Shown: in pieces, positions 1 to 64,000 of the stretch
How positions within the stretch are numbered: position 1 is the stretch's first letter
How the letters are laid out: each line of letters opens with the position of its first letter
NCBI GenBank assembly: GCA_015179045.1
Contig: WHUZ01000078.1
Location: 1 to 64,000 of the forward strand
DNA: 64,000 nucleotides
Reading direction: 5' to 3'
Source: Kalaharituber pfeilii
Lineage: Eukaryota; Ascomycota; Pezizomycetes; Pezizales; Pezizaceae
Translations under genes and position numbers: made by a program
The notes under the pieces: model-generated
Told to the model about the DNA's origin: nothing
What the model saw: the letters and a program-made list of their open reading frames with translations, nothing else
Database searches by the model: none

Positions 1-137
1 ATTTCCCAGAGATTGCAGGCCTTGAGAATGAACTTCATGGCCACGCTCCATTGTTGGTAGTTTGAGGTTGTAAGCATGGGAGCTTGTCCATGTTTATGGC
101 GAAAGACATCAGCAGTGGTGGAGGTGGATCCAGACAT
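1..137 (-). CDS. Copia Gag N-terminus (partial)
   Basis: ATG at 137 opens a frame that runs off the left edge (45 codons visible). The translated segment contains the pattern L-T-x-x-N-Y-x-x-W with a later M-x-x-x-L and N-L-W. This is the usual start of Ty1/copia Gag polyproteins (DUF4219/UBN2-type gag). It would make the structural capsid precursor of the element. Position just inside an LTR and PBS-like site supports the call. No stop or frameshift is visible in the short piece, so nothing can be said about activity. Confidence 0.65.
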   Translation of the reverse strand, partial: MSGSTSTTADVFRHKHGQAPMLTTSNYQQWSVAMKFILKACNLWE

Positions 138-644
138 TGTAGGATGATTTGATGTTTGCAGTAGTAGACGTGGAGAGCAGGTGAGCTCGAGGGATTCGAG
201 AAGCGAGGAGCACGAGCGAGGAGTGCAAGCGAGGAATGTGAGCGAGGAGCACAAGTGAGGAGTGCGAGCAAGGAGTGCAAGTGTGTGAAAAAGTGCGACT
301 TAAATGCGGTGGACTATATTGCACAGTCCGGGCTCATAACCTGTGAAAAGGAGTACAGAGGAATAGGCTCAGAGATGTGTGTATTCGATTCTAAATGATC
401 AATCAAGAACGGGGCTTCCAGAGCCATATATATACAAAAACTCTATAAACGAAGTTGCATACAAAACCAGTGAACAGAACAGCTAAGTATTTGGACTGCC
501 TAATATGGAATACTCAGTCCGGAGTGTTTTGGGCCATCGCGGATGTTCGGAGTGCTTAGGCCATCGCGGATGTTCGGATGTTTTACACACTCGGACTGTT
601 TCGCTCGGACTGTTTCGCGTGTGTTCGGCTCATGGTTTCTAACA
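1..644 (-). mobile_element. Ty1/copia-like LTR retrotransposon, 5' end (runs off the window)
   Basis: Read on the minus strand. An LTR of about 303 bp (342-644) begins TGTTAGAAACC and ends TTTTCACA, giving the TG...CA termini expected of LTR elements. A primer-binding-like stretch GGTTATGAGCCC begins immediately after it at 341. The leader (138-341) contains a degenerate minisatellite of about 10-bp units (GCGAGGAG-type, 178-292), and the Gag start follows at 137. Inside the LTR a TATATATAT box lies near 425-435 and short duplicated blocks (CATCGCGGATGTTCGG) lie near 534-575. The rest of the element lies to the left of the window, so the target duplication (candidate GGGAT, 645-649) cannot be confirmed. 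Confidence 0.75.
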
Positions 645-789
645 GGGATCACTAAATGTCGGAAGGTAAAGTACGTGAAAGTTTGTTAGCCTATGAAACA
701 TGTCTTATTTGTCCTCATCTTGACAAACATAGAAATTACGCAACTGAGCAGGAGAAGAACTGAGAAAGTTAGATGAAACATCAGATGAC

Positions 790-1244
790 TTACACCGTAT
801 AATCGCCCACGTATACCCACTCCAAAAAGCGCTGAAACAAGCCTTCATCCACTTCCTGCAGCACCATCTCACCCTGCAAACCTTCCTTCATGTCATTTTT
901 CATGTGTTTTTTTAGTTCCATTGACAATGCTTCAAGTTTTTCTGCATGGACATAGTATACCACCCCCTCGCCATCGGACAGAATGATCTTGAAAGTTGGA
1001 CCTTTCAAGGTCTGTACACTGAACGCAGCCTCGGGGGCGAAATTGGCAAGTGGTTTCTCGACCCTCTGCAAAGGAAATGGCACGTTATTGGTGGAACTTT
1101 TGCCATCGACATTTTGAACCTTCTGCGATGCAGTGCTTGAATTTAGGTCTGCAAGATACACAAGACACAATTAATTATTAATTCGCATACCATTGAAGTG
1201 AATATCATCATTCATTGCATTGGATTATTACCTGTGTTCGACAT
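790..1244 (-). CDS. BTB/POZ domain protein, two exons visible, possibly 3'-truncated
   Basis: Exon 1 (1244-1232) encodes only MSNT. An 83-nt intron (1231-1149, GTAATA...TTGCAG) follows, then exon 2 (1148-790), for 123 residues if it stops at 790. Residues about 55-119 form a fungal BTB/POZ fold: T-F-K-I-I-L, YYVHAEKLEALS, MKE-x-L-Q-G, L-Q-E-V-D-E-x-x-F-x-x-F-L-E-W-V-Y-V-G-D-Y. BTB domains mediate dimerisation and Cul3-type adaptor contacts. Fungal members usually continue well past the GDYT motif, whereas this one ends two residues later. The stop codon overlaps a perfect splice donor (GTAAGT) with a branch-like CTAAC 25 nt on, so a further exon may have existed. The copia LTR begins only about 145 bp downstream, which suggests the 3' part was displaced by that insertion (inference). 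Confidence 0.65.
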
Positions 1245-1381
1245 TGAGTATTAGATTGTATGAGTTTAATTTGACGATGACTTCGCAAGTGGATTAGAGT
1301 AATGTATTTTCTCTGCAGATAAAGATGCGGGGGAAGCGTTTGCTTTGGGGGCCTGAATTATATATGCATCAGAGCCTGAAT

Positions 1382-1605
1382 GAGGGGAGGGGAGAGGGGG
1401 AGATATATAGTGGAGCCTCCCTGAAGCAGAAACCGGAAGGACCGTCCGGAGGTTTCTGGAATCAGATTTTGGACCGTCCGGAGGTTTCTGGATTCAGGTT
1501 TTAGAAGTAGATAGAAATTTCTTTGTTTGTTAAGCCTGTCTCCGGCTTCGAGGGCTTGCCCAGGGAACCTGCATGGCTTGGCGCTGCAAGCGGGGTTATG
1601 CATAT

Positions 1606-1640
<35 letters not shown>
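1382..1640 (+). mobile_element. SINE-like retroposon with tail B
   Basis: A 259-bp insert is flanked by a perfect 14-bp target duplication ATCAGAGCCTGAAT (1368-1381 and 1641-1654). It ends in a tail B-like sequence (CTGCAAGCGGGGTTATG...) and about 30 A residues. The body holds two direct copies of a roughly 32-bp unit containing GGACCGTCCGGAGGTTTCTG. No open frame of note and no clear tRNA A/B boxes are seen, so the 5' source is unknown. The shared 3' tail implies mobilisation by the non-LTR family represented at 4177-5624. It lies upstream of the BTB gene. Confidence 0.75.
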
Positions 1641-1644
<4 letters not shown>

Positions 1645-1877
1645 GAGCCTGAATTCTTAGATTTAGTGTGGCTTGGACATAAATCTTGATGATACATCCA
1701 CGTCTTAGTCAACAAGTGCTAGTAACTACGCCGCAACCACAGACATTGCCATATACCGATCACCACTATCACCTAGCAGGCGACGCTAGAACACTCTGCA
1801 GGGCAAGTACCCATGAACACTCACAATATAGTGGTTATCAGCTTTGCATTACGTTACGTCCCATGTCAACCTACTAG

Positions 1878-3749
1878 CGTGCCCGATGTGGTAACGATCT
1901 GCCCCCTGTAACGATCCACTCTCTGGGCACTCCTCCTCATGCATTCCTCACTCTACTACTTTTATTTGAATATATTGCAACTATAGAAATTGCTTAACAT
2001 TATACCAATTTGACATCGCTGAATCAGAAGCTGCTATCATAATGAGGAAAAAATCAAAATTCCAATATTTACAACTAAATTTATAATTATTTACTAAGTT
2101 GAGTCCTCCCTGTATATAGTATAGCTCAACATTCTCGAAATCAGAAAAATTATATAGAAAACTAGTAATTCTCATCCATCTAGGGCAGGTCTTTTTATTA
2201 AAAGTCAATATTGCATATACAGATCATGTGGGATGCAATGCACCTTCAATTGTATAGAAGTAGTTTATATTCGTGAGCTAATCTCCATACCTTGATCTGA
2301 CCTTCAGGGTTCCTAGACTCCTCAAGTGATTCAGGAATACCAGGACTTGAAGTAGTAGTAGTTGAAGCACTAGGGGTGGTAACAGTAACTCCTTCTGAGG
2401 TGCCAGGTATGACAGAAGAGACCTATGGCTCAAATCTGCTATTGGAACCTTCTTCTACCACCCCCCTTCTAGTATTCAGACTTTCCTATCTCATGAACTA
2501 AAGATCTTTCCCAGCCCCAGCCTTGCATGTGAGTTCCTCTATGGTATCTTTTTGTAACTTGTTCAGCTGCAGCCATCTTTCTCTATTTTCGTTCCTCTTT
2601 GCCTTACTTTCTCGATCCATCGCTGCTAACTACTTTGCATATCAGCGGCTTCTTTCTTATCCTAAACTATTTTTGCACCTTCTGAAGTTTCTCTTCCTCC
2701 TTTCTGACCTTCGCTGGTACTCTCTGTTTCCTTTTCGACATCTCCTACTATTTTTTCCTTCTATTTCCAGTATTGCTTTAACTTCAGCTCGAGGCGGCAT
2801 AGGAGGAAGTGAGTGAATATAACGTCTTGGGCGTCTTAGGTAGAGAACCGCCGCATCCCACCAGATCAGTGAAAAAACACTTGACTAGTGACGTTTACTA
2901 GTCCTCTGCATAGCTCATTTAGCAATACGCACCTGCATCCCATATATTTGCTGTCGCATTTCGCATACGTCGCATATACGCTCTATCGGCCACCCGAGGT
3001 GACCCATGATAGCAAGGCAAAAGAAGAACGAAAATAAAGAGAGATGGCTGCAGCTGAACAAGTTACAAAAAGACACCATAGAGGAACTCACATGCAAGGC
3101 TGGGGCTGGGAAAGATCTTTATTTCATGAGATAGGAGGGTCTGAATACTAGAAGGGGGGTGGGTAGAAGAAGGTTCCAATAGCAGATTTGAGCCATAGGT
3201 CTCTTCTGTCATACCTGGCACCTCAGAAGGAGTTACTGTTACCACCCCTAGTGCTTCAACTACTACTACTTCAAGTCCTGGTATTCCTGAATCACTTGAG
3301 GAGTCTAGGAACCCTGAAGGTCAGATCAAGGTATGGAGATTAGCTCAGGAACATAAACTACTTCTATACAATTGAAGCTGCACTGCATCCCACATGATCT
3401 GTATATGCAATATTGACTTTTAATAAAAAGACCAGCCCTAGATGGATGAGAATTACTAGTTTTCTATATTATTTTCCTGATTTCGAGGATGTTGAGCTAT
3501 ACTATATACAGGGAGAGCTCAAATTAGGTGAATAATAATGAATTTGGTTGTAAATAATGGAATTTTGATTTTTTCCTCATTATGATAGCAAATTCTGATT
3601 CAGCGATGTCAAATTGGTATAATGTTAAGCAATTTCTATAGTTGCAATATATCCAAAATAAGTAGTAGAGCGAGGAATGTATGACGAGGAGTGCCCAGAG
3701 AATGGATCGTTACAGGGGGCAGATCGTTACCACTTCGGGCACGTTAAGC
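1878..3749. repeat. Fold-back structure: inverted repeat arms of about 735 bp
   Basis: The left arm (about 1878-2611) and the right arm (about 3012-3749) are near-identical in inverted orientation, both opening with CGTGCCCGA and GTGGTAACGATCTGCCCCC at the outer ends. The centre (2612-3011) holds a unique CT-rich part and a degenerate LTR-like repeat (2826-3010). Both arms contain the same decayed coding-looking sequence (read outward from the centre: K-L-Q-K-D-T-I-E-E-L-T-C-K), with no intact frame. It may be two head-to-head copies of one dead element or a fold-back transposon. Confidence 0.7.
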
Positions 3750-4176
3750 CCAAATGAGAGGATGGTCGCTGATTTCCCCCACGTAACCTACGTTACCGTC
3801 ACATCTGTAACATCAACATGCCCCGCATATTAGTATCGGAGAAGGCCAAAATCGAACAGGTGGTCACGACAGCAATCGGGTCTCATGCCATATCTATACT
3901 ACCTAATTCAGACACCAGAGGGGGTAGCAGAGCATGGAGTAACAGCTTGTGAACTTGCTGTGATTGCCGCAGACGTTTGCTGGCTCATGATGGTAGAAAC
4001 TGGAGAGCTTTCATGTGTACATTGGGGATTCTCATGACGTGATAGACACAATTCTTATGCATCCGTGTGTTGCGGATTTAGGAAAAAAGACCAGTCAAAG
4101 GCCCCTATAGTCAGGTAAAAACCAGTCGCATATCCTAGTCTGGTTCGCATAACCTTGTCGTTACCCAAAGTTACGC

Positions 4177-5624
4177 GTGCTTAGTGATCATCGGCAACAA
4201 CCACTTTGACAGGACGAGCCACTCCGCAACTACAACGTCCCCCAGCGAAACCTACATAGATCGAAAGTGCTCAGTGCGCTGAGTCTTTTGATCTAATTTT
4301 CAACCAAAATACCCAACTCCTGAAGTTTCCCCCTTGGGGTGGACACATTCAGCTCCCTACTCCGTTGCCAGCACACCAACATCCCTGACTTCTTGGTACT
4401 CCCACCATGGATCGGACCAATAGATTCATGGCATTGGGCAGCCCAGCACCAAAAAACATACCCGCAGGTGCCAAATCGAGGCGTCACTATACAAGTCTAT
4501 TAGCAAACGACTTGGTGGAGTCAACATGACCTATATGCTTGAAGCAGTGAGAGTAGTCATAGACCACATTGACCAATGTATAGAAGACCAAATGACAAGA
4601 CCAAACTTCGAACCAACGGACAGGTTCCTGGAGGAACTCCGAGCCTTAAACAGGTATACCAACGTCCTTGAAACAAGGGTGGGAGGGTACACATGTACAG
4701 ACCGGCATGCAGATATTGTGAAGCATAATTCCAAGGAAAGGGAAATACAAACCGAACCAGAGATACTACCACGGCTGTCATATGCAGCAATTATCTCTCA
4801 AAACATTCCACCAACACCACCGGCCCCTAAAAAGTCTTCCACCCCCTCAGCGCAACCATTAATGAAGGGCAAGAAGGTACCCACGGCCCCCATTCCAACA
4901 AATGGGCAGTCTTCGAAGCCCTCAAAAGCTTCGGAGAAGGCTACAGAAAAGACGACACCCCCCATCTCCATACAAAACCAAAAATTACCTCCCACGCAAG
5001 AAGTCAACAAACTACAGACCGGGAAGCGACAGTTGAGCCTGCCTCAGTCCTATCCCGCAATTGTGGTACATGGAATCGCAACAACCAAAAAGCTGGGAAA
5101 GGTTAGGGACTGGATGGAGAAGGCGAACCCATGGATGGGGAGTATAGTTGCAGCCCGATGGTTGTTGGAGAAGGAGAGGAGGGAAGGGAAGAAGACCAGC
5201 TCGGTCGTAATCTACCTAAAAGGGGAGGTAGAGTCGGATGGTCAAAAACTAGCGATGGTAAGGTTGTCTGGGAGATGGCTACACTCGGAATTGTACGAGT
5301 GGAATAGAGTGGGTACAAGAGAGAAGGGGAAGGAGCGGGATGACAGGATGGACATGGATGAAGCAGTGGTAGAGGAGAAGGAAGAGTGGTCCGAGAGATG
5401 CGAAGGGAGGATCATCTGCGGTAACCTCTTTAGCTACGAAATCAACTGCCCAAGACATGGACTTTCTTACATCACGCCATTTCGTTGATGTCATATCAGG
5501 GGACGTGTTTGTATGTGGTTGCATAGGTGCCTGTCCCCGGGCCATAAGGACTTCGGTCCAGGGACCCTGCCATGGCGAACAGCTGCAAGCGGGGTTACGT
5601 GAAAATAAAAAAAAAAATAAAAAA
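4177..5624 (+). mobile_element. ORF1-only non-LTR retroelement (Tad-like) with tail B
   Basis: The insert is bounded by a perfect 14-bp target duplication ACCCAAAGTTACGC (4163-4176 and 5625-5638). It has about 350 nt of 5' leader, one ORF1-type frame (4526-5488), and then passes directly into tail B (5568-5606) and an A-rich end. No endonuclease or reverse transcriptase is present. With both duplications intact, this copy inserted in this form, making it a non-autonomous derivative that lacks ORF2. The boundary of the large inverted duplication falls inside its 3' end at 5545. Confidence 0.8.
4526..5488 (+). CDS. Non-LTR retrotransposon ORF1 (gag-like) protein
   Basis: A 320-residue frame, uninterrupted. 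Residues 1-75 look helical. S-Y-A-A-I at about 85-89 is followed by a Pro/Ser/Lys-rich linker (about 95-170). A C-terminal block I-V-V-H-G-I...LGKVRDWMEKANPWMGS...SSVVIYLKGEVE...GRWLHSELYEWNR (about 180-260) recurs in two other places in this window (30321-30581 and 52628-52987), each near a retroposon tail. ORF1 proteins of Tad/I-type elements bind element RNA, and I infer that role. The charged tail after residue 265 has no usual zinc knuckle. No ORF2 is attached. Confidence 0.65.
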   Translation: MTYMLEAVRVVIDHIDQCIEDQMTRPNFEPTDRFLEELRALNRYTNVLETRVGGYTCTDRHADIVKHNSKEREIQTEPEILPRLSYAAIISQNIPPTPPAPKKSSTPSAQPLMKGKKVPTAPIPTNGQSSKPSKASEKATEKTTPPISIQNQKLPPTQEVNKLQTGKRQLSLPQSYPAIVVHGIATTKKLGKVRDWMEKANPWMGSIVAARWLLEKERREGKKTSSVVIYLKGEVESDGQKLAMVRLSGRWLHSELYEWNRVGTREKGKERDDRMDMDEAVVEEKEEWSERCEGRIICGNLFSYEINCPRHGLSYITPFR

Positions 5625-5795
5625 ACCCAAAGTTACGCAAAGTTATGGTGGTAACGCGACGATTTCGTTACGTGATCATGGTTACGTTGCGTAACGAAAA
5701 TCGGCTGTCTCACGTTACGAAATCAGCCAATGAGAGCTTTTGCTTATGTCATGTTACCTCACGTAACGGTTACGTGATGCAAAGCTGATAACCAC

Positions 5796-8366
5796 TATTT
5801 GAATATTGTGCACTGCTCAGTCTTGGCTAAAACCCGGCATAATTACGCGAGTTCCCTTCCAGGGGATAAATTTTGTAAATGAAGCAAGTATGCAAGCTGG
5901 GATCTATTGTGGACTGCGATAGGCTGACAACGGATGGATAGTCAACAGCATCGGACAATGCGCAACAGTTAAATCCTCTGACATCAATATCCATATAACT
6001 ACAAGCTCAAGTCCCAAGGTGTTTTACTTTTGCGCGATAACACAGCCAATTATTTTTGGGATTCACGCCCAGCTAAGCCGGGGATTCCTCCGGCGACCAT
6101 ACTGAGATAGACGTGTGCCCAAGTTTAAGCCCCCGCGCACCGACCAATTGATCAAGCTGGGGGAACGAACGTACGACCAAACGCAAGTGCTGGTGCGAAA
6201 GGCGGGTGCGGAAAGGAGAGAAGAGAAGAGGTTTTTGATTGTATAAACTACAGTACAGAAAGTCTATATACATATGATATCGATGAAACTCCTCACGTGC
6301 TGCCCTTATCCCCACGTGCTTTGCAGTGCCAAGCTTGCCCTTTGCTGTACTTACCCATTCGGTGGCCTTCCCCACATCGGAGTGGTTGGGGGCGGTCACC
6401 GGAGGAATAGTTGGGTGGGGTTTCCAGGGGAGTTGTTGCTGCGGGAGATGGAGACGGTGGGTTGGGAATAATAGTACGTGGAGTTGCGCACTTTTTCGCC
6501 TTGGTAGAAGTGGAACTCCAGTGACGTATAGAATTAGGGGCCTCGGACTTTCCCCAAGTCTTTTCTTAGGGCTATTCCGTGCACGACGATGCCGGATTTC
6601 TTGGTGGATATATTAATGCTCCGGTTCCAGCGATGGTCAATTGGGAGTTGGAACCGGGACAAACTTGTTTTTAATATGTGCTTTCTATTTTGTTTCATTT
6701 CTTAATAATCCCACCATCTCCATTTCCAAGGTTCCTGTTCGAGGTCTCGCTGCTGGTGGGTAAATCGGTGACGTGAGTGCAGGCTGGGGTAACATGAACC
6801 GATACGAAACGTGAAATACGTAGATCATTCCTTTGCAAGCCAAAATTTAAAAACCTCAGCTCAAGACACTTTTCTCGCCCTATCCAAATTTTAGACTCTG
6901 AAATACTTATTTGTTATACAGTATGTATGCGCTAACTAAATATATCCCCTGACCAATCATATCCACCTATACTAGCAGTAAGTAAGAAACTCTACCTTCG
7001 CGACCGCAACGAAAACGTCCTGCCTGGTCAACCACCTCCGGAGGTGAGCAACCACAACGAAAAATTCCTAACCCCATGAAATCAAATCCCAATTGTTCTG
7101 AAAAATCGAAATAGAACTAGACGTTCGTAAGCAGAATATATTCCGCATCTCGTTTGGGTAATGTCTATGCACATGAGTCGCCTGATTTGCTACGTGGTGT
7201 AAATTAACCAACTTTCAATCTCTGTAAAGGACTGCGAGGCCTGACATACCTGGCTGCTAACCGGGAAGGAGCCATAGTGGAGCTGGCTAAAGCGGAGCAG
7301 AGCAGGAGAGTGCGGAAGGTGCAAACAAGTGGAAGGGTCAGCGGTCCTGGTGGGAGGAGTTGAGGAGTTGGGGTTAAGGAATTTATAGAGGAGGTAGTAG
7401 AGCGATGCGGACGTTTGAGTGTTCACGCACGTTAGTCGTTTCTTGTAATAGCCCACCCAGTAGGGCTGCATACGGAAATAGTCAAAGTCGTGTCTCGCCA
7501 GAGCCCAGCAGGGCTGTATACGGGAAATCGCCAAAAAAAGAGCCCTGAGCTTACATCATCGGCTTATAGCGTATCTCTGCTCATATCCTGGGTCAATTGT
7601 GCTGTGATGCACTTATCCGAGCCTCGCGTAACCTCCATCTGGCCTTCCAGGGCGGGCTGCGATTCTAATACCAACTTCATCCTTATATTTTTCTTCCGTC
7701 GAACCTAACTCGTCAAACCCGTATACTTGCCCAACATGCAACATCTCCCAATTTTGGTTTTATCAATCTTCACTAGTATTACCTATAGGTAGCGCCTTTT
7801 TCCCATTGACTATTAGTCTATTATTCCAAATTTACTGCAGTCCAGCCCATTTCGCAGTCAAAAAAAAAAATCCACGCACGAAATATCCCGTCTCTGCTGT
7901 AGGTACGCAAAACTGTAGTTTCTCCCTACAAACCTCGCCATCCATGTTTTTTTTGTCACTCGGGTCGGTAGGTCAATTCCCTTCGTATAATGCCTTCGAT
8001 TTTTGGAAGCTGGCGTACGTACTGCTCGGGTAAGGCTGAATCGATCCCCGGAGGCACCAGTTATGGGCGGGAGTCTGTATCTCGGATCCGCAATATGCAG
8101 TTTGTGTCTTACTTCCTCGGTCATTCCTACCTCCTCTTACTAGTACACAAGTACAGATCCTCACGTACCTACTGCCTCTACTTCAGGGTAACGCATCACT
8201 CGATCTGCAGGCACCACATCGCTTTGACCCTCCCCACCCCCCACCCCCCCTTCCCGCCTCCTAGACCTGACACGCGTAATCCCTTTCGCAAACTTGCACC
8301 CTACCGACTCCCAATCCCAACGAGCCATCCAACTCCCCGGGTACCTCCCCCTCCTATTCCAAATAT
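5796..8366. other. Arm 1 outer section, no gene seen
   Basis: Both arms carry this stretch. It includes a minus-strand remnant of a non-LTR ORF1 (about 6545-6690) that is complete only in arm 2, a direct repeat of about 25 bp (AGGGCTGCATACGGAAAT-type, near 7451-7477 and 7504-7530), and a C-run block (8229-8262). Open frames here are conserved between arms only because the DNA is duplicated; none has a recognisable domain. Confidence 0.6.
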
Positions 8367-8719
8367 GGTGTCGGAAGTTAACAGAGGACATGTAATAACA
8401 TTGCCAGCCCGCATTAGTAAGCAGCACCATATGTGTCAGTTTGCTGGTAAGAATTGCACTTTTCATCCCCTGACGGTCACTTACACAGAACTTACCTTCT
8501 AATTTCTTTATCTAGGACCTGGTGGAAAGCAACCTATTATGCGCGAAGGGTTGATTCATTCCAACTTACATCCTCAATCTATGGTTTTCCCATTAGACCA
8601 TAGTGTTGTTGCTTTACGGTCAACCAACGGATATATGACAAGTTCTTATTGAACGTGGCCTATGGAAACAGGGATTGCGCTTAGACTGTAAACCAAAATG
8701 TACTAACAGTCATATAGTA

Positions 8720-9446
8720 GCGGTGGTCATCAATTATCTACAGTAAAGTAAATGGAACATTTGTACATTTCATATCCCTGTACGTCTAGCCATTTGTGGC
8801 CGGCAATTGATGACCGGTCCAAAATGAAAAAAAGCTAAAGCTTGTACTCTGTAATTGTAGTCTCATTCACCCCTACCCCGCATATCAACACAACTACAGA
8901 TTCGCAATGTCGTATAAGCCAAAAAGCGTCAATACGAAGAAAATAGATGCTGAAATCGATGTTTTGATGACAGCAATGGAGTATGATTTAGATTCGGAGT
9001 TTGACTCAGAATATAGTTCAGAGGAAGAAGAGGAGGACTTAGAGGAGCTTCAGAAGCTAGTAGATAGGAGTGATCATATTGCAGCTAATCGATATCTCAA
9101 CCATGGCAAAAAACTCTGCTAGAAGGCAAGACTTAAATATTCTATCAAAATTGATTAATTAATATCCAGATCCAGCATTTCTTGCTATTTTTTCGGATGC
9201 AAAGAGCCTCCTTTTGGTGCGGTGTGGTGTGGGGTTGCGTTGAGTGGGGGCGGTTCGTAGCAAATCTAAAGTAAAGTAAATGTTTTTCGAAAAGTAACAG
9301 GACTAATTTGTGCTGTAGATTTTTCAGAAATAATGTGTGATAGTGTGTACCTTACTTTACGGAACATAGCCAATGGGCATCGTTGCCAAGATGCGGCTAA
9401 GGTACAAATGTTCCATTTACTTTACTTTAGATAATTGATGACCACC
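8720..9446 (+). mobile_element. TA-flanked MITE with 47-bp terminal inverted repeats
   Basis: Termini GCGGTGGTCATCAATTATCT then A-rich sequence through GGAACATTTGTAC are repeated inverted at 8720-8766 and 9400-9446, with about two mismatches. TA lies on both sides (8718-8719, 9447-9448), as for Tc1/mariner-pogo insertions. The 727-bp body holds one small frame (8907-9122) and no transposase core. Confidence 0.75.
8907..9122 (+). CDS. Small acidic protein inside MITE (hypothetical)
   Basis: A 71-residue frame starting with ATG. The N-terminus is Lys-rich (residues 3-13), followed by a very acidic Ser/Glu/Asp tract (about 28-50, with S-S-E-E-E-E-E-D). It resembles, in composition and place, the frame at 39871-40227 in another TA-flanked element (also a basic start then an S-S-S-E-E-D tract). 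Both may be N-terminal remnants of transposases whose catalytic parts were lost. The function is not recognised and it may not be expressed. Confidence 0.3.
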   Translation: MSYKPKSVNTKKIDAEIDVLMTAMEYDLDSEFDSEYSSEEEEEDLEELQKLVDRSDHIAANRYLNHGKKLC

Positions 9447-9645
9447 GCTAGTTGACTGCTGTGCACGTCATTTACTAGCAAATGAGCAAGGTTTCAGAGA
9501 GCAAAAGGGCAAGTTACAAGAAAATAATTGAGGCATGAGGACATATTGTTTTTTGATTTTACCCTCAAGTTCATTGTGAAATGAATTTTCATAGAGCTAA
9601 TTTGGGGTGCAGCAAAGGAATATACTTGTGAGAACTCTGAGTATT

Positions 9646-9880
9646 TGTTACGGAGGTTGGTAAACGCAGAGAGTTATCGTCCGCCAGGCCAGAAAGACAC
9701 TTGACTAGCGATACTTGCTAGTTCTCTGCGTAGCTCATATAGGACTCATTTATACGATTGCGCCGCCGCCTACCACCGTCGGCTCGCATATCGCTTGCGT
9801 TCGCATATGCGCATGCATTTTTTCGCATTTTCGCGCGCTCCACCGGCCACCCACCCTACGGTCGCGGCGAACCCGTAACA
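9646..9880 (+). repeat. Solo LTR (family TGTTACGG), copy a
   Basis: A 235-bp unit runs from TGTTACGG to CCGTAACA, flanked by the 5-bp duplication GTATT (9641-9645, 9881-9885). TG...CA ends with a 5-bp duplication are diagnostic of an LTR element reduced to one LTR. Related copies lie at 55153-55389 (inverted, intact), 38190-38400 and 2826-3010 (both degenerate). Confidence 0.75.
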
Positions 9881-10316
9881 GTATTCTTTAGCAGGTTTAC
9901 AAGAAACTATACCCAAGGCTCTTCTTTTTATTTCAGATATCTCTATTTTGGCGTTATTATAATAAGTGCCTCCACACTATGCAGGCATATAAAGATGGCC
10001 ATCAACATGGTACAGAGGCCTTCAAAAATCACGTATATAACAAGCCACAGGAGGGGGAGCCCCTGTGATGACTAATCCATCTGTATGAGGCTTGGCATGT
10101 AACATCTAGTAGATTTCCAAACAAAGTAAAAAAAAACTTTGAACCTTATCAGGAATAAAGATTTCACCATGAAAAAGACATAGAGTGATAGGTAGAGCGT
10201 CTCAAATACTATTGATTTTTGATATTTCTACCTTGATTCATGCCATGTTGTGGTTGTTGATAGGTTTTGCGTTGAGTTGGTTGTATCGCAATTTTCATGG
10301 CTGCTTTCAACTTCCG

Positions 10317-12209
10317 ACGTCGACGTTTTCTTTTTATCCGCGCACAAACGCGTGCGAGATCCAGTGTATGCAGCACATTCCACCACCACCGAGCCACCAG
10401 CTCCAGTACGCGGTGCACAATTATGATGGGGAATAGTATAGTACTGTATACCAGAGTCGCAGCTTATATCGCATGAATAGAATAGGGTTTTTGCACTCCT
10501 CATGATCGTGATGACTTGATGTGTCTAGATGTCACTTCACGTCCGGTTATTGCATCCTCACATTTTACCCCCCACCTTCACATTCCGTACCATCCACCCT
10601 TCCCCACCCCCACTCCGAACCACCACCCCCGCACCCCCCCAACCCCAACTTACCTACTTCCACCATGTCCTTCCCCCCCTATCCGTCCTTTACACCTCCA
10701 ACAATATCCCCCCCGCAGCACATCTTCACCTACATATAGAACTAAAACCCAGTTCCACATACCCTACACTATACAGCCTCCAGTACTACAAGCCAAAGTA
10801 TACATATATACCCCCCCCCCCCCCCCGCCTCGCACCACAAATATCAAATCAAATAAACCTCCTTCATGAAATGCGCTCAGCGCGTAAGCCTATTCTACCC
10901 TACTATCATTCAACACGGTAGATATAGATATATACACTTGTTTTTCCTCCAAATATACCCTGCAGGGGTTCCGTAAATTCATATCTAGACACAGAATTAC
11001 TTGCATGGCCTCATGTCCGCTGAGCACCCCACGCCCCCCCCCCCCTCTCCTCCATCCATCGAAAATGAATAATAAAAAAAGTCAATACCCAGCTCGCTTC
11101 ATCACGCCTTCCCCACCGCCACCACCGCTACCACTTCCGAATAATAATTTTTTTTCTCCTCTCCAGTCTCGGACCAGACGACCACGTAGTTGATGACCAA
11201 GCTACACTCGGTGCTTGTGGGGGGGGAATCTTACCCTCGGCAATCCGCAAATTCTAGATAGTTGCCGAGAATCCTCCCCCCCCGCCTCCAATTTTTTGCT
11301 TTTTCACGTATAAAATCCCCAAACCACCAGCTATATTCCCACCACGTAAGGTGTGTGTACTGCGCTCCATGTACCTTCCTCACATGACCCCCCCCCCCCC
11401 AATCCAGCGCACATACCTAACCCCCGCAACCGTCATCACGAAGTAGTAGTCGAGATATTTAATGTTATAGCAAAGAAGCATAATTATATATTTCATAAGC
11501 AAAAAAAAAAACTACCTCCCCCCGCCCATCCTTTCCATGAACCAAGCAAGCAAGCAAGCAAAGACTCCAAGTCCCCAGCACCGCACAATGCAAAATAAAC
11601 AAAAAAAATATATAAAATAAAATGCGACACAACTAAGGACAATAAAAATAAAACCCGCCAGCAATCTAGGTAATGTACGTATTCCCGCCCATCTGCAAAG
11701 TTCCCCAGCCAGAAAGCGCCATATGATAGCACAAAAAAATAAACTCCAACATGCCGACCATAGTAAGCAACAGAAACAGACGTAAAAGCGGCAAGTAGCA
11801 AAGTAAAAAGCGACCATCCATACAAAAAAGTTCCTTCGGCTAACACTGATGGGAACATGAACTCTAAAAGCAGCAAAAAAAGTGAAAACCAGAGCCAAGA
11901 CCCAACCAACCCAGCAAGAGGGGAAAAAAAAAAAAAATATCAACACCCCTTCACGCGTATCCATGTTGTATACGCACCCGCTGCACACAAAACAAGGACG
12001 AAAGCACAAAAACATGCTATAGCAAATCTTTCAAAACAAAGACGAAAGGACAACCAAGGAAAGGAAAAAACATTCGTGCACTTACACGTGCACCGAAGAA
12101 CCACATTCCACCCCCAAGAACAACAACCAGGAAGAACACCACCTCTCCGCCATCTCCACCAAACATCCCACAGCCCCCACGGCACGACCGAAAAACAAGC
12201 ACCACAAGG
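10317..12209. other. 3' flank of the 994-residue gene (arm 1), no separate gene
   Basis: C-rich homopolymer stretches (10810-10826, 11033-11045, 11388-11401), an AAGC microsatellite (11542-11561) and, read on the gene's strand, a long T-rich region just after the stop codon that is probably 3' UTR. Hydrophobic-looking frames here come from T-rich sequence; I see no signal for a membrane protein gene. Confidence 0.5.
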
Positions 12210-15200
12210 CTATAGCGAGGAGGGTGCCGCGCCAGTCCACTCCATCTCCTCGCCCAGAGAACTCAGCCCCCCAGCGGCCCCGCTCTGCAGGATCTGACCA
12301 CAGTAGACGTTGAACTCTTCCTGGGTCATGAAGAAATGCCCGTCCTGTTCGGGAGCCTGCTGCTGAACGGCCGTACCAGCCATCTGCAGCTGCTCCGCGT
12401 ACCAGGAAGGCAACATCAATCCCTGGGAAGAGTTACCCCAGTCTTGTGGCGTGCCAGCAGACATCGGCATCCCGTGTGCTTGTACTTGGTGCTGGGCCTG
12501 TTGGTTCTGCACAAACATGGACTGCTGACCCATGTCCATGGCGTTCGGAAGCACGTGTCCGAATTGCTGCAGACCCAGCATGTCTTGGTCCTCGGGTGCA
12601 GCCTGCATAAGCCCGAGATTTTGTGCACCAAGACCAAAGTACGGGAGCTGCGGATCGTACATCTCCTCCTGGGGCTCAAGTTGCTCTTGAGTGGTATAGC
12701 CCTGCTGGAGGAATCCGCCGAAACCGCTTGATGGGGATGCTGTGGGGATGCCAACGCCTGCCGCGGAAAACGATTGGGGGGGGAGGCCGAATTGGTGCTG
12801 CTGGACCTGCTGAGCCAGCTGGAAGGCGGGGTAGTGCGGGGATGTATATTGGATTACATCTTGGGGATACATTCCCACCGCCTCTACCTGCTGGTACTCC
12901 TGGGTACTCCTCTGCATTTGCGGTTGACTTTGCAGAGGTATACTTGACCCAGTCACCGTTGGCGCACTTCTCGGCTGGTCTTTTGGTTCCGCTGGAGCAG
13001 GTGCAGGAGCAATCTTCCGGTGGACTGCCGGACCAGACCTCACCCTCTTCGCCCGGCTTGTGGTTCCCCGATCCGCATTCGCCTCGCCATTCTTCGGCCC
13101 TTCCTTCTTCGACTTTGGCGCCGAAGACCGCTTCCTCTTTCCGGCCGAGTACATCTCCGCTATTGTTGCGGGCACCTGCCCAGCAAACATACCCTCAGCA
13201 GCCTTTTCTAGTGCTGCTTTGGTTTCCTCGTCCAGTTCGCGGTGTTTCTGCGACGAGAGGCGGAGTGGGGCGGAGACGACTCTGTTCTTGCCCGTGGACT
13301 TCTTGGCGGAGCGGCTTCCTGCTGGTGCTGGGGCAGGGGGAAGGGCGAAGGAGATGGGGCCTGGCGGGGGGGGGACTGGCTCATCCACTTGAGCCGGTGT
13401 CTGCTGGGAAACGGGGCGACGTTTGGAGGGCTGACGCTGTGGTAGCACCTCTTCTTCCTCCTCCTCCTCGTCACTTTCGGCCTCCTCGCCGTTCTCTTGA
13501 GGCTTGGTGACATTTTCGGAGGTGGAGGCTTCGGCGGGTTCATTTTTCGCCTCGGTCTTCACAGCGTCACCGGCAGCGAGCTCCCCGTCCTTGTTAAGGC
13601 GCCATGGGGGATGTTGTCTATATACAACATTGTAGAGATGCACGTGGTGGCTTTCCCGGTTCTTCTTCCTTTGGTTGGATTCCTGGTTGTATTTGAAAGT
13701 CTGCGTAGTCCCAGTCAGTATCAAACCTCCCCTGTTCAACTATCAGAGAAAGTATACTCACATTTAACTTTCCATGTGGACACTTGACCATATCACTAAC
13801 AACCCCCTCCTTGCTAGCCCCGAAGCATGTCCCCTTCGCCTGCTCGAGCAGCTCAAACAATGACCTCTCGCGGTTCCAGTAGTTCAAGGTATCCACTGTT
13901 TCGGCGTGCATATGCAGCTTGTGGATCCTCACCACCAGTTTCCACGCGAGCTTCAGGAAGACCTCTTCCCCGGATCCATTGCCGTCGGAACCGTCACTGT
14001 CCTTGAGCTGCCTCCAGTGCCTGTAGACCCTTGTATTGCGATCGTCGATTGCGTACTCATCGGAGAGGATCGCCTGGAGGAGGCCGGAGGCCAGGTCTTC
14101 GCGGTATTTACGGCACGTTGTTGGCGGGATCCACGCCACGGGGCCGGGCGCAGGGTGGCAATCGGCTACCTGCCTGTAGGCCCAGCCCTGCGACTGGTGA
14201 ATCGGGATGTTGAAGACGGGGTGGACCTTGAGCCGCTCGATCTGCTGGTCGATCCTGTCGGGGGCGGGGAAGCGGGAGTAGTGCTCGGACGTCCACCCGT
14301 GCTGCTGCGGGTCCGGGAGAGGGGCGAGGAGGGCGCCGTTGGGGCCGTTGGGGCCGGGGGCTGCAAGGACGGCGGGCGTGTGGAGGTTGCTGCCGAGTCC
14401 GGAGTCGACGGTTGGCGAGGCGGCGGCGGTGCTGCTTCCCCAGCGCGGAGGCGCCAGGTGGCCGTACTTGGACGCGAGGGACAGCGTCAGGCTGTACACC
14501 TCGCGGATTTTCTGCCGCACCTTCATGTTAGCATAGACACATATTTGCGTGCGGAATGCGGAAACTTACTCCGGCCACGTACGCCGCCCTCTCGTTCTCC
14601 AGTGCATCAGTGCCATGCAAAACCAGTCCCGCCTCCTCCCTCCTTGCCCTCAACTGCTGCAGCACCTCCGACGGGACCGGGACACGCTTCAGGAGCGCCT
14701 CATTCGCCCTGTTGAACTCGGACACCGCCGATTCAAAGTCGGACGGGTTGGCACATCTGCTCATTGGGCCTCCTTGGAATTGCAGCATGTGCGTCAGCCA
14801 CGAGATGTAGAGCTGCGGGGGAATGGTGACGACGATGGGCTGAGTGCTGGGGTTGCGGAGCATCAGGGCGGAGGCGGGGGCGGGGGCAACGGGACCGTTG
14901 CTGGCGACGGGGGTGGGCTCGGAAGGTTCGTCCTGGGTCAGGTCGACCACGTCCTCCTCCTGGAAAGAAGTCTCGGGGATTTGAGATTGGGCCCCATCGT
15001 CTAGCAGACTGCCGAAGACGAATTGCTCAAATTCGGGCAACTCGGTCTCGGAGATTTGGAGGCCGACGAGGGCGTCGGAGAAGTACTGGTCGTCGTTGTA
15101 CAGACTCTCGTCGTCTGCTGCCTGAGAAAAGTCCAGGGACTGCGATTGGGGGTTGTTATTATACTGATTGCCGTTATACAGGCTCTCGTCGTCTGCTGCC

Positions 15201-15304
15201 TGAGAAAAGCCCAGGGACTGAGATTGGGGGTTGTTATTATAGTACACGGACGGCACATGTGCGGACCGTGAGGGACCAGCAGTTGGAGAACCGAATCGAT
15301 CCAT
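12210..15304 (-). CDS. Nuclear-looking protein of unknown function, 994 aa, three exons
   Basis: Exon 1 is 15304-14570; intron 1 14569-14521 (49 nt, GTAAGT, CTAAC branch); exon 2 14520-13762; intron 2 13761-13701 (61 nt, GTGAGT, TACTGAC branch); exon 3 13700-12210. All phases join to one 994-residue frame. Two 26-residue repeats (about 23-44 and 49-70, N-P-Q-S-Q-S-L-x-F-S-Q-A-A-D-D-E-S) precede VVDLTQDE (119-126), a good SUMO-interacting motif. The conserved-looking core is about 160-500 (helical, WIPPTTCRKYREDLASG, CPHGKLN). Then follow an acidic run (569-582), a basic KRKR...KSKK nuclear signal (686-697) and a Gln/Met-rich C-terminal third. I recognise no domain family; a transcription or chromatin regulator is my inference. 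The only other copy in the window is the dead one in arm 2. Confidence 0.8.
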
Positions 15305-15315
15305 TTGGATTCTGC

Positions 15316-15480
15316 TGCTGGCATTGCGGTTCAGTTAGCTAGTTGATTCAATTCAATTGAATGATGTTTTCTGCTCCTGCTTGCTCCCTCTCCACAATAA
15401 AAGACAACAAAAAACATAAATTTTGAGGGAAAATAAAGCTTAAACGGTTAAAATAAGCAGGGAAGTACAAAACATACCTC
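15316..15480 (-). promoter_or_regulatory. Probable 5' UTR intron upstream of the 994-aa gene
   Basis: On the gene's strand GAG/GTATGT occurs at 15477 and GCTAAC...CCAG ends at 15318, which would define a 160-nt intron just before the start codon. Splicing would remove an out-of-frame ATG at 15324-15322. The inner breakpoint of the large duplication (15326) falls inside this intron. Prediction from splice motifs only. Confidence 0.4.
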
Positions 15481-18400
15481 TGATAATTGACTGAAAAACA
15501 AAAAAAGTTAATTTTCCAAGTTCTTTGTGTTGCCTAGGCGAACGTTTGAATGGATATGGACCAATTCCAGACTTGTTTCTCGTTTCGCGAGGTGGCGAGT
15601 GCGAGCCGACGGGATGTGTGTGTATGTATGGTTTGGTTTGATTGATTCGATGGGAGAATGCGGTGCGCTCGTGCACACACACAAGGAAAACAAACAAACG
15701 TGCGTATAGAGGAAGCTGGTCACCACGTTTTGGCCGGTCTCTGCCTCAGCAAGTAGGAAGAAGCGGCAAGTGGCAATGTTGAACGGAGACTGGAATTCAA
15801 GGTTTGAAAAATTCAAGGGAGCCTGGCCCCTCTTGTTCCCTGTTAAATTGGAAGGGAAAAAAAGAAAAAAGGTCGAAGAGGGTGTGGGTGTATGTGTGGT
15901 ATGTCAAACGAAACGGCTCGAAAAAAGTCCAACACTTTCAGTCAATGCTCTCTTTCGATCGAGTTTCAGCACTGCAGTGGGGGAAAACGATTCAAACAAT
16001 CAGAGTCAAGATGAAATGAACCTCTGTCTGGTGAGAGAGCCCGGGCGGGTTAAGTACAAGGTCCCTGGTACCGATCCCCCTCTCGCAACTCGTCGGAGAA
16101 ACTGTACGAATACGTACTCCGCGGTCTGGTGACCACGGTGCAGGATTCGGGGAGCACGATTGTCACGAGTAGAGGCAAAAAAACGGAAAGCTTAAGATTG
16201 GATCAGATCAGGCTAACTTTGGGTATCCTGACGAACGATAGTTTACTTACGATTGAGCCTGTGTTGGAGCTGAGGCCTTGGATTCCTCTTACTTTACTCC
16301 GCGGGCTGGTAGCCTTCTCGGCCGAGGTGGATACCCACAACCAAACGTGCGTTGTGCGTCTAGGCGGTGGGTGATGGCGTGAGGTGGAGGAGGAGGAGGG
16401 GTATATTGTTGTTGTTATTGCGTGTGGGGTGTGCGTTAGGACGGGTGTAGGCGTGTGAGTGTCCTGCGCGAGGGGGCACCGTATGCTGCGTTTATCGTGA
16501 TGCTGATATCGTCACTTTCCCCCTGTCTCAGTTGTGTGAGCACAAAAGAAAAGAAAAGACAGTCACTCTTCCCCTCCTCTCCTTGATTTGTTGCTCGAGT
16601 TTAACCTTCCCGCGGCTGACCTATCACCTCGTAGCTCATGTTATGATTTCCATCCCCTCCAGCAAGAAATTTCATCACCGCTTGACGCGCGCCAAGGCGT
16701 TTAGCTGCGCATTGGCTGATTTACTCGCAGAGAGGGCACGATGGTGACGACTAAGCGGGGCGGGATGGAGGGGAGGTGGGGCTAGGTTGCACATTTTCTC
16801 GCTCGGGGGCAATGTTCAGTCCCGTGGGGGACAATGGGAGGCACGGCAATGGAGCGCAGGAGGGCGAGGCAGCCATTGGTGAATGGGCGGTTCATTGAGG
16901 TGAGGTTCATTGAGTTTTTTCTGGCCTGAGACAGCCTGCTACTGCCTGATTGTACGCAAGGGAGTGTATAGGGCTGTGCATGCTTCCTTACTTTACTTTG
17001 AGAACCTTGTGGGCATTCTTACTCTCCGATTCGGCTGTCCCCGAGAATAGGCTTCTTGCGGGAGCGTCCGTGGTGTGTGCCAGGGGAAAGAAGATTTTGT
17101 TTGTTGGTTACCTGGCGTCACAGTTTCAGGCACCCCCGTCCGAGGAGAGCGGGGAGGAGGCTAGGTGGATGGTGGGGAGGACGACGAGGCTACCTGAGTG
17201 GGACTGGCTTTTTTGTGTTGATGTTCACAATGGGCTCAGTTCTGCACTCGCAGGAGCAAATATGTGTTTTTCATTCAACATTGCTTTCTATTCAGACACA
17301 GATCACGGTGTTCTGGGATAAAAAACAGATGATTTACATTTCGGAGGTATTCTGTGTCCCAGGCGGGAATACATCAAGATGAAATCGTGCCCTCCTTCCT
17401 CCCACTCACTGTCCCTGAATGGGGACTCCATAGTCCCATTTTCTTCCCCACAAAAACAATCACATCACGGAAATACCAGGACCTCAATTCCTTCCATCCG
17501 CCCCCGCATTGAATGCACACGCAGCCCCGAGTCCACAAACCTCCATATCCAGTCATTCCCTTTCCATCCTTGCTTCCAGCGCACGAAACCTCGCCGGGCT
17601 GCGATTCCCCTCTGGAATCCTGCATCAATCGGGAACCATGAATATTCCCCGCTGAACTCTGTTTTTTTTGTTTTCGAGATGTATATCGATCTATTGTGCA
17701 TTGCGTTGGGGCCATCTAGCGGTGCGGGGATGCGGTAGAATGCGGCAGCGAAGGATCTACGCGCTGCGTGGGCATCTGCTAGTGCAGACTCGGCGGCGGC
17801 CTGGGCGCCCTGATGCGGTAGTAGTCACTGCTGTGGCTCCTCCTCCTCCTCCTCCTTCCTCCCGCACAAGCTTCATATTCGTTATCGATACAGGAATACC
17901 ATCGTCTGTGCCGAGGAATTGGGAATTTGCGTTCGTTCAGCTGTCTACACGGTGGTTTTACCCTGGAGTTTAGATTACTTGGTGCTCTGTTTTTTTTTTT
18001 TTTTTTTTTTTACTGTGCTGGGAAACCTGCTCTGTTGACTTTTCTTTTTTCTTTTTTTTTTAATTTAAAAGAAAAATAATTTATTTACTGATTTATGTTT
18101 CTTTTTCTTTTTTTTTTTGTACGTCCTGTAATCCAGCGTACATAGATATAGCAGGACATTTTCATCATTTTCGTTGAGGAGACAGCGTAAGACTAGGTAC
18201 ACTCACTATACATACTAGTATACGAGCCCTCTCCCTCGCTTCCCCCTCCCCTCTCACACAACTCACTACCCAACCAAGCTTTCAAATACAAACACACAAC
18301 ACAAACACACACGCATACAACCAGTCCCTCCCTTCTCATTACCCTTCCAACTGTTCGTCTACACTCCCCACCGCACCAAACCAAACCAAACCTTCCTTCT

Positions 18401-21400
18401 CGTCCCCTCGTGCCACCTCTCGTCTTCATTCCCTACCCAAAAAAAAACCAAAAAAAAACTTTACAACAAATATCCTCGGAGATATATACTCGAAAAGATC
18501 TTGCGCAAAGTTCTCTCTCTTTTTTTTTTCTTTTTTTGGTTTCAGGGAAACAGAATAGAGTAATACCTGAAACTTTGTGCTTTGCTCGCCGTTCGGTGGG
18601 AAAAGTCCAGAAATGCGTGATGCACCGACGGGGAATGCACCTTGAAGGTCTTCACGGATGCATAATGGGCTGAGACGATACCTAAGCATCGTCAACGCTG
18701 GGTATCCACTCGCCCCATGGCATGTCATGTCATGCCAGTACCCGCACTAACGAGCTCGTGGATTTCGCACGCGACCCAGCATGGTCAGGCCAATTGCGGA
18801 GAAAAACGAAGTACAAACGTATCCGCTCTGAAGCTCCACCACCGTTGGGAGGTGGCCGAGACTACCTTTTGCTTCAGCCAACATCGACCAAAAGCTACAT
18901 ACAAACATGTATACTCCACCCCGCCCCAGGGCCCAACCCCTACGGCCATCGCAACCTATTTCTCCACGAAAAGAAAAAACGTCACATAGAATGTCGATGG
19001 TGCGTTTTTCCGTACAACCTCACCCAAAACACTGTGTGTCTAGAACTTGAGTTCAGGGCGTCCATGTCGTGCAAGGTTGCTTACGGGCAGGAGAGACGGT
19101 AAGGCATGCGCGGAGTCTATTGGTCTTCTGAGAGCCAACAGCGTTCGGAGAATACTGGCTATGTTGTGTATTTCCCCACCTTTGGAGTCTAGAGTTTGTC
19201 GAGGGTACAGGCGCCAACGAAGCGTGCTTCGCCCGGGTCTGGTAGCTAGATGAAGTGGGGTTTCCTGGTTTTGCGTAGTGGTACTTGTGTGTGTGGACGC
19301 ATGGAACAGAGAATATACAGTTGTCAGTATGCTACGCTTCACTAATTTTATTGTACTCTGTGTGTTTGTTTTGGCTTGTGTCTTTGGGTAGCTACTTCAT
19401 AGCTGTCGATATTGGCGATTGCGTTTCCCAATACCCCCAGCCTGCCATGTCGTCCTTAAAAAAAAAAAAAAAAAAAGAATCTGCCTCGGCATACGCCACC
19501 TGAGAGCATTGTTCTATGTATCTGAAATCCTCGCGCGCTGGCAAACCCTCGTTCCCGCGACCACTTTTCCCCACATCCCCCCAACGAAGCTTGTTTACCT
19601 GGTTGTATTTTTTCCCAATTCGGTATGTACGTAAATATGCGTTCCTTGCGTGCGCGTGTCCGTCTATATATATATGTGTGTGTATATGTGTTTGTGTGAC
19701 AGGAAACTGTAAAAAAAAAAAATTAGCTTCTAGCAAACATCCTAACGGCCTTTTGTTATTTTTTTCTTGCCACACACAGAGACTCGCGCAGTTTGAAGTC
19801 TTCAGGTACGACAGATAATGTTTGCCTTTCTCAACCCCCCCGATTCGTCCATGGCCTCTGCGTGCATTCTGCTCCAGCAGGTCTGACTGCTTATGGACCT
19901 CTGTGCGTGGAAAAAGAACCTTATTTTGCGTTCTCACCTTGTTAAGGTTCTGAGCGGTTTTGCCCTGAAGTTTAGATGTCGCGAAGGGGGTTGTACAGTG
20001 GTAGATCGTTGAGACAGTCGACATGTGGATGACAGCCTCGGTTGCGGGTGTGAAGTACTCGTGGAGGTTCTGGACTGCTGTATGGATAATCATCTGCTCT
20101 GAGACCACGTCCTCTCCATATGTAGCTCTTCTTGGCTCATGTGGGTGGTATAAAAAGCCTATTTAGTTGTTTGCAAACCCTACTTGGAATGAAACACTGT
20201 TCTCCTGGCAAGTGTAAACAAAGTTATTGTGTGTAACAGAAAATTATAGTAGTGGCCACTACTGTACTCGTGGGCTCCTCTGCCAGCGGAGAGTTATCTA
20301 ACAAGAGCCCTGACTGACTGAATTCCGCGCTCAGTTATGCCACAATACGGCAAAATTATGCTCGGGCTTTTCGATGCCCCTAGCTGGGCACGATATCGAC
20401 TTTATCGTAGTACAGAGGTTTGTCAGCAACTCAATTGCTTATGAATGACTCCACTTTAAACTTTCCTCCTTGCTCCTACCACGCCCACCGCATGTGGGGT
20501 CTTCAGACTCGGTCCAGCGGGCACGAGACCACCATCTCCCTTTGCAGCCCCTCGTGCAAAAATGTCCACTCTCTACTCGTCCAGGACGACAGCGGACGTT
20601 GAAGCTAGCCAAGCGAAATGTGGCTGTGCCAAGCCAGAGCAGAATATTCTAGAAGGCCCAGTGACTTCCCCGCAGATTACCCTGCAGAATTCGAATTCCC
20701 ATGGGCCGGATACAAGCACTTGAGTCCACCAAGGGCATACCCGGAGACCTCCCCTGGACCGGACACGAGATCCCCTTGACTTCCTCTTATCTATTCTAAA
20801 TTTTTTTCTTTTTTTTTTTTCCTTTTATTTTTCCTAAACCTCTGTCGACTCTGCGTTCTCTTTCATACCCCCATCGTGGTTCCTCCAGAAGTTGAAATTT
20901 TCAACCTTCACTGTACAAGCACTGGACTCTACCGAAATCACACACAAATCACACAGTGATTTTTCCTACTCCTCTTTCCCTTTTTTTTTTTTATTATTTC
21001 TTTTTTCCTACTTTTTCGTTTCATCTCCTAGGCCTCTGCCGACTCTTACGTTCTTCTTCGTAGTTAACTTCGTCTTCAAAAATTGAAAAAAAAAAAAGCC
21101 CTATGTGGATTCTCAAGTCTCCAGACTTCCTGATGGAGTAATTGCTGACTCTTGAATTCCAGAAAAAAAACGGTTTTTGGCCTTACGTATTGATACGTGG
21201 ATACCTATCAGAGGGAGGCTGAGGGAAGGGTACTGGTGCTTTAGACTTTTGCCAACATACCACACATCAATTGAACAAATAATACAAGGTATACATCCCT
21301 CTACACGATCATCCTTTGCTTAATTCCAGTATTGCCATTTTGCTTCACTTACCTGTTGAAACATCTCTCTAATACATCACAGACTCAATGGGGAAATCTA
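15327..21400. other. Spacer, left part: gene promoter side, then no supported gene
   Basis: The first few hundred bases are the upstream region of the 994-aa gene, which the arm 2 copy lacks. Beyond that I see T/C-rich and poly-T tracts (17989-18011, 18040-18120, 20803-20825), a CA/CT-rich block (18200-18440) and a TA/TG microsatellite (19664-19700). No frame shows a domain or convincing exon structure. Confidence 0.5.
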
Positions 21401-21429
21401 CAATATGAATTCTCATCTACCATTTATTT

Positions 21430-22660
21430 GATACCCAGGGGGCGTGGCTCAATCCTTCACCGCCAATGGAAGATGAAGTCGACAATTCAATGCTGTTCGC
21501 CTTCAATCCTCAAATGGCTTACAATCTCAATGGACGGACCTACCTTAGCTCTCTGCAGCTATCCGCATTCAGCCTCAAATGGCACTGAAACCCTCTGTTT
21601 CAGCGGCTATGAAAATGGAATGTTGCCTTCAATAATCAATTGGCCCTGCATTTAAGGGGCTTACAATATTTCTGGACCTACATTTTGTTCTGAAAGCTAT
21701 GTCGACTTGGCTTTGAATTTCACTTATATCTCATATTTAAGGGACCTATTCTTCCAGAATTGGTTGGCGGACGTACCTTTGTCCCTGGTTACCGTTTACG
21801 GATCTACAATATTCGTGGATAATTTATCTCCCATCCGCTGTTAACGAAACAAAGTGTGGTCTTTACTACAGACTACGCATTACCGTTCCTGGAAACACCT
21901 GAAATATTATATTGCCTTTAACAGCTAGTTGGATTTCCTCCACCGGCCCATAAAGTAGGAAGGTGTCACCTACATTTGGCCCTGCGGCTACCCGGACTTA
22001 CCCGAATTCCAAGTCAAGCCTTTCCTCCTCTAAGAAAGTCATCCTTCTAGAATCGGTTAGCGGACCTACCTTTGGCTGCTGTTTACGGATTGACATTCAT
22101 TTTACGATCAGTTCCTGAACTCACCTCCCAATTCCAGCAAAATCCGCTTTCCTCTAAGGGAAACTTATGCTTCTAAAATCAGTTAGCCGTCTTACGGATT
22201 TACATTTATTCCAGGATCAATTACTACCATTATTGACGTCTACGGACCTACCTTTTGCTCTGTCGGATTCCACTGAAAGCTTCTACTCGCATTTACATAT
22301 TATGTTCCAGGAATAGGCGTACTTCCCTTTGCACCTAGTTACTGTTGTTTATCTTATTTTCCGGATAGTTTACTTCTCGGACTCACCTTCGAATTTCGAT
22401 GAAGCGTCTCTTGTTTAAGGAGAACCTATATCCAGAATCGGTTACTAGACCTACCTTTGTAGCTGATTATTGGTATTTACGGACTTACAATAATTTCTAG
22501 ACAGTTTTACTTTTCGGACTCACCTTTGCTTTCCAATGAAATCTTAATATTAACTAAATACCCATTCTTCTAGAATCGGTTAGCAGACATACCTTCCTAC
22601 CTGGTTGCGGTATACTAATTTACATTGATTCCCGGTTGATTGCTCCCATCCGCTGTCAAC
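21430..22660. repeat. Degenerate tandem repeat array
   Basis: Phrases such as TAGAATCGGTTAGC-GGACCTACCTTTG, TTACGGATTTACATT and CGGACTCACCTT recur in the same order with many changes. AGAATCGGTTAG-type anchors start near 21756, 22050, 22176, 22434 and 22573, so the period is irregular (about 125-300 bp, likely with deletions). There is no coding capacity. It resembles an old, diverged satellite. Confidence 0.6.
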
Positions 22661-25600
22661 AAACGAACGGATGCTCCGTATGTTTGTCTTGGGACATCTG
22701 CTCCGTTGACAGCCCACACGTGTGGTCTGTCAACTCGAGTGGACTTTCCTTATGCGGTGCTTTTCCCTGACTCGAGTGGAGATGCAGGGATGCGGGACCA
22801 ATAAAGTGGAGTCGACTCGAAGGTATCCAATATCCATAATTAGAGAAATTCGAGAAACGACAGTTACGCCAATACTTTGCCGGAACGTTGCTGCTCAACA
22901 AATTATTGGATTCGATCTCCGAAAAGGGGTTGGCTAGATCATGAAGTTAATCTACCTAGTCATATTAGTGTGGGATGGAGAATGAGCTATATTGGGAGAT
23001 ACTTATTGGATAGGCGTTGAACCGGCAGCTACCCTCTTTCTTTCAGCTCGTCATGAACCGATTATGTACCTTGTCCGAGAATATAGCTTCCAAGCGCCGC
23101 CAAGAAGGAAGCTCTACCCAGAACTCACCCTTGCGCATCTTGCATTGATACATAAATCCTTGGGTACCCGCATACTGATGCAAGATGACCACAAACCTAC
23201 CTACACCTACGTGTTGAAATTAAACTCGCGCCAGGTGGATGTAAACAAGCTGCAGGTACGCGTGTGAGCTGTTGAGCTCCGAGCTCCGAGCTCTTATCGA
23301 TAGACGCGTATCTGATCAGGTGAGGCGGATGGAACCAACGGGGAAAGAAACAAAGTATTATCCTCGCTCTTTAGAGTTGTTCATTGAGGCTGCGGTGTCC
23401 GGATTTACATACCTGCTTATAAACAATGATAGCTGACTTACGTCCTCGTTCATCTCTGGATCCGCATGACCAATTCTGAAATTAAGCTCGCGCCGGTGGA
23501 TGCAAAGAAGCTGCAGGTACACGGCGAGCTGTGAGCTGCGAGCTGCAAATTGCTTGTGAGCTCTGAGCTCGATCGATAAATGGAGTATCTACATTAACTG
23601 GTTGAACAAACGGAGAAAAGGTATTAACCTCCTGCCATTAGCGTTGTTTGTTGAGCTTGAGGTCCCGAATTTACCTGCTAATGAAGGAGTTAGGGAAACG
23701 AACCACGTTCAGATGACATGGCTAGCTACCCAAGACAAACCATCCACATGTTCATCCTACGTACGGAACGAACTGATGAGGGTGATAGGTGATACCCACC
23801 CAAGTGGATGAGTTGTTTGGGAAACAGTGGACCCGTCCAGAACAAACCCAGGATAATCGATATCACTGTTGTAATTAGATGCTGCATGGAATAATGAACC
23901 TTGTAAGTCAACCAGCAGATAGTTATGCGCCGAATCATAACATTATCCAGTGACGGAGACGGCCATTGTTCTGACCGGGATTAGATTAGGTTATCGCCAG
24001 CGATGCATCTTGTATGTGCATGCAATGTATGTCACCAGCCAACCAACCTCAATGCGGAATCCATCTGGTGGGTTGAGATCCACTGAAGCGAGGGGTGCGG
24101 GTAGCTGCTGGAGTGGAGAAGGTTTGCATAACATGCACCGAATAATACCCCGAATGTCCTAGATACCGACAATATTTCCGTCAGTTAAGGAATCGTTCGC
24201 ACGGCGGGGAGTTATAGTTCTTGCGGGTGACAGCAGTGCTGTATGGTGACGATGTACGGAGCTGATGGAAATCGGGTAAAGGGCTAATTTATGTTTTGAA
24301 CAGAGGGAGGATATTTGGGACAGCGCTTAAGCGCTAAAGCTAAGCCGGAAAAAGCGAATGGGGTGGACGAATTCCAGGAACCAATCTTTTGTGTCGGGAT
24401 AATATTCTATGGTCTTACCCTCCGTTTCTCTTCCTTTTTTGCGCCATCAAAGCAGGTTGGCATTTGCAATAATTATGTGGAGCGGACGGAGGAGCAGGAG
24501 GAAGGGGAATGGGGGGTGCGCAGAACTGTGAAGCTATACTTCGGTTAAAGGTGTCATTTTCTTTCCTAGTGAATGTGTTTTGTCCCTATTTTTTGTTCCC
24601 TGCTGCTGTGTTGGTTGTATTTCCTTAAGCTCCTTGGTTTTTTGTTTGTATATGTCACGTTAGCAAGATCAATAAAGAAATGCATTATCTTGTTGTTCCA
24701 CATTTGGATACCCTTTGCACCGCTCATCTCCCTCATGTGGACTTATAGCTATAGCTCGTGCGGATACTGACGCCAACCGGTTGATGTGTAGGTATCACGA
24801 GATTATGCGCGCAGGAGGTCGGGATATTTGTCGGCTAACTTATGCAGGGGATTGACTTTCCGCCGCTCGCAACTATACCAACGAATCGCAGATGCGATGT
24901 AACTGCCACCTTTGAAGAATAACGAATCTTGCGCGGAAGGTTCCAGCAAAATTGCTTTTTCCTTGAGGAGTTTGATATATTCAAACTCTGGTACCAATTA
25001 ATGTTCCCTCAACGTAGTGAACACTAACCCTCCCATGCTTTCCGCGGATGGAAGTCTGTTCTCCAAAAGATATTCAATGCAAAATTCACCAACAACCTCC
25101 ACCCCACCCACCACCTCATGTGACGTATCATCTAGGATTCCACAAGCGACCGGCTGCTATCTTTGCATTTCGATTTAGTGGTAGTGGGGTGAGGGAGGGG
25201 GCTACCGTTAAATTTGTGACCTATTAATTCTAGGCGGGAATGGAAGGGGGATTTGATTCGCGGATTTGGAGGTGCGGGTATCCGAAATTGGAACAGGAGG
25301 GTTGACACAGATGCAGCTCGGCGCATACAGTATGTTCTGGTTTGCCTAAGATGCATGAGCAGGATAGGGATGAAAGGTCGAGGATAGGAGAGGGTCGCTG
25401 GTCGAGGTCCAACCGGGTGAGTCAGGTGCGTGAAGAACTGAACGGCTGTCTCGTTCCACGTGGGGGAATTCCTCTGCTGAAACGTGACATTCTAGGGTCA
25501 ATGCCGGATTCTATACAAATGCACTGCAGGAAGAATAGGCAGCTCACGTGACTGGAGACAGGATGAGCTCGAAAATTGGATGTGTCCATGAATTGAAGCT

Positions 25601-26328
25601 CCTTTGGTTGGCTTAGCGGGCATCAGTAACAATGGAAGCACCCAATGCCTCGACAATATGGCTGAATGTCCGTGAAGATAGGGAACGCTATAGCGTTTTT
25701 GGGTGGTTTTTGGTCACATAGGCCAGCATACTTGCTACCAGCCTATGACAGGGAAACGCTATAACGTTTGATATGGCCAAATATTTGGAGTATAACGGCA
25801 CCCACCACTTTTGTATATCGAGAAATACGAGCTCACTCGATCTAGACCTAATTTCTGGAAGGAATGTCTGTTAGCATAGCCACCGTTAATCGATCAACAT
25901 ATCAAGTTTTTTTGTTTTGCAAAGGGATACTATGACTGAACCGGAAATGCAAGCAGCCTGTCACTTCTTTTTGCAAAGATTCCTCCTCGCAAAGATTCTT
26001 CCTGGCTAAAGAACCTTATTGGGTATAGTTGTACTGAGCTTTGAAACGGAGTAATGTGGCACCTGTTTTTCAGGGTAACGGCATCTCCTAATGCTAGCCC
26101 TTGGAGCTATAGAGCTAACTAGGTGACGATGCTAGGTAGTAGAGCGAATATGCTCATGATGGAAATAAATACTCCAATTAAAAGACCGGTTTCTTAATCG
26201 CGGTTGACCATGAGAGAGACCTAGATATAGCAATTGGTCAGCTGAATATTCAGCAACATCGGTTTACAACACATAGTCACCAAATTTCTAAATTCAGACT
26301 TCAATCTCTATCAGCAGCTCAGCAACTT
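22661..26328. other. Spacer, no gene seen; includes a 262-bp tandem duplication
   Basis: Two diverged copies lie head to tail at about 23213-23474 and 23475-23736, each with GAAATTAA-CTCGCGCC, then GTGGATG, a cluster of GAGCTC/GAGCTG words and CTGCAGGTAC. At 25684-25697 there is a perfect 14-bp palindrome AACGCTATAGCGTT with a near copy at 25755-25768. The rest shows no supported feature. Confidence 0.5.
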
Positions 26329-27768
26329 CTATACCTCACCTGCCCCTTCCTCTTTCTTCATCTCGACCACAGCAAACCTCACAATGAGACCAAAATGGTC
26401 GCTCAACCACACCCTCTCCTCCTCTTCCTCCTCACCGTCGCTGTCTCCCTCCTCCGCCTCCTTAATCTCGACATACACATTAACCCCCACTCTCTCCAAT
26501 GGCTCGGGATCCTCCTTTACCACCTCCAATCCCACCTCGGCTGCTTTATTCACACAGTACATAATTTTATCCATCCTCCTCGGATAAAACTGCGTTTTCC
26601 CGCTCTGGTATCCCCAGGTATGGCACGCCTCCTTACCCCACGCGTTCGGCGGGCCAATGTTCTCGGTGCGCTTTGTCTTATTCCTGACGTTCTGTGAATC
26701 GAGTTCTAGGGCTTTCTCGTCGCCAACGATATCAACCCAGACATCACGGAGAGCGATGTCATTGTGCTTATGGAGGGTAAAGTCGGGGGTCTGGATTGCG
26801 TTCATGTCTCCAGCTACGATGCCCGCGGAGACACCGGGCGCTTTGAGTAGGGACGCTGCTAGTGCGAGTTGGGCAGGGCGCACTTTGGTACCGTGGCCAG
26901 CAAGGGACTCAAGGTGGACGTTGCAGATGCGGAGGACCCCACCGGAGGAGAGAAGGTCGACGCCGAGGATGTCACGGTCAAAAATGGTGTGTGGAGCCCG
27001 GATGCGGAAGCATCCTCGCACGTGCTCTTCAGATGAGGATTGAGCGGTTGCAATGGAGAGGTTCTTGGAAACGAGCGTCACGGTCCCACAACCGCCTGGG
27101 AACCCTGTGTCCACCAAGACAAACTTGCGCTGTACCCACTCGTGTTCCAAAATAGCAGCCATTGCACCCTGTTCCTTGCTTCCCTGATTGATAAAACGGA
27201 CTTTGCCGCCGTTCGGCTCAGGGTCGTAGACCTCTTGGAGGAGGATCATGGTCCCAGTGGAGGAGGTGTTTGGTGGGGTGTTGAGACGCTCGCGGAGATG
27301 GGACAAGATGCTAAGGCAACGGGTGCGCGTGTAGGGGGAGCCAAAGTCAATATTCCATGTGATGAGTGTGATGGTGTCATTGGGGACGTGGGGCCGGGGG
27401 GGAGAGGCTGCTCCGGGGGTAGAGGAGAGATTATCGGACGCTGAGGAGAGAGGGACCCAGGAAGAGGTCGTCGCCGAAAAGATATACGGTCCATTTGTGA
27501 ATTTGGGATGATCTTTGGGTCGTGCTGGCGCTACGGAAGCAGCTGTTGTGGTACAAGTGGAGGGCCCAGGCTCCATTGAAACCACGCGAAGGGGCGGAGG
27601 AGAGGGTGGGACTGCCTGAGACATGTCGTTGTGAGTGAACGTGAAGAGCCTTTTGATTATTGTACTAACCCGGATACGCATGAACTCAGGCTCTATTCCC
27701 TCGTGGTGCAACAAATCTCGAGCGATGGAGGCAAATTCCCTGATTCCAGAAAATTTTTCTTTAGTCAC
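26329..27768 (-). CDS. TDP2-like endonuclease/exonuclease/phosphatase family protein
   Basis: 479 residues if read without splicing. The four hallmark motifs of tyrosyl-DNA phosphodiesterase 2-type enzymes are in order: ITWNID (136-141), LLQEV (176-180), GDMN (320-323) and SDHFGL (456-461). N-V-H-L-E-S at 283-288 and R-R-M-D-K-I at 397-402 fit the metal-dependent EEP fold. Such enzymes release topoisomerase 2 adducts from 5' DNA ends in the nucleus, and that role here is inferred from the motifs. Residues about 50-130 are a Pro/Ser-rich linker. The N-terminus is uncertain: 27670-27617 could be a 54-nt intron (GTTAGT...CTCAG) without changing the frame, or translation may begin at the ATG near residue 49. 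Acidic run E-E-E-E-E before the last motif. Intact. Confidence 0.85.
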   Translation of the reverse strand: MTKEKFSGIREFASIARDLLHHEGIEPEFMRIRVSTIIKRLFTFTHNDMSQAVPPSPPPLRVVSMEPGPSTCTTTAASVAPARPKDHPKFTNGPYIFSATTSSWVPLSSASDNLSSTPGAASPPRPHVPNDTITLITWNIDFGSPYTRTRCLSILSHLRERLNTPPNTSSTGTMILLQEVYDPEPNGGKVRFINQGSKEQGAMAAILEHEWVQRKFVLVDTGFPGGCGTVTLVSKNLSIATAQSSSEEHVRGCFRIRAPHTIFDRDILGVDLLSSGGVLRICNVHLESLAGHGTKVRPAQLALAASLLKAPGVSAGIVAGDMNAIQTPDFTLHKHNDIALRDVWVDIVGDEKALELDSQNVRNKTKRTENIGPPNAWGKEACHTWGYQSGKTQFYPRRMDKIMYCVNKAAEVGLEVVKEDPEPLERVGVNVYVEIKEAEEGDSDGEEEEEERVWLSDHFGLIVRFAVVEMKKEEGAGEV

Positions 27769-29534
27769 GGAGAGTTTGACAGGTGGCGGTTTCGCTTAAA
27801 CCCCAGCGAAGCGGGAACGTGGAGGGATAAATAATCCGTGGCTGCAAGGGCGGCAAGGGCGGTTTGACACTGCGGCTTAGGTTGGAAACAAACAGGGGTT
27901 AGCTGTTCTGTCGTAAGTTTTGCAAATCCTTGACGAAAGAATGTCACAGTTTGCACAAGGATCGATTTCGGAAGGGGCAAAGGGTGTGGAGGGAGGAGGG
28001 GCAGAGATAGCGCCTAACTGGATGGGGAAGAGAAAGACTGGTTTGTGCATCGTAGCTGGAGACGGGGGGCATGGTTGATCACGCGACCCTGTGATGGCTA
28101 GGAAACTGGTTTGGAAAGAAAAATGGGAAAAAAAGAAAAAAAAAGAAAGGAAGGTAAAAAAGAAAAAAAAAAAAAAAAAAAAAAAAGAAGAAGAATGAAT
28201 GAATGAAAGAATTTGCACCTACCCACTAAGGAGGACGGGAGGGAGAGACGGCGGATGGTGAAGGGACACGGGGAAGAGAAGGAGGGGGGTTAACACTTAG
28301 CTGAGGCTTCCGATCCTCTAGAATTTGAACTCACGTTTGATTGGAAGACTGGATGTCCCTAGGATCGGAGGCTCAGTGAGTTGACGCACATGAATCAAGG
28401 ATTTTAGAGGAAGCGTGTCATCGGCATGATCAAAACAGCCCACTCTGGAGCCGCTACCACTGCCGTGGATGTGCTGCTACGGGGGTTGGGCAGCAGTTTT
28501 GACTTGACATGCGTTTCGCACACGCAGGCAAGATGGTGGACACAAAGGGAAGGAAGGTATGGAGGAAGTAGAGGACGAGGGGCAGGGCGAGGAGGGGAGG
28601 GGGAACTTGCAGATGACGGATGCAGTGGGAGGGAGGGTGAGTGAGTAGCAAGAGAATACGTGGAGAGGGGGCTTGTGAGGTGGTGTGTGAAGAGGGGAGA
28701 CGGTGGAGTAGAGAGGAGAGGAATGAGTTTTGGGAACGGAGGGGGAACATACTTTCTCACGGAAGGCAGGATGAAAAAAGAAAAAGCCGTTGAAAAAGGG
28801 CCGTCCCAACAATTGCTATCGAGAGGCACGTGGTATTTGTGCGGCGACTTTCATTTCTCAAACCTGAACCACGAGCAGATCAATTGTTGAAGCTAGAAGG
28901 AAAGTTGATAATTTGTTGATGGAAGTGGAATGGAATTAGGGTGGGTAGGAAGAGGATGGAAGATGATGGAAGGAATGGTGAACACGGGGACTCAAAGGAC
29001 GGCACGGGGCAAAGACTAACTCAATAAGCTCGGGAGACCAACAGTCTGGGATTCGAATCTCGTACTAATGATGTGGGCCAAGCACCAGCAAAACGAATAG
29101 GACAATTTATGAAGATTAGCATTTGGGACGGCGATGTCATTTATCTAAAGACTACAGTGGCAGGATTAGATGGCGGACAATTAACCTGTCGGTGGTTTTG
29201 CCCTTGGTTGAAAGTTTGAGGATTCGTCGACAGGTCGTGACGACAGGATACACTGCAAGACACAGTTTTGTACCTCCCCAGGGCTAGGTGAAAAAGTTTC
29301 CTCGGTATCAATTGAACGAGGAATCGTTCGGGTTGGCTAACTACGTTCCGCATGGTACTCGAGGCATTCTTCCCTAAACGGTTTTGCCTCTGCGAGGTAT
29401 AACGGGCTTTCTAGGTGCTCCAATGAGGGGGATGATCAATGGATTTTGGGGTCCTGAATGGATAGGCAATATTTATTCTTGATTCTAGGCACCAGCGACA
29501 ACGAGACGCGACGAAGGTCTTCGCTAAGGAGGTG
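27769..29534. other. Gene-free spacer with low-complexity tracts
   Basis: Includes a purine-rich A-tract (28128-28185) and a G/A-rich strand (28520-28790). A tRNA T-loop-like motif GATTCGAATCTCG occurs near 29051 without a full tRNA fold. Long frames on the pyrimidine-rich strand are compositional. Confidence 0.45.
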
Positions 29535-29734
29535 TGAAGATTTGGGAATGGAGTGGGGTTGCTGCACTCAACGACGTGCACATTTTGCGTGTGGGGCGCT
29601 TTGCAACTTTATGGAGGTTGCCTTGCCCCGAACTTTTCCTACACGTTTCTTCCTCACAAAGTACGAACCACACCGAGCAGAGGTTTCCTGAAAAACTATG
29701 CTGGGTTCACAACATTCTCGAACCGGAGTCAATC

Positions 29735-29992
29735 ATGAGAATTGAAGGAGAAAAGATAGCATTACTTCCGAAGAAGGGAGAACCTGCTCTTATTTACTTG
29801 ACAAACCATGTGGAAGCATGGGTAGACGGGTCAAATAACGAAATTCCTCACAATGTTATTGCTGTTGTTGAAAACTCTGACTTTGCATTACGGTCCATAG
29901 CCAACCTCTTCGGCAAAACCCTGTGTATCTCTACCGCCAGCAAAACATTCAAAGCCATAGAAGAAGAAATATCACCGCGAACAGGGGTGTAA
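29735..29992 (+). CDS. Hypothetical protein, 85 aa
   Basis: The frame is open further upstream (from 29534), but the ATG at 29735 begins the part with protein-like composition: short beta-like stretches (K-I-A-L-L-P, A-L-I-Y-L-T) and a C-terminal helix ending E-E-E-I-S. No domain or paralogue was recognised. Its 3' end abuts a non-LTR ORF1 fragment, so it may be a fragment of a retroelement or a small gene disrupted by it. Confidence 0.25.
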   Translation: MRIEGEKIALLPKKGEPALIYLTNHVEAWVDGSNNEIPHNVIAVVENSDFALRSIANLFGKTLCISTASKTFKAIEEEISPRTGV

Positions 29993-30000
29993 ACTGAACA

Positions 30001-30745
30001 AGAGCCAAATCACACTCATTGAAGTGTCGGCACATCTGCACCCCTACACAAAAGAAAGCTGACATCCCCTCAACCCCACCAGCGAGAAACTTGAGAGAAT
30101 CCGTCCTTTCTCAGGCAAAAGAGGCTGAAAGGGGCTCTTCCAAGCCCCGGAAACAGAATAAATCTTCCCTGCCACACGCTGGTAGCATGTATGTGGGGTT
30201 ACGTGACCAAAAAAAAAAAAAAGAATAAATCCGAAGCGGCAAACGAAACCCAGCTCACAACACCCCCTCCGGAGTGTCTTGCAACCAGACTGCTCCTAAC
30301 ACCATCTCCGAAACTCAGCCATGGAACAGGTGCTCCCACAGTATGGCCGTGCAATTGTGGTACATTGTATAGCAGTTGCGAAGAAGCTTAGGAAAGTAAG
30401 AGATTGGGTGGAGTGGGTGAAACCATGGATGGGTAAAATAGTTGTGGGAAAGTTACTGCTGAAGCAAGTTGAAGGGAAAGAATGGTACCCTTCGTGTCTG
30501 TATGAGTGCGGCAGAGGAAATTCAAACGTGGACAAAAAGGGAAGGGGCATGGAGGTAGAGGAGATGAAAATAATTGCTTGAGTTTCCTTTCGGAGGATTT
30601 GGCTTGCTGCTTTTCTTTCTCTTGCTTCTTCGGGATATTGGTGTATGTACTTAATGCGATTGATGCGAAGGCCGTCTCCGGGCAATAAGACTTCGGTCCA
30701 GCGACCCTCCCATGGTGAGCAGCGATAAGCGCAGTTCACAATTAT
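30001..30745 (+). pseudogene. Decayed non-LTR ORF1 fragment with nested tail insertion
   Basis: A Pro/Lys/Ser-rich linker (30055-30290) is followed by a block matching the ORF1 C-terminal domain at 4526-5488: AIVVH-I, KKLRKVRDWVEW, KPWMGKIV (30348-30460). The frame then breaks. A degenerate tail B relic (CTTCGGTCCAGCGACC..., 30690-30745) closes it without a poly-A. A 57-bp tail insert (30165-30221) interrupts it. Confidence 0.6.
30165..30221 (+). mobile_element. Minimal tail B insertion (57 bp)
   Basis: CCCTGCC...GTGGGGTTACGTGACC and a poly-A run are flanked by the 10-bp duplication AGAATAAATC (30155-30164, 30222-30231). It contains no coding sequence, so only the 3' end was copied. Confidence 0.7.
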
Positions 30746-31466
30746 GGTAGAGAGTAATGTCAGGATAATCTCGCAAAAATGCAAGATTGGCAAAAAAAAA
30801 TATGCAGTATTAGAATTTATAACTTAAACAAGTAATTTTTAAAAATAGCTAGGTAATGCCCGCAGGTGGCTTGAAACTAGGGCACAGACTATGTCTTGGT
30901 GATTACCACTTGTCCGTACTTGTCTAGCCTTAGTTAAAATGCATGGGTATTGTGGGTGCTACCATTACAAAAAAATCTTTCTGCACTTTCCTCCATATGC
31001 GTTGCCGTACTACTGGCAGATCAAGTGAAAGCACTCTCAGACAAGCGGAGGCTACCGGTATCTTGGGGCAATTCCATGGCCAGCTCGGACTCAAACTGAG
31101 GCCCAGGCTGAGACCAGGCGGTCATAAGTGGGAAAAACGGCCAGTGTGCGTACAGGCAGAAAGTGCCTGTCCCGAGAGGTTTTGAATCAGAACAGGGTTT
31201 GAAACGGTAGAAGAGAGGTTTGAAGGCTTGCAAATACTAGAGACTGAAGAAATGTCAGCGGGATATTACAGAATCCATGCCATCACCCAGTCAATACGTG
31301 TACCTACAGGCTTTTCCTATTTCAATATGTGCCCGTCCTATACGTATCTAGATATCTTCTCCTTACAATTACGTATATTTTCTTACTTCGTGCTAATATG
31401 CTTTTCTTGGGGTTGTCTCTACAGCCCGTATATGGAGTGCTTTGTTTTTTTGTTTTTTTTAAATTG

Positions 31467-31535
31467 CCCTGCCATGGCGAACAGCTGCAAGCGGGGTTAG
31501 GTACGTGAAAAAAAAAAAAAAAAAAAAAAAAAAAA
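31467..31535 (+). mobile_element. Tail B insertion
   Basis: CCCTGCCATGGCGAACAGCT followed by GCAAGCGGGGTTAG, GTACGTG and about 28 A residues. The 5' extent is unclear because upstream is T-rich (31440-31460). No confident target duplication. Confidence 0.6.
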
Positions 31536-31647
31536 CAACCTACGACGTCGTTTCCTCTTCGTCCCCGCGCCACCTGCATTCTGGGCCATCCAACTTGCCT
31601 AACTTGTGGCCCCACGCTCGCAGGCCTTTGCCCCCCAGCAGTCCAGC

Positions 31648-32027
31648 CAGTGTTCCCAACGGGCCGGCCAGGCCAGGCCATTCAAGCCATTCAGGCCATT
31701 CAGGCGGTCCAGGCCATTCAGGCGGTCCAGGCCATTCAGACTGCAGTGTGAGTTAAGTTATACAGTAGCTAGCTATATACAAAACGTACTCTAAATTCTA
31801 CGTATATCTCATTCTCTAATGTTTAGGATTTTGCTTGCTGATTTTACACCGCCAGTATCGCTTTCCATTAACCATGCACAGCTTCACCATAGTGTCAAAT
31901 CCAACTTTGTCGCACCAGATTTTTGTAACCCAAATTCCAGAAGACTCGATATCGGCATCAGATTGGACTGCAGGGAATCTTCGATGCAAGATCAAAATTT
32001 GAACTGCACTATGAAGAATATTAAAGG
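31648..32027 (+). mobile_element. hAT-like MITE, truncated copy with minisatellite
   Basis: Starts with CAGTGTTCCCAACGGGCCGG, the terminus of the intact copy at 40580-41259. It passes through a GGCCATTCAGGC minisatellite (31672-31740) and follows the same sequence up to AATATTAAAGG. The right end is missing. Confidence 0.65.
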
Positions 32028-32742
32028 GTGGCAAGCTCGCATGTACCCGAGTACAACTTCATGTATATCGAAGACATGGTTGCTACCCACTCACAGCTTT
32101 TCCCTTTCGCCTCTGCTGTCGCGGAATCATTTACTAGTTACCACTTGATAGCTAGGACACGTGGTCTTTCAACAAAGCCAACTGCTACTACCTCCAAAAT
32201 TGGCCATACCTCCAGTAAGTCTACCAATAATACAGACCATTTATTATGTACTCGTGTTGTTGCTGCGTCCTACCATAGTAAATGGCCGAATAATAGTAAA
32301 AAAAAGCTGTTACCGCAATTTTGTAAATACTTGGCTAAACAGCTTTAATAGTACATAGGGCTCTTGAAAACTGTTCTGGCATATATTTTTGGCTTATTCA
32401 ATACCTTGCCATGCCTACTCTCACTCAGCATTACCTAACATTTAGCATTACCTATCATCTCGGTCTTATTCTTCTTAGCAATACCTTAAAAACGCTGTAA
32501 ACAGGGGTTGAGTGGCTCAAGGGACTGATAGGAAACACAGACAAAGAACACGGCACGGAAACACTGAGACACAGGAATCACAGACCTAGCATTCGCTGAG
32601 GTTGTTCTAGTTCAAAAAAAATGGAGCAGAAGAGCCTCTCAAAGAGTCCCCCCAGAACACTAACTAATTTCATGAGAACGTCATATGCAAACGGGAATCA
32701 GTGTTTGTACCCATGCCGTTTGCAGTTTGCTCCATGGATACC

Positions 32743-32799
32743 TTTTTTTTTTTTTGTGTTTCACGTGACCCCGCATGCAGCTGTTCGCCATGGCAGGGC
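32743..32799 (-). mobile_element. Minimal tail B insertion, reverse
   Basis: A poly-T run then TTTCACGTGACCCCGCATGC and GCTGTTCGCCATGGCAGGGC, i.e. tail B reversed. Candidate 9-bp duplication ATGGATACC/ATGCATACC (32734-32742, 32800-32808; one mismatch). Confidence 0.6.
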
Positions 32800-32869
32800 A
32801 TGCATACCATTTCATGTATTCCTCCGTTTACTCTATGCAGCTATCCCCCTGCAACAACCTATCCCCAAT

Positions 32870-33284
32870 ACCGACCACTACAGGAACTGGATAACCGCCG
32901 ACTGGTATCAACCCTGGCAGGTATTCTTGGAAACAAAGGACTACAAGAGTGGAGGTACGGGATAGGGAAGGCGGACTCTCCCGAGTGCAGATGGTGCGGG
33001 AAGGCTCCAGACAACTTCGCGCATATAACGACTAATTACAAACCGTGGTTGGACAGAATGCCAAAGGGGCGGAGGGACTGAGACAGCCAAAAGGAGGTGG
33101 GACAGAAGTGATCAAAGCCTTACTATGGGCAGGGGAAGAGTGACGGGATTTCTTTAGCGGGGTTTGAAGGGTTGGATTTATCAATTTCAATAATTTCTTA
33201 TCTCATCTGAATGTCCATAGCTAGTATATCCTCGCCATAGCCTTACAGGCGGCATGCGAGTAATGAAATAAATAAAAAAAAAAC
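32870..33284 (+). mobile_element. 5'-truncated non-LTR element with tail A
   Basis: A 415-bp insert is flanked by CCTATCCCCAAT (32858-32869, 33285-33296). It begins mid-ORF2 (RPLQELDNRRLVSTLAGI, then C-R-W-C-G-K), has a frame break near 33080, and ends in tail A (33231-33262) plus an A-rich end. A typical 5'-truncated, target-primed copy. Confidence 0.8.
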
Positions 33285-33296
33285 CCTATCCCCAAT

Positions 33297-34612
33297 GCAT
33301 ATCTTTTTATAGATATGATATTCCTGTACTTCATTGAAGTACTCCAATTACTGAAGAGCAGTACGCTTTTATTAATGATGTATTACATTGTCTTCAAGAC
33401 TATGCATTAGTTACTGGATTTGTAGTTGTGGTTTATGAAAATGAACGGATTCCTCTTTAGCTTCTCCATCCACACTAGCAAATCAAAGATCCAGTAGCAC
33501 CCATAAAATACTACATCAGAGAGGGAGAGTATGCCTCGGAAGCTATTGGTTCTGCCACCTTTGCTTTCTTCATTTTTGCCAATAGACTTGAGGTTACAAC
33601 CCTCGAAAGTCTCTTGTTCACACCAAATAAGCTGAGTGAGTATAAACTCTCATTTTTCGATTTGATTAGTTATAGAGAGCTAGGAGGGATGGAAATAGGA
33701 AAGTGCGCTTTCAGTCACGTAGCTCTCAAGCCCAGCAACCGAATGAGCCGAATGAGTTTCAGTCACGTAGTTCGCAAGCTCAGTGACCTTCAAGGGTCTC
33801 TTATTCGTAGCAGCTCACAATCTACCCTGTATTTGGTTTCCAGGTTTCTTCACTTGGTTAGCTCTAACTCCTATCTACCTTCACCATCTAGGTCTTTCTA
33901 GAACCGCCAAAGTCTATGAGAGAGAAAAGTGGTCTAGTGGGAAGAAAGAGTAAATAGCTGAAATGATCGTGTTTCTATCAGATTCACTTTCTTCAACCTT
34001 GTAATAATGATGATGATCTCTCCTGAGGCCTCTCCTTCTCTCCTCAAGAAATACCCTTACCTTCTCAGTACCCCATCTCCTTTTAGTAGTTACATCCTCC
34101 TCCGGCCTTCACCCACTGTAGCACTTGAAATGCCAAGATTCCCCACTGTACCTGACAGTTGCGGGATAGGTTTGTGACAGCACTTAACAGTAGTTCATAA
34201 CTCATGGTAAATTATGTCATTCAACTCTGGTAGCCTTCAGACTATACTAGTTCGAGGCTAAACTATACTAGCCTCGAACTAGACGTTGGTACTAGTAGGT
34301 ACTCAGGGTCTTGGCAGATATATTGCAAAGATTGATTACATAACACATATGCCAAGACGCTTCCGATAGCAACATATGAACAAACGACTGGTCCGAGGCT
34401 AAGACTATACTAGTAAGTACTAACTAGTTGGGCTTGGCTTGCTAACAGTCTGAAAGCGTTTGCTGGGCGTTTGCAGTAGGTTGGAGACTGATCCACCCAT
34501 TTTCTATTTGACTCCGAACCTATGTCTCGCACCTTACCTACTATTCTCCCATGCTTCAAAAGAATAGTCTCCTCTTTCCCTCTCTGTATGATCTTTTAAC
34601 GAAAATACAAAC
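33297..34612. other. Gene-free spacer with a decayed coding patch
   Basis: 33345-33461 reads EEQYAFINDVLHCLQD... and then a stop. A second patch in the same frame (about 33505-33660) looks like degraded coding sequence. The family is not certain (a weak resemblance to the N-terminal region of MULE/FAR1-type transposases). The remainder up to the gene at 34613 shows only short ACTAGT-rich repeats (34245-34430). Confidence 0.35.
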
Positions 34613-35621
34613 ATGCTCTCAACTATCGCCAGGCGCCCTCTACGTACGGTAAAGACTAATTTACCTGCTTACGCAAATATTTTCGGAACTCGCCATTTAA
34701 TCCTCCAGCCAGAAAACGCAGCATGGCAAATTGCGGTTTTGAAACAAAATGCGAAAGAAGAAATAGATCGGTTACTCAAAAGCTTTGAAACGGAGAAAGA
34801 TCGGTTACTCAAAATGCTTGAAACGCAGAGAATACAACTTCGGACGGAGTACAAACAAGATGCACAAGAAAAAATAGATCAGGTACTCACGGAGAAAGAT
34901 CGGTTACTCAAAATGCTTGAAACGCAGAGAATACAACTTCGGACTGAGTACAAACAAGATGCGCAAGAAAAAATAGATCAGGTACTCAAAACCTCTGAAA
35001 CGGAGAAAGATCGGTTATCCAAAATGTTGGAAACGGGGGCAATAAAAGCTGAGGGATATATAACTACTATCGCTAACTTGAAGGTATATGGCCTCAGGCT
35101 TTACAATATCTACATGAACTGACTGTTTCCTCATGCAGACATACTCTACCACGATGCTGGAAGAGAACTTGCGGCTAAAGGGGAATTTCAATCTGCGTGG
35201 GGTCTTGGGTATTGAAAATGTCTCTGTCCTCGTGAGAAATGGTATACTGGCTAACTAATGTACATGGACAGAGTATATCGGCAACGAAGCCCAACGTCTG
35301 CACAAAATCGAAAAAAAAGGAGGAGCCTGTGACAGGCTAATGGCTTTGTCAAATACCGAGGAGTTTACAAAAATCCTGCAGAGGGTGGCTGAGGAACGTA
35401 ACCTGATCCAAAAAGAGATCAAGGCCCAGGTTCCACACTTATACCATGGGGTATCAAAAATTGCCCACGGAAACGACAGCCGCATGATAATCAGGACCCA
35501 TGACCTGACCGTTAATGAACGGGCAGCGATAGTCTGCTTCTTGAAACTCCAGAATGAATGGCCAGTTCCGAGCTTGACTTGGGAGGAGGAGGGGGAGGAG
35601 TCAACCAACCCTCTGTTGTAA
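34613..35621 (+). CDS. Coiled-coil protein with 33-residue repeats, three exons, unknown function
   Basis: Exon 1 34613-35083; intron 1 35084-35138 (55 nt, CTGAC branch); exon 2 35139-35208; intron 2 35209-35271 (63 nt, CTAAC branch); exon 3 35272-35621. The joined frame is 296 residues. The N-terminus (1-30) is Arg/Thr/Leu-rich without acidic residues, like a mitochondrial presequence. Residues 45-150 are a heptad-rich coiled coil made of two almost identical 33-residue repeats (60-92 and 93-125, T-E-K-D-R-L-L-K-M-L-E-T-Q-R-I-Q-L-R) plus a third partial. The C-terminal 140 residues (M-L-E-E-N-L-R-L-K-G-N-F-N-L-R-G-V-L-E-Y-I ... NERAAIVCFLKLQNEWP) look like a conserved globular domain I cannot name. 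Mitochondrial location is inferred. Confidence 0.75.
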
Positions 35622-35663
35622 GATTGGCGCCGGTTCTTTTTTTCTCTCTTTCAATGAGTATTG

Positions 35664-35699
<36 letters not shown>

Positions 35700-36285
35700 C
35701 TTTCAATGTTTTTGTTATTTCTAAAGCTACCCAATTAGTATTAGCACATATTCCGTATAAGAAATTGTACATAAATACAAGCAGTGACCAGCCTCCTGAC
35801 CTAGAGGTCCTTCATACCACCACGCTCCTACTCCCATCCCCCCCAGCTCCGCCCCACTCTTCACCGCTGCCCCCTCACTGCTACCCCCCGCCTCCCCGCT
35901 CCCTCCCCGGCTCAATCTTCTCGAGGGTACTTATCATGCTACTCTGCTGCCACCACGCTTGCTATACTTCATGACATGCATTCGAATACATACTTGCTAC
36001 CACGCTTGCTATACTTCATGTGCAATGTGAATACAATCATCATGCTTCTATGTCACCAGCGTATATTTTCGTTGCCACCAAGGTGTGGCACACGTGAGTG
36101 TAACGGGCCAATGATATTCCAGAACAGAACCCCGGATACAGGACACATGCATACCCACTTGCCTGTCTACATACCCATCAGAATCTAGACCAGCTAGCTC
36201 ATCACAGCGAATGAGTTCGAATTTGGCACTTACCACACCCGCCTTTTGTGTTGTTGACGCAACATTAACCTTAGGAGACAGCTTC
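35622..36285. other. Gene-free stretch
   Basis: Starts with a long A-tract (35669-35696), followed by C-rich and CTTGCTAC-type short repeats (35940-36020). No gene seen. Confidence 0.4.
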
Positions 36286-36298
36286 TACCACCTCCTGT

Positions 36299-37016
36299 TT
36301 ACTAATTGTTACGGATTCTAGGGTCACCATAACGAGAATGCAGGGGAGAGCGAGGGGAGACCCAACACCGGAGGAGCCCGCAAGCTTCGTGAGGAGACGG
36401 TGGGAAGAGAGGACAGCCCGGGGCGGCAGAGACATAGCAATCTTGTGGGTAACGGCACACAAGGGCGTTGAAGGCAACACCAGGGCGGATATGGCAGCGA
36501 AGATCGGCATGGCACTGCAATACCAGGATGAGACGGTTACCGAGGCAGGCATGCGGCAATACGCCAAAGCGTGGAGGGCCGAAGAGAGAAAAAGACTACA
36601 GCTGTCGTACCGGCCACTGGAACACCTGGGGAACAGGAGGAGGGTAGCCACACTCGCAGGCATATTGGGGAACAAGGGGCTGCGACAGTGGAGACATCAG
36701 ATAGGAAAGGACGATTCACCGGAGTGCAGATGGTGTGGCAAGGCCCTCGAGAACTTTGAGCACATTATGAATGAGTGCGATGCTTGGAAGAAAAGACTAC
36801 CGAGAGGGGAGATGGGGCTGAAGCAGCCAACAAGAACAGAGGGGAAGGAGACAAACTGGCGGAGGTGTTAGACTGGGCGGCAGAGTAATTTCCTTTATTT
36901 TTCCATTATGTTATTCCTCATCCCGTTCGTCTTTTGTTTATCCTAACCATCATGTACCTAATCCCTCGCCATAGCCTGTTAGGCGGCATGCGAGTAATGA
37001 AAAAAACAAAAAAAAA
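36299..37016 (+). mobile_element. 5'-truncated Tad-like element: RNase H end, CCHC-like end and tail A
   Basis: A 718-bp insert with a perfect 13-bp duplication TACCACCTCCTGT (36286-36298, 37017-37029). The frame is open from its first base to 36871: LLIVTDSR (RNase H Asp), WVTAHKGVEGNTRADMAAKIG (RNase H His and Asp), then RPLEHLGNRRRVATLAGILG and C-R-W-C-G-K...F-E-H-I-M-N-E-C, a zinc-finger-like end typical of fungal I/Tad ORF2. Tail A lies at 36963-36994. Confidence 0.85.
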
Positions 37017-37375
37017 TACCACCTCCTGTCACCTGATCCTGTTACCGCTCTTGCTACAGTGAGTCTTGATTTTGTATACTGTACGGAATAACCCCGTTAG
37101 GTCGAACTTGACAGGGTTTAGTATAGAACTCCCGTTGTAATTCTACTAACGCCAAGGGTGCCAGAGTAGTTAATACTTTTTAAACCGTTAATCTTGAAAA
37201 AATCGTGATAGCACCGCTTTTAGGTTAAATGATTATAATATATTTTCCCGTTTTCATTACACATATGCTGAAAACAATTGTATACTGTAAAATCGGTCTC
37301 GCTATAAAGTCTCAAGTACTTACTATATCATACTACTGATACTTAATTCGGATTGCCAAGCCTTTCATACTTAAC

Positions 37376-37447
37376 TTTCTTTATCACACAATCTTTGTTA
37401 CATAACACCTCGCCATAGCCTGTAAGGCGGCATGCGAGTAATGAAAT

Positions 37448-37474
<27 letters not shown>
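37376..37474 (+). mobile_element. Minimal tail A insertion (99 bp)
   Basis: The tail A hairpin (CCTCGCCATAGCCTGTAAGG...) and a poly-A are flanked by ATACTTAAC (37367-37375, 37475-37483). No coding sequence. Confidence 0.7.
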
Positions 37475-37478
<4 letters not shown>

Positions 37479-38189
37479 TTAACCCCACATTTCTCCACGC
37501 CTTCCACTTCTCCACTCTATCAACTTCTTTCTATCCTTCTCCACTCTATCTACTTCTTTCTATCCTTCTCCACTCCTCTAATTGATCAGTCTCATTGCCC
37601 CATTACTTCTACTCCCCACATCACTTTCACTCCACAATCCTGTTCACCGTGATATAATCCTACATATTCTAACATCCATAATCTCGTCTACTCTAATATT
37701 TACAATCTCACTTACACAATTCTGCTTATTCTGACACTCACAATCCTACCGAATTTAATACTCACAACTCTACTTACACAATCCTTCTGGCATTCACAAT
37801 TCTGCATACACGATTCTTCTAACATTTACATTTCTGCTAACTCTAACAACCACTCAGTCTGACTTACAATTCCACTCATATAATTCTACTCCGAGCCACA
37901 GAATGCTGCTGTAATGGTGTTGGAAACCATGGTTAAGGTGCACTGCAGTAATGTCCGGTCTTGGTAATTAATGCGGAAATGAATACGGAAATGACAAGAG
38001 TGGGGCCATGAGGTGGGCCCTTGCATGCACTTAGCTATCGTGGTTTATTGTCTTTTATGCAACTTCGTGTTATATATTTATTTGTGTATTTATATGAGTC
38101 TGGAAGCATCGTCTTGTATTTTGATTGATTACTAGGGAATTCAGTCTTATTCTATGCTGTATCATCACCCTTACAATTACTACAAATGG

Positions 38190-38400
38190 ATCTGGTAAAC
38201 GCAGAGAGTTACTGTCCACCAGGTCAAAAAGATACTTGACTAGCGATACTTACTAGTCCTCTGTGTAGCTTTATTTATATGATTGCGGCATCTTTCTGGC
38301 TATTATATATTACTGTCATTGTTCTGGCTATGATATATTACCTGCGTCACATATACATATCGTGCATGCACATCCACTAACCACCTGCTCTATGATTGCG
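38190..38400 (+). repeat. Degenerate solo LTR, copy c
   Basis: Shares GGTAAACGCAGAGAGTTACT, CTTGACTAGCGATACTTACT and AGTCCTCTGTGTAGCT with copies a and b. Both TGTTACGG-type ends are eroded. Confidence 0.55.
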
Positions 38401-38494
38401 GTAAGATGTAATGCGTACTTACATAATCTTGCTCATGCAATCCTGCTCACATAATTCTATTCACTCTAACATTGCTAACTAAGTATCTATTATT

Positions 38495-38549
38495 GCCCTG
38501 CCATGATGAACAGCTGCAAGCAGGGCTATGTGATACAAAAAAAAAACAA
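38495..38549 (+). mobile_element. Tail B insertion
   Basis: CCCTGCCATGATGAACAGCT then GCAAGCAGGGCTATGTGAT and an A-rich tail. Its hairpin base is CCCTGC/GCAGGG, a fully paired version of the CCCTGC/GCGGGG stem in other copies. Confidence 0.6.
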
Positions 38550-39555
38550 AAAAACAAGGGTGATTTTCATTCTAATAAGAGAAATAGAAACGAATCTGTA
38601 GCTATATAACCAATCAGAGATATTCTAGTTTGATAAATTGTCATATAGTTAATAAAGTTGTTCACCATATTATATAATAGTTTATATAATTGTGATATGG
38701 ATATAGTTAAAGCAAGAATATAGTGTTGAGGATTACACTGTTGTAAAAGCCGTATTCGTGATCATACCATTAGGGAAGCAATATCATGATCATACTGTTG
38801 GAGTAGACATACAGTTACATTCTCGGACGAGATGTTTATGCTAACCGCTTGGCATGACCTAACGATAAAACGGTTATAAAGTTACAAATGGTTTGAGTAT
38901 ATTCCTTGTATAACAACCCATTTCCAATACTAACAGGAATTCACACGGTCACAATAACATCACGGTAATAAAAAAAGGGGGTTATTCTGTACAGTACTTA
39001 TAAGTACTCTGTATATTTACTGCTGTGAACAGGCAGAGTGTATACAATGATACTACGTCTGCATGCACGAAAGAACCGGGTCCAGACTTGGCGGGCTGAG
39101 CAATAAGGTAGGCAAAACGATCAATTCATAGCATGTAATATAAGCAATGCATAGCAAGTGATACGGCAGAAAAAAGAAGAGAAAACCGCTACCTAGACAT
39201 CTCCCACTACATCCACACCTACGCCTATATATCACCGGCGTATGACTAAGCCAGACCTTGGCCGTAAGCCAAGAAATGACCAAGCTCCCGCCGGCAATTT
39301 TTCTCATTATCCCACACTGCGTGCTTCTGGCGGGAATACATGGCGAGGTACATACTTACATCAGTTTGGTTGCTGGTTGCTGCCAAGTCGGCACAGATGC
39401 TGGAATACGGATCTTGTACTGCGTATAGTCCCGGAAAATGTGCGATAGCCAGGCACCGTCGGGGACATTAAATAATAACAAGCTGGAACACTTGCTTTTA
39501 ATAGCCGAGTGGCTTAAACATACCTAGTTTCATATTTAACTAAGACTGAGTAGTA

Positions 39556-40483
39556 TGGTTGGGGACATCTGTATGCGGAGGAGGGCGGACATTTGCTTCG
39601 ATGACTAAGCACTACCGTAGTAAGTATGTAGTCGTTACATGCACTGTTCTGCCCCGCTCTTTCATGCGATTTTCTTCCACTGCCACCCCCCGCCCTACAG
39701 CACCAATCCACTGTCCACCGCTGGTTGTCCCCTATACTTGCATACTTGATACCTGTTGCATCGATCGCACATATCGGCCTGTTCAGCCACCCTGTCGCTT
39801 GAACCAAAGAATTAATTAAAGGACTAGAATTGGTAAATACGTTCCAATGCTTGCGTTAATTAATTAGTCTATGGCTCACTTGATGTTAATACAGATTCAC
39901 AAAATGGGATGGAAAAGCAAGCGGGCACTGCATCTGGAGAGAGTTCGACAGGCAAAACGAGCTCGGCTAACTGAAGCACAGCTGGAAGCGGAACTAATAG
40001 CACATTTGGATAATGAAAGTGAAGAGGATGTATGGAGACCAGGAGAGCCGGAGGTGCCAACAGCAGTTCATTGGGAAGATTTTGACTCTAGTTCAGAAGA
40101 AGATTGTGAACTTACTGAGGTCATAGACAAGTACCAGATAAAACGAAGTGGTAAAAGGGATATGCATAGGGGATATGTACTTGACATACTATTCTACTTT
40201 AGGTTAGCGTCTTCCCGTTTTGGTTAGGCCTGTTTATACTATACTATATTTAGTAGTTACTAAGGTGGACAATTTGACCGATTCCCAAATAAAACTGCTC
40301 ATCTTTGACTTTCAAATCACCAGTACAGAAAATTAATTAAATAGATATCGCTCTATAGGATTATTTTTCATCCACTAATTTATCATCGTATAGCATGAAA
40401 CTAATTTTATCTATTTATTTTAGTTGTGATTTGAGTGTTGAAGTTGATGTGAAATTTAATCCGAGTACACATGTCCCCAACCA
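39556..40483 (+). mobile_element. TA-flanked pogo-like MITE, copy 1
   Basis: Inverted ends TGGTTGGGGACATCTGTA (39556) and the same sequence inverted with one change (ending at 40483), flanked by TA. 928 bp. It carries a partial coding region (39871-40227) that copy 2 lacks, while the right-hand 230 bp are shared with copy 2 (43799-44503). Confidence 0.8.
39871..40227 (+). CDS. Basic/acidic protein in pogo-like MITE (transposase remnant?)
   Basis: 118 residues. The start is basic and helical (K-S-K-R-A-L-H-L-E-R-V-R-Q-A-K-R-A-R), followed by an acidic middle (N-E-S-E-E-D-V-W-R-P-G-E-P-E) and S-S-S-E-E-D. There is no DDE catalytic core. A position between TA-flanked inverted ends suggests an N-terminal leftover of the parental transposase or a captured fragment. 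I cannot assign a function. Confidence 0.4.
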   Translation: MAHLMLIQIHKMGWKSKRALHLERVRQAKRARLTEAQLEAELIAHLDNESEEDVWRPGEPEVPTAVHWEDFDSSSEEDCELTEVIDKYQIKRSGKRDMHRGYVLDILFYFRLASSRFG

Positions 40484-40579
40484 TACGAACACAATTTTAC
40501 CACCGATGCAGTTAGTATACGAGCAATGATATTTTTTTTAATGAAAAAAAAACCAAAGCAGTTGTCAAACAGTTTTCGA

Positions 40580-41259
40580 CAGTGTTCCCAATGGGCCGGT
40601 CCAGGCCATTCAGGCTGCAGTGTGAGTTAAGTTATACAGTAGCTATATACAGAACATACTCTAAATTCTACGTATACCTCATTCTCTAATGTTTAGGATT
40701 TTGCTTGCTGATTTTACACCACCAGTATCGCTTTCCATTAGCCATGCACAGCTTCACCATACTGTCAAATCCAACTCGCCAGATTTTTGTAACCCAAATT
40801 CCAGAAGACTCGATATCGGCATCAGATTGGACTGCAGGGAATCTTCGATGCAAGATCAAAATTTGAACTGCACTATGAAGAATATTAAAGGAATCATCAT
40901 CGCCAGTACCGGTCTGTCTCCCTGTAGTACTAATAAGAAATTAGTACATAGTCAAGCGGTCCAAAAAAAAATTACTTACCTGAATACCTGCGAAAAGCGC
41001 TGCTCAATAAAAAAGAGTCTAGATAGTTATCCGAAGATATTGCAAGGTTCATATTAAATCCGTGTCCAAGTAACCTGAAGGTGGCCCCTGAAATAGCCTC
41101 GTAACCAGCCCTCCCTGCCCCTGAAATTGCTTGAACGGCCTGAATGGCCTGGACGGCCTGGACCAGCCTGGACCGGCCTGGACCGGCCTGGGCCATCTGG
41201 AACCTTGGCCTGCCCTGCCCGGCCTGGGCTGTTTCAGGCCTGGCCGGTTGGGAACACTG
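40580..41259. mobile_element. hAT-like MITE containing minisatellite
   Basis: Inverted termini CAGTGTTCCC (first at 40580, last base 41259), flanked by GTTTTCGA (40572-40579) and GTTTTTGA (41260-41267): an 8-bp duplication with one change. CAGTG-type ends plus 8 bp are characteristic of hAT elements. A GGCC-ATTCAGGC / GGTCCAGGCC minisatellite lies near both ends (40604-40620, 41130-41240). Confidence 0.8.
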
Positions 41260-41529
41260 GTTTTTGACTTTCATCCACCCTGGTTTATTGTATCTGCGTC
41301 AGCGAGAATGAGGTTCCCAACCTCACAAAGTCGTGGAGATGCGCGAAGTACGATATGTTTATAGTGTGATCTCCATGTTCCATCGCAACTCTGCTTTGAG
41401 CCTAGCAGTCCTCCCATTGACCATAACACTATTGTAGTGCAGTTGCTACAGCATATTGGTATAATGTTTCTTCACCAAATATTATGGAATTGTGGGTTTT
41501 GGAACATCTATAAACAATGAATCCAACAG

Positions 41530-41670
41530 ACCAGGCCAGGACAGGCCAACAGAAGGCCAGGCCGTGAGGGCAGCCTGAAACAATCAGGCCAACCAGGCCA
41601 CTCCAGAGGTCCAGACCATTCAGGCCAGCCCAGGCCATTCAGGCAGGTTTAAGCCAATTAAACGAATCCC
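41530..41670. repeat. GGCCATTCAGGC minisatellite block
   Basis: Irregular copies of CCAGGCCATTCAGGC and GGTCCAGACCATTCAGGCC, ending in TTTAAGCCAATTAAACGAAT and CCTCCACAGCTATCCAGGTG. The same end is found at 44630-44670. It abuts and truncates the RNase H fragment that follows. Confidence 0.6.
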
Positions 41671-41677
41671 TCCACAG

Positions 41678-42308
41678 CTATCCAGGTGTGGAGATTCTTC
41701 TTCGATTGTCTATTCTCTGGAGGGGTCTGTAGGATAGCCCCAGGCGATTCCGTTCCTCGGCCCTGAGGCTTTTGGCTTCCTGTCTTAACCCTGCCTCCGT
41801 GACCGTGTCGTCTTCGTACTGTATGGCTGTGCCTATCTTGGCTGCCGTATCCGCCCTGGTGTTCCCTTCTACCCCTTTGTGGCCTTTGACCCACATTACC
41901 GCTGTGTCCAGGTCTCCCCGGTTAAATCGCTTCTCCCATTGTCTCCTGACTTCCATGGATGTGCCTTCGACGTTTGGGTCGCCGTTTGCTATCTTTCGTA
42001 GTCTGGAGATGGCCGTACGCGGGTCGGTGATGAGCAGTAATTCTCCCTCGTGGTTGAGTGCGTGGCTGATGGCAATCATCTCTCCGTCATTGACCGTGCA
42101 TCCCCTTCCCAGGTATATGTGGTCGTCTTGGCCTCGGCAGTGTGTTCCCGCTCCGGTGAGGTTGTTCACTCGGCTTCCGTCTGTGTATGCGCTCTTCCAT
42201 CCCTCATCCTCTTCTCCGGCGATGATCTCTTCCCATCTTTCTTTGCTTGTGTCGCTGGGCAGGATGGGGAAGGTGTGTAACGGGAGTGGAACTGGATGTG
42301 ACGGCTAA
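41678..42308 (-). pseudogene. Non-LTR ORF2 fragment: complete RNase H domain
   Basis: The frame is open from 42308 to about 41690 with no start codon. It reads P-L-H-T-F, ERWEEIIAGEEDEGW, YTDGSR (catalytic Asp), GEMIAI (Glu), LLITDPRTAI (Asp) and WVKGHKGVEGNTRAD (His/Asp), then the downstream RPLQRIDNRRRIST motif, where it is cut by the minisatellite block. All four RNase H catalytic positions are visible. The RT part upstream and the tail downstream are missing. It is closely related to the copy at 36299-37016. Confidence 0.8.
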
Positions 42309-43796
42309 GGGGATATGTATGGCGGGCCGGAAGGGGCGTAGAGCGCGCAGCAGAGCGGAGCGGTTCACGGGCGTAAAATGGAAACGATAGGTTTCAGAGT
42401 TTATAGAGAAACTTAGAACACCGCTAGTGTCTTGATTCTTCCAACTACAGTATGCTATTGCCAGCGCTTATATAGACTTGACCGCGTCACACATGACTAG
42501 TTAGCAAATGACAATTCCTTATCAATGCCAATATATGTGTTCAGGTAAACGTAACAGAAACATGCAAAAATAGTACAGACGCAAGATAATGATATGTACT
42601 AATGCATGTGCGCATATTAGTCAAGCTTCACAAGCCGAGTGCACTGCAGGTCTGAAGGCCCTACCATAAACGATGACACACACTTCCTTAGCACTACTCT
42701 ATTCGAAAGAGAAAGAACCTTCTGCCAAGCCTAACGGGTGATCAGTCCGCTCTATCAGCATTGGTCTTACTAATGGTTCATGGTAAGCGTTCCTCTTATC
42801 GAGTAAGCCTCAGCCGTAACACATTATTTGCACCTATTCCTGCTTGCATATGTAATATCCAGTAATGCATTCTTGGAAAATTTTTACTCCGAGAGTTCAG
42901 CCTCCTCTACTCTTTCACCTTTTGGATACATTGATACCTGACTGCTATCTAGTGCCGGCAGAACTTGACTGCTGTTTCTTAAGACCTAGTGCCCTCTCTT
43001 GGAGCTTGAGAGTTCATGCTATCTTTTGTAGTAGATCAACACCTCGTTCACTGGCTTATAATTTCTGTATTTAAGGTGTAAATGTCTGCATAATACAAAG
43101 TTTTCTAGATTTATTATTTACTCACATCCAAGTGCTTAGAGAAACTACCCCCTGCTTGCGGTGGAAATGTACTCTGGTTTGAATTTCACATAAATCCTTA
43201 CGGGAAGGCACCCAATAAAACAGATATGGACCCGGTTTCATTTCAAAAGCCGGGGTTTGAATTTCATATAAACCCTTAGGGGAAGGCACCCTAACATCTG
43301 ACTATGTCAGCTCTTAAGGCAGCGAAGCAGGAATAGGAAGACAGGGACTTTGTACTGGCAGTAGTAGGCGGATTTTGCAATTCCAGGGCTATAGCAGGGC
43401 TGAAGCCTTTTAGTGCGTCGCATAGCCCTGAGCTTGACGAAAAAATGCAATTGAATTTCGCTTGTTCTCGTACCCGATTTTGCTCTATCAAAGATAATGC
43501 AGATTTTACGTTCATTTTGCATGGGTGTAGGTACAGGGTTAGCAAAGCTTGGCATAAGACTTCTGGTGTAGCCGCAGCTTATGCAGGCTCTGGTATCGGT
43601 ATTGGGATAGGGTACTCTCTAACCACGTATATCGCAACTCAATGGGATCAAACTTTCCCTGGTGAGTAGTTCCCCAAGTGAATTAGTACGCAGAATGTTT
43701 TCAGAATGGAAATTGGATAAAAACTCGTGGAGATAGATGGGTGTTGAAAAGTGGTGGTTTCCAGGGAGCAGCCTCAACTGTAAGGGCCAGGGGAGA
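42309..43796. other. Gene-free stretch; one possible exon
   Basis: A duplicated phrase (GTTTGAATTTCA-ATAAA-CCTTA-GG-GAAGGCACCC) occurs near 43178-43211 and 43255-43290. The frame 43445-43664 ends G-I-G-I-G-I-G-Y-S-L-T-T-Y-I-A just before a GTGAGT donor, so it may be a lone exon of a lost gene. No family recognised. Confidence 0.3.
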
Positions 43797-43798
43797 TA

Positions 43799-44503
43799 TG
43801 GTTGGGGACATCTGTACCGGAGTAGGGGCGACATTTGGTTGGATAACTAAGCACTCTATTTACATGGGTACATGCATGTTCTGCCCCATAGTATGCAGCA
43901 AGTTTGAAGGAGGTATTCTTCCCACCTCCACCGCTCCATCGTTCTCCCACAGCTCTACCGCGTCTACCACTCTAGTGACTCTACTACTCCTACTGCTCGC
44001 ACTGCTGCTACTGCTGCTACTGCTAGCACTGCTGCTACTCTGCTACTGCTCGCACTACTGTTACTACTCCTACCGCCCGATCACTCTGTCACACTCTACA
44101 TATCCTAGCCTCGCTGTGCTAGTTGTTAACTTGCATATATCTATTGCATCAGTCGCACACAACATAAAACCAGGTAGTAAAGGGTATTGCATAAGGGATG
44201 TACTTCTATTCCATTTTTAGTTAGCTGCTCTTCATTTTTAGCTAGACTACTATATACTATACTATATTGGTGATTACTAAAGAACGACAATTATGACCCC
44301 TCTTCATATAAAACTCCTGATCTTTAACTCTATGAAACACTATAACAAAGAATCAAATAAATAGATATCACTTCGTAACTTTATTTTCATTGTCTTGTCT
44401 ATCATGTTACAACACGAAACTAATTTTATCTATTTATTTTAGTTGCGCTTTAGAGCGTTGAAGTTGAGGTGCAATTTACTCCGCGTACAGATGTCCCCAA
44501 CCA
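43799..44503 (+). mobile_element. TA-flanked pogo-like MITE, copy 2
   Basis: TGGTTGGGGACATCTGTAC at both ends in inverted orientation, flanked by TA (43797-43798, 44504-44505). 705 bp. The middle is a degenerate CTACTGCTG trinucleotide tract (about 43975-44075) in place of the coding part seen in copy 1. Confidence 0.8.
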
Positions 44504-44539
44504 TATTTCTTTCCGATTGATTTTCTAGCGTGTGGCGCG

Positions 44540-44670
44540 GTCATCCCTGGCCAGTCCAGACTATTCAGGCCGGTCCAGACCATTCAGGCCGGTCCAGACC
44601 ATTCAGGCCAGCCAGGCCATTCAGGCAGGTTTAAGCCAATTAAACGAATCCCTCCACAGCTATCCAGGTG
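44540..44670. repeat. GGCCGGTCCAGACCATTCA minisatellite
   Basis: Three to four units of about 25 bp and the same conserved end as at 41640-41690 (AAGCCAATTAAACGAATCCC then TCCACAGCTATCC). Confidence 0.6.
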
Positions 44671-44780
44671 AATTAAGGCCAGCGTTTACCAGATTGTTTG
44701 AGTATTTAAATGAGTAAATTCTTCCATATATCTAGAATTTTAAACAGCAGCGGTCCACGACTTTAGTCAAGTATGTATCA

Positions 44781-44846
44781 GGTACGTAAATCCACGCCAT
44801 AACCCACAGGGTGGCACGCGAGTAATGATATATATAAAAAAAAAAA
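44781..44846 (+). mobile_element. Minimal tail A insertion (66 bp)
   Basis: Flanked by ATGTATCA (44773-44780, 44847-44854). The hairpin has ACCC-ACA-GGGT in place of the usual GCCT...AGGC inner stem, with pairing conserved. Ends ATATATATAAA(A)n. Confidence 0.7.
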
Positions 44847-46534
44847 ATGTATCACAGTTTATATTCAAGTATATATACTAACAAATATTTTAGAAATGAC
44901 GGACCTTCCAGACAATACAGCAGATACATCCTGATGGAATTAATTGGGGAAGGGGGACAGAGGAGAGACGCATAACGTGTGCGGGGACATTTCATTATTA
45001 GTTTTCCTTCCTTCCCATTAACGATAACAATGCCAGCAGCAGAATCCAAATGGATCGATTCGGTTCTCCAACTGCTGGTCCCTCACGGTCCGCACATGTG
45101 CCGTCCGTGTACTATAATAACAACCCCCAATCTCAGTCCCTGGGCTTTTCTCAGGCAGCAGACGACGAGAGCCTGTATAACGGCAATCAGTATAATAACG
45201 ACCTCCAATCGCAGTCCCTGGACTTTTCTCAGGCAGCAGACGACGAGAGTCTGTACAACGACGACCAGTACTTCTCCGACGCCCTCGTCGGCCTCCAAAT
45301 CTCCGAGACCGAGTTGCCCGAATTTGAGCAATTCGTCTTCGGCGGTCTGCTAGACGATGGGGCGCAATCTCAAATCCCCGAGACTTCTTTCCAGGAGGAG
45401 GGCGTGGTCGACCTGACCCAGGACGAACCTTCCGAGCCCACCCCCGTCGCCAGCAACGGTCCCGTGCCCCCGCCAACGCCTCCGCCCTGATGCTCCGCAA
45501 CCCCAGCACTCAGCCCATCGTCGTCACCATTCCCCCGCAGCTCTACATCTCGTGGCTGACGCACATGCTGCAATTCCAAGGTGGCCCAAATGAGCAGATG
45601 TGCCAATCCGGCGGACTTTGAATCGGCGGTGTCCGAGTTCAACACGGCGAATGAGGCGCTCCTGAAGCGTGTCCCGGTCCCGTCGGAGGTGCTGCAGCAG
45701 TTGAGGGCAAGGAGGGAGGAGGCGGGACTGGTCTTGCACGGCACTGATGCACTGGAGAACGAGAGGGCGGCGTACGTGGCCGGAGTAAGTTTCCGCATTC
45801 CGCACGCAAATATGTGTCTATGCTAACATGAAGGTGCGGCAGAAAATCCGCGAGGTATACAGCCTGACGCTGACCCTCGCGTCCAAATACGGCCACCTGG
45901 CGCCTCCGCGCTGGGGAAGCAGCACCGCCGCCGCCTCGCCAACCGTCGACTCCGGACTCGGCAGCCACCTCCACACGCCCTCCGTCCTTGCAGCCCCCGG
46001 CCCCAACGGCCCCAACGGCCCCAACGGCGCCCTCCTCGCCCCTCTCCCGGACCCGCAGCAGCACGGGTGGAAGTCCGAACACTACTCCCGCTTCCCCGCC
46101 CCCGACAGGATCGACCAGCAGATCGAGCGGCTCAAGGTCCACCCCGTCTTCAACATCCCGATTCACCAGTCGCAGGGCTGGGCCTACAGGCAGGTAGCCG
46201 ATTGCCACCCTGCGCCCGGCCCCGTGGCGTGGATCCCGCCAACAACGTGCCGCAAATACCACGAAGACCTGGCCTCCGGCCTCCTCCAGGCGATCCTCTC
46301 CGATGAGTACGCAATCGACGATCGCAATACAAGGGTCTACAGGCACTGGAGGCAGCTCAAGGACAGTGACGGTTCCGACGGCAATGGATCCGAGGAAGAG
46401 GTCTTCATGAAGCTCGCGTGGAAACTGGTGGTGAGGATCCACAAGCTGCATATGCACGCCGAAACAGTGGATACCTTGAACTACTGGAACCGCGAGAGGT
46501 CATTGTTTGAGCTGCTCGAGCAGGCGAAGGGGAC

Positions 46535-46574
46535 TTTTTTTTTTTTTTTTTTTTTATATCATTACTCGCATGCC
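46535..46574 (-). mobile_element. 40-bp tail A insertion in exon 2 of the pseudogene
   Basis: Poly-T, then ATATCATTACTCGCATGCC, flanked by GCGAAGGGGAC (46524-46534, 46575-46585). Arm 1 has a single GCGAAGGGGAC at the same place. Only half of the hairpin was copied. Confidence 0.9.
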
Positions 46575-47001
46575 GCGAAGGGGACATGCTTCGGTGCTAG
46601 CAAGGAGGGGGTTGTTAGTGAAGTGGTCAAGTGTCCACATGGAAAGTTGAATGTGAGTATACTTTCTCTGATAGTTGAACAGGGGAGGTTCGATAGGGAC
46701 TGGGACTACGCAGACTTTCAAATACAACCAGGAGTCCAACCAAAGGAAGAAGAACCGTGAAAGCCGCCACGTGCATCTCTACAATGTTGTATATAGACAG
46801 CCTCCCCCATGGCGCCTTAACAAGGACGGGGAGCTCGCTGCCGGTGACGCTGTGAAGACCGAGGCGAAAAATGAACCTGCCGAAGCCTCCACCTCCGAAA
46901 ATGTCACCAAGCCTCCAGAGAACGGCGAGGAGGCCGAAAGTGACGAGGAGGAGGAGGAAGAAGAGGTGCTACCACAGCGTCAGCCCTCCAAACGTCGCCC
47001 C

Positions 47002-47063
47002 TTTTTTTTTTTTTTTTTTTTTATTTCACGTGACCCCGCTTGTAGCTGTTCGCCATGGCAGGG
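47002..47063 (-). mobile_element. 62-bp tail B insertion in exon 3 of the pseudogene
   Basis: Poly-T then tail B reversed, flanked by CCAAACGTCGCCCC (46988-47001, 47064-47077; the first two bases may belong to either side). Arm 1 has the empty site. Confidence 0.9.
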
Positions 47064-47454
47064 CCAAACGTCGCCCCGTTTCCCAGCAGACACCGGCTCA
47101 AGTGGATGAGCCAGTCCCCCCCCGCCAGGCCCCATCTCCTTCGCCCTTCCCTTGCGCCAGCACCAGCAGGAAGCCGTTCCGCCAAGAAGTCCACGAGCAA
47201 GAACAGAGTCGTCTCCGCCCCACTCCGCCTCTCGTCGCAGAAACACCGCGAACTGGACGAGGAAACCAAAGCAGCACTAGAAAAGGCTGCTGAGGGTATG
47301 TTTGCTGGGCAGGTCCCCGCAACGATAGCGGAGATGTACTCGGCCGGAAAGAGGAAGCGGTCTTCGGCGCCAAAGTCGAAGAAGGAAGGGCCGAAGACCG
47401 GCGGGGGGGATGCGGATCGGGGCACCACAAGCCGGGCGAAGAGGGTGAGGTCTG

Positions 47455-48099
47455 GTCTGTCGAAACATGACATCCGCCACCCGTGTTGAGTTGTCTATCA
47501 ACATCCGCTACCCGTATGTTGCTGTTACTAATAGATATGTTTTTTCTATTATTGTTACTAATGGATACGTTTCTTCCTGTTACTGTTACTAATAGATAGT
47601 TCCTTCTGACTGCTGTTTCGTCTGTTTATTGGTTGCTGTTCTGTTCTTTCATTTAGCATACACATGATCTACACTCAGTTACTATTTGTTCTTTATGTAC
47701 CTAACACCTCGCCGTAGCCTATCAGGCGGCACGCGAGTAATGAAATAAAAAAAAAAAAAAAAAAAAACTCCGTTGCTATTATGTGTCTGAATCATGCAAT
47801 AACGCCACAGCACCAACTTCACGCCACAGCGCTTAGTTGCAAGCCATGCATTCCGTTACTTCCGCACCTGCCTGTCTAGTCATGGTTCTGCAGTCACGTC
47901 ATGCAATGCTCATTATGTATATAATCCTGTTTGATTCTGCATCTCTTTAATCAATCAGACTTATTGGACCTAACGGTACGGACCCAACGGTACAGATCTT
48001 CTTTACTCCTCCAGAAGCTCTTTCTTGTTTTTCTTACGTGACGAAGCCCTCCTTATTCTAAGTGCGAATCCGGAATTCAGGGTCGACGTTCAGTCATGG
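47455..48099 (+). mobile_element. Composite insertion with tail A (47707-47767)
   Basis: About 645 bp absent from arm 1. Begins with imperfect repeats (CATCCGC-ACCCGT; TGTTACTAATAGATA, three times), then tail A with poly-A, then another 330 bp of unrelated sequence. No clear target duplication for the whole block, so more than one event is likely. Confidence 0.65.
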
Positions 48100-49035
48100 T
48101 CCGGCAGTCCACCGGAAGATTGCTCCTGCACCTGCTCCAGCGGAGCAAAAGGATCTGCCGAGAAGTGCGCCAACGGTGGCTGGGTCAAGTATACCTCTGC
48201 AAATCCAACCGCAAAGCAAACCTGAGCTCGCAATGTTGACGCCCCAGAGTATTACTCCGCAGGGTTTGTCTCAAGAGCTGGAGTTTGTGCCAGCGGTTCT
48301 GACTCCTCAGCCGCAGGTTGAGTTCCCAATGCAGAGGAGTACCCAGGAGTACCAGCAGGTAGAGGCGGTGGGAATGTATCCCCAAGATGTAATCCAATAT
48401 ACATCCCCGCACTACCCCGCCTTCCAGCTGGCTCAGCAGGTCCAGCAGCACCAATTCGGCCTCCCCCCCAATCGTTTTCCGCGGCAGGCGTTGGCATCCC
48501 CACAGCATCCCCATCAAGCGGTTTCGGCGGATTCCTCCAGCAGGGCTATACCACTCAAGAGCAAATTGAGCCCCAGGAGGAGATGTACGTTCCGCAGCTC
48601 CCGTACTTTGGTCTTGGTGCACAAAATCTCGGGCTTATGCAGGCTGCACCCGAGAACCAAGACATGCTGGGTCTGCAGCAATTCGGACACGTGCTTCCGA
48701 ACGCCATGGACATGGGTCAGCAGTCCATGTTTGTGCAGAACCAACAGGCCCAGCACCAAGTACAAGCACACGGGATGCCGATGTCTGCTGGCACGCCACA
48801 AGACTGGGGTAACTCTTCCCAGGGATTGATGTTGCCTTCCTGGTACGCGGAGCAGCTGCAGATGGCTGGTACGGCCGTTCAGCAGCAGGCTCCCGAACAG
48901 GACGGGCATTTCTTCATGACCCAGGAAGAGTTCAACGTCTACTGTGGTCAGATCCTGCAGAGCGGGGCCGCTGGGGGGCTGAGTTCTCTGGGCGAGGAGA
49001 TGGAGTGGACTGGCGAGGCACCCTCCTCGCTATAG

Positions 49036-52000
49036 CCTTGTGGTGCTTGTTTTTCGGTCCTGCCGTGGGGCTTGTGGGATGTTTGGTGGAGATGGCGGAG
49101 AGGTGGTGTTCTTCCTGGTTGTTGTTCTTGGGGGTGGAATGTGGTTCTTCGATGCACGTGTCAGTGCACGAATGTGTTTTCCTTTCCTTGGTTGTCCTTT
49201 CCGTCTTTGTTTTATTAGATTTGCTATAGCATGTTTTTGTGCTTTCGTCCTTGCTTTGTGTGCAGTGGGTGCGTATACAACATGGATACGCGTGAAGGGG
49301 TGTTGATAATTTTTTTTTTCCTTTTTCTTTTGCTGGGTCTTGGCTCTGGTTTTCACTTTTTTTGCTGCTTTTAGAGTTCATGTTCCAATCAGTGTTAGCC
49401 GAGGGAACTCTTTTGTATGGATGGTCGCTTTTTATTTTGCTACTTGCCGCTTTTACGTCTGTTTCTTTTTGCTTACTATGTCGGCATGTTGGAGTTTATT
49501 TTTTTGTGCTATGGCGCTTTATGGCTGGGGAACTTTGCAAATGGGTGGGCATACGTATATTACCTACATTGCTGGCGGGTTTTGTTGTTCTTAGTTGTGT
49601 CGCATTTTATTTTATATATTTTTTTTGTTGTTTATTTTGCATTGTGCGGTGCTGGGGGTCTTGGGGTCTTTGCTTGCTTGCTTGCTTGGTTCATGGAAAG
49701 GATGGGCGGGGGGGCTTTTTTTTACTTATGAGATAGAATTATGCTTCTTTGCTATAACATTCGAATTCTCGACTACTGCTTCGTGGTGACGGTTGCCGGG
49801 GTGAGGTACATGTGCTGGATTTGGGGGAGCGGGGCATGTGAGGAAGGTACATGGAGCGCAGTACACACACCTTACGTGGTGGGAATGTAGCGGGTGGTTT
49901 GGGGATTATATACGTGAAAAAGCAAAAAATTGGAGGCGGGGGTTAGGTGGGGGTGGGGATTCTCGGTAACTATCTAGAATTTGCGGATTCCCGAGGGTAA
50001 AATTCTCCCATAAGCGCCGAGTGTAGCTTGGTCAGCAACTCAGTGCTACATCTGGTCTGGGACTGGGGAGCAGGATAATATTATTCGGAAGTGGTAGTCG
50101 TGGTGGCGGTGGGAAGACGTGATGAAGCGAGTTGGGTATTGACTTTTTTTATTTTTTATTTTCGATGGATGGAGGAGAGGGGGGGGGGGGGCGGGGGGGG
50201 CTCAGGGGACATGAGGCCATGCAAGTAATGCTATGTCTGGATATGAATCTACGGAACCCCTGCAGGGTATATTTGGAGGAAAAGGGGGAAAAACAAGTGT
50301 ATATATCTATATCTACCGTATTGCGTAATAGCAGGGTGGAATGGGCTTACGTGCTAAGTGCATTTCATGAAGGAGGTTTATGTGATTTGATATTTGTGGT
50401 GCGGGGCAAGGGGGGGGGGGGTATACTTTGGCTTGTAGCATTGGGGGCTGTATAGTGTACGGTATGTGGAACTGGGTTTTAGTTCTATATGTAGGTGAGG
50501 ATGTGCTGCGGGGGGGATATTGTTGGAGGTGTAGAGGACGGATAAGGGGGGAAGGACATGGTGGAAGTAGGTAAGTTGGGGTTGGGGGGGTGCGGGGGTG
50601 GTGGTTCAGAGTGGGGGTGGGGAACGGGTGGATGGTACGAAATGTGAAGGGGGGGTAAAATGCGACGATGCAATAACCGGACGTGTAGTGACATTTAGAC
50701 ACATCAAGTCCTCAGCAGCATGAGGAGTGCAAAAACCCTATTCTATTCATGCGATATAAGCTGCGACTCGGATATACAATACTATACTATTCCCCACCAT
50801 AGCTGTGCACCGGGTACTGGAGCTGGTGGCTCGGTAGTGGTGGTGGAAGGAATCGCATATACTGGATCTTGCACGCGTGTGTGCGCGGATAAAAAGAAAA
50901 CGTCGACGTATATTTGGGATAGGAGGGGGGAGGTACCCGAGGATTTGAATAGCTGGTTGGGATTGGGGGCCGGGAAGGGCACAAGTTCGCGAAAGGGATT
51001 ACGCGTGTCAGGTCTAGGAGTCGGGAAGGGGGGGTGGGGGGTGGGGGGTGGGGGGTGGGGAGGGTCAAAGCGATGTGGTGCGTGCGGACAGAGTGATGCG
51101 GTACCCTGAAGTAGAGGCAGTAGGTACGTGAGGATCTGTACTTGTGTAAGAGGAGGTAGGAACGACCGAGGAAGTAAGACACAAACTGCATATTGCGGAT
51201 TCCCTCCGTCCACCGCAAGCTCTCTTGGAATGATAACCCCCCCGCCCCCATATCCACTGCTTCCGAGGATAGATTTAGCCCTACCCGAGCAGGTCTGTAC
51301 GCCAGCTTCTAAAGATCGAAGGTCATATCCGAACGGAATTGATTTTCCGACCCGCTTCAGAAAAGAAAAAATAAAAAATAAACAGAGCGAGGTTTGTAGC
51401 TGACACCGGGAGAAACTACAGTTTTGCGTACCTATAGCAGAGACGGAATATTTGGTGCCTGGGTTTTTTATTTTTTTCTTTGACTGCGAAATGGGCTGGA
51501 CTGCAGTAAATTTGGAATAGTAGTCAATGGGAAAAAAGGCACTACCTATAGGTAATGCTCATGAAGATTGATAAAACCAAAATTGGGAGATGTCGCATGT
51601 TGGGCAACTATACGGGTTTGACGAGTTAGGTTCGGCGGGGTAAAATATAAGGATGAAGTTGGTATTAGAATCGCTGGAGGGGCAGAGGGTGGTTAAGCGA
51701 GGCTCGGATAAGTGCATCACAGCATAATTACCCCAGAACATGAGCAGAGATACGCTATAAGCCGGTGATGCAAGCTCAGGGCTCTTGTTTTGGCGATTTC
51801 CCGTATACAGCCCTACTGGGCTCTGGCGAGACACGACTTTGACTATTTCCGTATGCATGGGCTGTTACAAGAAATTCGACTAACGTGCGTGAGAAACTAC
51901 ATACACTCAAACGTCCGCCGCGCTCTACTACCTCCTCTATAAATTCCTTAACCCCAACTCCTCAACTCCTCCCACCAGGACCGCTGACCCTTCCACTTAT

Positions 52001-52627
52001 TCGCACCTTCCGCACTCTCCTCCTCTGCTCCTCTGTAGCCAGCTCCACCAAGGTTCCTTTCCGGTCGGCAGACAGGTTTGTCAGGCCTCGCAGTCCTTTA
52101 CAGAGATTGAAAGTTGGTTAATATACACCACGTAGCAAATCAGGCGACTCATGTGCATAGACATTACCCAAACGAGATGCGGAATATATTCTGCGTACGA
52201 ACCTGTATTTCTATTTTGATTTTGCAGACAAATTGGGCTTGATTTCATAGGGTTAGGAATTTTTCGTTGTGGTTGCTTACCTCCGGAGGTGGTTGACCAG
52301 GCAGGACGTTTTTCGTTGCGGTCGCGAAGGTAGAGTTCTTACTTATGGTAGTACAGGTGGATATGATTGGTCAGGAGATAGATTTAGTTAGCGTATATGT
52401 ACTGTATAACAAATAACTATTGCAAAGTCCAAAATTTGGATGGCACAAGAAAACTGTGTTGAGCTGAGGTTTTTAAATTTTGCCTTGCAAAGGAATGATC
52501 TGCGTATTTCACAGTAGTTCATGTTACCCCAACATGCACTCACGTCACCGATTTACCCACCAGCAGCGAGACCTCGAACAGGAACCTTGGAAATGGAGAT
52601 GGTGGTTGATTGCGGGATTAATAAGAA
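49036..52627. other. Arm 2 inner and middle section, no gene seen
   Basis: Mirror of 5796-12209 without the 1,950-bp insert. Contains G-runs (50182-50202, 50405-50421) and four G-tracts of about 6 separated by T (51028-51062), longer than the matching C-block of arm 1. Confidence 0.5.
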
Positions 52628-53146
52628 ATGAAACAAAATAGAAAGCACATATTAAAAACAAGTTTGTCCCGGTTCCAACTCCCAATTGACCATCGCTGGA
52701 ACTGGAGCATTGATATATCCACCAAGAAATCCGGCATCGTCGTGCACGGAATAGCCCTAAGAAAAGACTTGGGGAAAGTCCGAAGATGGCTGGAGGAAGC
52801 AAACAGAGAACTAGGAAAGACCGTTGGGGTTAGATGGCTGAGACGCAAGGAGCTGCTGATAGACGAAGGAAAAAACACCAGCTCAGCCGTGGTATACTTG
52901 GAAGATGAGACCGAAATTCAGAGAGTGGGGTTGGGAGGGAAATGGTTGAGAGTATGCAAGTACGAGTCGGACAGGCGTAGGAGATAGGACTCGTCGACTT
53001 GTTGTTGTCTTTGTCGCCCGCATCACGTATGAGTACCGCGGGCACCACATGTATCTAGCTGGCTTTTTTCTTTCCTTTTCAATAAAACCCTCGCATAGCC
53101 CATAGGGCGGCATGCGAGTACTGATATAAAAAAAAAGAAAAAAAAA
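52628..53146 (+). pseudogene. Non-LTR ORF1 fragment with tail A
   Basis: A frame to 52987 carries GIVVHGIALRKDLGKVRRWL, then SSAVVYLEDE and G-G-K-W-L-R-V-C-K-Y-E, matching the ORF1 C-terminal block of 4526-5488. It is followed by tail A (53088-53120) and an A-rich end. The 5' end is ill defined. In arm 1 only the portion before the LGKVRRW region remains (6545-6690, minus), joined by deletion to the right flank. Here an ORF1 block is coupled to tail A, whereas 4177-5624 couples it to tail B. Confidence 0.65.
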
Positions 53147-53864
53147 CGCATCTCAGTTAGATGCCGGACAGCTCTCTTTCCCCAGCTCGGAATCGAACTG
53201 AGGCCCCTAATTCTATACCTCTACATGGCGCTTGGTGTGCCTCCGTCACTGGAGTTCCACTTCTACCAAGGCCTAGGTCAGTTCGAAAAAGTGCACAACT
53301 CCATGTACTCTTATTCCCAACCCACCGTCTCCATCTCCAGCAGTAACAACTCCCCTGGAAACCCCACCCAACGATTCCTCCGGTGACCGCCCCCGACCAC
53401 TCCGATGTGGGGAAGGTCACCGAATGCGTAAGTACAGCAAAGGGCAAGCTTGGCACTAGAAAGCACGTGGGGATAAGGGCGGCACGTGAAGCGTTTCATC
53501 GATATCATATGTATATAGACTTTCTGTACTGTAGTTTATACAAGGAAAAACCTCTTCTCTTCTCTTCTTTTCGCACCCGGCTTTCGCACCAGCACTTGCG
53601 TTTGGTCGTACGTTCGTTCCCCCAGCTTGATCATTTGGTCGGTGCACGGGGGCTGAAACTTGCGAGTGGACACAGTGGCTTTAGGCGGAGCCAGGTCTAT
53701 TGGCGGAGGAATCCCCGGCTTAGCTGGGCGTGAATCCGAAAAATGATTGGCTGCGTTATCGCACAAAAGTAAAACACCTTGGGACTTGAGCTTGCGGCTA
53801 TATGGATATTGAAGTCAGAGGATTAAACTGTTGCGCATTTTCCGATGCGGTTGATTATCCATCC

Positions 53865-53923
53865 GTTTTTTGTTTGTTTTTTTATATCAGTACTCGCGTG
53901 CCGCCCTAGAGGCTATGGCGAGG
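53865..53923 (-). mobile_element. Minimal tail A insertion (59 bp), arm 2 only
   Basis: Flanked by TATCCATCC (53856-53864, 53924-53932). The empty site exists in arm 1 near 5928-5942. The hairpin inner stem is GCCT-CTA-GGGC, a wobble-paired variant. Confidence 0.85.
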
Positions 53924-54238
53924 TATCCATCCATTGCCAGCCTATCGCAGTCCACATTAGATCCCAGCTTGCATACTTGCTTCATTTACAAAATTTATCC
54001 CCTAGAAGGAACTCGCGTAATTATGCAGGGTTTTAGCCAAGACTGAGCAGTGCACAATATTCAAATATTGGTTATCAGCTTTGCGTCACGTAACCGTTAC
54101 GTGAGGTTACATGACATAAGCAAAAGCTCTCATTGGCTGATTTCGTAACGTGAGACAGCCGATTTTCGTTACCATGATCACGTAGCGAAATCGTCGCGTT
54201 GCGTCGCGTTACCACCATAACTTTGCGTAACTTTGGGG

Positions 54239-54318
54239 TTTTTTTTTTTTTTTTTTTATTTCACGTAACCCCGCTTGCAGCTGTTCGCCATGGCAGGGTC
54301 CCTGGACCCAAGTCCTTA
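54239..54318 (-). mobile_element. 3' tail of the ORF1-only element, arm 2 side
   Basis: Poly-A (as T), tail B and about 25 bp more, with the same CCCAAAGTTACGC flank as 5625-5638. The remainder of the element is missing: the duplication breakpoint is inside it. Confidence 0.8.
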
Positions 54319-54325
54319 GTTAAGT

Positions 54326-54347
54326 GAGCTCGGCTCAAGCCGAGCTC
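54326..54347. repeat. Perfect palindrome at the outer edge of arm 2
   Basis: Two 10-bp arms GAGCTCGGCT / AGCCGAGCTC around a 2-nt loop (CA), 8 bp outside the breakpoint. Followed by further GCTCGAGCC words (54363-54378). Confidence 0.8.
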
Positions 54348-54559
54348 GTCAAATAGAAGGTGGGCTCGAGCCAGCGAGCCTTGATTACATGATATTAATA
54401 ACTAATCTAAACCATTCTACAGCTTCATCCTCATCACTGCTATCTGCTAAATTCAGTAGCAGATGATAGTGCTCATAGTCTCACCTTCCATTCTGTTTCG
54501 GCGTGTGTTGAGAACTTCGCCTGCCTGTAGTAAATTGTCAGCTTAGCTAGAGATAGTAT

Positions 54560-54962
54560 TATGTTGAAATACTTACCTGCGAGAATATCTGTTCGGAGGG
54601 GACAGAGGAGGCAGGTATTGCTAAATACTCTCATGCCATGCGGTCTAGATTTGGCGACATCCCGGCTCGAATTTTGGGGTGGAGGAGCTCTAGAAATGAT
54701 ACTTTTTCTGCTAGTCTGATTGGTAAATTTGTTGAGATAAGAAAGCGGCAAAGAAGTTCACAATACGTGTTTCGGAAAAGCCCTCTGGTTTAGCTCGCTT
54801 TGTTGGAACCATCATCTCAAATGGTATTCGTTGCTTTAATTCTGTGGCATTTACTAGCTGACGCAAAAGTGGAACTGATGCATGTGACTTCCAAAAATAG
54901 TGAAGTAACATGGATGTGGTTATTGTACAGCTTTTGACGTGCCAAGTCTTGAAACAATACAC
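54560..54962 (-). pseudogene. hAT transposase C-terminal remnant
   Basis: On the minus strand 54630-54578 reads EYLAIPASSVPSEQIFSQ, the hallmark of the hAT dimerisation domain, running directly into a GTAAGT donor. Upstream (54962-54714) lies a longer open stretch with F-W-K-S-H-A-S-V-P and R-I-V-N-F-F-A-A-F in another frame. Stops and frame shifts separate the parts, so it is dead. It may be the relative of the enzyme that moved the hAT-like MITEs at 31648 and 40580. Confidence 0.65.
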
Positions 54963-55152
54963 ACATATAAAATTTCATGCTCATTATCTGATCTTTTTCA
55001 CCACAGAATCATACATCTTTCATACAGGTAACTATGATGATAAGAGTTCAAAACAGTATGCTAATCTTTAACTAAAGAATATTGGCCAGCTAGGCTGGCA
55101 AGGAAGGCATTATAAATTGATATAAAATTGGTTGTCATATTGATAAATTGCT

Positions 55153-55389
55153 TGTTACGGGTTCACCGCGACCGTAGTGTGGGCGGCCGGTGGAGCGCGT
55201 GAAAAGCGAAAAATGCAAGCGCATACGAAATGCGCATATGCGACGTAAGCGACATGCGACAGCCGGAAAGGCGCCGCAGTTGCATAATGAGTACTATATG
55301 AGCTACGCAGAGGACTAGCGAGTATCGCTAGTCAAGTGTCTTTTTGACCTGGCGGACGGTAACTCTCTGCGTTTACCACCTCCGTAACA
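55153..55389 (-). repeat. Solo LTR, copy b
   Basis: A 237-bp unit with TGTTACGG...CCGTAACA ends, flanked by a perfect TTGCT duplication (55148-55152, 55390-55394). Opposite in orientation to copy a at 9646-9880. Confidence 0.8.
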
Positions 55390-55559
55390 TTGCTAATGTA
55401 GTATAAGGAACAAGAATCTTGAAGTGTAGTATGGGGATTAAGGGTCTCGAAGCATAGTATGAGTCTTGAAGTCTTGATATTAGGTAGTAGTAAAGAGAAA
55501 AGAATTTCAAGAGGATAGAGAGAATAATACTGACTTTACAATGCTAGACTATGGCAAGG

Positions 55560-55975
55560 CAGGGGCAATGAACACTGCATATGTACCTGGTCCACCTTCG
55601 AAGGCACAAATGTATAATCGGAAAGGGCGGTTTTGGGATATAGACAACCATATAGTCCGTAATTAACTCCGGATTTCCTATTCTCGATTTCGTAATCCTA
55701 CAGTACGATTTTTCATTTGGTTGTACTCGATTAAACAAAGGCAATAGCATGTTGGTCTAGATATACATAGATTCTGGGATCTGGTTTTCGTAATGGCTGT
55801 TGGCTTTCTTTTACTCTTTTGCGATCTACTAATTTCTCAGAGGCAGGCTGCCTAGGTTTGGCGATCATGATTGGTTGGATGGTAATATAGGCGCTAATTT
55901 CGTGGCTTGGAGGAAACCTTCTTCAGTAAATACTTAACTAGTTAAAATTGAAATCTTTTCTGGCGAGCTGGTTCC
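55560..55975 (+). repeat. Diverged duplicate of the 3' flank of the secreted-precursor gene
   Basis: Matches about 58990-59374 in order: AGACAACCA-ATAGTCCG, TTTCCTATTC, ATATACATAGA, GG-TCTGG-TTT, TTAGTTAAAATTGAA-TCTT and GAGCTG. The gene itself is absent upstream of this copy. Confidence 0.5.
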
Positions 55976-57960
55976 TTCCTATACAGAAAAATTCCGTTAC
56001 AACTCTACCTTGTGGCGGAGGTAATATGCTTTTATGGAACATATGCTTATGTTCTGGTCCTGTCAGAAATTCAGGCTGCTCCGGAGTGGAGAGAGGACCG
56101 GGCACTCGGGTATATGAAAAATCTTTCACATCAAGTCGTGGACCCAGCGATACCCATGTATCCAAAACTCCCAGAAATGCTTTATCACTTGTCATCCACA
56201 TGCCCATCGAAATGTTTCGATTATATCGTCTCGTGAGCATTCAGTAATAGAGCTTGAAAATATGTAAAACGAAATAATTGTCTGTAGATCTTGATATATT
56301 GTTATTTGTTCTCTCTTGTATATCGTTACTTATGCCGAAAAAAAAATGTACATAGTTGATTTTCAACAAATGTTAAAGCCTACCATACAGTACGTTTAAT
56401 TCCCGATCTCTCTTTTTTTTTTTTTTATTTTTTTTATTTTTTTTCAATATCATTACTCTCATTACGCCGAGATTCCCAAGCTCTAAAAATACTGATTCCC
56501 GCACGACCGACCTCCCGAAGGGGCCGGCCCACTCCGGAGCGGACTGAATTTCCAAAGGGACCAGAACACTTATACCGGGAACGCGAGTTTACCGCTGCTA
56601 TCCTACTATCATGCAAGGGTAGTACTTATCTTGGTATATTTCTGCGCATAACATTGACCTTACGAACCGTGTATTTCAGAACGTGCTTGTCGAATATTCT
56701 TAGCCCAGTCTGCTCTATATTCTGCGATGACAGATGTCGCTAATGCCTACTGGAGAAATTGTGTGTGGTCCACAGGGAACTATGGGAAATATTGATGCCA
56801 AGACAATTTGAGACTTCCGCTGTCTCTTGCCACTACCGAACGCACGGCGATCCTGAGCCACATTCGTCGATCGAATACATCAAACCATACAGCAATTCGA
56901 GCGATTCATCAATATTACTATTGGAATATATGCTAAGTTATAGCGGATTAATTGCCCTATCGGAATAACTCAACGGCCACCAGGTTAATCATGGCGGTCC
57001 CTCTAGAGTGGAATTGCCCAGCACGGCAGCGCTATCCGCCGATCTGCATGCATTCCTCACCCCTCATGTGCATGTATCCTGAACCACGGGTACGGTAGGC
57101 GTTAATATTCGAATCAAGGTTAACGCGGTTTTCTCCGTTGCCCCTTGCAGTTCGGAAATGACCGAAGAAGATGTAAACATGACACATAATAAGACGCCGC
57201 ATGTATATGCAGGGCACTAAACATTCTCCCCTGTATCGGATCCGAGATCTGTAGTACTCTACATTTCCTGCCTCATGCGCATACTTGTTCCCGATACCGA
57301 GCTCTAAAGCCGTTATTTTTTTTTTTTTTTTGGGGGGGGGGTCACGTAACACCGTACACAGTTATACCAGCTATGGCGGGGATAAGGCCATTGAACTGTC
57401 TTTATATGGTCTACAAAGGGCATGAATATCCCCTAACGCCAGTTCAAGACTTGCAGCTGGAGAAGAACGCGAGTACGCGAGTAGCTGTTAATGCTGCCGC
57501 GCTTCGGCGATGGGCGAGAATGGACGTGAGTCTCGGGGTTCTCCACGGCTTAACCGTAGTCGCTCGGCATGCCCGTAGGAGCGGCAACCAGGGATAGCAC
57601 CCTAGGCTTGGGTAGCCGGGCGGGAGCGCCTAGGTTCAATTTAATTTTACATTATCCAACTCAGAGCGAGCGATGCAAACAAGATCTCATGGCCCATGGG
57701 CTAGTCAACCGGTCCTCAAATGGCGTCAACCCATGTTTATTGTAACCGTTGTCAGAAAATGAGCCCCCCGGCATTATTTCCGCCTCGCAACCTCACGGAG
57801 ATGCGCGACATGCGAAACCGGCTCGATTTCCAGTTACACCGCATACCCCATCTGAGCAGCCGTCCTGGACTTCACCGAAATGCTATAGTTTTAATTAGAT
57901 GCAGAATACTGCTACAATGTTTGTTCGTGAATATCATAATCGCGCAATAAGCGGCCCTCG
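55976..57960. other. Gene-poor stretch with degenerate retroposon tails
   Basis: 56411-56480 is a reversed, decayed tail A (poly-T, ATATCATTACTCTCAT). 57315-57381 is a reversed, decayed tail B beginning with a G10 run. Open frames at 57373-57597 and 57720-57950 show no domain and no exon signals I trust; the second contains C-x-x-C only once. Confidence 0.4.
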
Positions 57961-57964
57961 ATCC

Positions 57965-58060
57965 TCTATAAAGAGATCTCAAATTCCCTCCTTAACCCAT
58001 TCCTTCTTTCCTCACCACCCACCCAACAAACAATCACCTTTCACATCTTCCTTCTTCCCT
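57965..58060 (+). promoter_or_regulatory. TATA box and pyrimidine-rich leader of the secreted-precursor gene
   Basis: CTATAAAG at 57965-57972 is about 165 bp before the ATG and is followed by CT-rich stretches (57986-58010, 58035-58065), a layout common before strongly transcribed filamentous-fungal genes. The start context TTCAAAATGA is favourable. Confidence 0.55.
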
Positions 58061-58132
58061 CAAAACTTCTTTTGAATATTGGACCCAATCGCTCCGCCGA
58101 GTCCCAACTTCGAATCCAATAACATATTCAAA

Positions 58133-58906
58133 ATGAAGTACGCTGCTGCCTTCCTCGCTGTTTCCTTGTCAGTCATTGCCGTCAACGCTCTGGTCATCCC
58201 GGCAGTCGAGATCAATGCCCGCGATATTCAGGCTGCAGACTCGACTCTCGCCAAACGCGAGCCTGCTCCGGCTGTGGCCCCAATCGAGGACGATGATAAA
58301 GACGTCCCTGAAATTCCAGAGGATGAGAACGATGCTGTGAAGCTTGCTGATCCTGAGGAAGAAGAGTTCCTCCGCAGCCTTCTCAATCTCCCGGATGATG
58401 ATGATGATGATGACGATGATGCAGCACTTGAGCGCCGTGACAGCGATGATAAAGACATCCCAGAGACCCCAGAGGATGAGAGCGATGTTGTGAAGCTTGC
58501 AGACCCTGAGGATGAGGAATTCCTTCGCAGCCTTGCCAACCTCCCAGAAGAGGATGATGATGATGATGACGATGCAGCACTGGAACGCCGTGACTACATT
58601 GAGAGACGTGGGATTGTTGACAAGCTTGTCAAGATTCTCCTCAAGAAGATCAGCAAGACATCCCTGGCCAAGAAGGTCTGGAATGCTCTTGGTGGTGGCC
58701 TGCGGAAGTCCATCACCAAGTACTTGAAGAGCAAGGCCAAGACTCTCAGCAAGATCACCAAAGCACATAAGAACTGGCTCAAGAACAAGATCAAGGGTGC
58801 TTTGAAGAAGGTCCTTAAGAGCATCATTGGCAGCTGGGCAGCTGGTAAGGTTTTGGGAATTGTTTCCCCATGGGTGGTGGATCTCATCCTCAAAATTATC
58901 TACTAA
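58133..58906 (+). CDS. Secreted Kex2-type precursor: acidic repeats plus cationic amphipathic C-terminus
   Basis: 257 residues, one exon. Start chosen at the ATG before a clear signal peptide (1-19, cut after V-N-A). K-R at 41-42, R-R at 101-102, 152-153 and 158-159 are Kex2-type sites. Between them lie two acidic repeats of about 50 residues (D-D-K-D-I/V-P-E-x-P-E-D-E ... F-L-R-S-L-x-N-L-P then 7-9 Asp, A-A-L-E-R-R). Residues 43-159 carry about -40 net charge by my count. Residues 160-257 have 24 Lys/Arg and 2 Asp (about +22), alternating with Leu/Ile/Val/Trp in amphipathic helices, and end hydrophobic. Acidic propeptides that neutralise cationic lytic or antimicrobial peptides are known in several kingdoms, and fungal Ece1 shows Kex2 release of a lytic peptide. 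No homologue is recognised; a membrane-active or antimicrobial secreted product is inferred. No cysteines. Confidence 0.85.
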   Translation: MKYAAAFLAVSLSVIAVNALVIPAVEINARDIQAADSTLAKREPAPAVAPIEDDDKDVPEIPEDENDAVKLADPEEEEFLRSLLNLPDDDDDDDDDAALERRDSDDKDIPETPEDESDVVKLADPEDEEFLRSLANLPEEDDDDDDDAALERRDYIERRGIVDKLVKILLKKISKTSLAKKVWNALGGGLRKSITKYLKSKAKTLSKITKAHKNWLKNKIKGALKKVLKSIIGSWAAGKVLGIVSPWVVDLILKIIY

Positions 58907-59575
58907 ATGCGATGTGAGGCTTGTGGGTGGTAAGTTACGATCAATCGAGATAGACCTATTTGACAAAATACTGATTTCAGAATCCTAGGGCATCACAATC
59001 TACAAACCACAGACGACAGGTCAACCTGCAAATGGATGATGCTATAATCACAATCAATGTTCTCAGGATGACGGGTGGTATAGGCATGCAGACAACCACA
59101 TAGTCCGCAATGGATTCCAGCTTTCCTATTCCTCATCCTGCGGTCTTGAGTTTCTGTTCGAGTTTCCACCTGTTTTGGACGTAATGTATATACATAGAAG
59201 AAATGGTATAGTGGTCTGGATTTGATTTGGATCTGGATTCTGGTTTTAAGGTTGAAGACTCTGGGCTCCTTTCCTCTTGATGTCACCAAGGGGAGAGTTT
59301 CGTGGAATTGGAAAACTTTGCTGCCGTAGTTAGTTAATTAGTTCAAATTGAATTCTTCTCTCGGGAGCTGAATTTAGTTTTATATTTAATAGTGCGGACG
59401 ATATCAGCGACTAAATAGAACATTGCGCCCCAATTGGCGAACCAAAGTGCGGAATTAAATTCTATACACCTGGCGCTATAGATTCAATTTGAGCCTAATT
59501 GATAAATTGACACATGTACGTTGTGTCTTTTCCCACCCGAAACTGGTTGAGAACCCAGTCCCGACCTGTCCGACG
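58907..59575 (+). other. 3' UTR with a possible intron, then gene-free flank
   Basis: 58930-58980 reads GTAAGT...TTTCAG (51 nt, ACTGAT branch-like), an intron-like stretch after the stop codon. The region 58990-59374 has the diverged duplicate at 55560-55975. No gene between here and the gypsy LTR. Confidence 0.45.
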
Positions 59576-59970
59576 TGTCATGCCGCAATAGGAAATAACA
59601 GGGATTAGTTCTTGGTAACAACCATGCAGTGATCGACCCGAACCACAGAATGCTCTCGAACCGCCGCCATAGCTCTAGATCATTCTATATCATTCTACAG
59701 CATTCTACAAGCACTCTTCTATGTCGTCATGTATGTTTCTATTTCCATCTGTCTTCTTCTATGTCGTCATGTCCAAGTTCATGCAATACTCGTACTTGCT
59801 ACTTCTGTTCACTCTCTCTCGTCTATATATACCTCTTCTACCCGCCTGTATGTAGTCTCCACTGGTCAACGTACGCTCATTCTCTCTTCCACCTCGTCCC
59901 TCTCTGTCCCTACTGTCTCGTAGCACCCGCGATCGTGCCTTCGCCTACTGATCCCAGCATCGCCCTTACA
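59576..59970 (+). repeat. Ty3/gypsy 5' LTR
   Basis: TGTCATGCC at 59576 to CCCTTACA at 59970 (395 bp, TG...CA). A TATATATA box near 59824-59831 and pyrimidine-rich sequence fit an RNA start in the LTR. Gag's ATG follows at 60011. The 3' LTR is beyond the window. Confidence 0.65.
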
Positions 59971-60010
59971 GTTTGACCAGTCACCTTTATCGCGCCTGCT
60001 ACGAATCGCT

Positions 60011-60469
60011 ATGGACGACACTCTTATGCGCGAAACGCTTCCTCCGGAAGGGTCACCTTCGTTGCCAACTGCTCCGTTCATGACGCCATCAACTAGCGCT
60101 ACGTCTCAGAACTTTGCCTCGATCCTCGATCGGTTCACTATGCCTCCTGAGTTGCGATCGTACTTCCAGGACCTACACAGCACTGTACAACAACTCCATA
60201 CTACAGTTGCTACCCTCCGCTCGGCAACTCCCACCTCAGGCTCCACTATTACTGACCATGCACCGAAGACCAAGGCACCGGACATTTTCACAGGGAACCG
60301 GTCGAAGCTTCGCTCCTTCACTACTACAGCTGTGGACAGTTCGGGGAAAGAGCCAGCTCAGACAACTAAACCGCCCTGCTCTGAGCTTAACCGAGGGCGA
60401 TATTCTTCTTTATTATACCAGACCGACCTCCGACTCTCATCTTATTGTCAATGGTTTACTCCGTTCTAG
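60011..60469 (+). pseudogene. Collapsed Gag of the gypsy element
   Basis: About 105 N-terminal residues look like a chromovirus Gag start (coiled-coil-like region, then K-A-P-D-I-F-T-G-N-R-S-K-L-R-S-F). The capsid core that should follow is missing: the sequence jumps within a few codons to a zinc-knuckle relic in another frame (60322-60366, YYSCGQFGERASSDN), whose final metal ligands are gone. An internal deletion with frame loss is the simplest reading. Gag function is lost. Confidence 0.75.
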
Positions 60470-63400
60470 TTCTGTTTGTACTCCTGTTACTATTATGATT
60501 GATTGTGGTGCTTCGTCAAATTTCATAAACCGCTCCTTTATTGACAGATATCCTATACCACTCCTTCGCCACCCTACACCTATTGATCTTAATGTAATTG
60601 ATGGTTCTTCTATTTCGTCTGGTTCTGTTACTCATTATACTGTGCCTATAACCCTGTCTATTCACTCACATTCTGAGAAGATCCCTTTGCATGTTATTCC
60701 AATGAAGGATTATGATATTGTTCTAGGTATTCCTTGGTTGCGTTTGCACAATCCTGTTATCAATTGGGCCAAAGATGAGGTTGACTTTACTTCTGCATTC
60801 TGTCATTCACGTTGCTTGAATATTTCTTCGTTGTCTACTACTCCTTCAATTTCTCATTCTGAGTCTTCTTGTATGCCGAATCCATTGAATATCTCGTTTG
60901 TGTCAGCTCCTGCCTTTCACCGCTTAGCGAGACCCCGCCGGAAATGTTCAGATTCAGATTCGGAGATAGCTCAGGGCCTTGTCATCGCTACATTGGATAC
61001 GCCTAATAAGACGAAGGTTACTCCTATCATCCCAGAGGAATATAAACGCTTTTCTCGCATCTTTTCGGCCACAGAAGCAGCTGTCTTACCTCAGCATCAG
61101 CCCTGGGACCACAAGATTCCTCTACAACCTGGCACGCATCCTCCGTTCGGTCCGATTTATGCGCTTTCAGAAACCGAACTGCAAGCCCTACGAGAATACT
61201 TGGATGAGAACTTAGCAAAAGGGTTTATTCGTCAGTCGTCGTCTCCTGCCGGTGCACCAATATTGTTTACTAAGAAGAAGGATGGAAGCCTGCGTTTATG
61301 TGTTGACTACCGAGGGCTAAATCGAATCACAGTAAAGAACCGCTACCCTATACCGCTGATATCAGAGCTCCTAGACCGTGTGCGCGGGGCAAAATACTTT
61401 ACGAAAATCGATTTGCGAGGGGCATATAACTTGATACGAATTGCTGAAGGCGATGAATGGAAAACGGCGTTCAGAACACGATATGGACACTATGAGTATA
61501 GAGTTATGCCTTTTGGACTAACGAACGCTCCGGCATCATTCCAAGCATTGGTGAACGATATCCTTCGGTCATACCTCGACTATTTTGTTGTTGCCTTCCT
61601 CGATGACATCCTGATCTTCTCGAATACTCTTGAGGAACATAAAGTTCACGTTACCAAGGTATTAGAGAAGCTTGATGAACACAACCTCTTTGTGAAGCTT
61701 GAAAAATGCTCATTCCATGCCAAAGAGGTGGAATTCTTGGGATACGTCATTAGCAGAGAAGGAATGAAGATGGATCCAAGATTTGCAAACTTCTACCGCC
61801 GGTTCATACCACACCACAGCAGTATCATCGCACCGCTTACTCGCCTACTCAGGAAAGATGCTTCGTTTACATGGACCGATGACTGTCAAAAAGCATTCGA
61901 GGCTATTAAGCAGTCCTTCGCTACAGCAGTGGTCTTAAGACATTTTGATCCTGAATTACCTGCTGTTGTCGAAACCGATGCTTCTGACTTCGCTATCGGT
62001 GCCTGCCTGTCCCAATACGATACTGAAGCAAAGACTCTTCGCCCCATTGCGTTTTATAGCCGAAAGCTACTCCCCGCAGAAGCGAACTATGAGATACATG
62101 ATAAGGAGCTATTAGCTATAGTTGCCGCCCTCAGAGAATGGAGAGTTTATTTAGAAGGGGCTAAGCATCAGATACAGATCTACTCTGACCACCAGAACCT
62201 TCAGTCATTTACCTCCACGAAAGTCTTGAATCGAAGACAGGCCCGCTGGTCAGAAATGCTAGCCTCATATGATTTTGTTATTGTCCATCGCCCTGGTGCG
62301 GCTAACTCGCAAGCAGATGCACTATCCCGACGACCCGACTACCAAGATCCTACCGCGAAGCAAGAGCACTGTTTGCTTAAACCCCATCAGCTTATACTTG
62401 CTGCGGTTGAGCTGAGGAATACTGCGGTTGAAAAGGATAGTAGTATACTGCAGAAAATTAAGGAAGCATATGAGCAGGACCCATCTTGTGCTAAGTTAAA
62501 GTCAGAGCTCACCTCAGGCACAGCACCTAAGTTTCGACTGCGTGCATACTCTCTACGTGATGATCTTATTCTCTTTAATGGGCTAATCTTTGTGCCAGAT
62601 AATAAGGGCCTAAAGGTAGAAATTGTTCGGATGCACCATGATACACCTACAGCAGGACACCCAGGCCAAGCGAAGACACTAGAACTGATCTCCAGAAACT
62701 TCTTTTTCCCCCGTATGAGACAGTTCGTGGAAACGTACATTCGAACATGCGAGACTTGTGGAAGATGCAAGGCATCAAGACAGCAACCCTTTGGTCAGTT
62801 GCAATCTCTTTCTGTTCCTCCACACCCCTGGCATTCAGTATCAATGGATTTCATAGTCAAGCTTCCCCTATCTAAAGACCCGTCATTATCTCCTTCTCCA
62901 TCCTTCGATTCCATACTCGTTGTAGTTGATCGACTCACGAAAATGGCATATTTCATTCCCTGTAGCGAGACCGTCACAGCCCCGGAGCTAGCTCAACTCT
63001 ACCTCAAGCATGTATTCGTTCATCACGGTATTCCGAAAGAGATCGTTACAGATCGTGGAGCAGTATTCGCCTCGAACTTTACTCGCTCACTATGTCAAGC
63101 CGCCAATATCGACCAGCAACTCTCAACAGCTTATCATCCACAAACCGATGGTCAGACCGAGCGTGTGAATCAGATTCTCGAGCAGTACCTTCGAGCATAC
63201 TGCAACTATCAGCAAGACAATTGGGTTGAACTCCTACCATTAGCTCAGTTTGCCTACAATAATGCTGAACAAAGCAGTATCAAATGCTCACCCTTTTACG
63301 CGAACTACGGCTACCACCCAACTCTCAACGTCTCGTTGGAAGCATCTGCGAAATCTCCTGCAGTCGATGAACGGGTTCAAGAGTTACGTTCCCTACATTG

Positions 63401-63956
63401 CCTCTTACAGCACGAAATGAAGTTTGCCCAGCAACTGCAAGCCCAGTACTACAATCGCGATGTACGCCCAGAGCCTGAAATCAAAGAAGGTGATCGAGTT
63501 TGGCTTATTCGAAGGCACATAAAAACGAACCGACCCTCCGAGAAGCTCGACTATAAGAAATTAGGACCATTCGAAGTGGAAAAGGTGATCAGCCCAGTAG
63601 CCTACAAGTTAAGACTACCCTCATCAATGCACATTCATCCAGTCTTTCATGTCTCGCTGCTGGAAAAGGCTACCACTGATAATACACTCAGAGAAGAACA
63701 ACCTGCACCACCGCCTATCATCATTGAGGGTGAAGCATACTGGGAAGTTGAAGAGGTGGTCAACAGCCGCAGACGTGGGAAGAAGCTGGAGTATGAGGTT
63801 AAGTGGAAAGGTTACCCACATCATGACAACACTTGGGAACCGGCTCAAGGCCTTAAGAGCATACAAGGAATGATTAACCAATTCCACGAGAAGTACCCTG
63901 ACAAGCCCGGCCCCACGAAGCCAAAAAGGGGGGGGAAAGGCTCCGCCGCTCAGTGA
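60114..63956 (+). pseudogene. Ty3/gypsy chromovirus Pol polyprotein, open but internally deleted
   Basis: Stop-free over 3.8 kb; meaningful homology begins near 60400. In order: aspartic protease (I-D-C-G-A-S, 60498-60515); RT (LCVDYRGLN at 61297, FLDD at 61597-61608); RNase H (E-T-D-A-S-D near 61974, Y-S-D-H-Q near 62182); integrase zinc finger (H-H ... C-x-x-C, 62635-62770); DDE core (M-D-F, T-D-R-G, Q-T-D-G-Q-T-E-R); GPF module (L-G-P-F-E-V, near 63560); and a C-terminal chromodomain (YWEVEEVVNSRRRGKKLEYE then V-K-W-K-G-Y, 63735-63860) that would direct integration to modified chromatin. G-M-K-M-D-P is joined directly to F-A-N-F-Y-R-R-F-I (61768-61803): about 30 residues normally between these motifs are absent, so the RT thumb is damaged. 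Probably dead despite the open frame. Confidence 0.9.
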
Positions 63957-64000
63957 TAACCTGTCTTTTCTTGTCGTCTGTTACCCTGAATTTGTGCTAT

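Follow-up and report, generated by a model that had tools for sequence, protein, structure and literature searches.

Charge-balanced precursors of predicted secretion form an expanded gene family in the truffle Kalaharituber pfeilii

Near one end of a 64,000-nucleotide stretch of the genome of the desert truffle Kalaharituber pfeilii (Pezizales; GenBank assembly GCA_015179045.1, contig WHUZ01000078.1; hereafter, the window), a single reading frame joins strongly acidic repeats to a lysine-rich C-terminal domain (Table 1). What would a fungus make from a precursor that carries two opposite charges, and are the two halves meant to be parted? The initial annotation of this locus, made from the sequence alone, read it as a self-protected membrane-active peptide whose acidic half masks the cationic half until Kex2 cuts. 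Our follow-up partly supported that interpretation. The gene belongs to a real and expanded family that was detected in one species only and that has an unusual charge-balanced precursor design, from which we infer its function.

Table 1. Features of the window gene and its flanks (positions in the window; residues numbered from the initiator methionine).
Feature	Position	Strand	Basis
TATAAA promoter-like box, 166 nt before ATG	57967..57972	+	Placing shared among copies
Complete coding sequence, stop included, uninterrupted; 257-aa precursor	58133..58906	+	Translation; 19 intact genome copies; purifying selection
Signal-peptide-like N-terminus, residues 1-19, ends VNA	58133..58189	+	Hydropathy; cleavage site placed by eye
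Short propeptide, residues 20-42, conserved KR at end	58190..58258	+	KR 41-42 in 19/19 intact copies
Ala/Pro linker and acidic repeat 1, residues 43-102, charge -21, ends LERR	58259..58438	+	In-silico cutting; repeat comparison
Predicted acidic helix of repeat 1, residues 74-84, within conserved motif 69-87	58352..58384	+	Precursor model; motif conservation 0.91
Acidic repeat 2, residues 103-153, charge -19, ends LERR	58439..58591	+	Direct repeat; only in four two-repeat copies
Predicted acidic helix of repeat 2, residues 125-135	58505..58537	+	Precursor-model helix 106-116, block pLDDT 68 and 73
Six-residue spacer DYIERR, flanked by two dibasic sites, residues 154-159	58592..58609	+	Dibasic conservation
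C-terminal domain of predicted release, residues 160-257 (98 aa, +22, Cys-free, five predicted helices)	58610..58903	+	AlphaFold2
Predicted 59-nt intron, 3' untranslated region	58930..58988	+	Donor-like site in 19/19 copies; acceptor placed by eye from copies

Some properties of the locus would fit a chance reading frame or a decayed sequence: GAT/GAC repeats encode the aspartate runs, and the antisense strand also has long open frames across the same stretch. Against this stand at least 19 intact copies in the K. pfeilii assembly (the genome search gives lower bounds), with similar features on both flanks. When 400 nt upstream were scanned, a TATAAA box was found at -166 to -216 in 14 copies. 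Past the stop codon, a donor-like GTAAG(T/C/G) lies at 11 to 47 nt in all 19, although related copies are not independent, and a (C/T)AG acceptor follows at 73 to 106 nt from the stop in 16; three altered copies have extra sequence 3' of the stop, and their first (C/T)AG acceptor is at 138 to 139 nt. From this donor and acceptor pattern across copies, an intron in the 3' untranslated region is therefore predicted. The coding sequence itself is constrained. Pairwise Nei-Gojobori counts gave a domain dN/dS of 0 to 0.50 in all 14 pairs examined (of 171 possible; e.g., 0.16 for L001-L012 and 0.09 for L027-L028), and by this measure the C-terminal domain is under purifying selection. Over residues 19-100 of the pro part, 13 values were defined, of which 11 fell at 0.14 to 0.54 and two, from pairs with few changes, exceeded 1 (1.27 and 1.59); the short stretch 101-159 reached 1.01. 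With the intact copies and the domain dN/dS in hand, we take the chance-frame reading as refuted, and the probability that we would still grant it is negligible.

How large is the family? Besides the intact genes, interrupted or partial copies occur at five loci (C79, C2:336-339 kb, C190, C296, and C224). Two sets of four copies, at 58-82 kb of C337 and 317-332 kb of C2, sit in stretches (C337:54-83 kb and C2:316-336 kb) that are collinear, inverted, and mostly 93 to 98% identical. The assembly may have kept alleles separate here, or the pair may stem from a segmental duplication; if they are alleles, the separate loci possibly number 15 or fewer. Two acidic repeats, as in the window gene, are found in 4 of the 19 copies, which together make up one side of a branch (support, 95/94), and a single repeat is found in the other 15. 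The window's two form a 151-nt direct repeat that is 85% identical (58291-58441 versus 58444-58594). Two strongly diverged members, L027 and L028, share 56 and 54% identity with the window protein; each of them retains the hydrophobic class at 38 of the 40 large hydrophobic positions of the window domain and K/R at 19 of its 24 lysine or arginine positions. An altered C-terminus containing one or two cysteines is common to three intact frames, and the domain is free of cysteine in the remaining 16.

Several minor features of the family's history were also apparent. In a subfamily comprising L021, L023 (C19), L024 (C326), and L025 (C79), the last residues are swapped for a common new C-terminus carrying one or two cysteines, apparently through a frame change ahead of the last helix's end; three of these four precursors are open. 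L015 (C337:68694) and its neighbor L016 (C337:76861) are 99.7% identical in coding sequence and 73.6% identical over 300 nt of 3' flank, whereas the 3' flank of L016 matches that of L022 at 96.0%. Judging by the sequences, the coding part seems to have undergone gene conversion. Two broken members, L026 (C2:338792) and L029 (C190:404050), carry what is seemingly the same SINE-like insertion with a poly-T tail (poly-A on the other strand).

We then asked how the charges are distributed. In-silico cutting of the window protein at KR and RR releases segments of zero net charge (residues 19-42 and 154-159) together with the acidic and cationic segments of Table 1, for totals of -40 in the pro part and +22 in the C-terminus. 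Translation thus confirmed both charges given in the initial annotation, along with its cysteine-free 98-residue C-terminus and its two acidic repeats ending in ERR. Twelve single-repeat copies have the standard C-terminus; their pro parts range in charge from -19 to -24 (mean, -21) and their domains from +18 to +21 (mean, +20.5), which leaves all 12 with a net charge between -4 and +2, and these values differ little among kin. Because one repeat approximately cancels the charge of the domain, the basic design is near neutral. Net charge is -16 to -18 in the four two-repeat copies and -4, -6, and -11 in the three altered ones. Neutralization, which had been proposed from the window protein, is accordingly a property of the whole family, whereas the 2:1 acidic excess seen there is a trait of 4 of 19 copies, the basic design being one repeat at about 1:1. 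As far as the sequence indicates, the window's two-repeat form would add a second mask.

A secreted-type precursor with four dibasic sites had been proposed as well; the dibasic sites were confirmed, and the start of the protein is signal-like. Hydropathy of the window protein peaks at 2.41 at residue 4, and the hydrophobic N-terminus ends in VNA, where signal cleavage is predicted. The dibasic pairs are KR 41-42 and RR 101-102, 152-153, and 158-159, placing cuts after residues 42, 102, 153, and 159, and they are largely conserved. KR 41-42 is present in 19 of 19 copies and the RR ahead of the spacer in 18; the last junction site is RR or KR in 14 and lost in 5, such that at least one dibasic site stands right before the domain in 18 copies. 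L024, an intact frame, has lost both junction sites; it also has an altered C-terminus and a helix 1 that is one residue shorter, and it may be decaying. The genome encodes a proprotein-convertase-type P domain (65.4 bits, positions 1-56 of 86), and from the conserved motifs the precursor would be a Kex2 substrate. Inside the domain, KK pairs and an RR at domain residues 32-33 (5 of 19 copies) count against a clean single product.

It is also conceivable that the precursor stays uncut and functions as one near-neutral protein with segregated charges, for example in a secreted condensate or matrix, with incidental dibasic sites. The near neutrality of the single-repeat copies is consistent with this idea, as is the loss of both junction sites in L024 and of the second in five copies. 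However, an invariant KR 41-42 and an RR before the spacer in all but one copy count against it, as does the possible decay of L024, and we consider an uncut precursor quite improbable.

The domain has 23 lysines, one arginine, and no cysteine; 40 of its 98 residues are V/I/L/W/Y, and 48% are A/V/I/L/W/Y. AlphaFold2, run on 14 domains, predicted a compact five-helix fold (mean pLDDT, 90.8; pTM, 0.78) with helices at domain residues 2-13, 16-26, 29-42, 51-73, and 75-97. In a model of the precursor (residues 20-257), the last four of these helices recur with the same ends, one starting a residue earlier, and domain blocks have pLDDT values of 87 to 95. A low-confidence helix spans the junction and continues into domain helix 1. 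Most of the pro part scores below 50 outside the predicted helices of the acidic motif, namely model helix 55-65, which corresponds to residues 74-84 (block pLDDT, 57 and 54), and its counterpart at residues 125-135 (block, 68-73). The acidic helix closer to the domain is thus modeled more surely, which would fit docking on the domain. Across 16 copies, conservation of the motif that contains the acidic helix (residues 69-87) was the highest of the pro segments scored (0.91), ahead of the signal (0.80), the linker (0.75), and the first Asp run (0.49); the domain scored 0.88.

These models changed the picture of the released segment. A hydrophobic C-terminal end was expected and found: the last predicted helix (domain residues 75-97, 23 residues) is hydrophobic, with a GRAVY of 1.42 and a charge of +1. 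The amphipathicity given in the initial annotation was not supported as stated, as none of the five helices clearly exceeded its own shuffles (fractions at or above the observed moment, 0.098, 0.35, 0.37, 0.29, and 0.092; 5,000 shuffles). The segment is predicted to be helical, as the initial annotation anticipated, yet as a compact five-helix domain instead of loose amphipathic peptides. A net charge of +22, with 23 lysines in 98 residues and no clear amphipathicity beyond shuffling, would suit a nontoxic binder of polyanions that holds wall or matrix polymers, phosphate-rich molecules, or extracellular nucleic acid, with the acidic part only blocking binding in transit. The high share of A/V/I/L/W/Y and the nearly uncharged last helix speak against such a role. 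Hydrophobicity of this degree is unusual for a plain polyanion binder, and we regard this reading as distinctly unlikely.

Do the precursors have relatives elsewhere? A phmmer search with the precursor returned eight relatives at E ≤ 1, all hypothetical proteins of K. pfeilii, and the window gene was absent from the K. pfeilii protein models returned. Profiles of 13 precursors (scored on the 7,994 candidates sharing the most words) and of 14 domains likewise matched K. pfeilii proteins alone. Such protein searches reach gene models through shared short exact words, and relatives in other truffles without gene models could escape them. Pattern matches in prokaryote contigs (n = 525) and viral contigs (n = 599) yielded none that was confirmed. 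Among Pfam, NCBIfam, and PDB sequences, no match rose above the curated cutoff or reached E < 0.01; the best Pfam value was 0.016, to YL1, in 1 of 13 members. CelTOS (PF18659) was rejected at 10.1 bits against a cutoff of 27.2 (E = 1.1); across the family the lowest E was 0.35, with matches in 2 of 13 members. Structure searches with the domain (Foldseek and VIA) returned no significant match. The initial annotation had recognized no family with this arrangement, and the profile and structure searches that we ran agree, giving no accepted match. Leaderless and circular helical bacteriocins were without a notable PDB sequence match and did not appear among the listed Foldseek or VIA matches, an absence that excludes nothing; aureocin A53 and AS-48 are examples, which we take to be leaderless and circular bacteriocins of the small, cysteine-free, cationic helical bundle type. 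Among the literature matches listed, no paper on the family was found by title or abstract start, whether the query was the family or acidic repeats combined with cationic fungal secreted proteins.

Comparison with known precursors narrowed the possibilities. Cysteine-stabilized antimicrobial families are a poor fit to a domain that lacks cysteine in 16 of 19 copies. Readings as a wall protein, pheromone, or RiPP were set aside because the repeats are not the product. Amphibian dermaseptin-type precursors combine a signal, an acidic propiece, a dibasic site, and a helical cationic peptide. Their products are short single helices, in contrast to the predicted five-helix domain here. Vertebrate alpha-defensin precursors are described as setting an anionic prosegment against a cationic effector until a protease removes it, with self-protection as the proposed benefit (PMC3308943), and the truffle precursor likewise faces a cationic part with an anionic one. 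Defensins HNP1-4, however, are described as tridisulfide peptides, whereas the truffle domain has no cysteine, spans 98 aa, and is predicted to be all-helical, and no kinship surfaced in protein, profile, Pfam, and PDB searches with family queries. By analogy, the truffle precursor would work like alpha-defensin precursors, with no kinship apparent in those searches.

Among fungal systems, Ece1 of Candida albicans had been offered as an analogy only, and an analogy it remains. Ece1 is reported to have seven KR motifs in 271 aa that delimit eight moieties, including the 31-aa candidalysin (PMC5784256). The likeness lies in the signal-like start and the Kex2-type sites; a membrane-damaging product belongs to Ece1 and is only proposed for the truffle family. 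Unlike Ece1, the window precursor has four dibasic sites, one large predicted C-terminal product of 98 aa, and a proposed acidic mask, and no match outside K. pfeilii was obtained in searches that reach only relatives sharing short exact words. Kex2-processed repeat proteins (KEPs), among them the alpha-pheromone and ustiloxin precursors, are similar in their signal-like start, dibasic sites, acidic repeats (4 of 19 copies), and XA/XP-like residues past the first KR. In KEPs, however, at least three repeats are themselves the product, as opposed to one (15 of 19) or two (4 of 19) repeats here, and the family fails published KEP definitions. KEP surveys, as described, count a protein only if Kex2 sites separate at least three repeats (PMC7329392 and PMC6339444), and one leaves the C-terminal fragment out of the analysis (PMC6339444), so precursors of this kind would be expected to be overlooked. 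The XA/XP-like dipeptides, which follow the conserved first KR at 58259-58300 and in paralogs, recall the STE13 spacers of alpha-pheromone precursors, a signature described in PMC6339444. Fungal antimicrobial effectors such as those predicted by AMAPEC (PMC13127573) have the same role that we propose here; the main text of that paper does not mention Kalaharituber or Pezizomycetes.

We tentatively favor a self-masked antimicrobial, at somewhat under an even chance: the acidic pro part would neutralize and silence the 98-residue cationic domain until Kex2 cuts, after which the freed domain would damage the anionic membranes of competing microbes. Conserved sequence features support the first step, in which a predicted pro-protein would be secreted, passing through the Golgi in a charge-neutralized state. 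There, the acidic helix and the poly-Asp run would lie on the cationic domain and block its activity, with the mask doubled in the two-repeat form at the window locus. Golgi Kex2 would then cut at the ERR sites and part the pro part from the domain. The freed, folded domain would bind and damage anionic membranes, with microbes the probable target, as its composition and the analogy suggest.

The precursor could instead be directed at the host plant. K. pfeilii is given as an ectomycorrhizal truffle (PMC10455484), and species-specific secreted proteins are reported to be a substantial share of the symbiosis-related secreted proteins of mycorrhizal fungi (PMC7550596). In a MiSSP-like effector, the freed basic domain would enter the host's root cells or apoplast and modulate immunity or transcription, with no action on microbial membranes; this would agree with a family that is multicopy, partly clustered, and detected in one species only. 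The kept hydrophobic and K/R positions and the low domain dN/dS (≤0.50 in 14 pairs) give no hint of an arms race against a receptor of the host but are still compatible with an effector. We judge this reading unlikely and place it next after our favored explanation because the species is listed as ectomycorrhizal.

A broader form of the self-masked antimicrobial proposal is possible but doubtful. The family would be a fungal invention convergent with animal host-defense precursors: orphan, multicopy antimicrobials in which a conserved acidic helix and a poly-Asp run inhibit a new, cysteine-free, five-helix membrane-active fold until Kex2 unlocks it, with duplication of the inhibitor module alone giving a double lock. 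If true, fungi evolved charge-neutralized pro-antimicrobials independently, using a fold and an inhibitor module that are not in the libraries searched. The same precursor architecture could be sought in other genomes. A review (PMC3854548) reports antibacterial activity in an aqueous extract from a second desert truffle, Terfezia claveryi, and ascribes it to small peptide antibiotics; the family is a candidate class for such activity in desert truffle extracts.

Elsewhere in the window, about 1.2 kb downstream of the gene, lies a long open Ty3/Gypsy-type polyprotein (60114-63953) that includes reverse transcriptase, integrase, and a chromodomain. Positions 46000-47457 and 13031-14361 form an inverted repeat pair that is 93 to 96% identical, and, when 40 candidates were scored, a short element adjoining this repeat (about 47.46-48.0 kb) turned up on about 30 other contigs.
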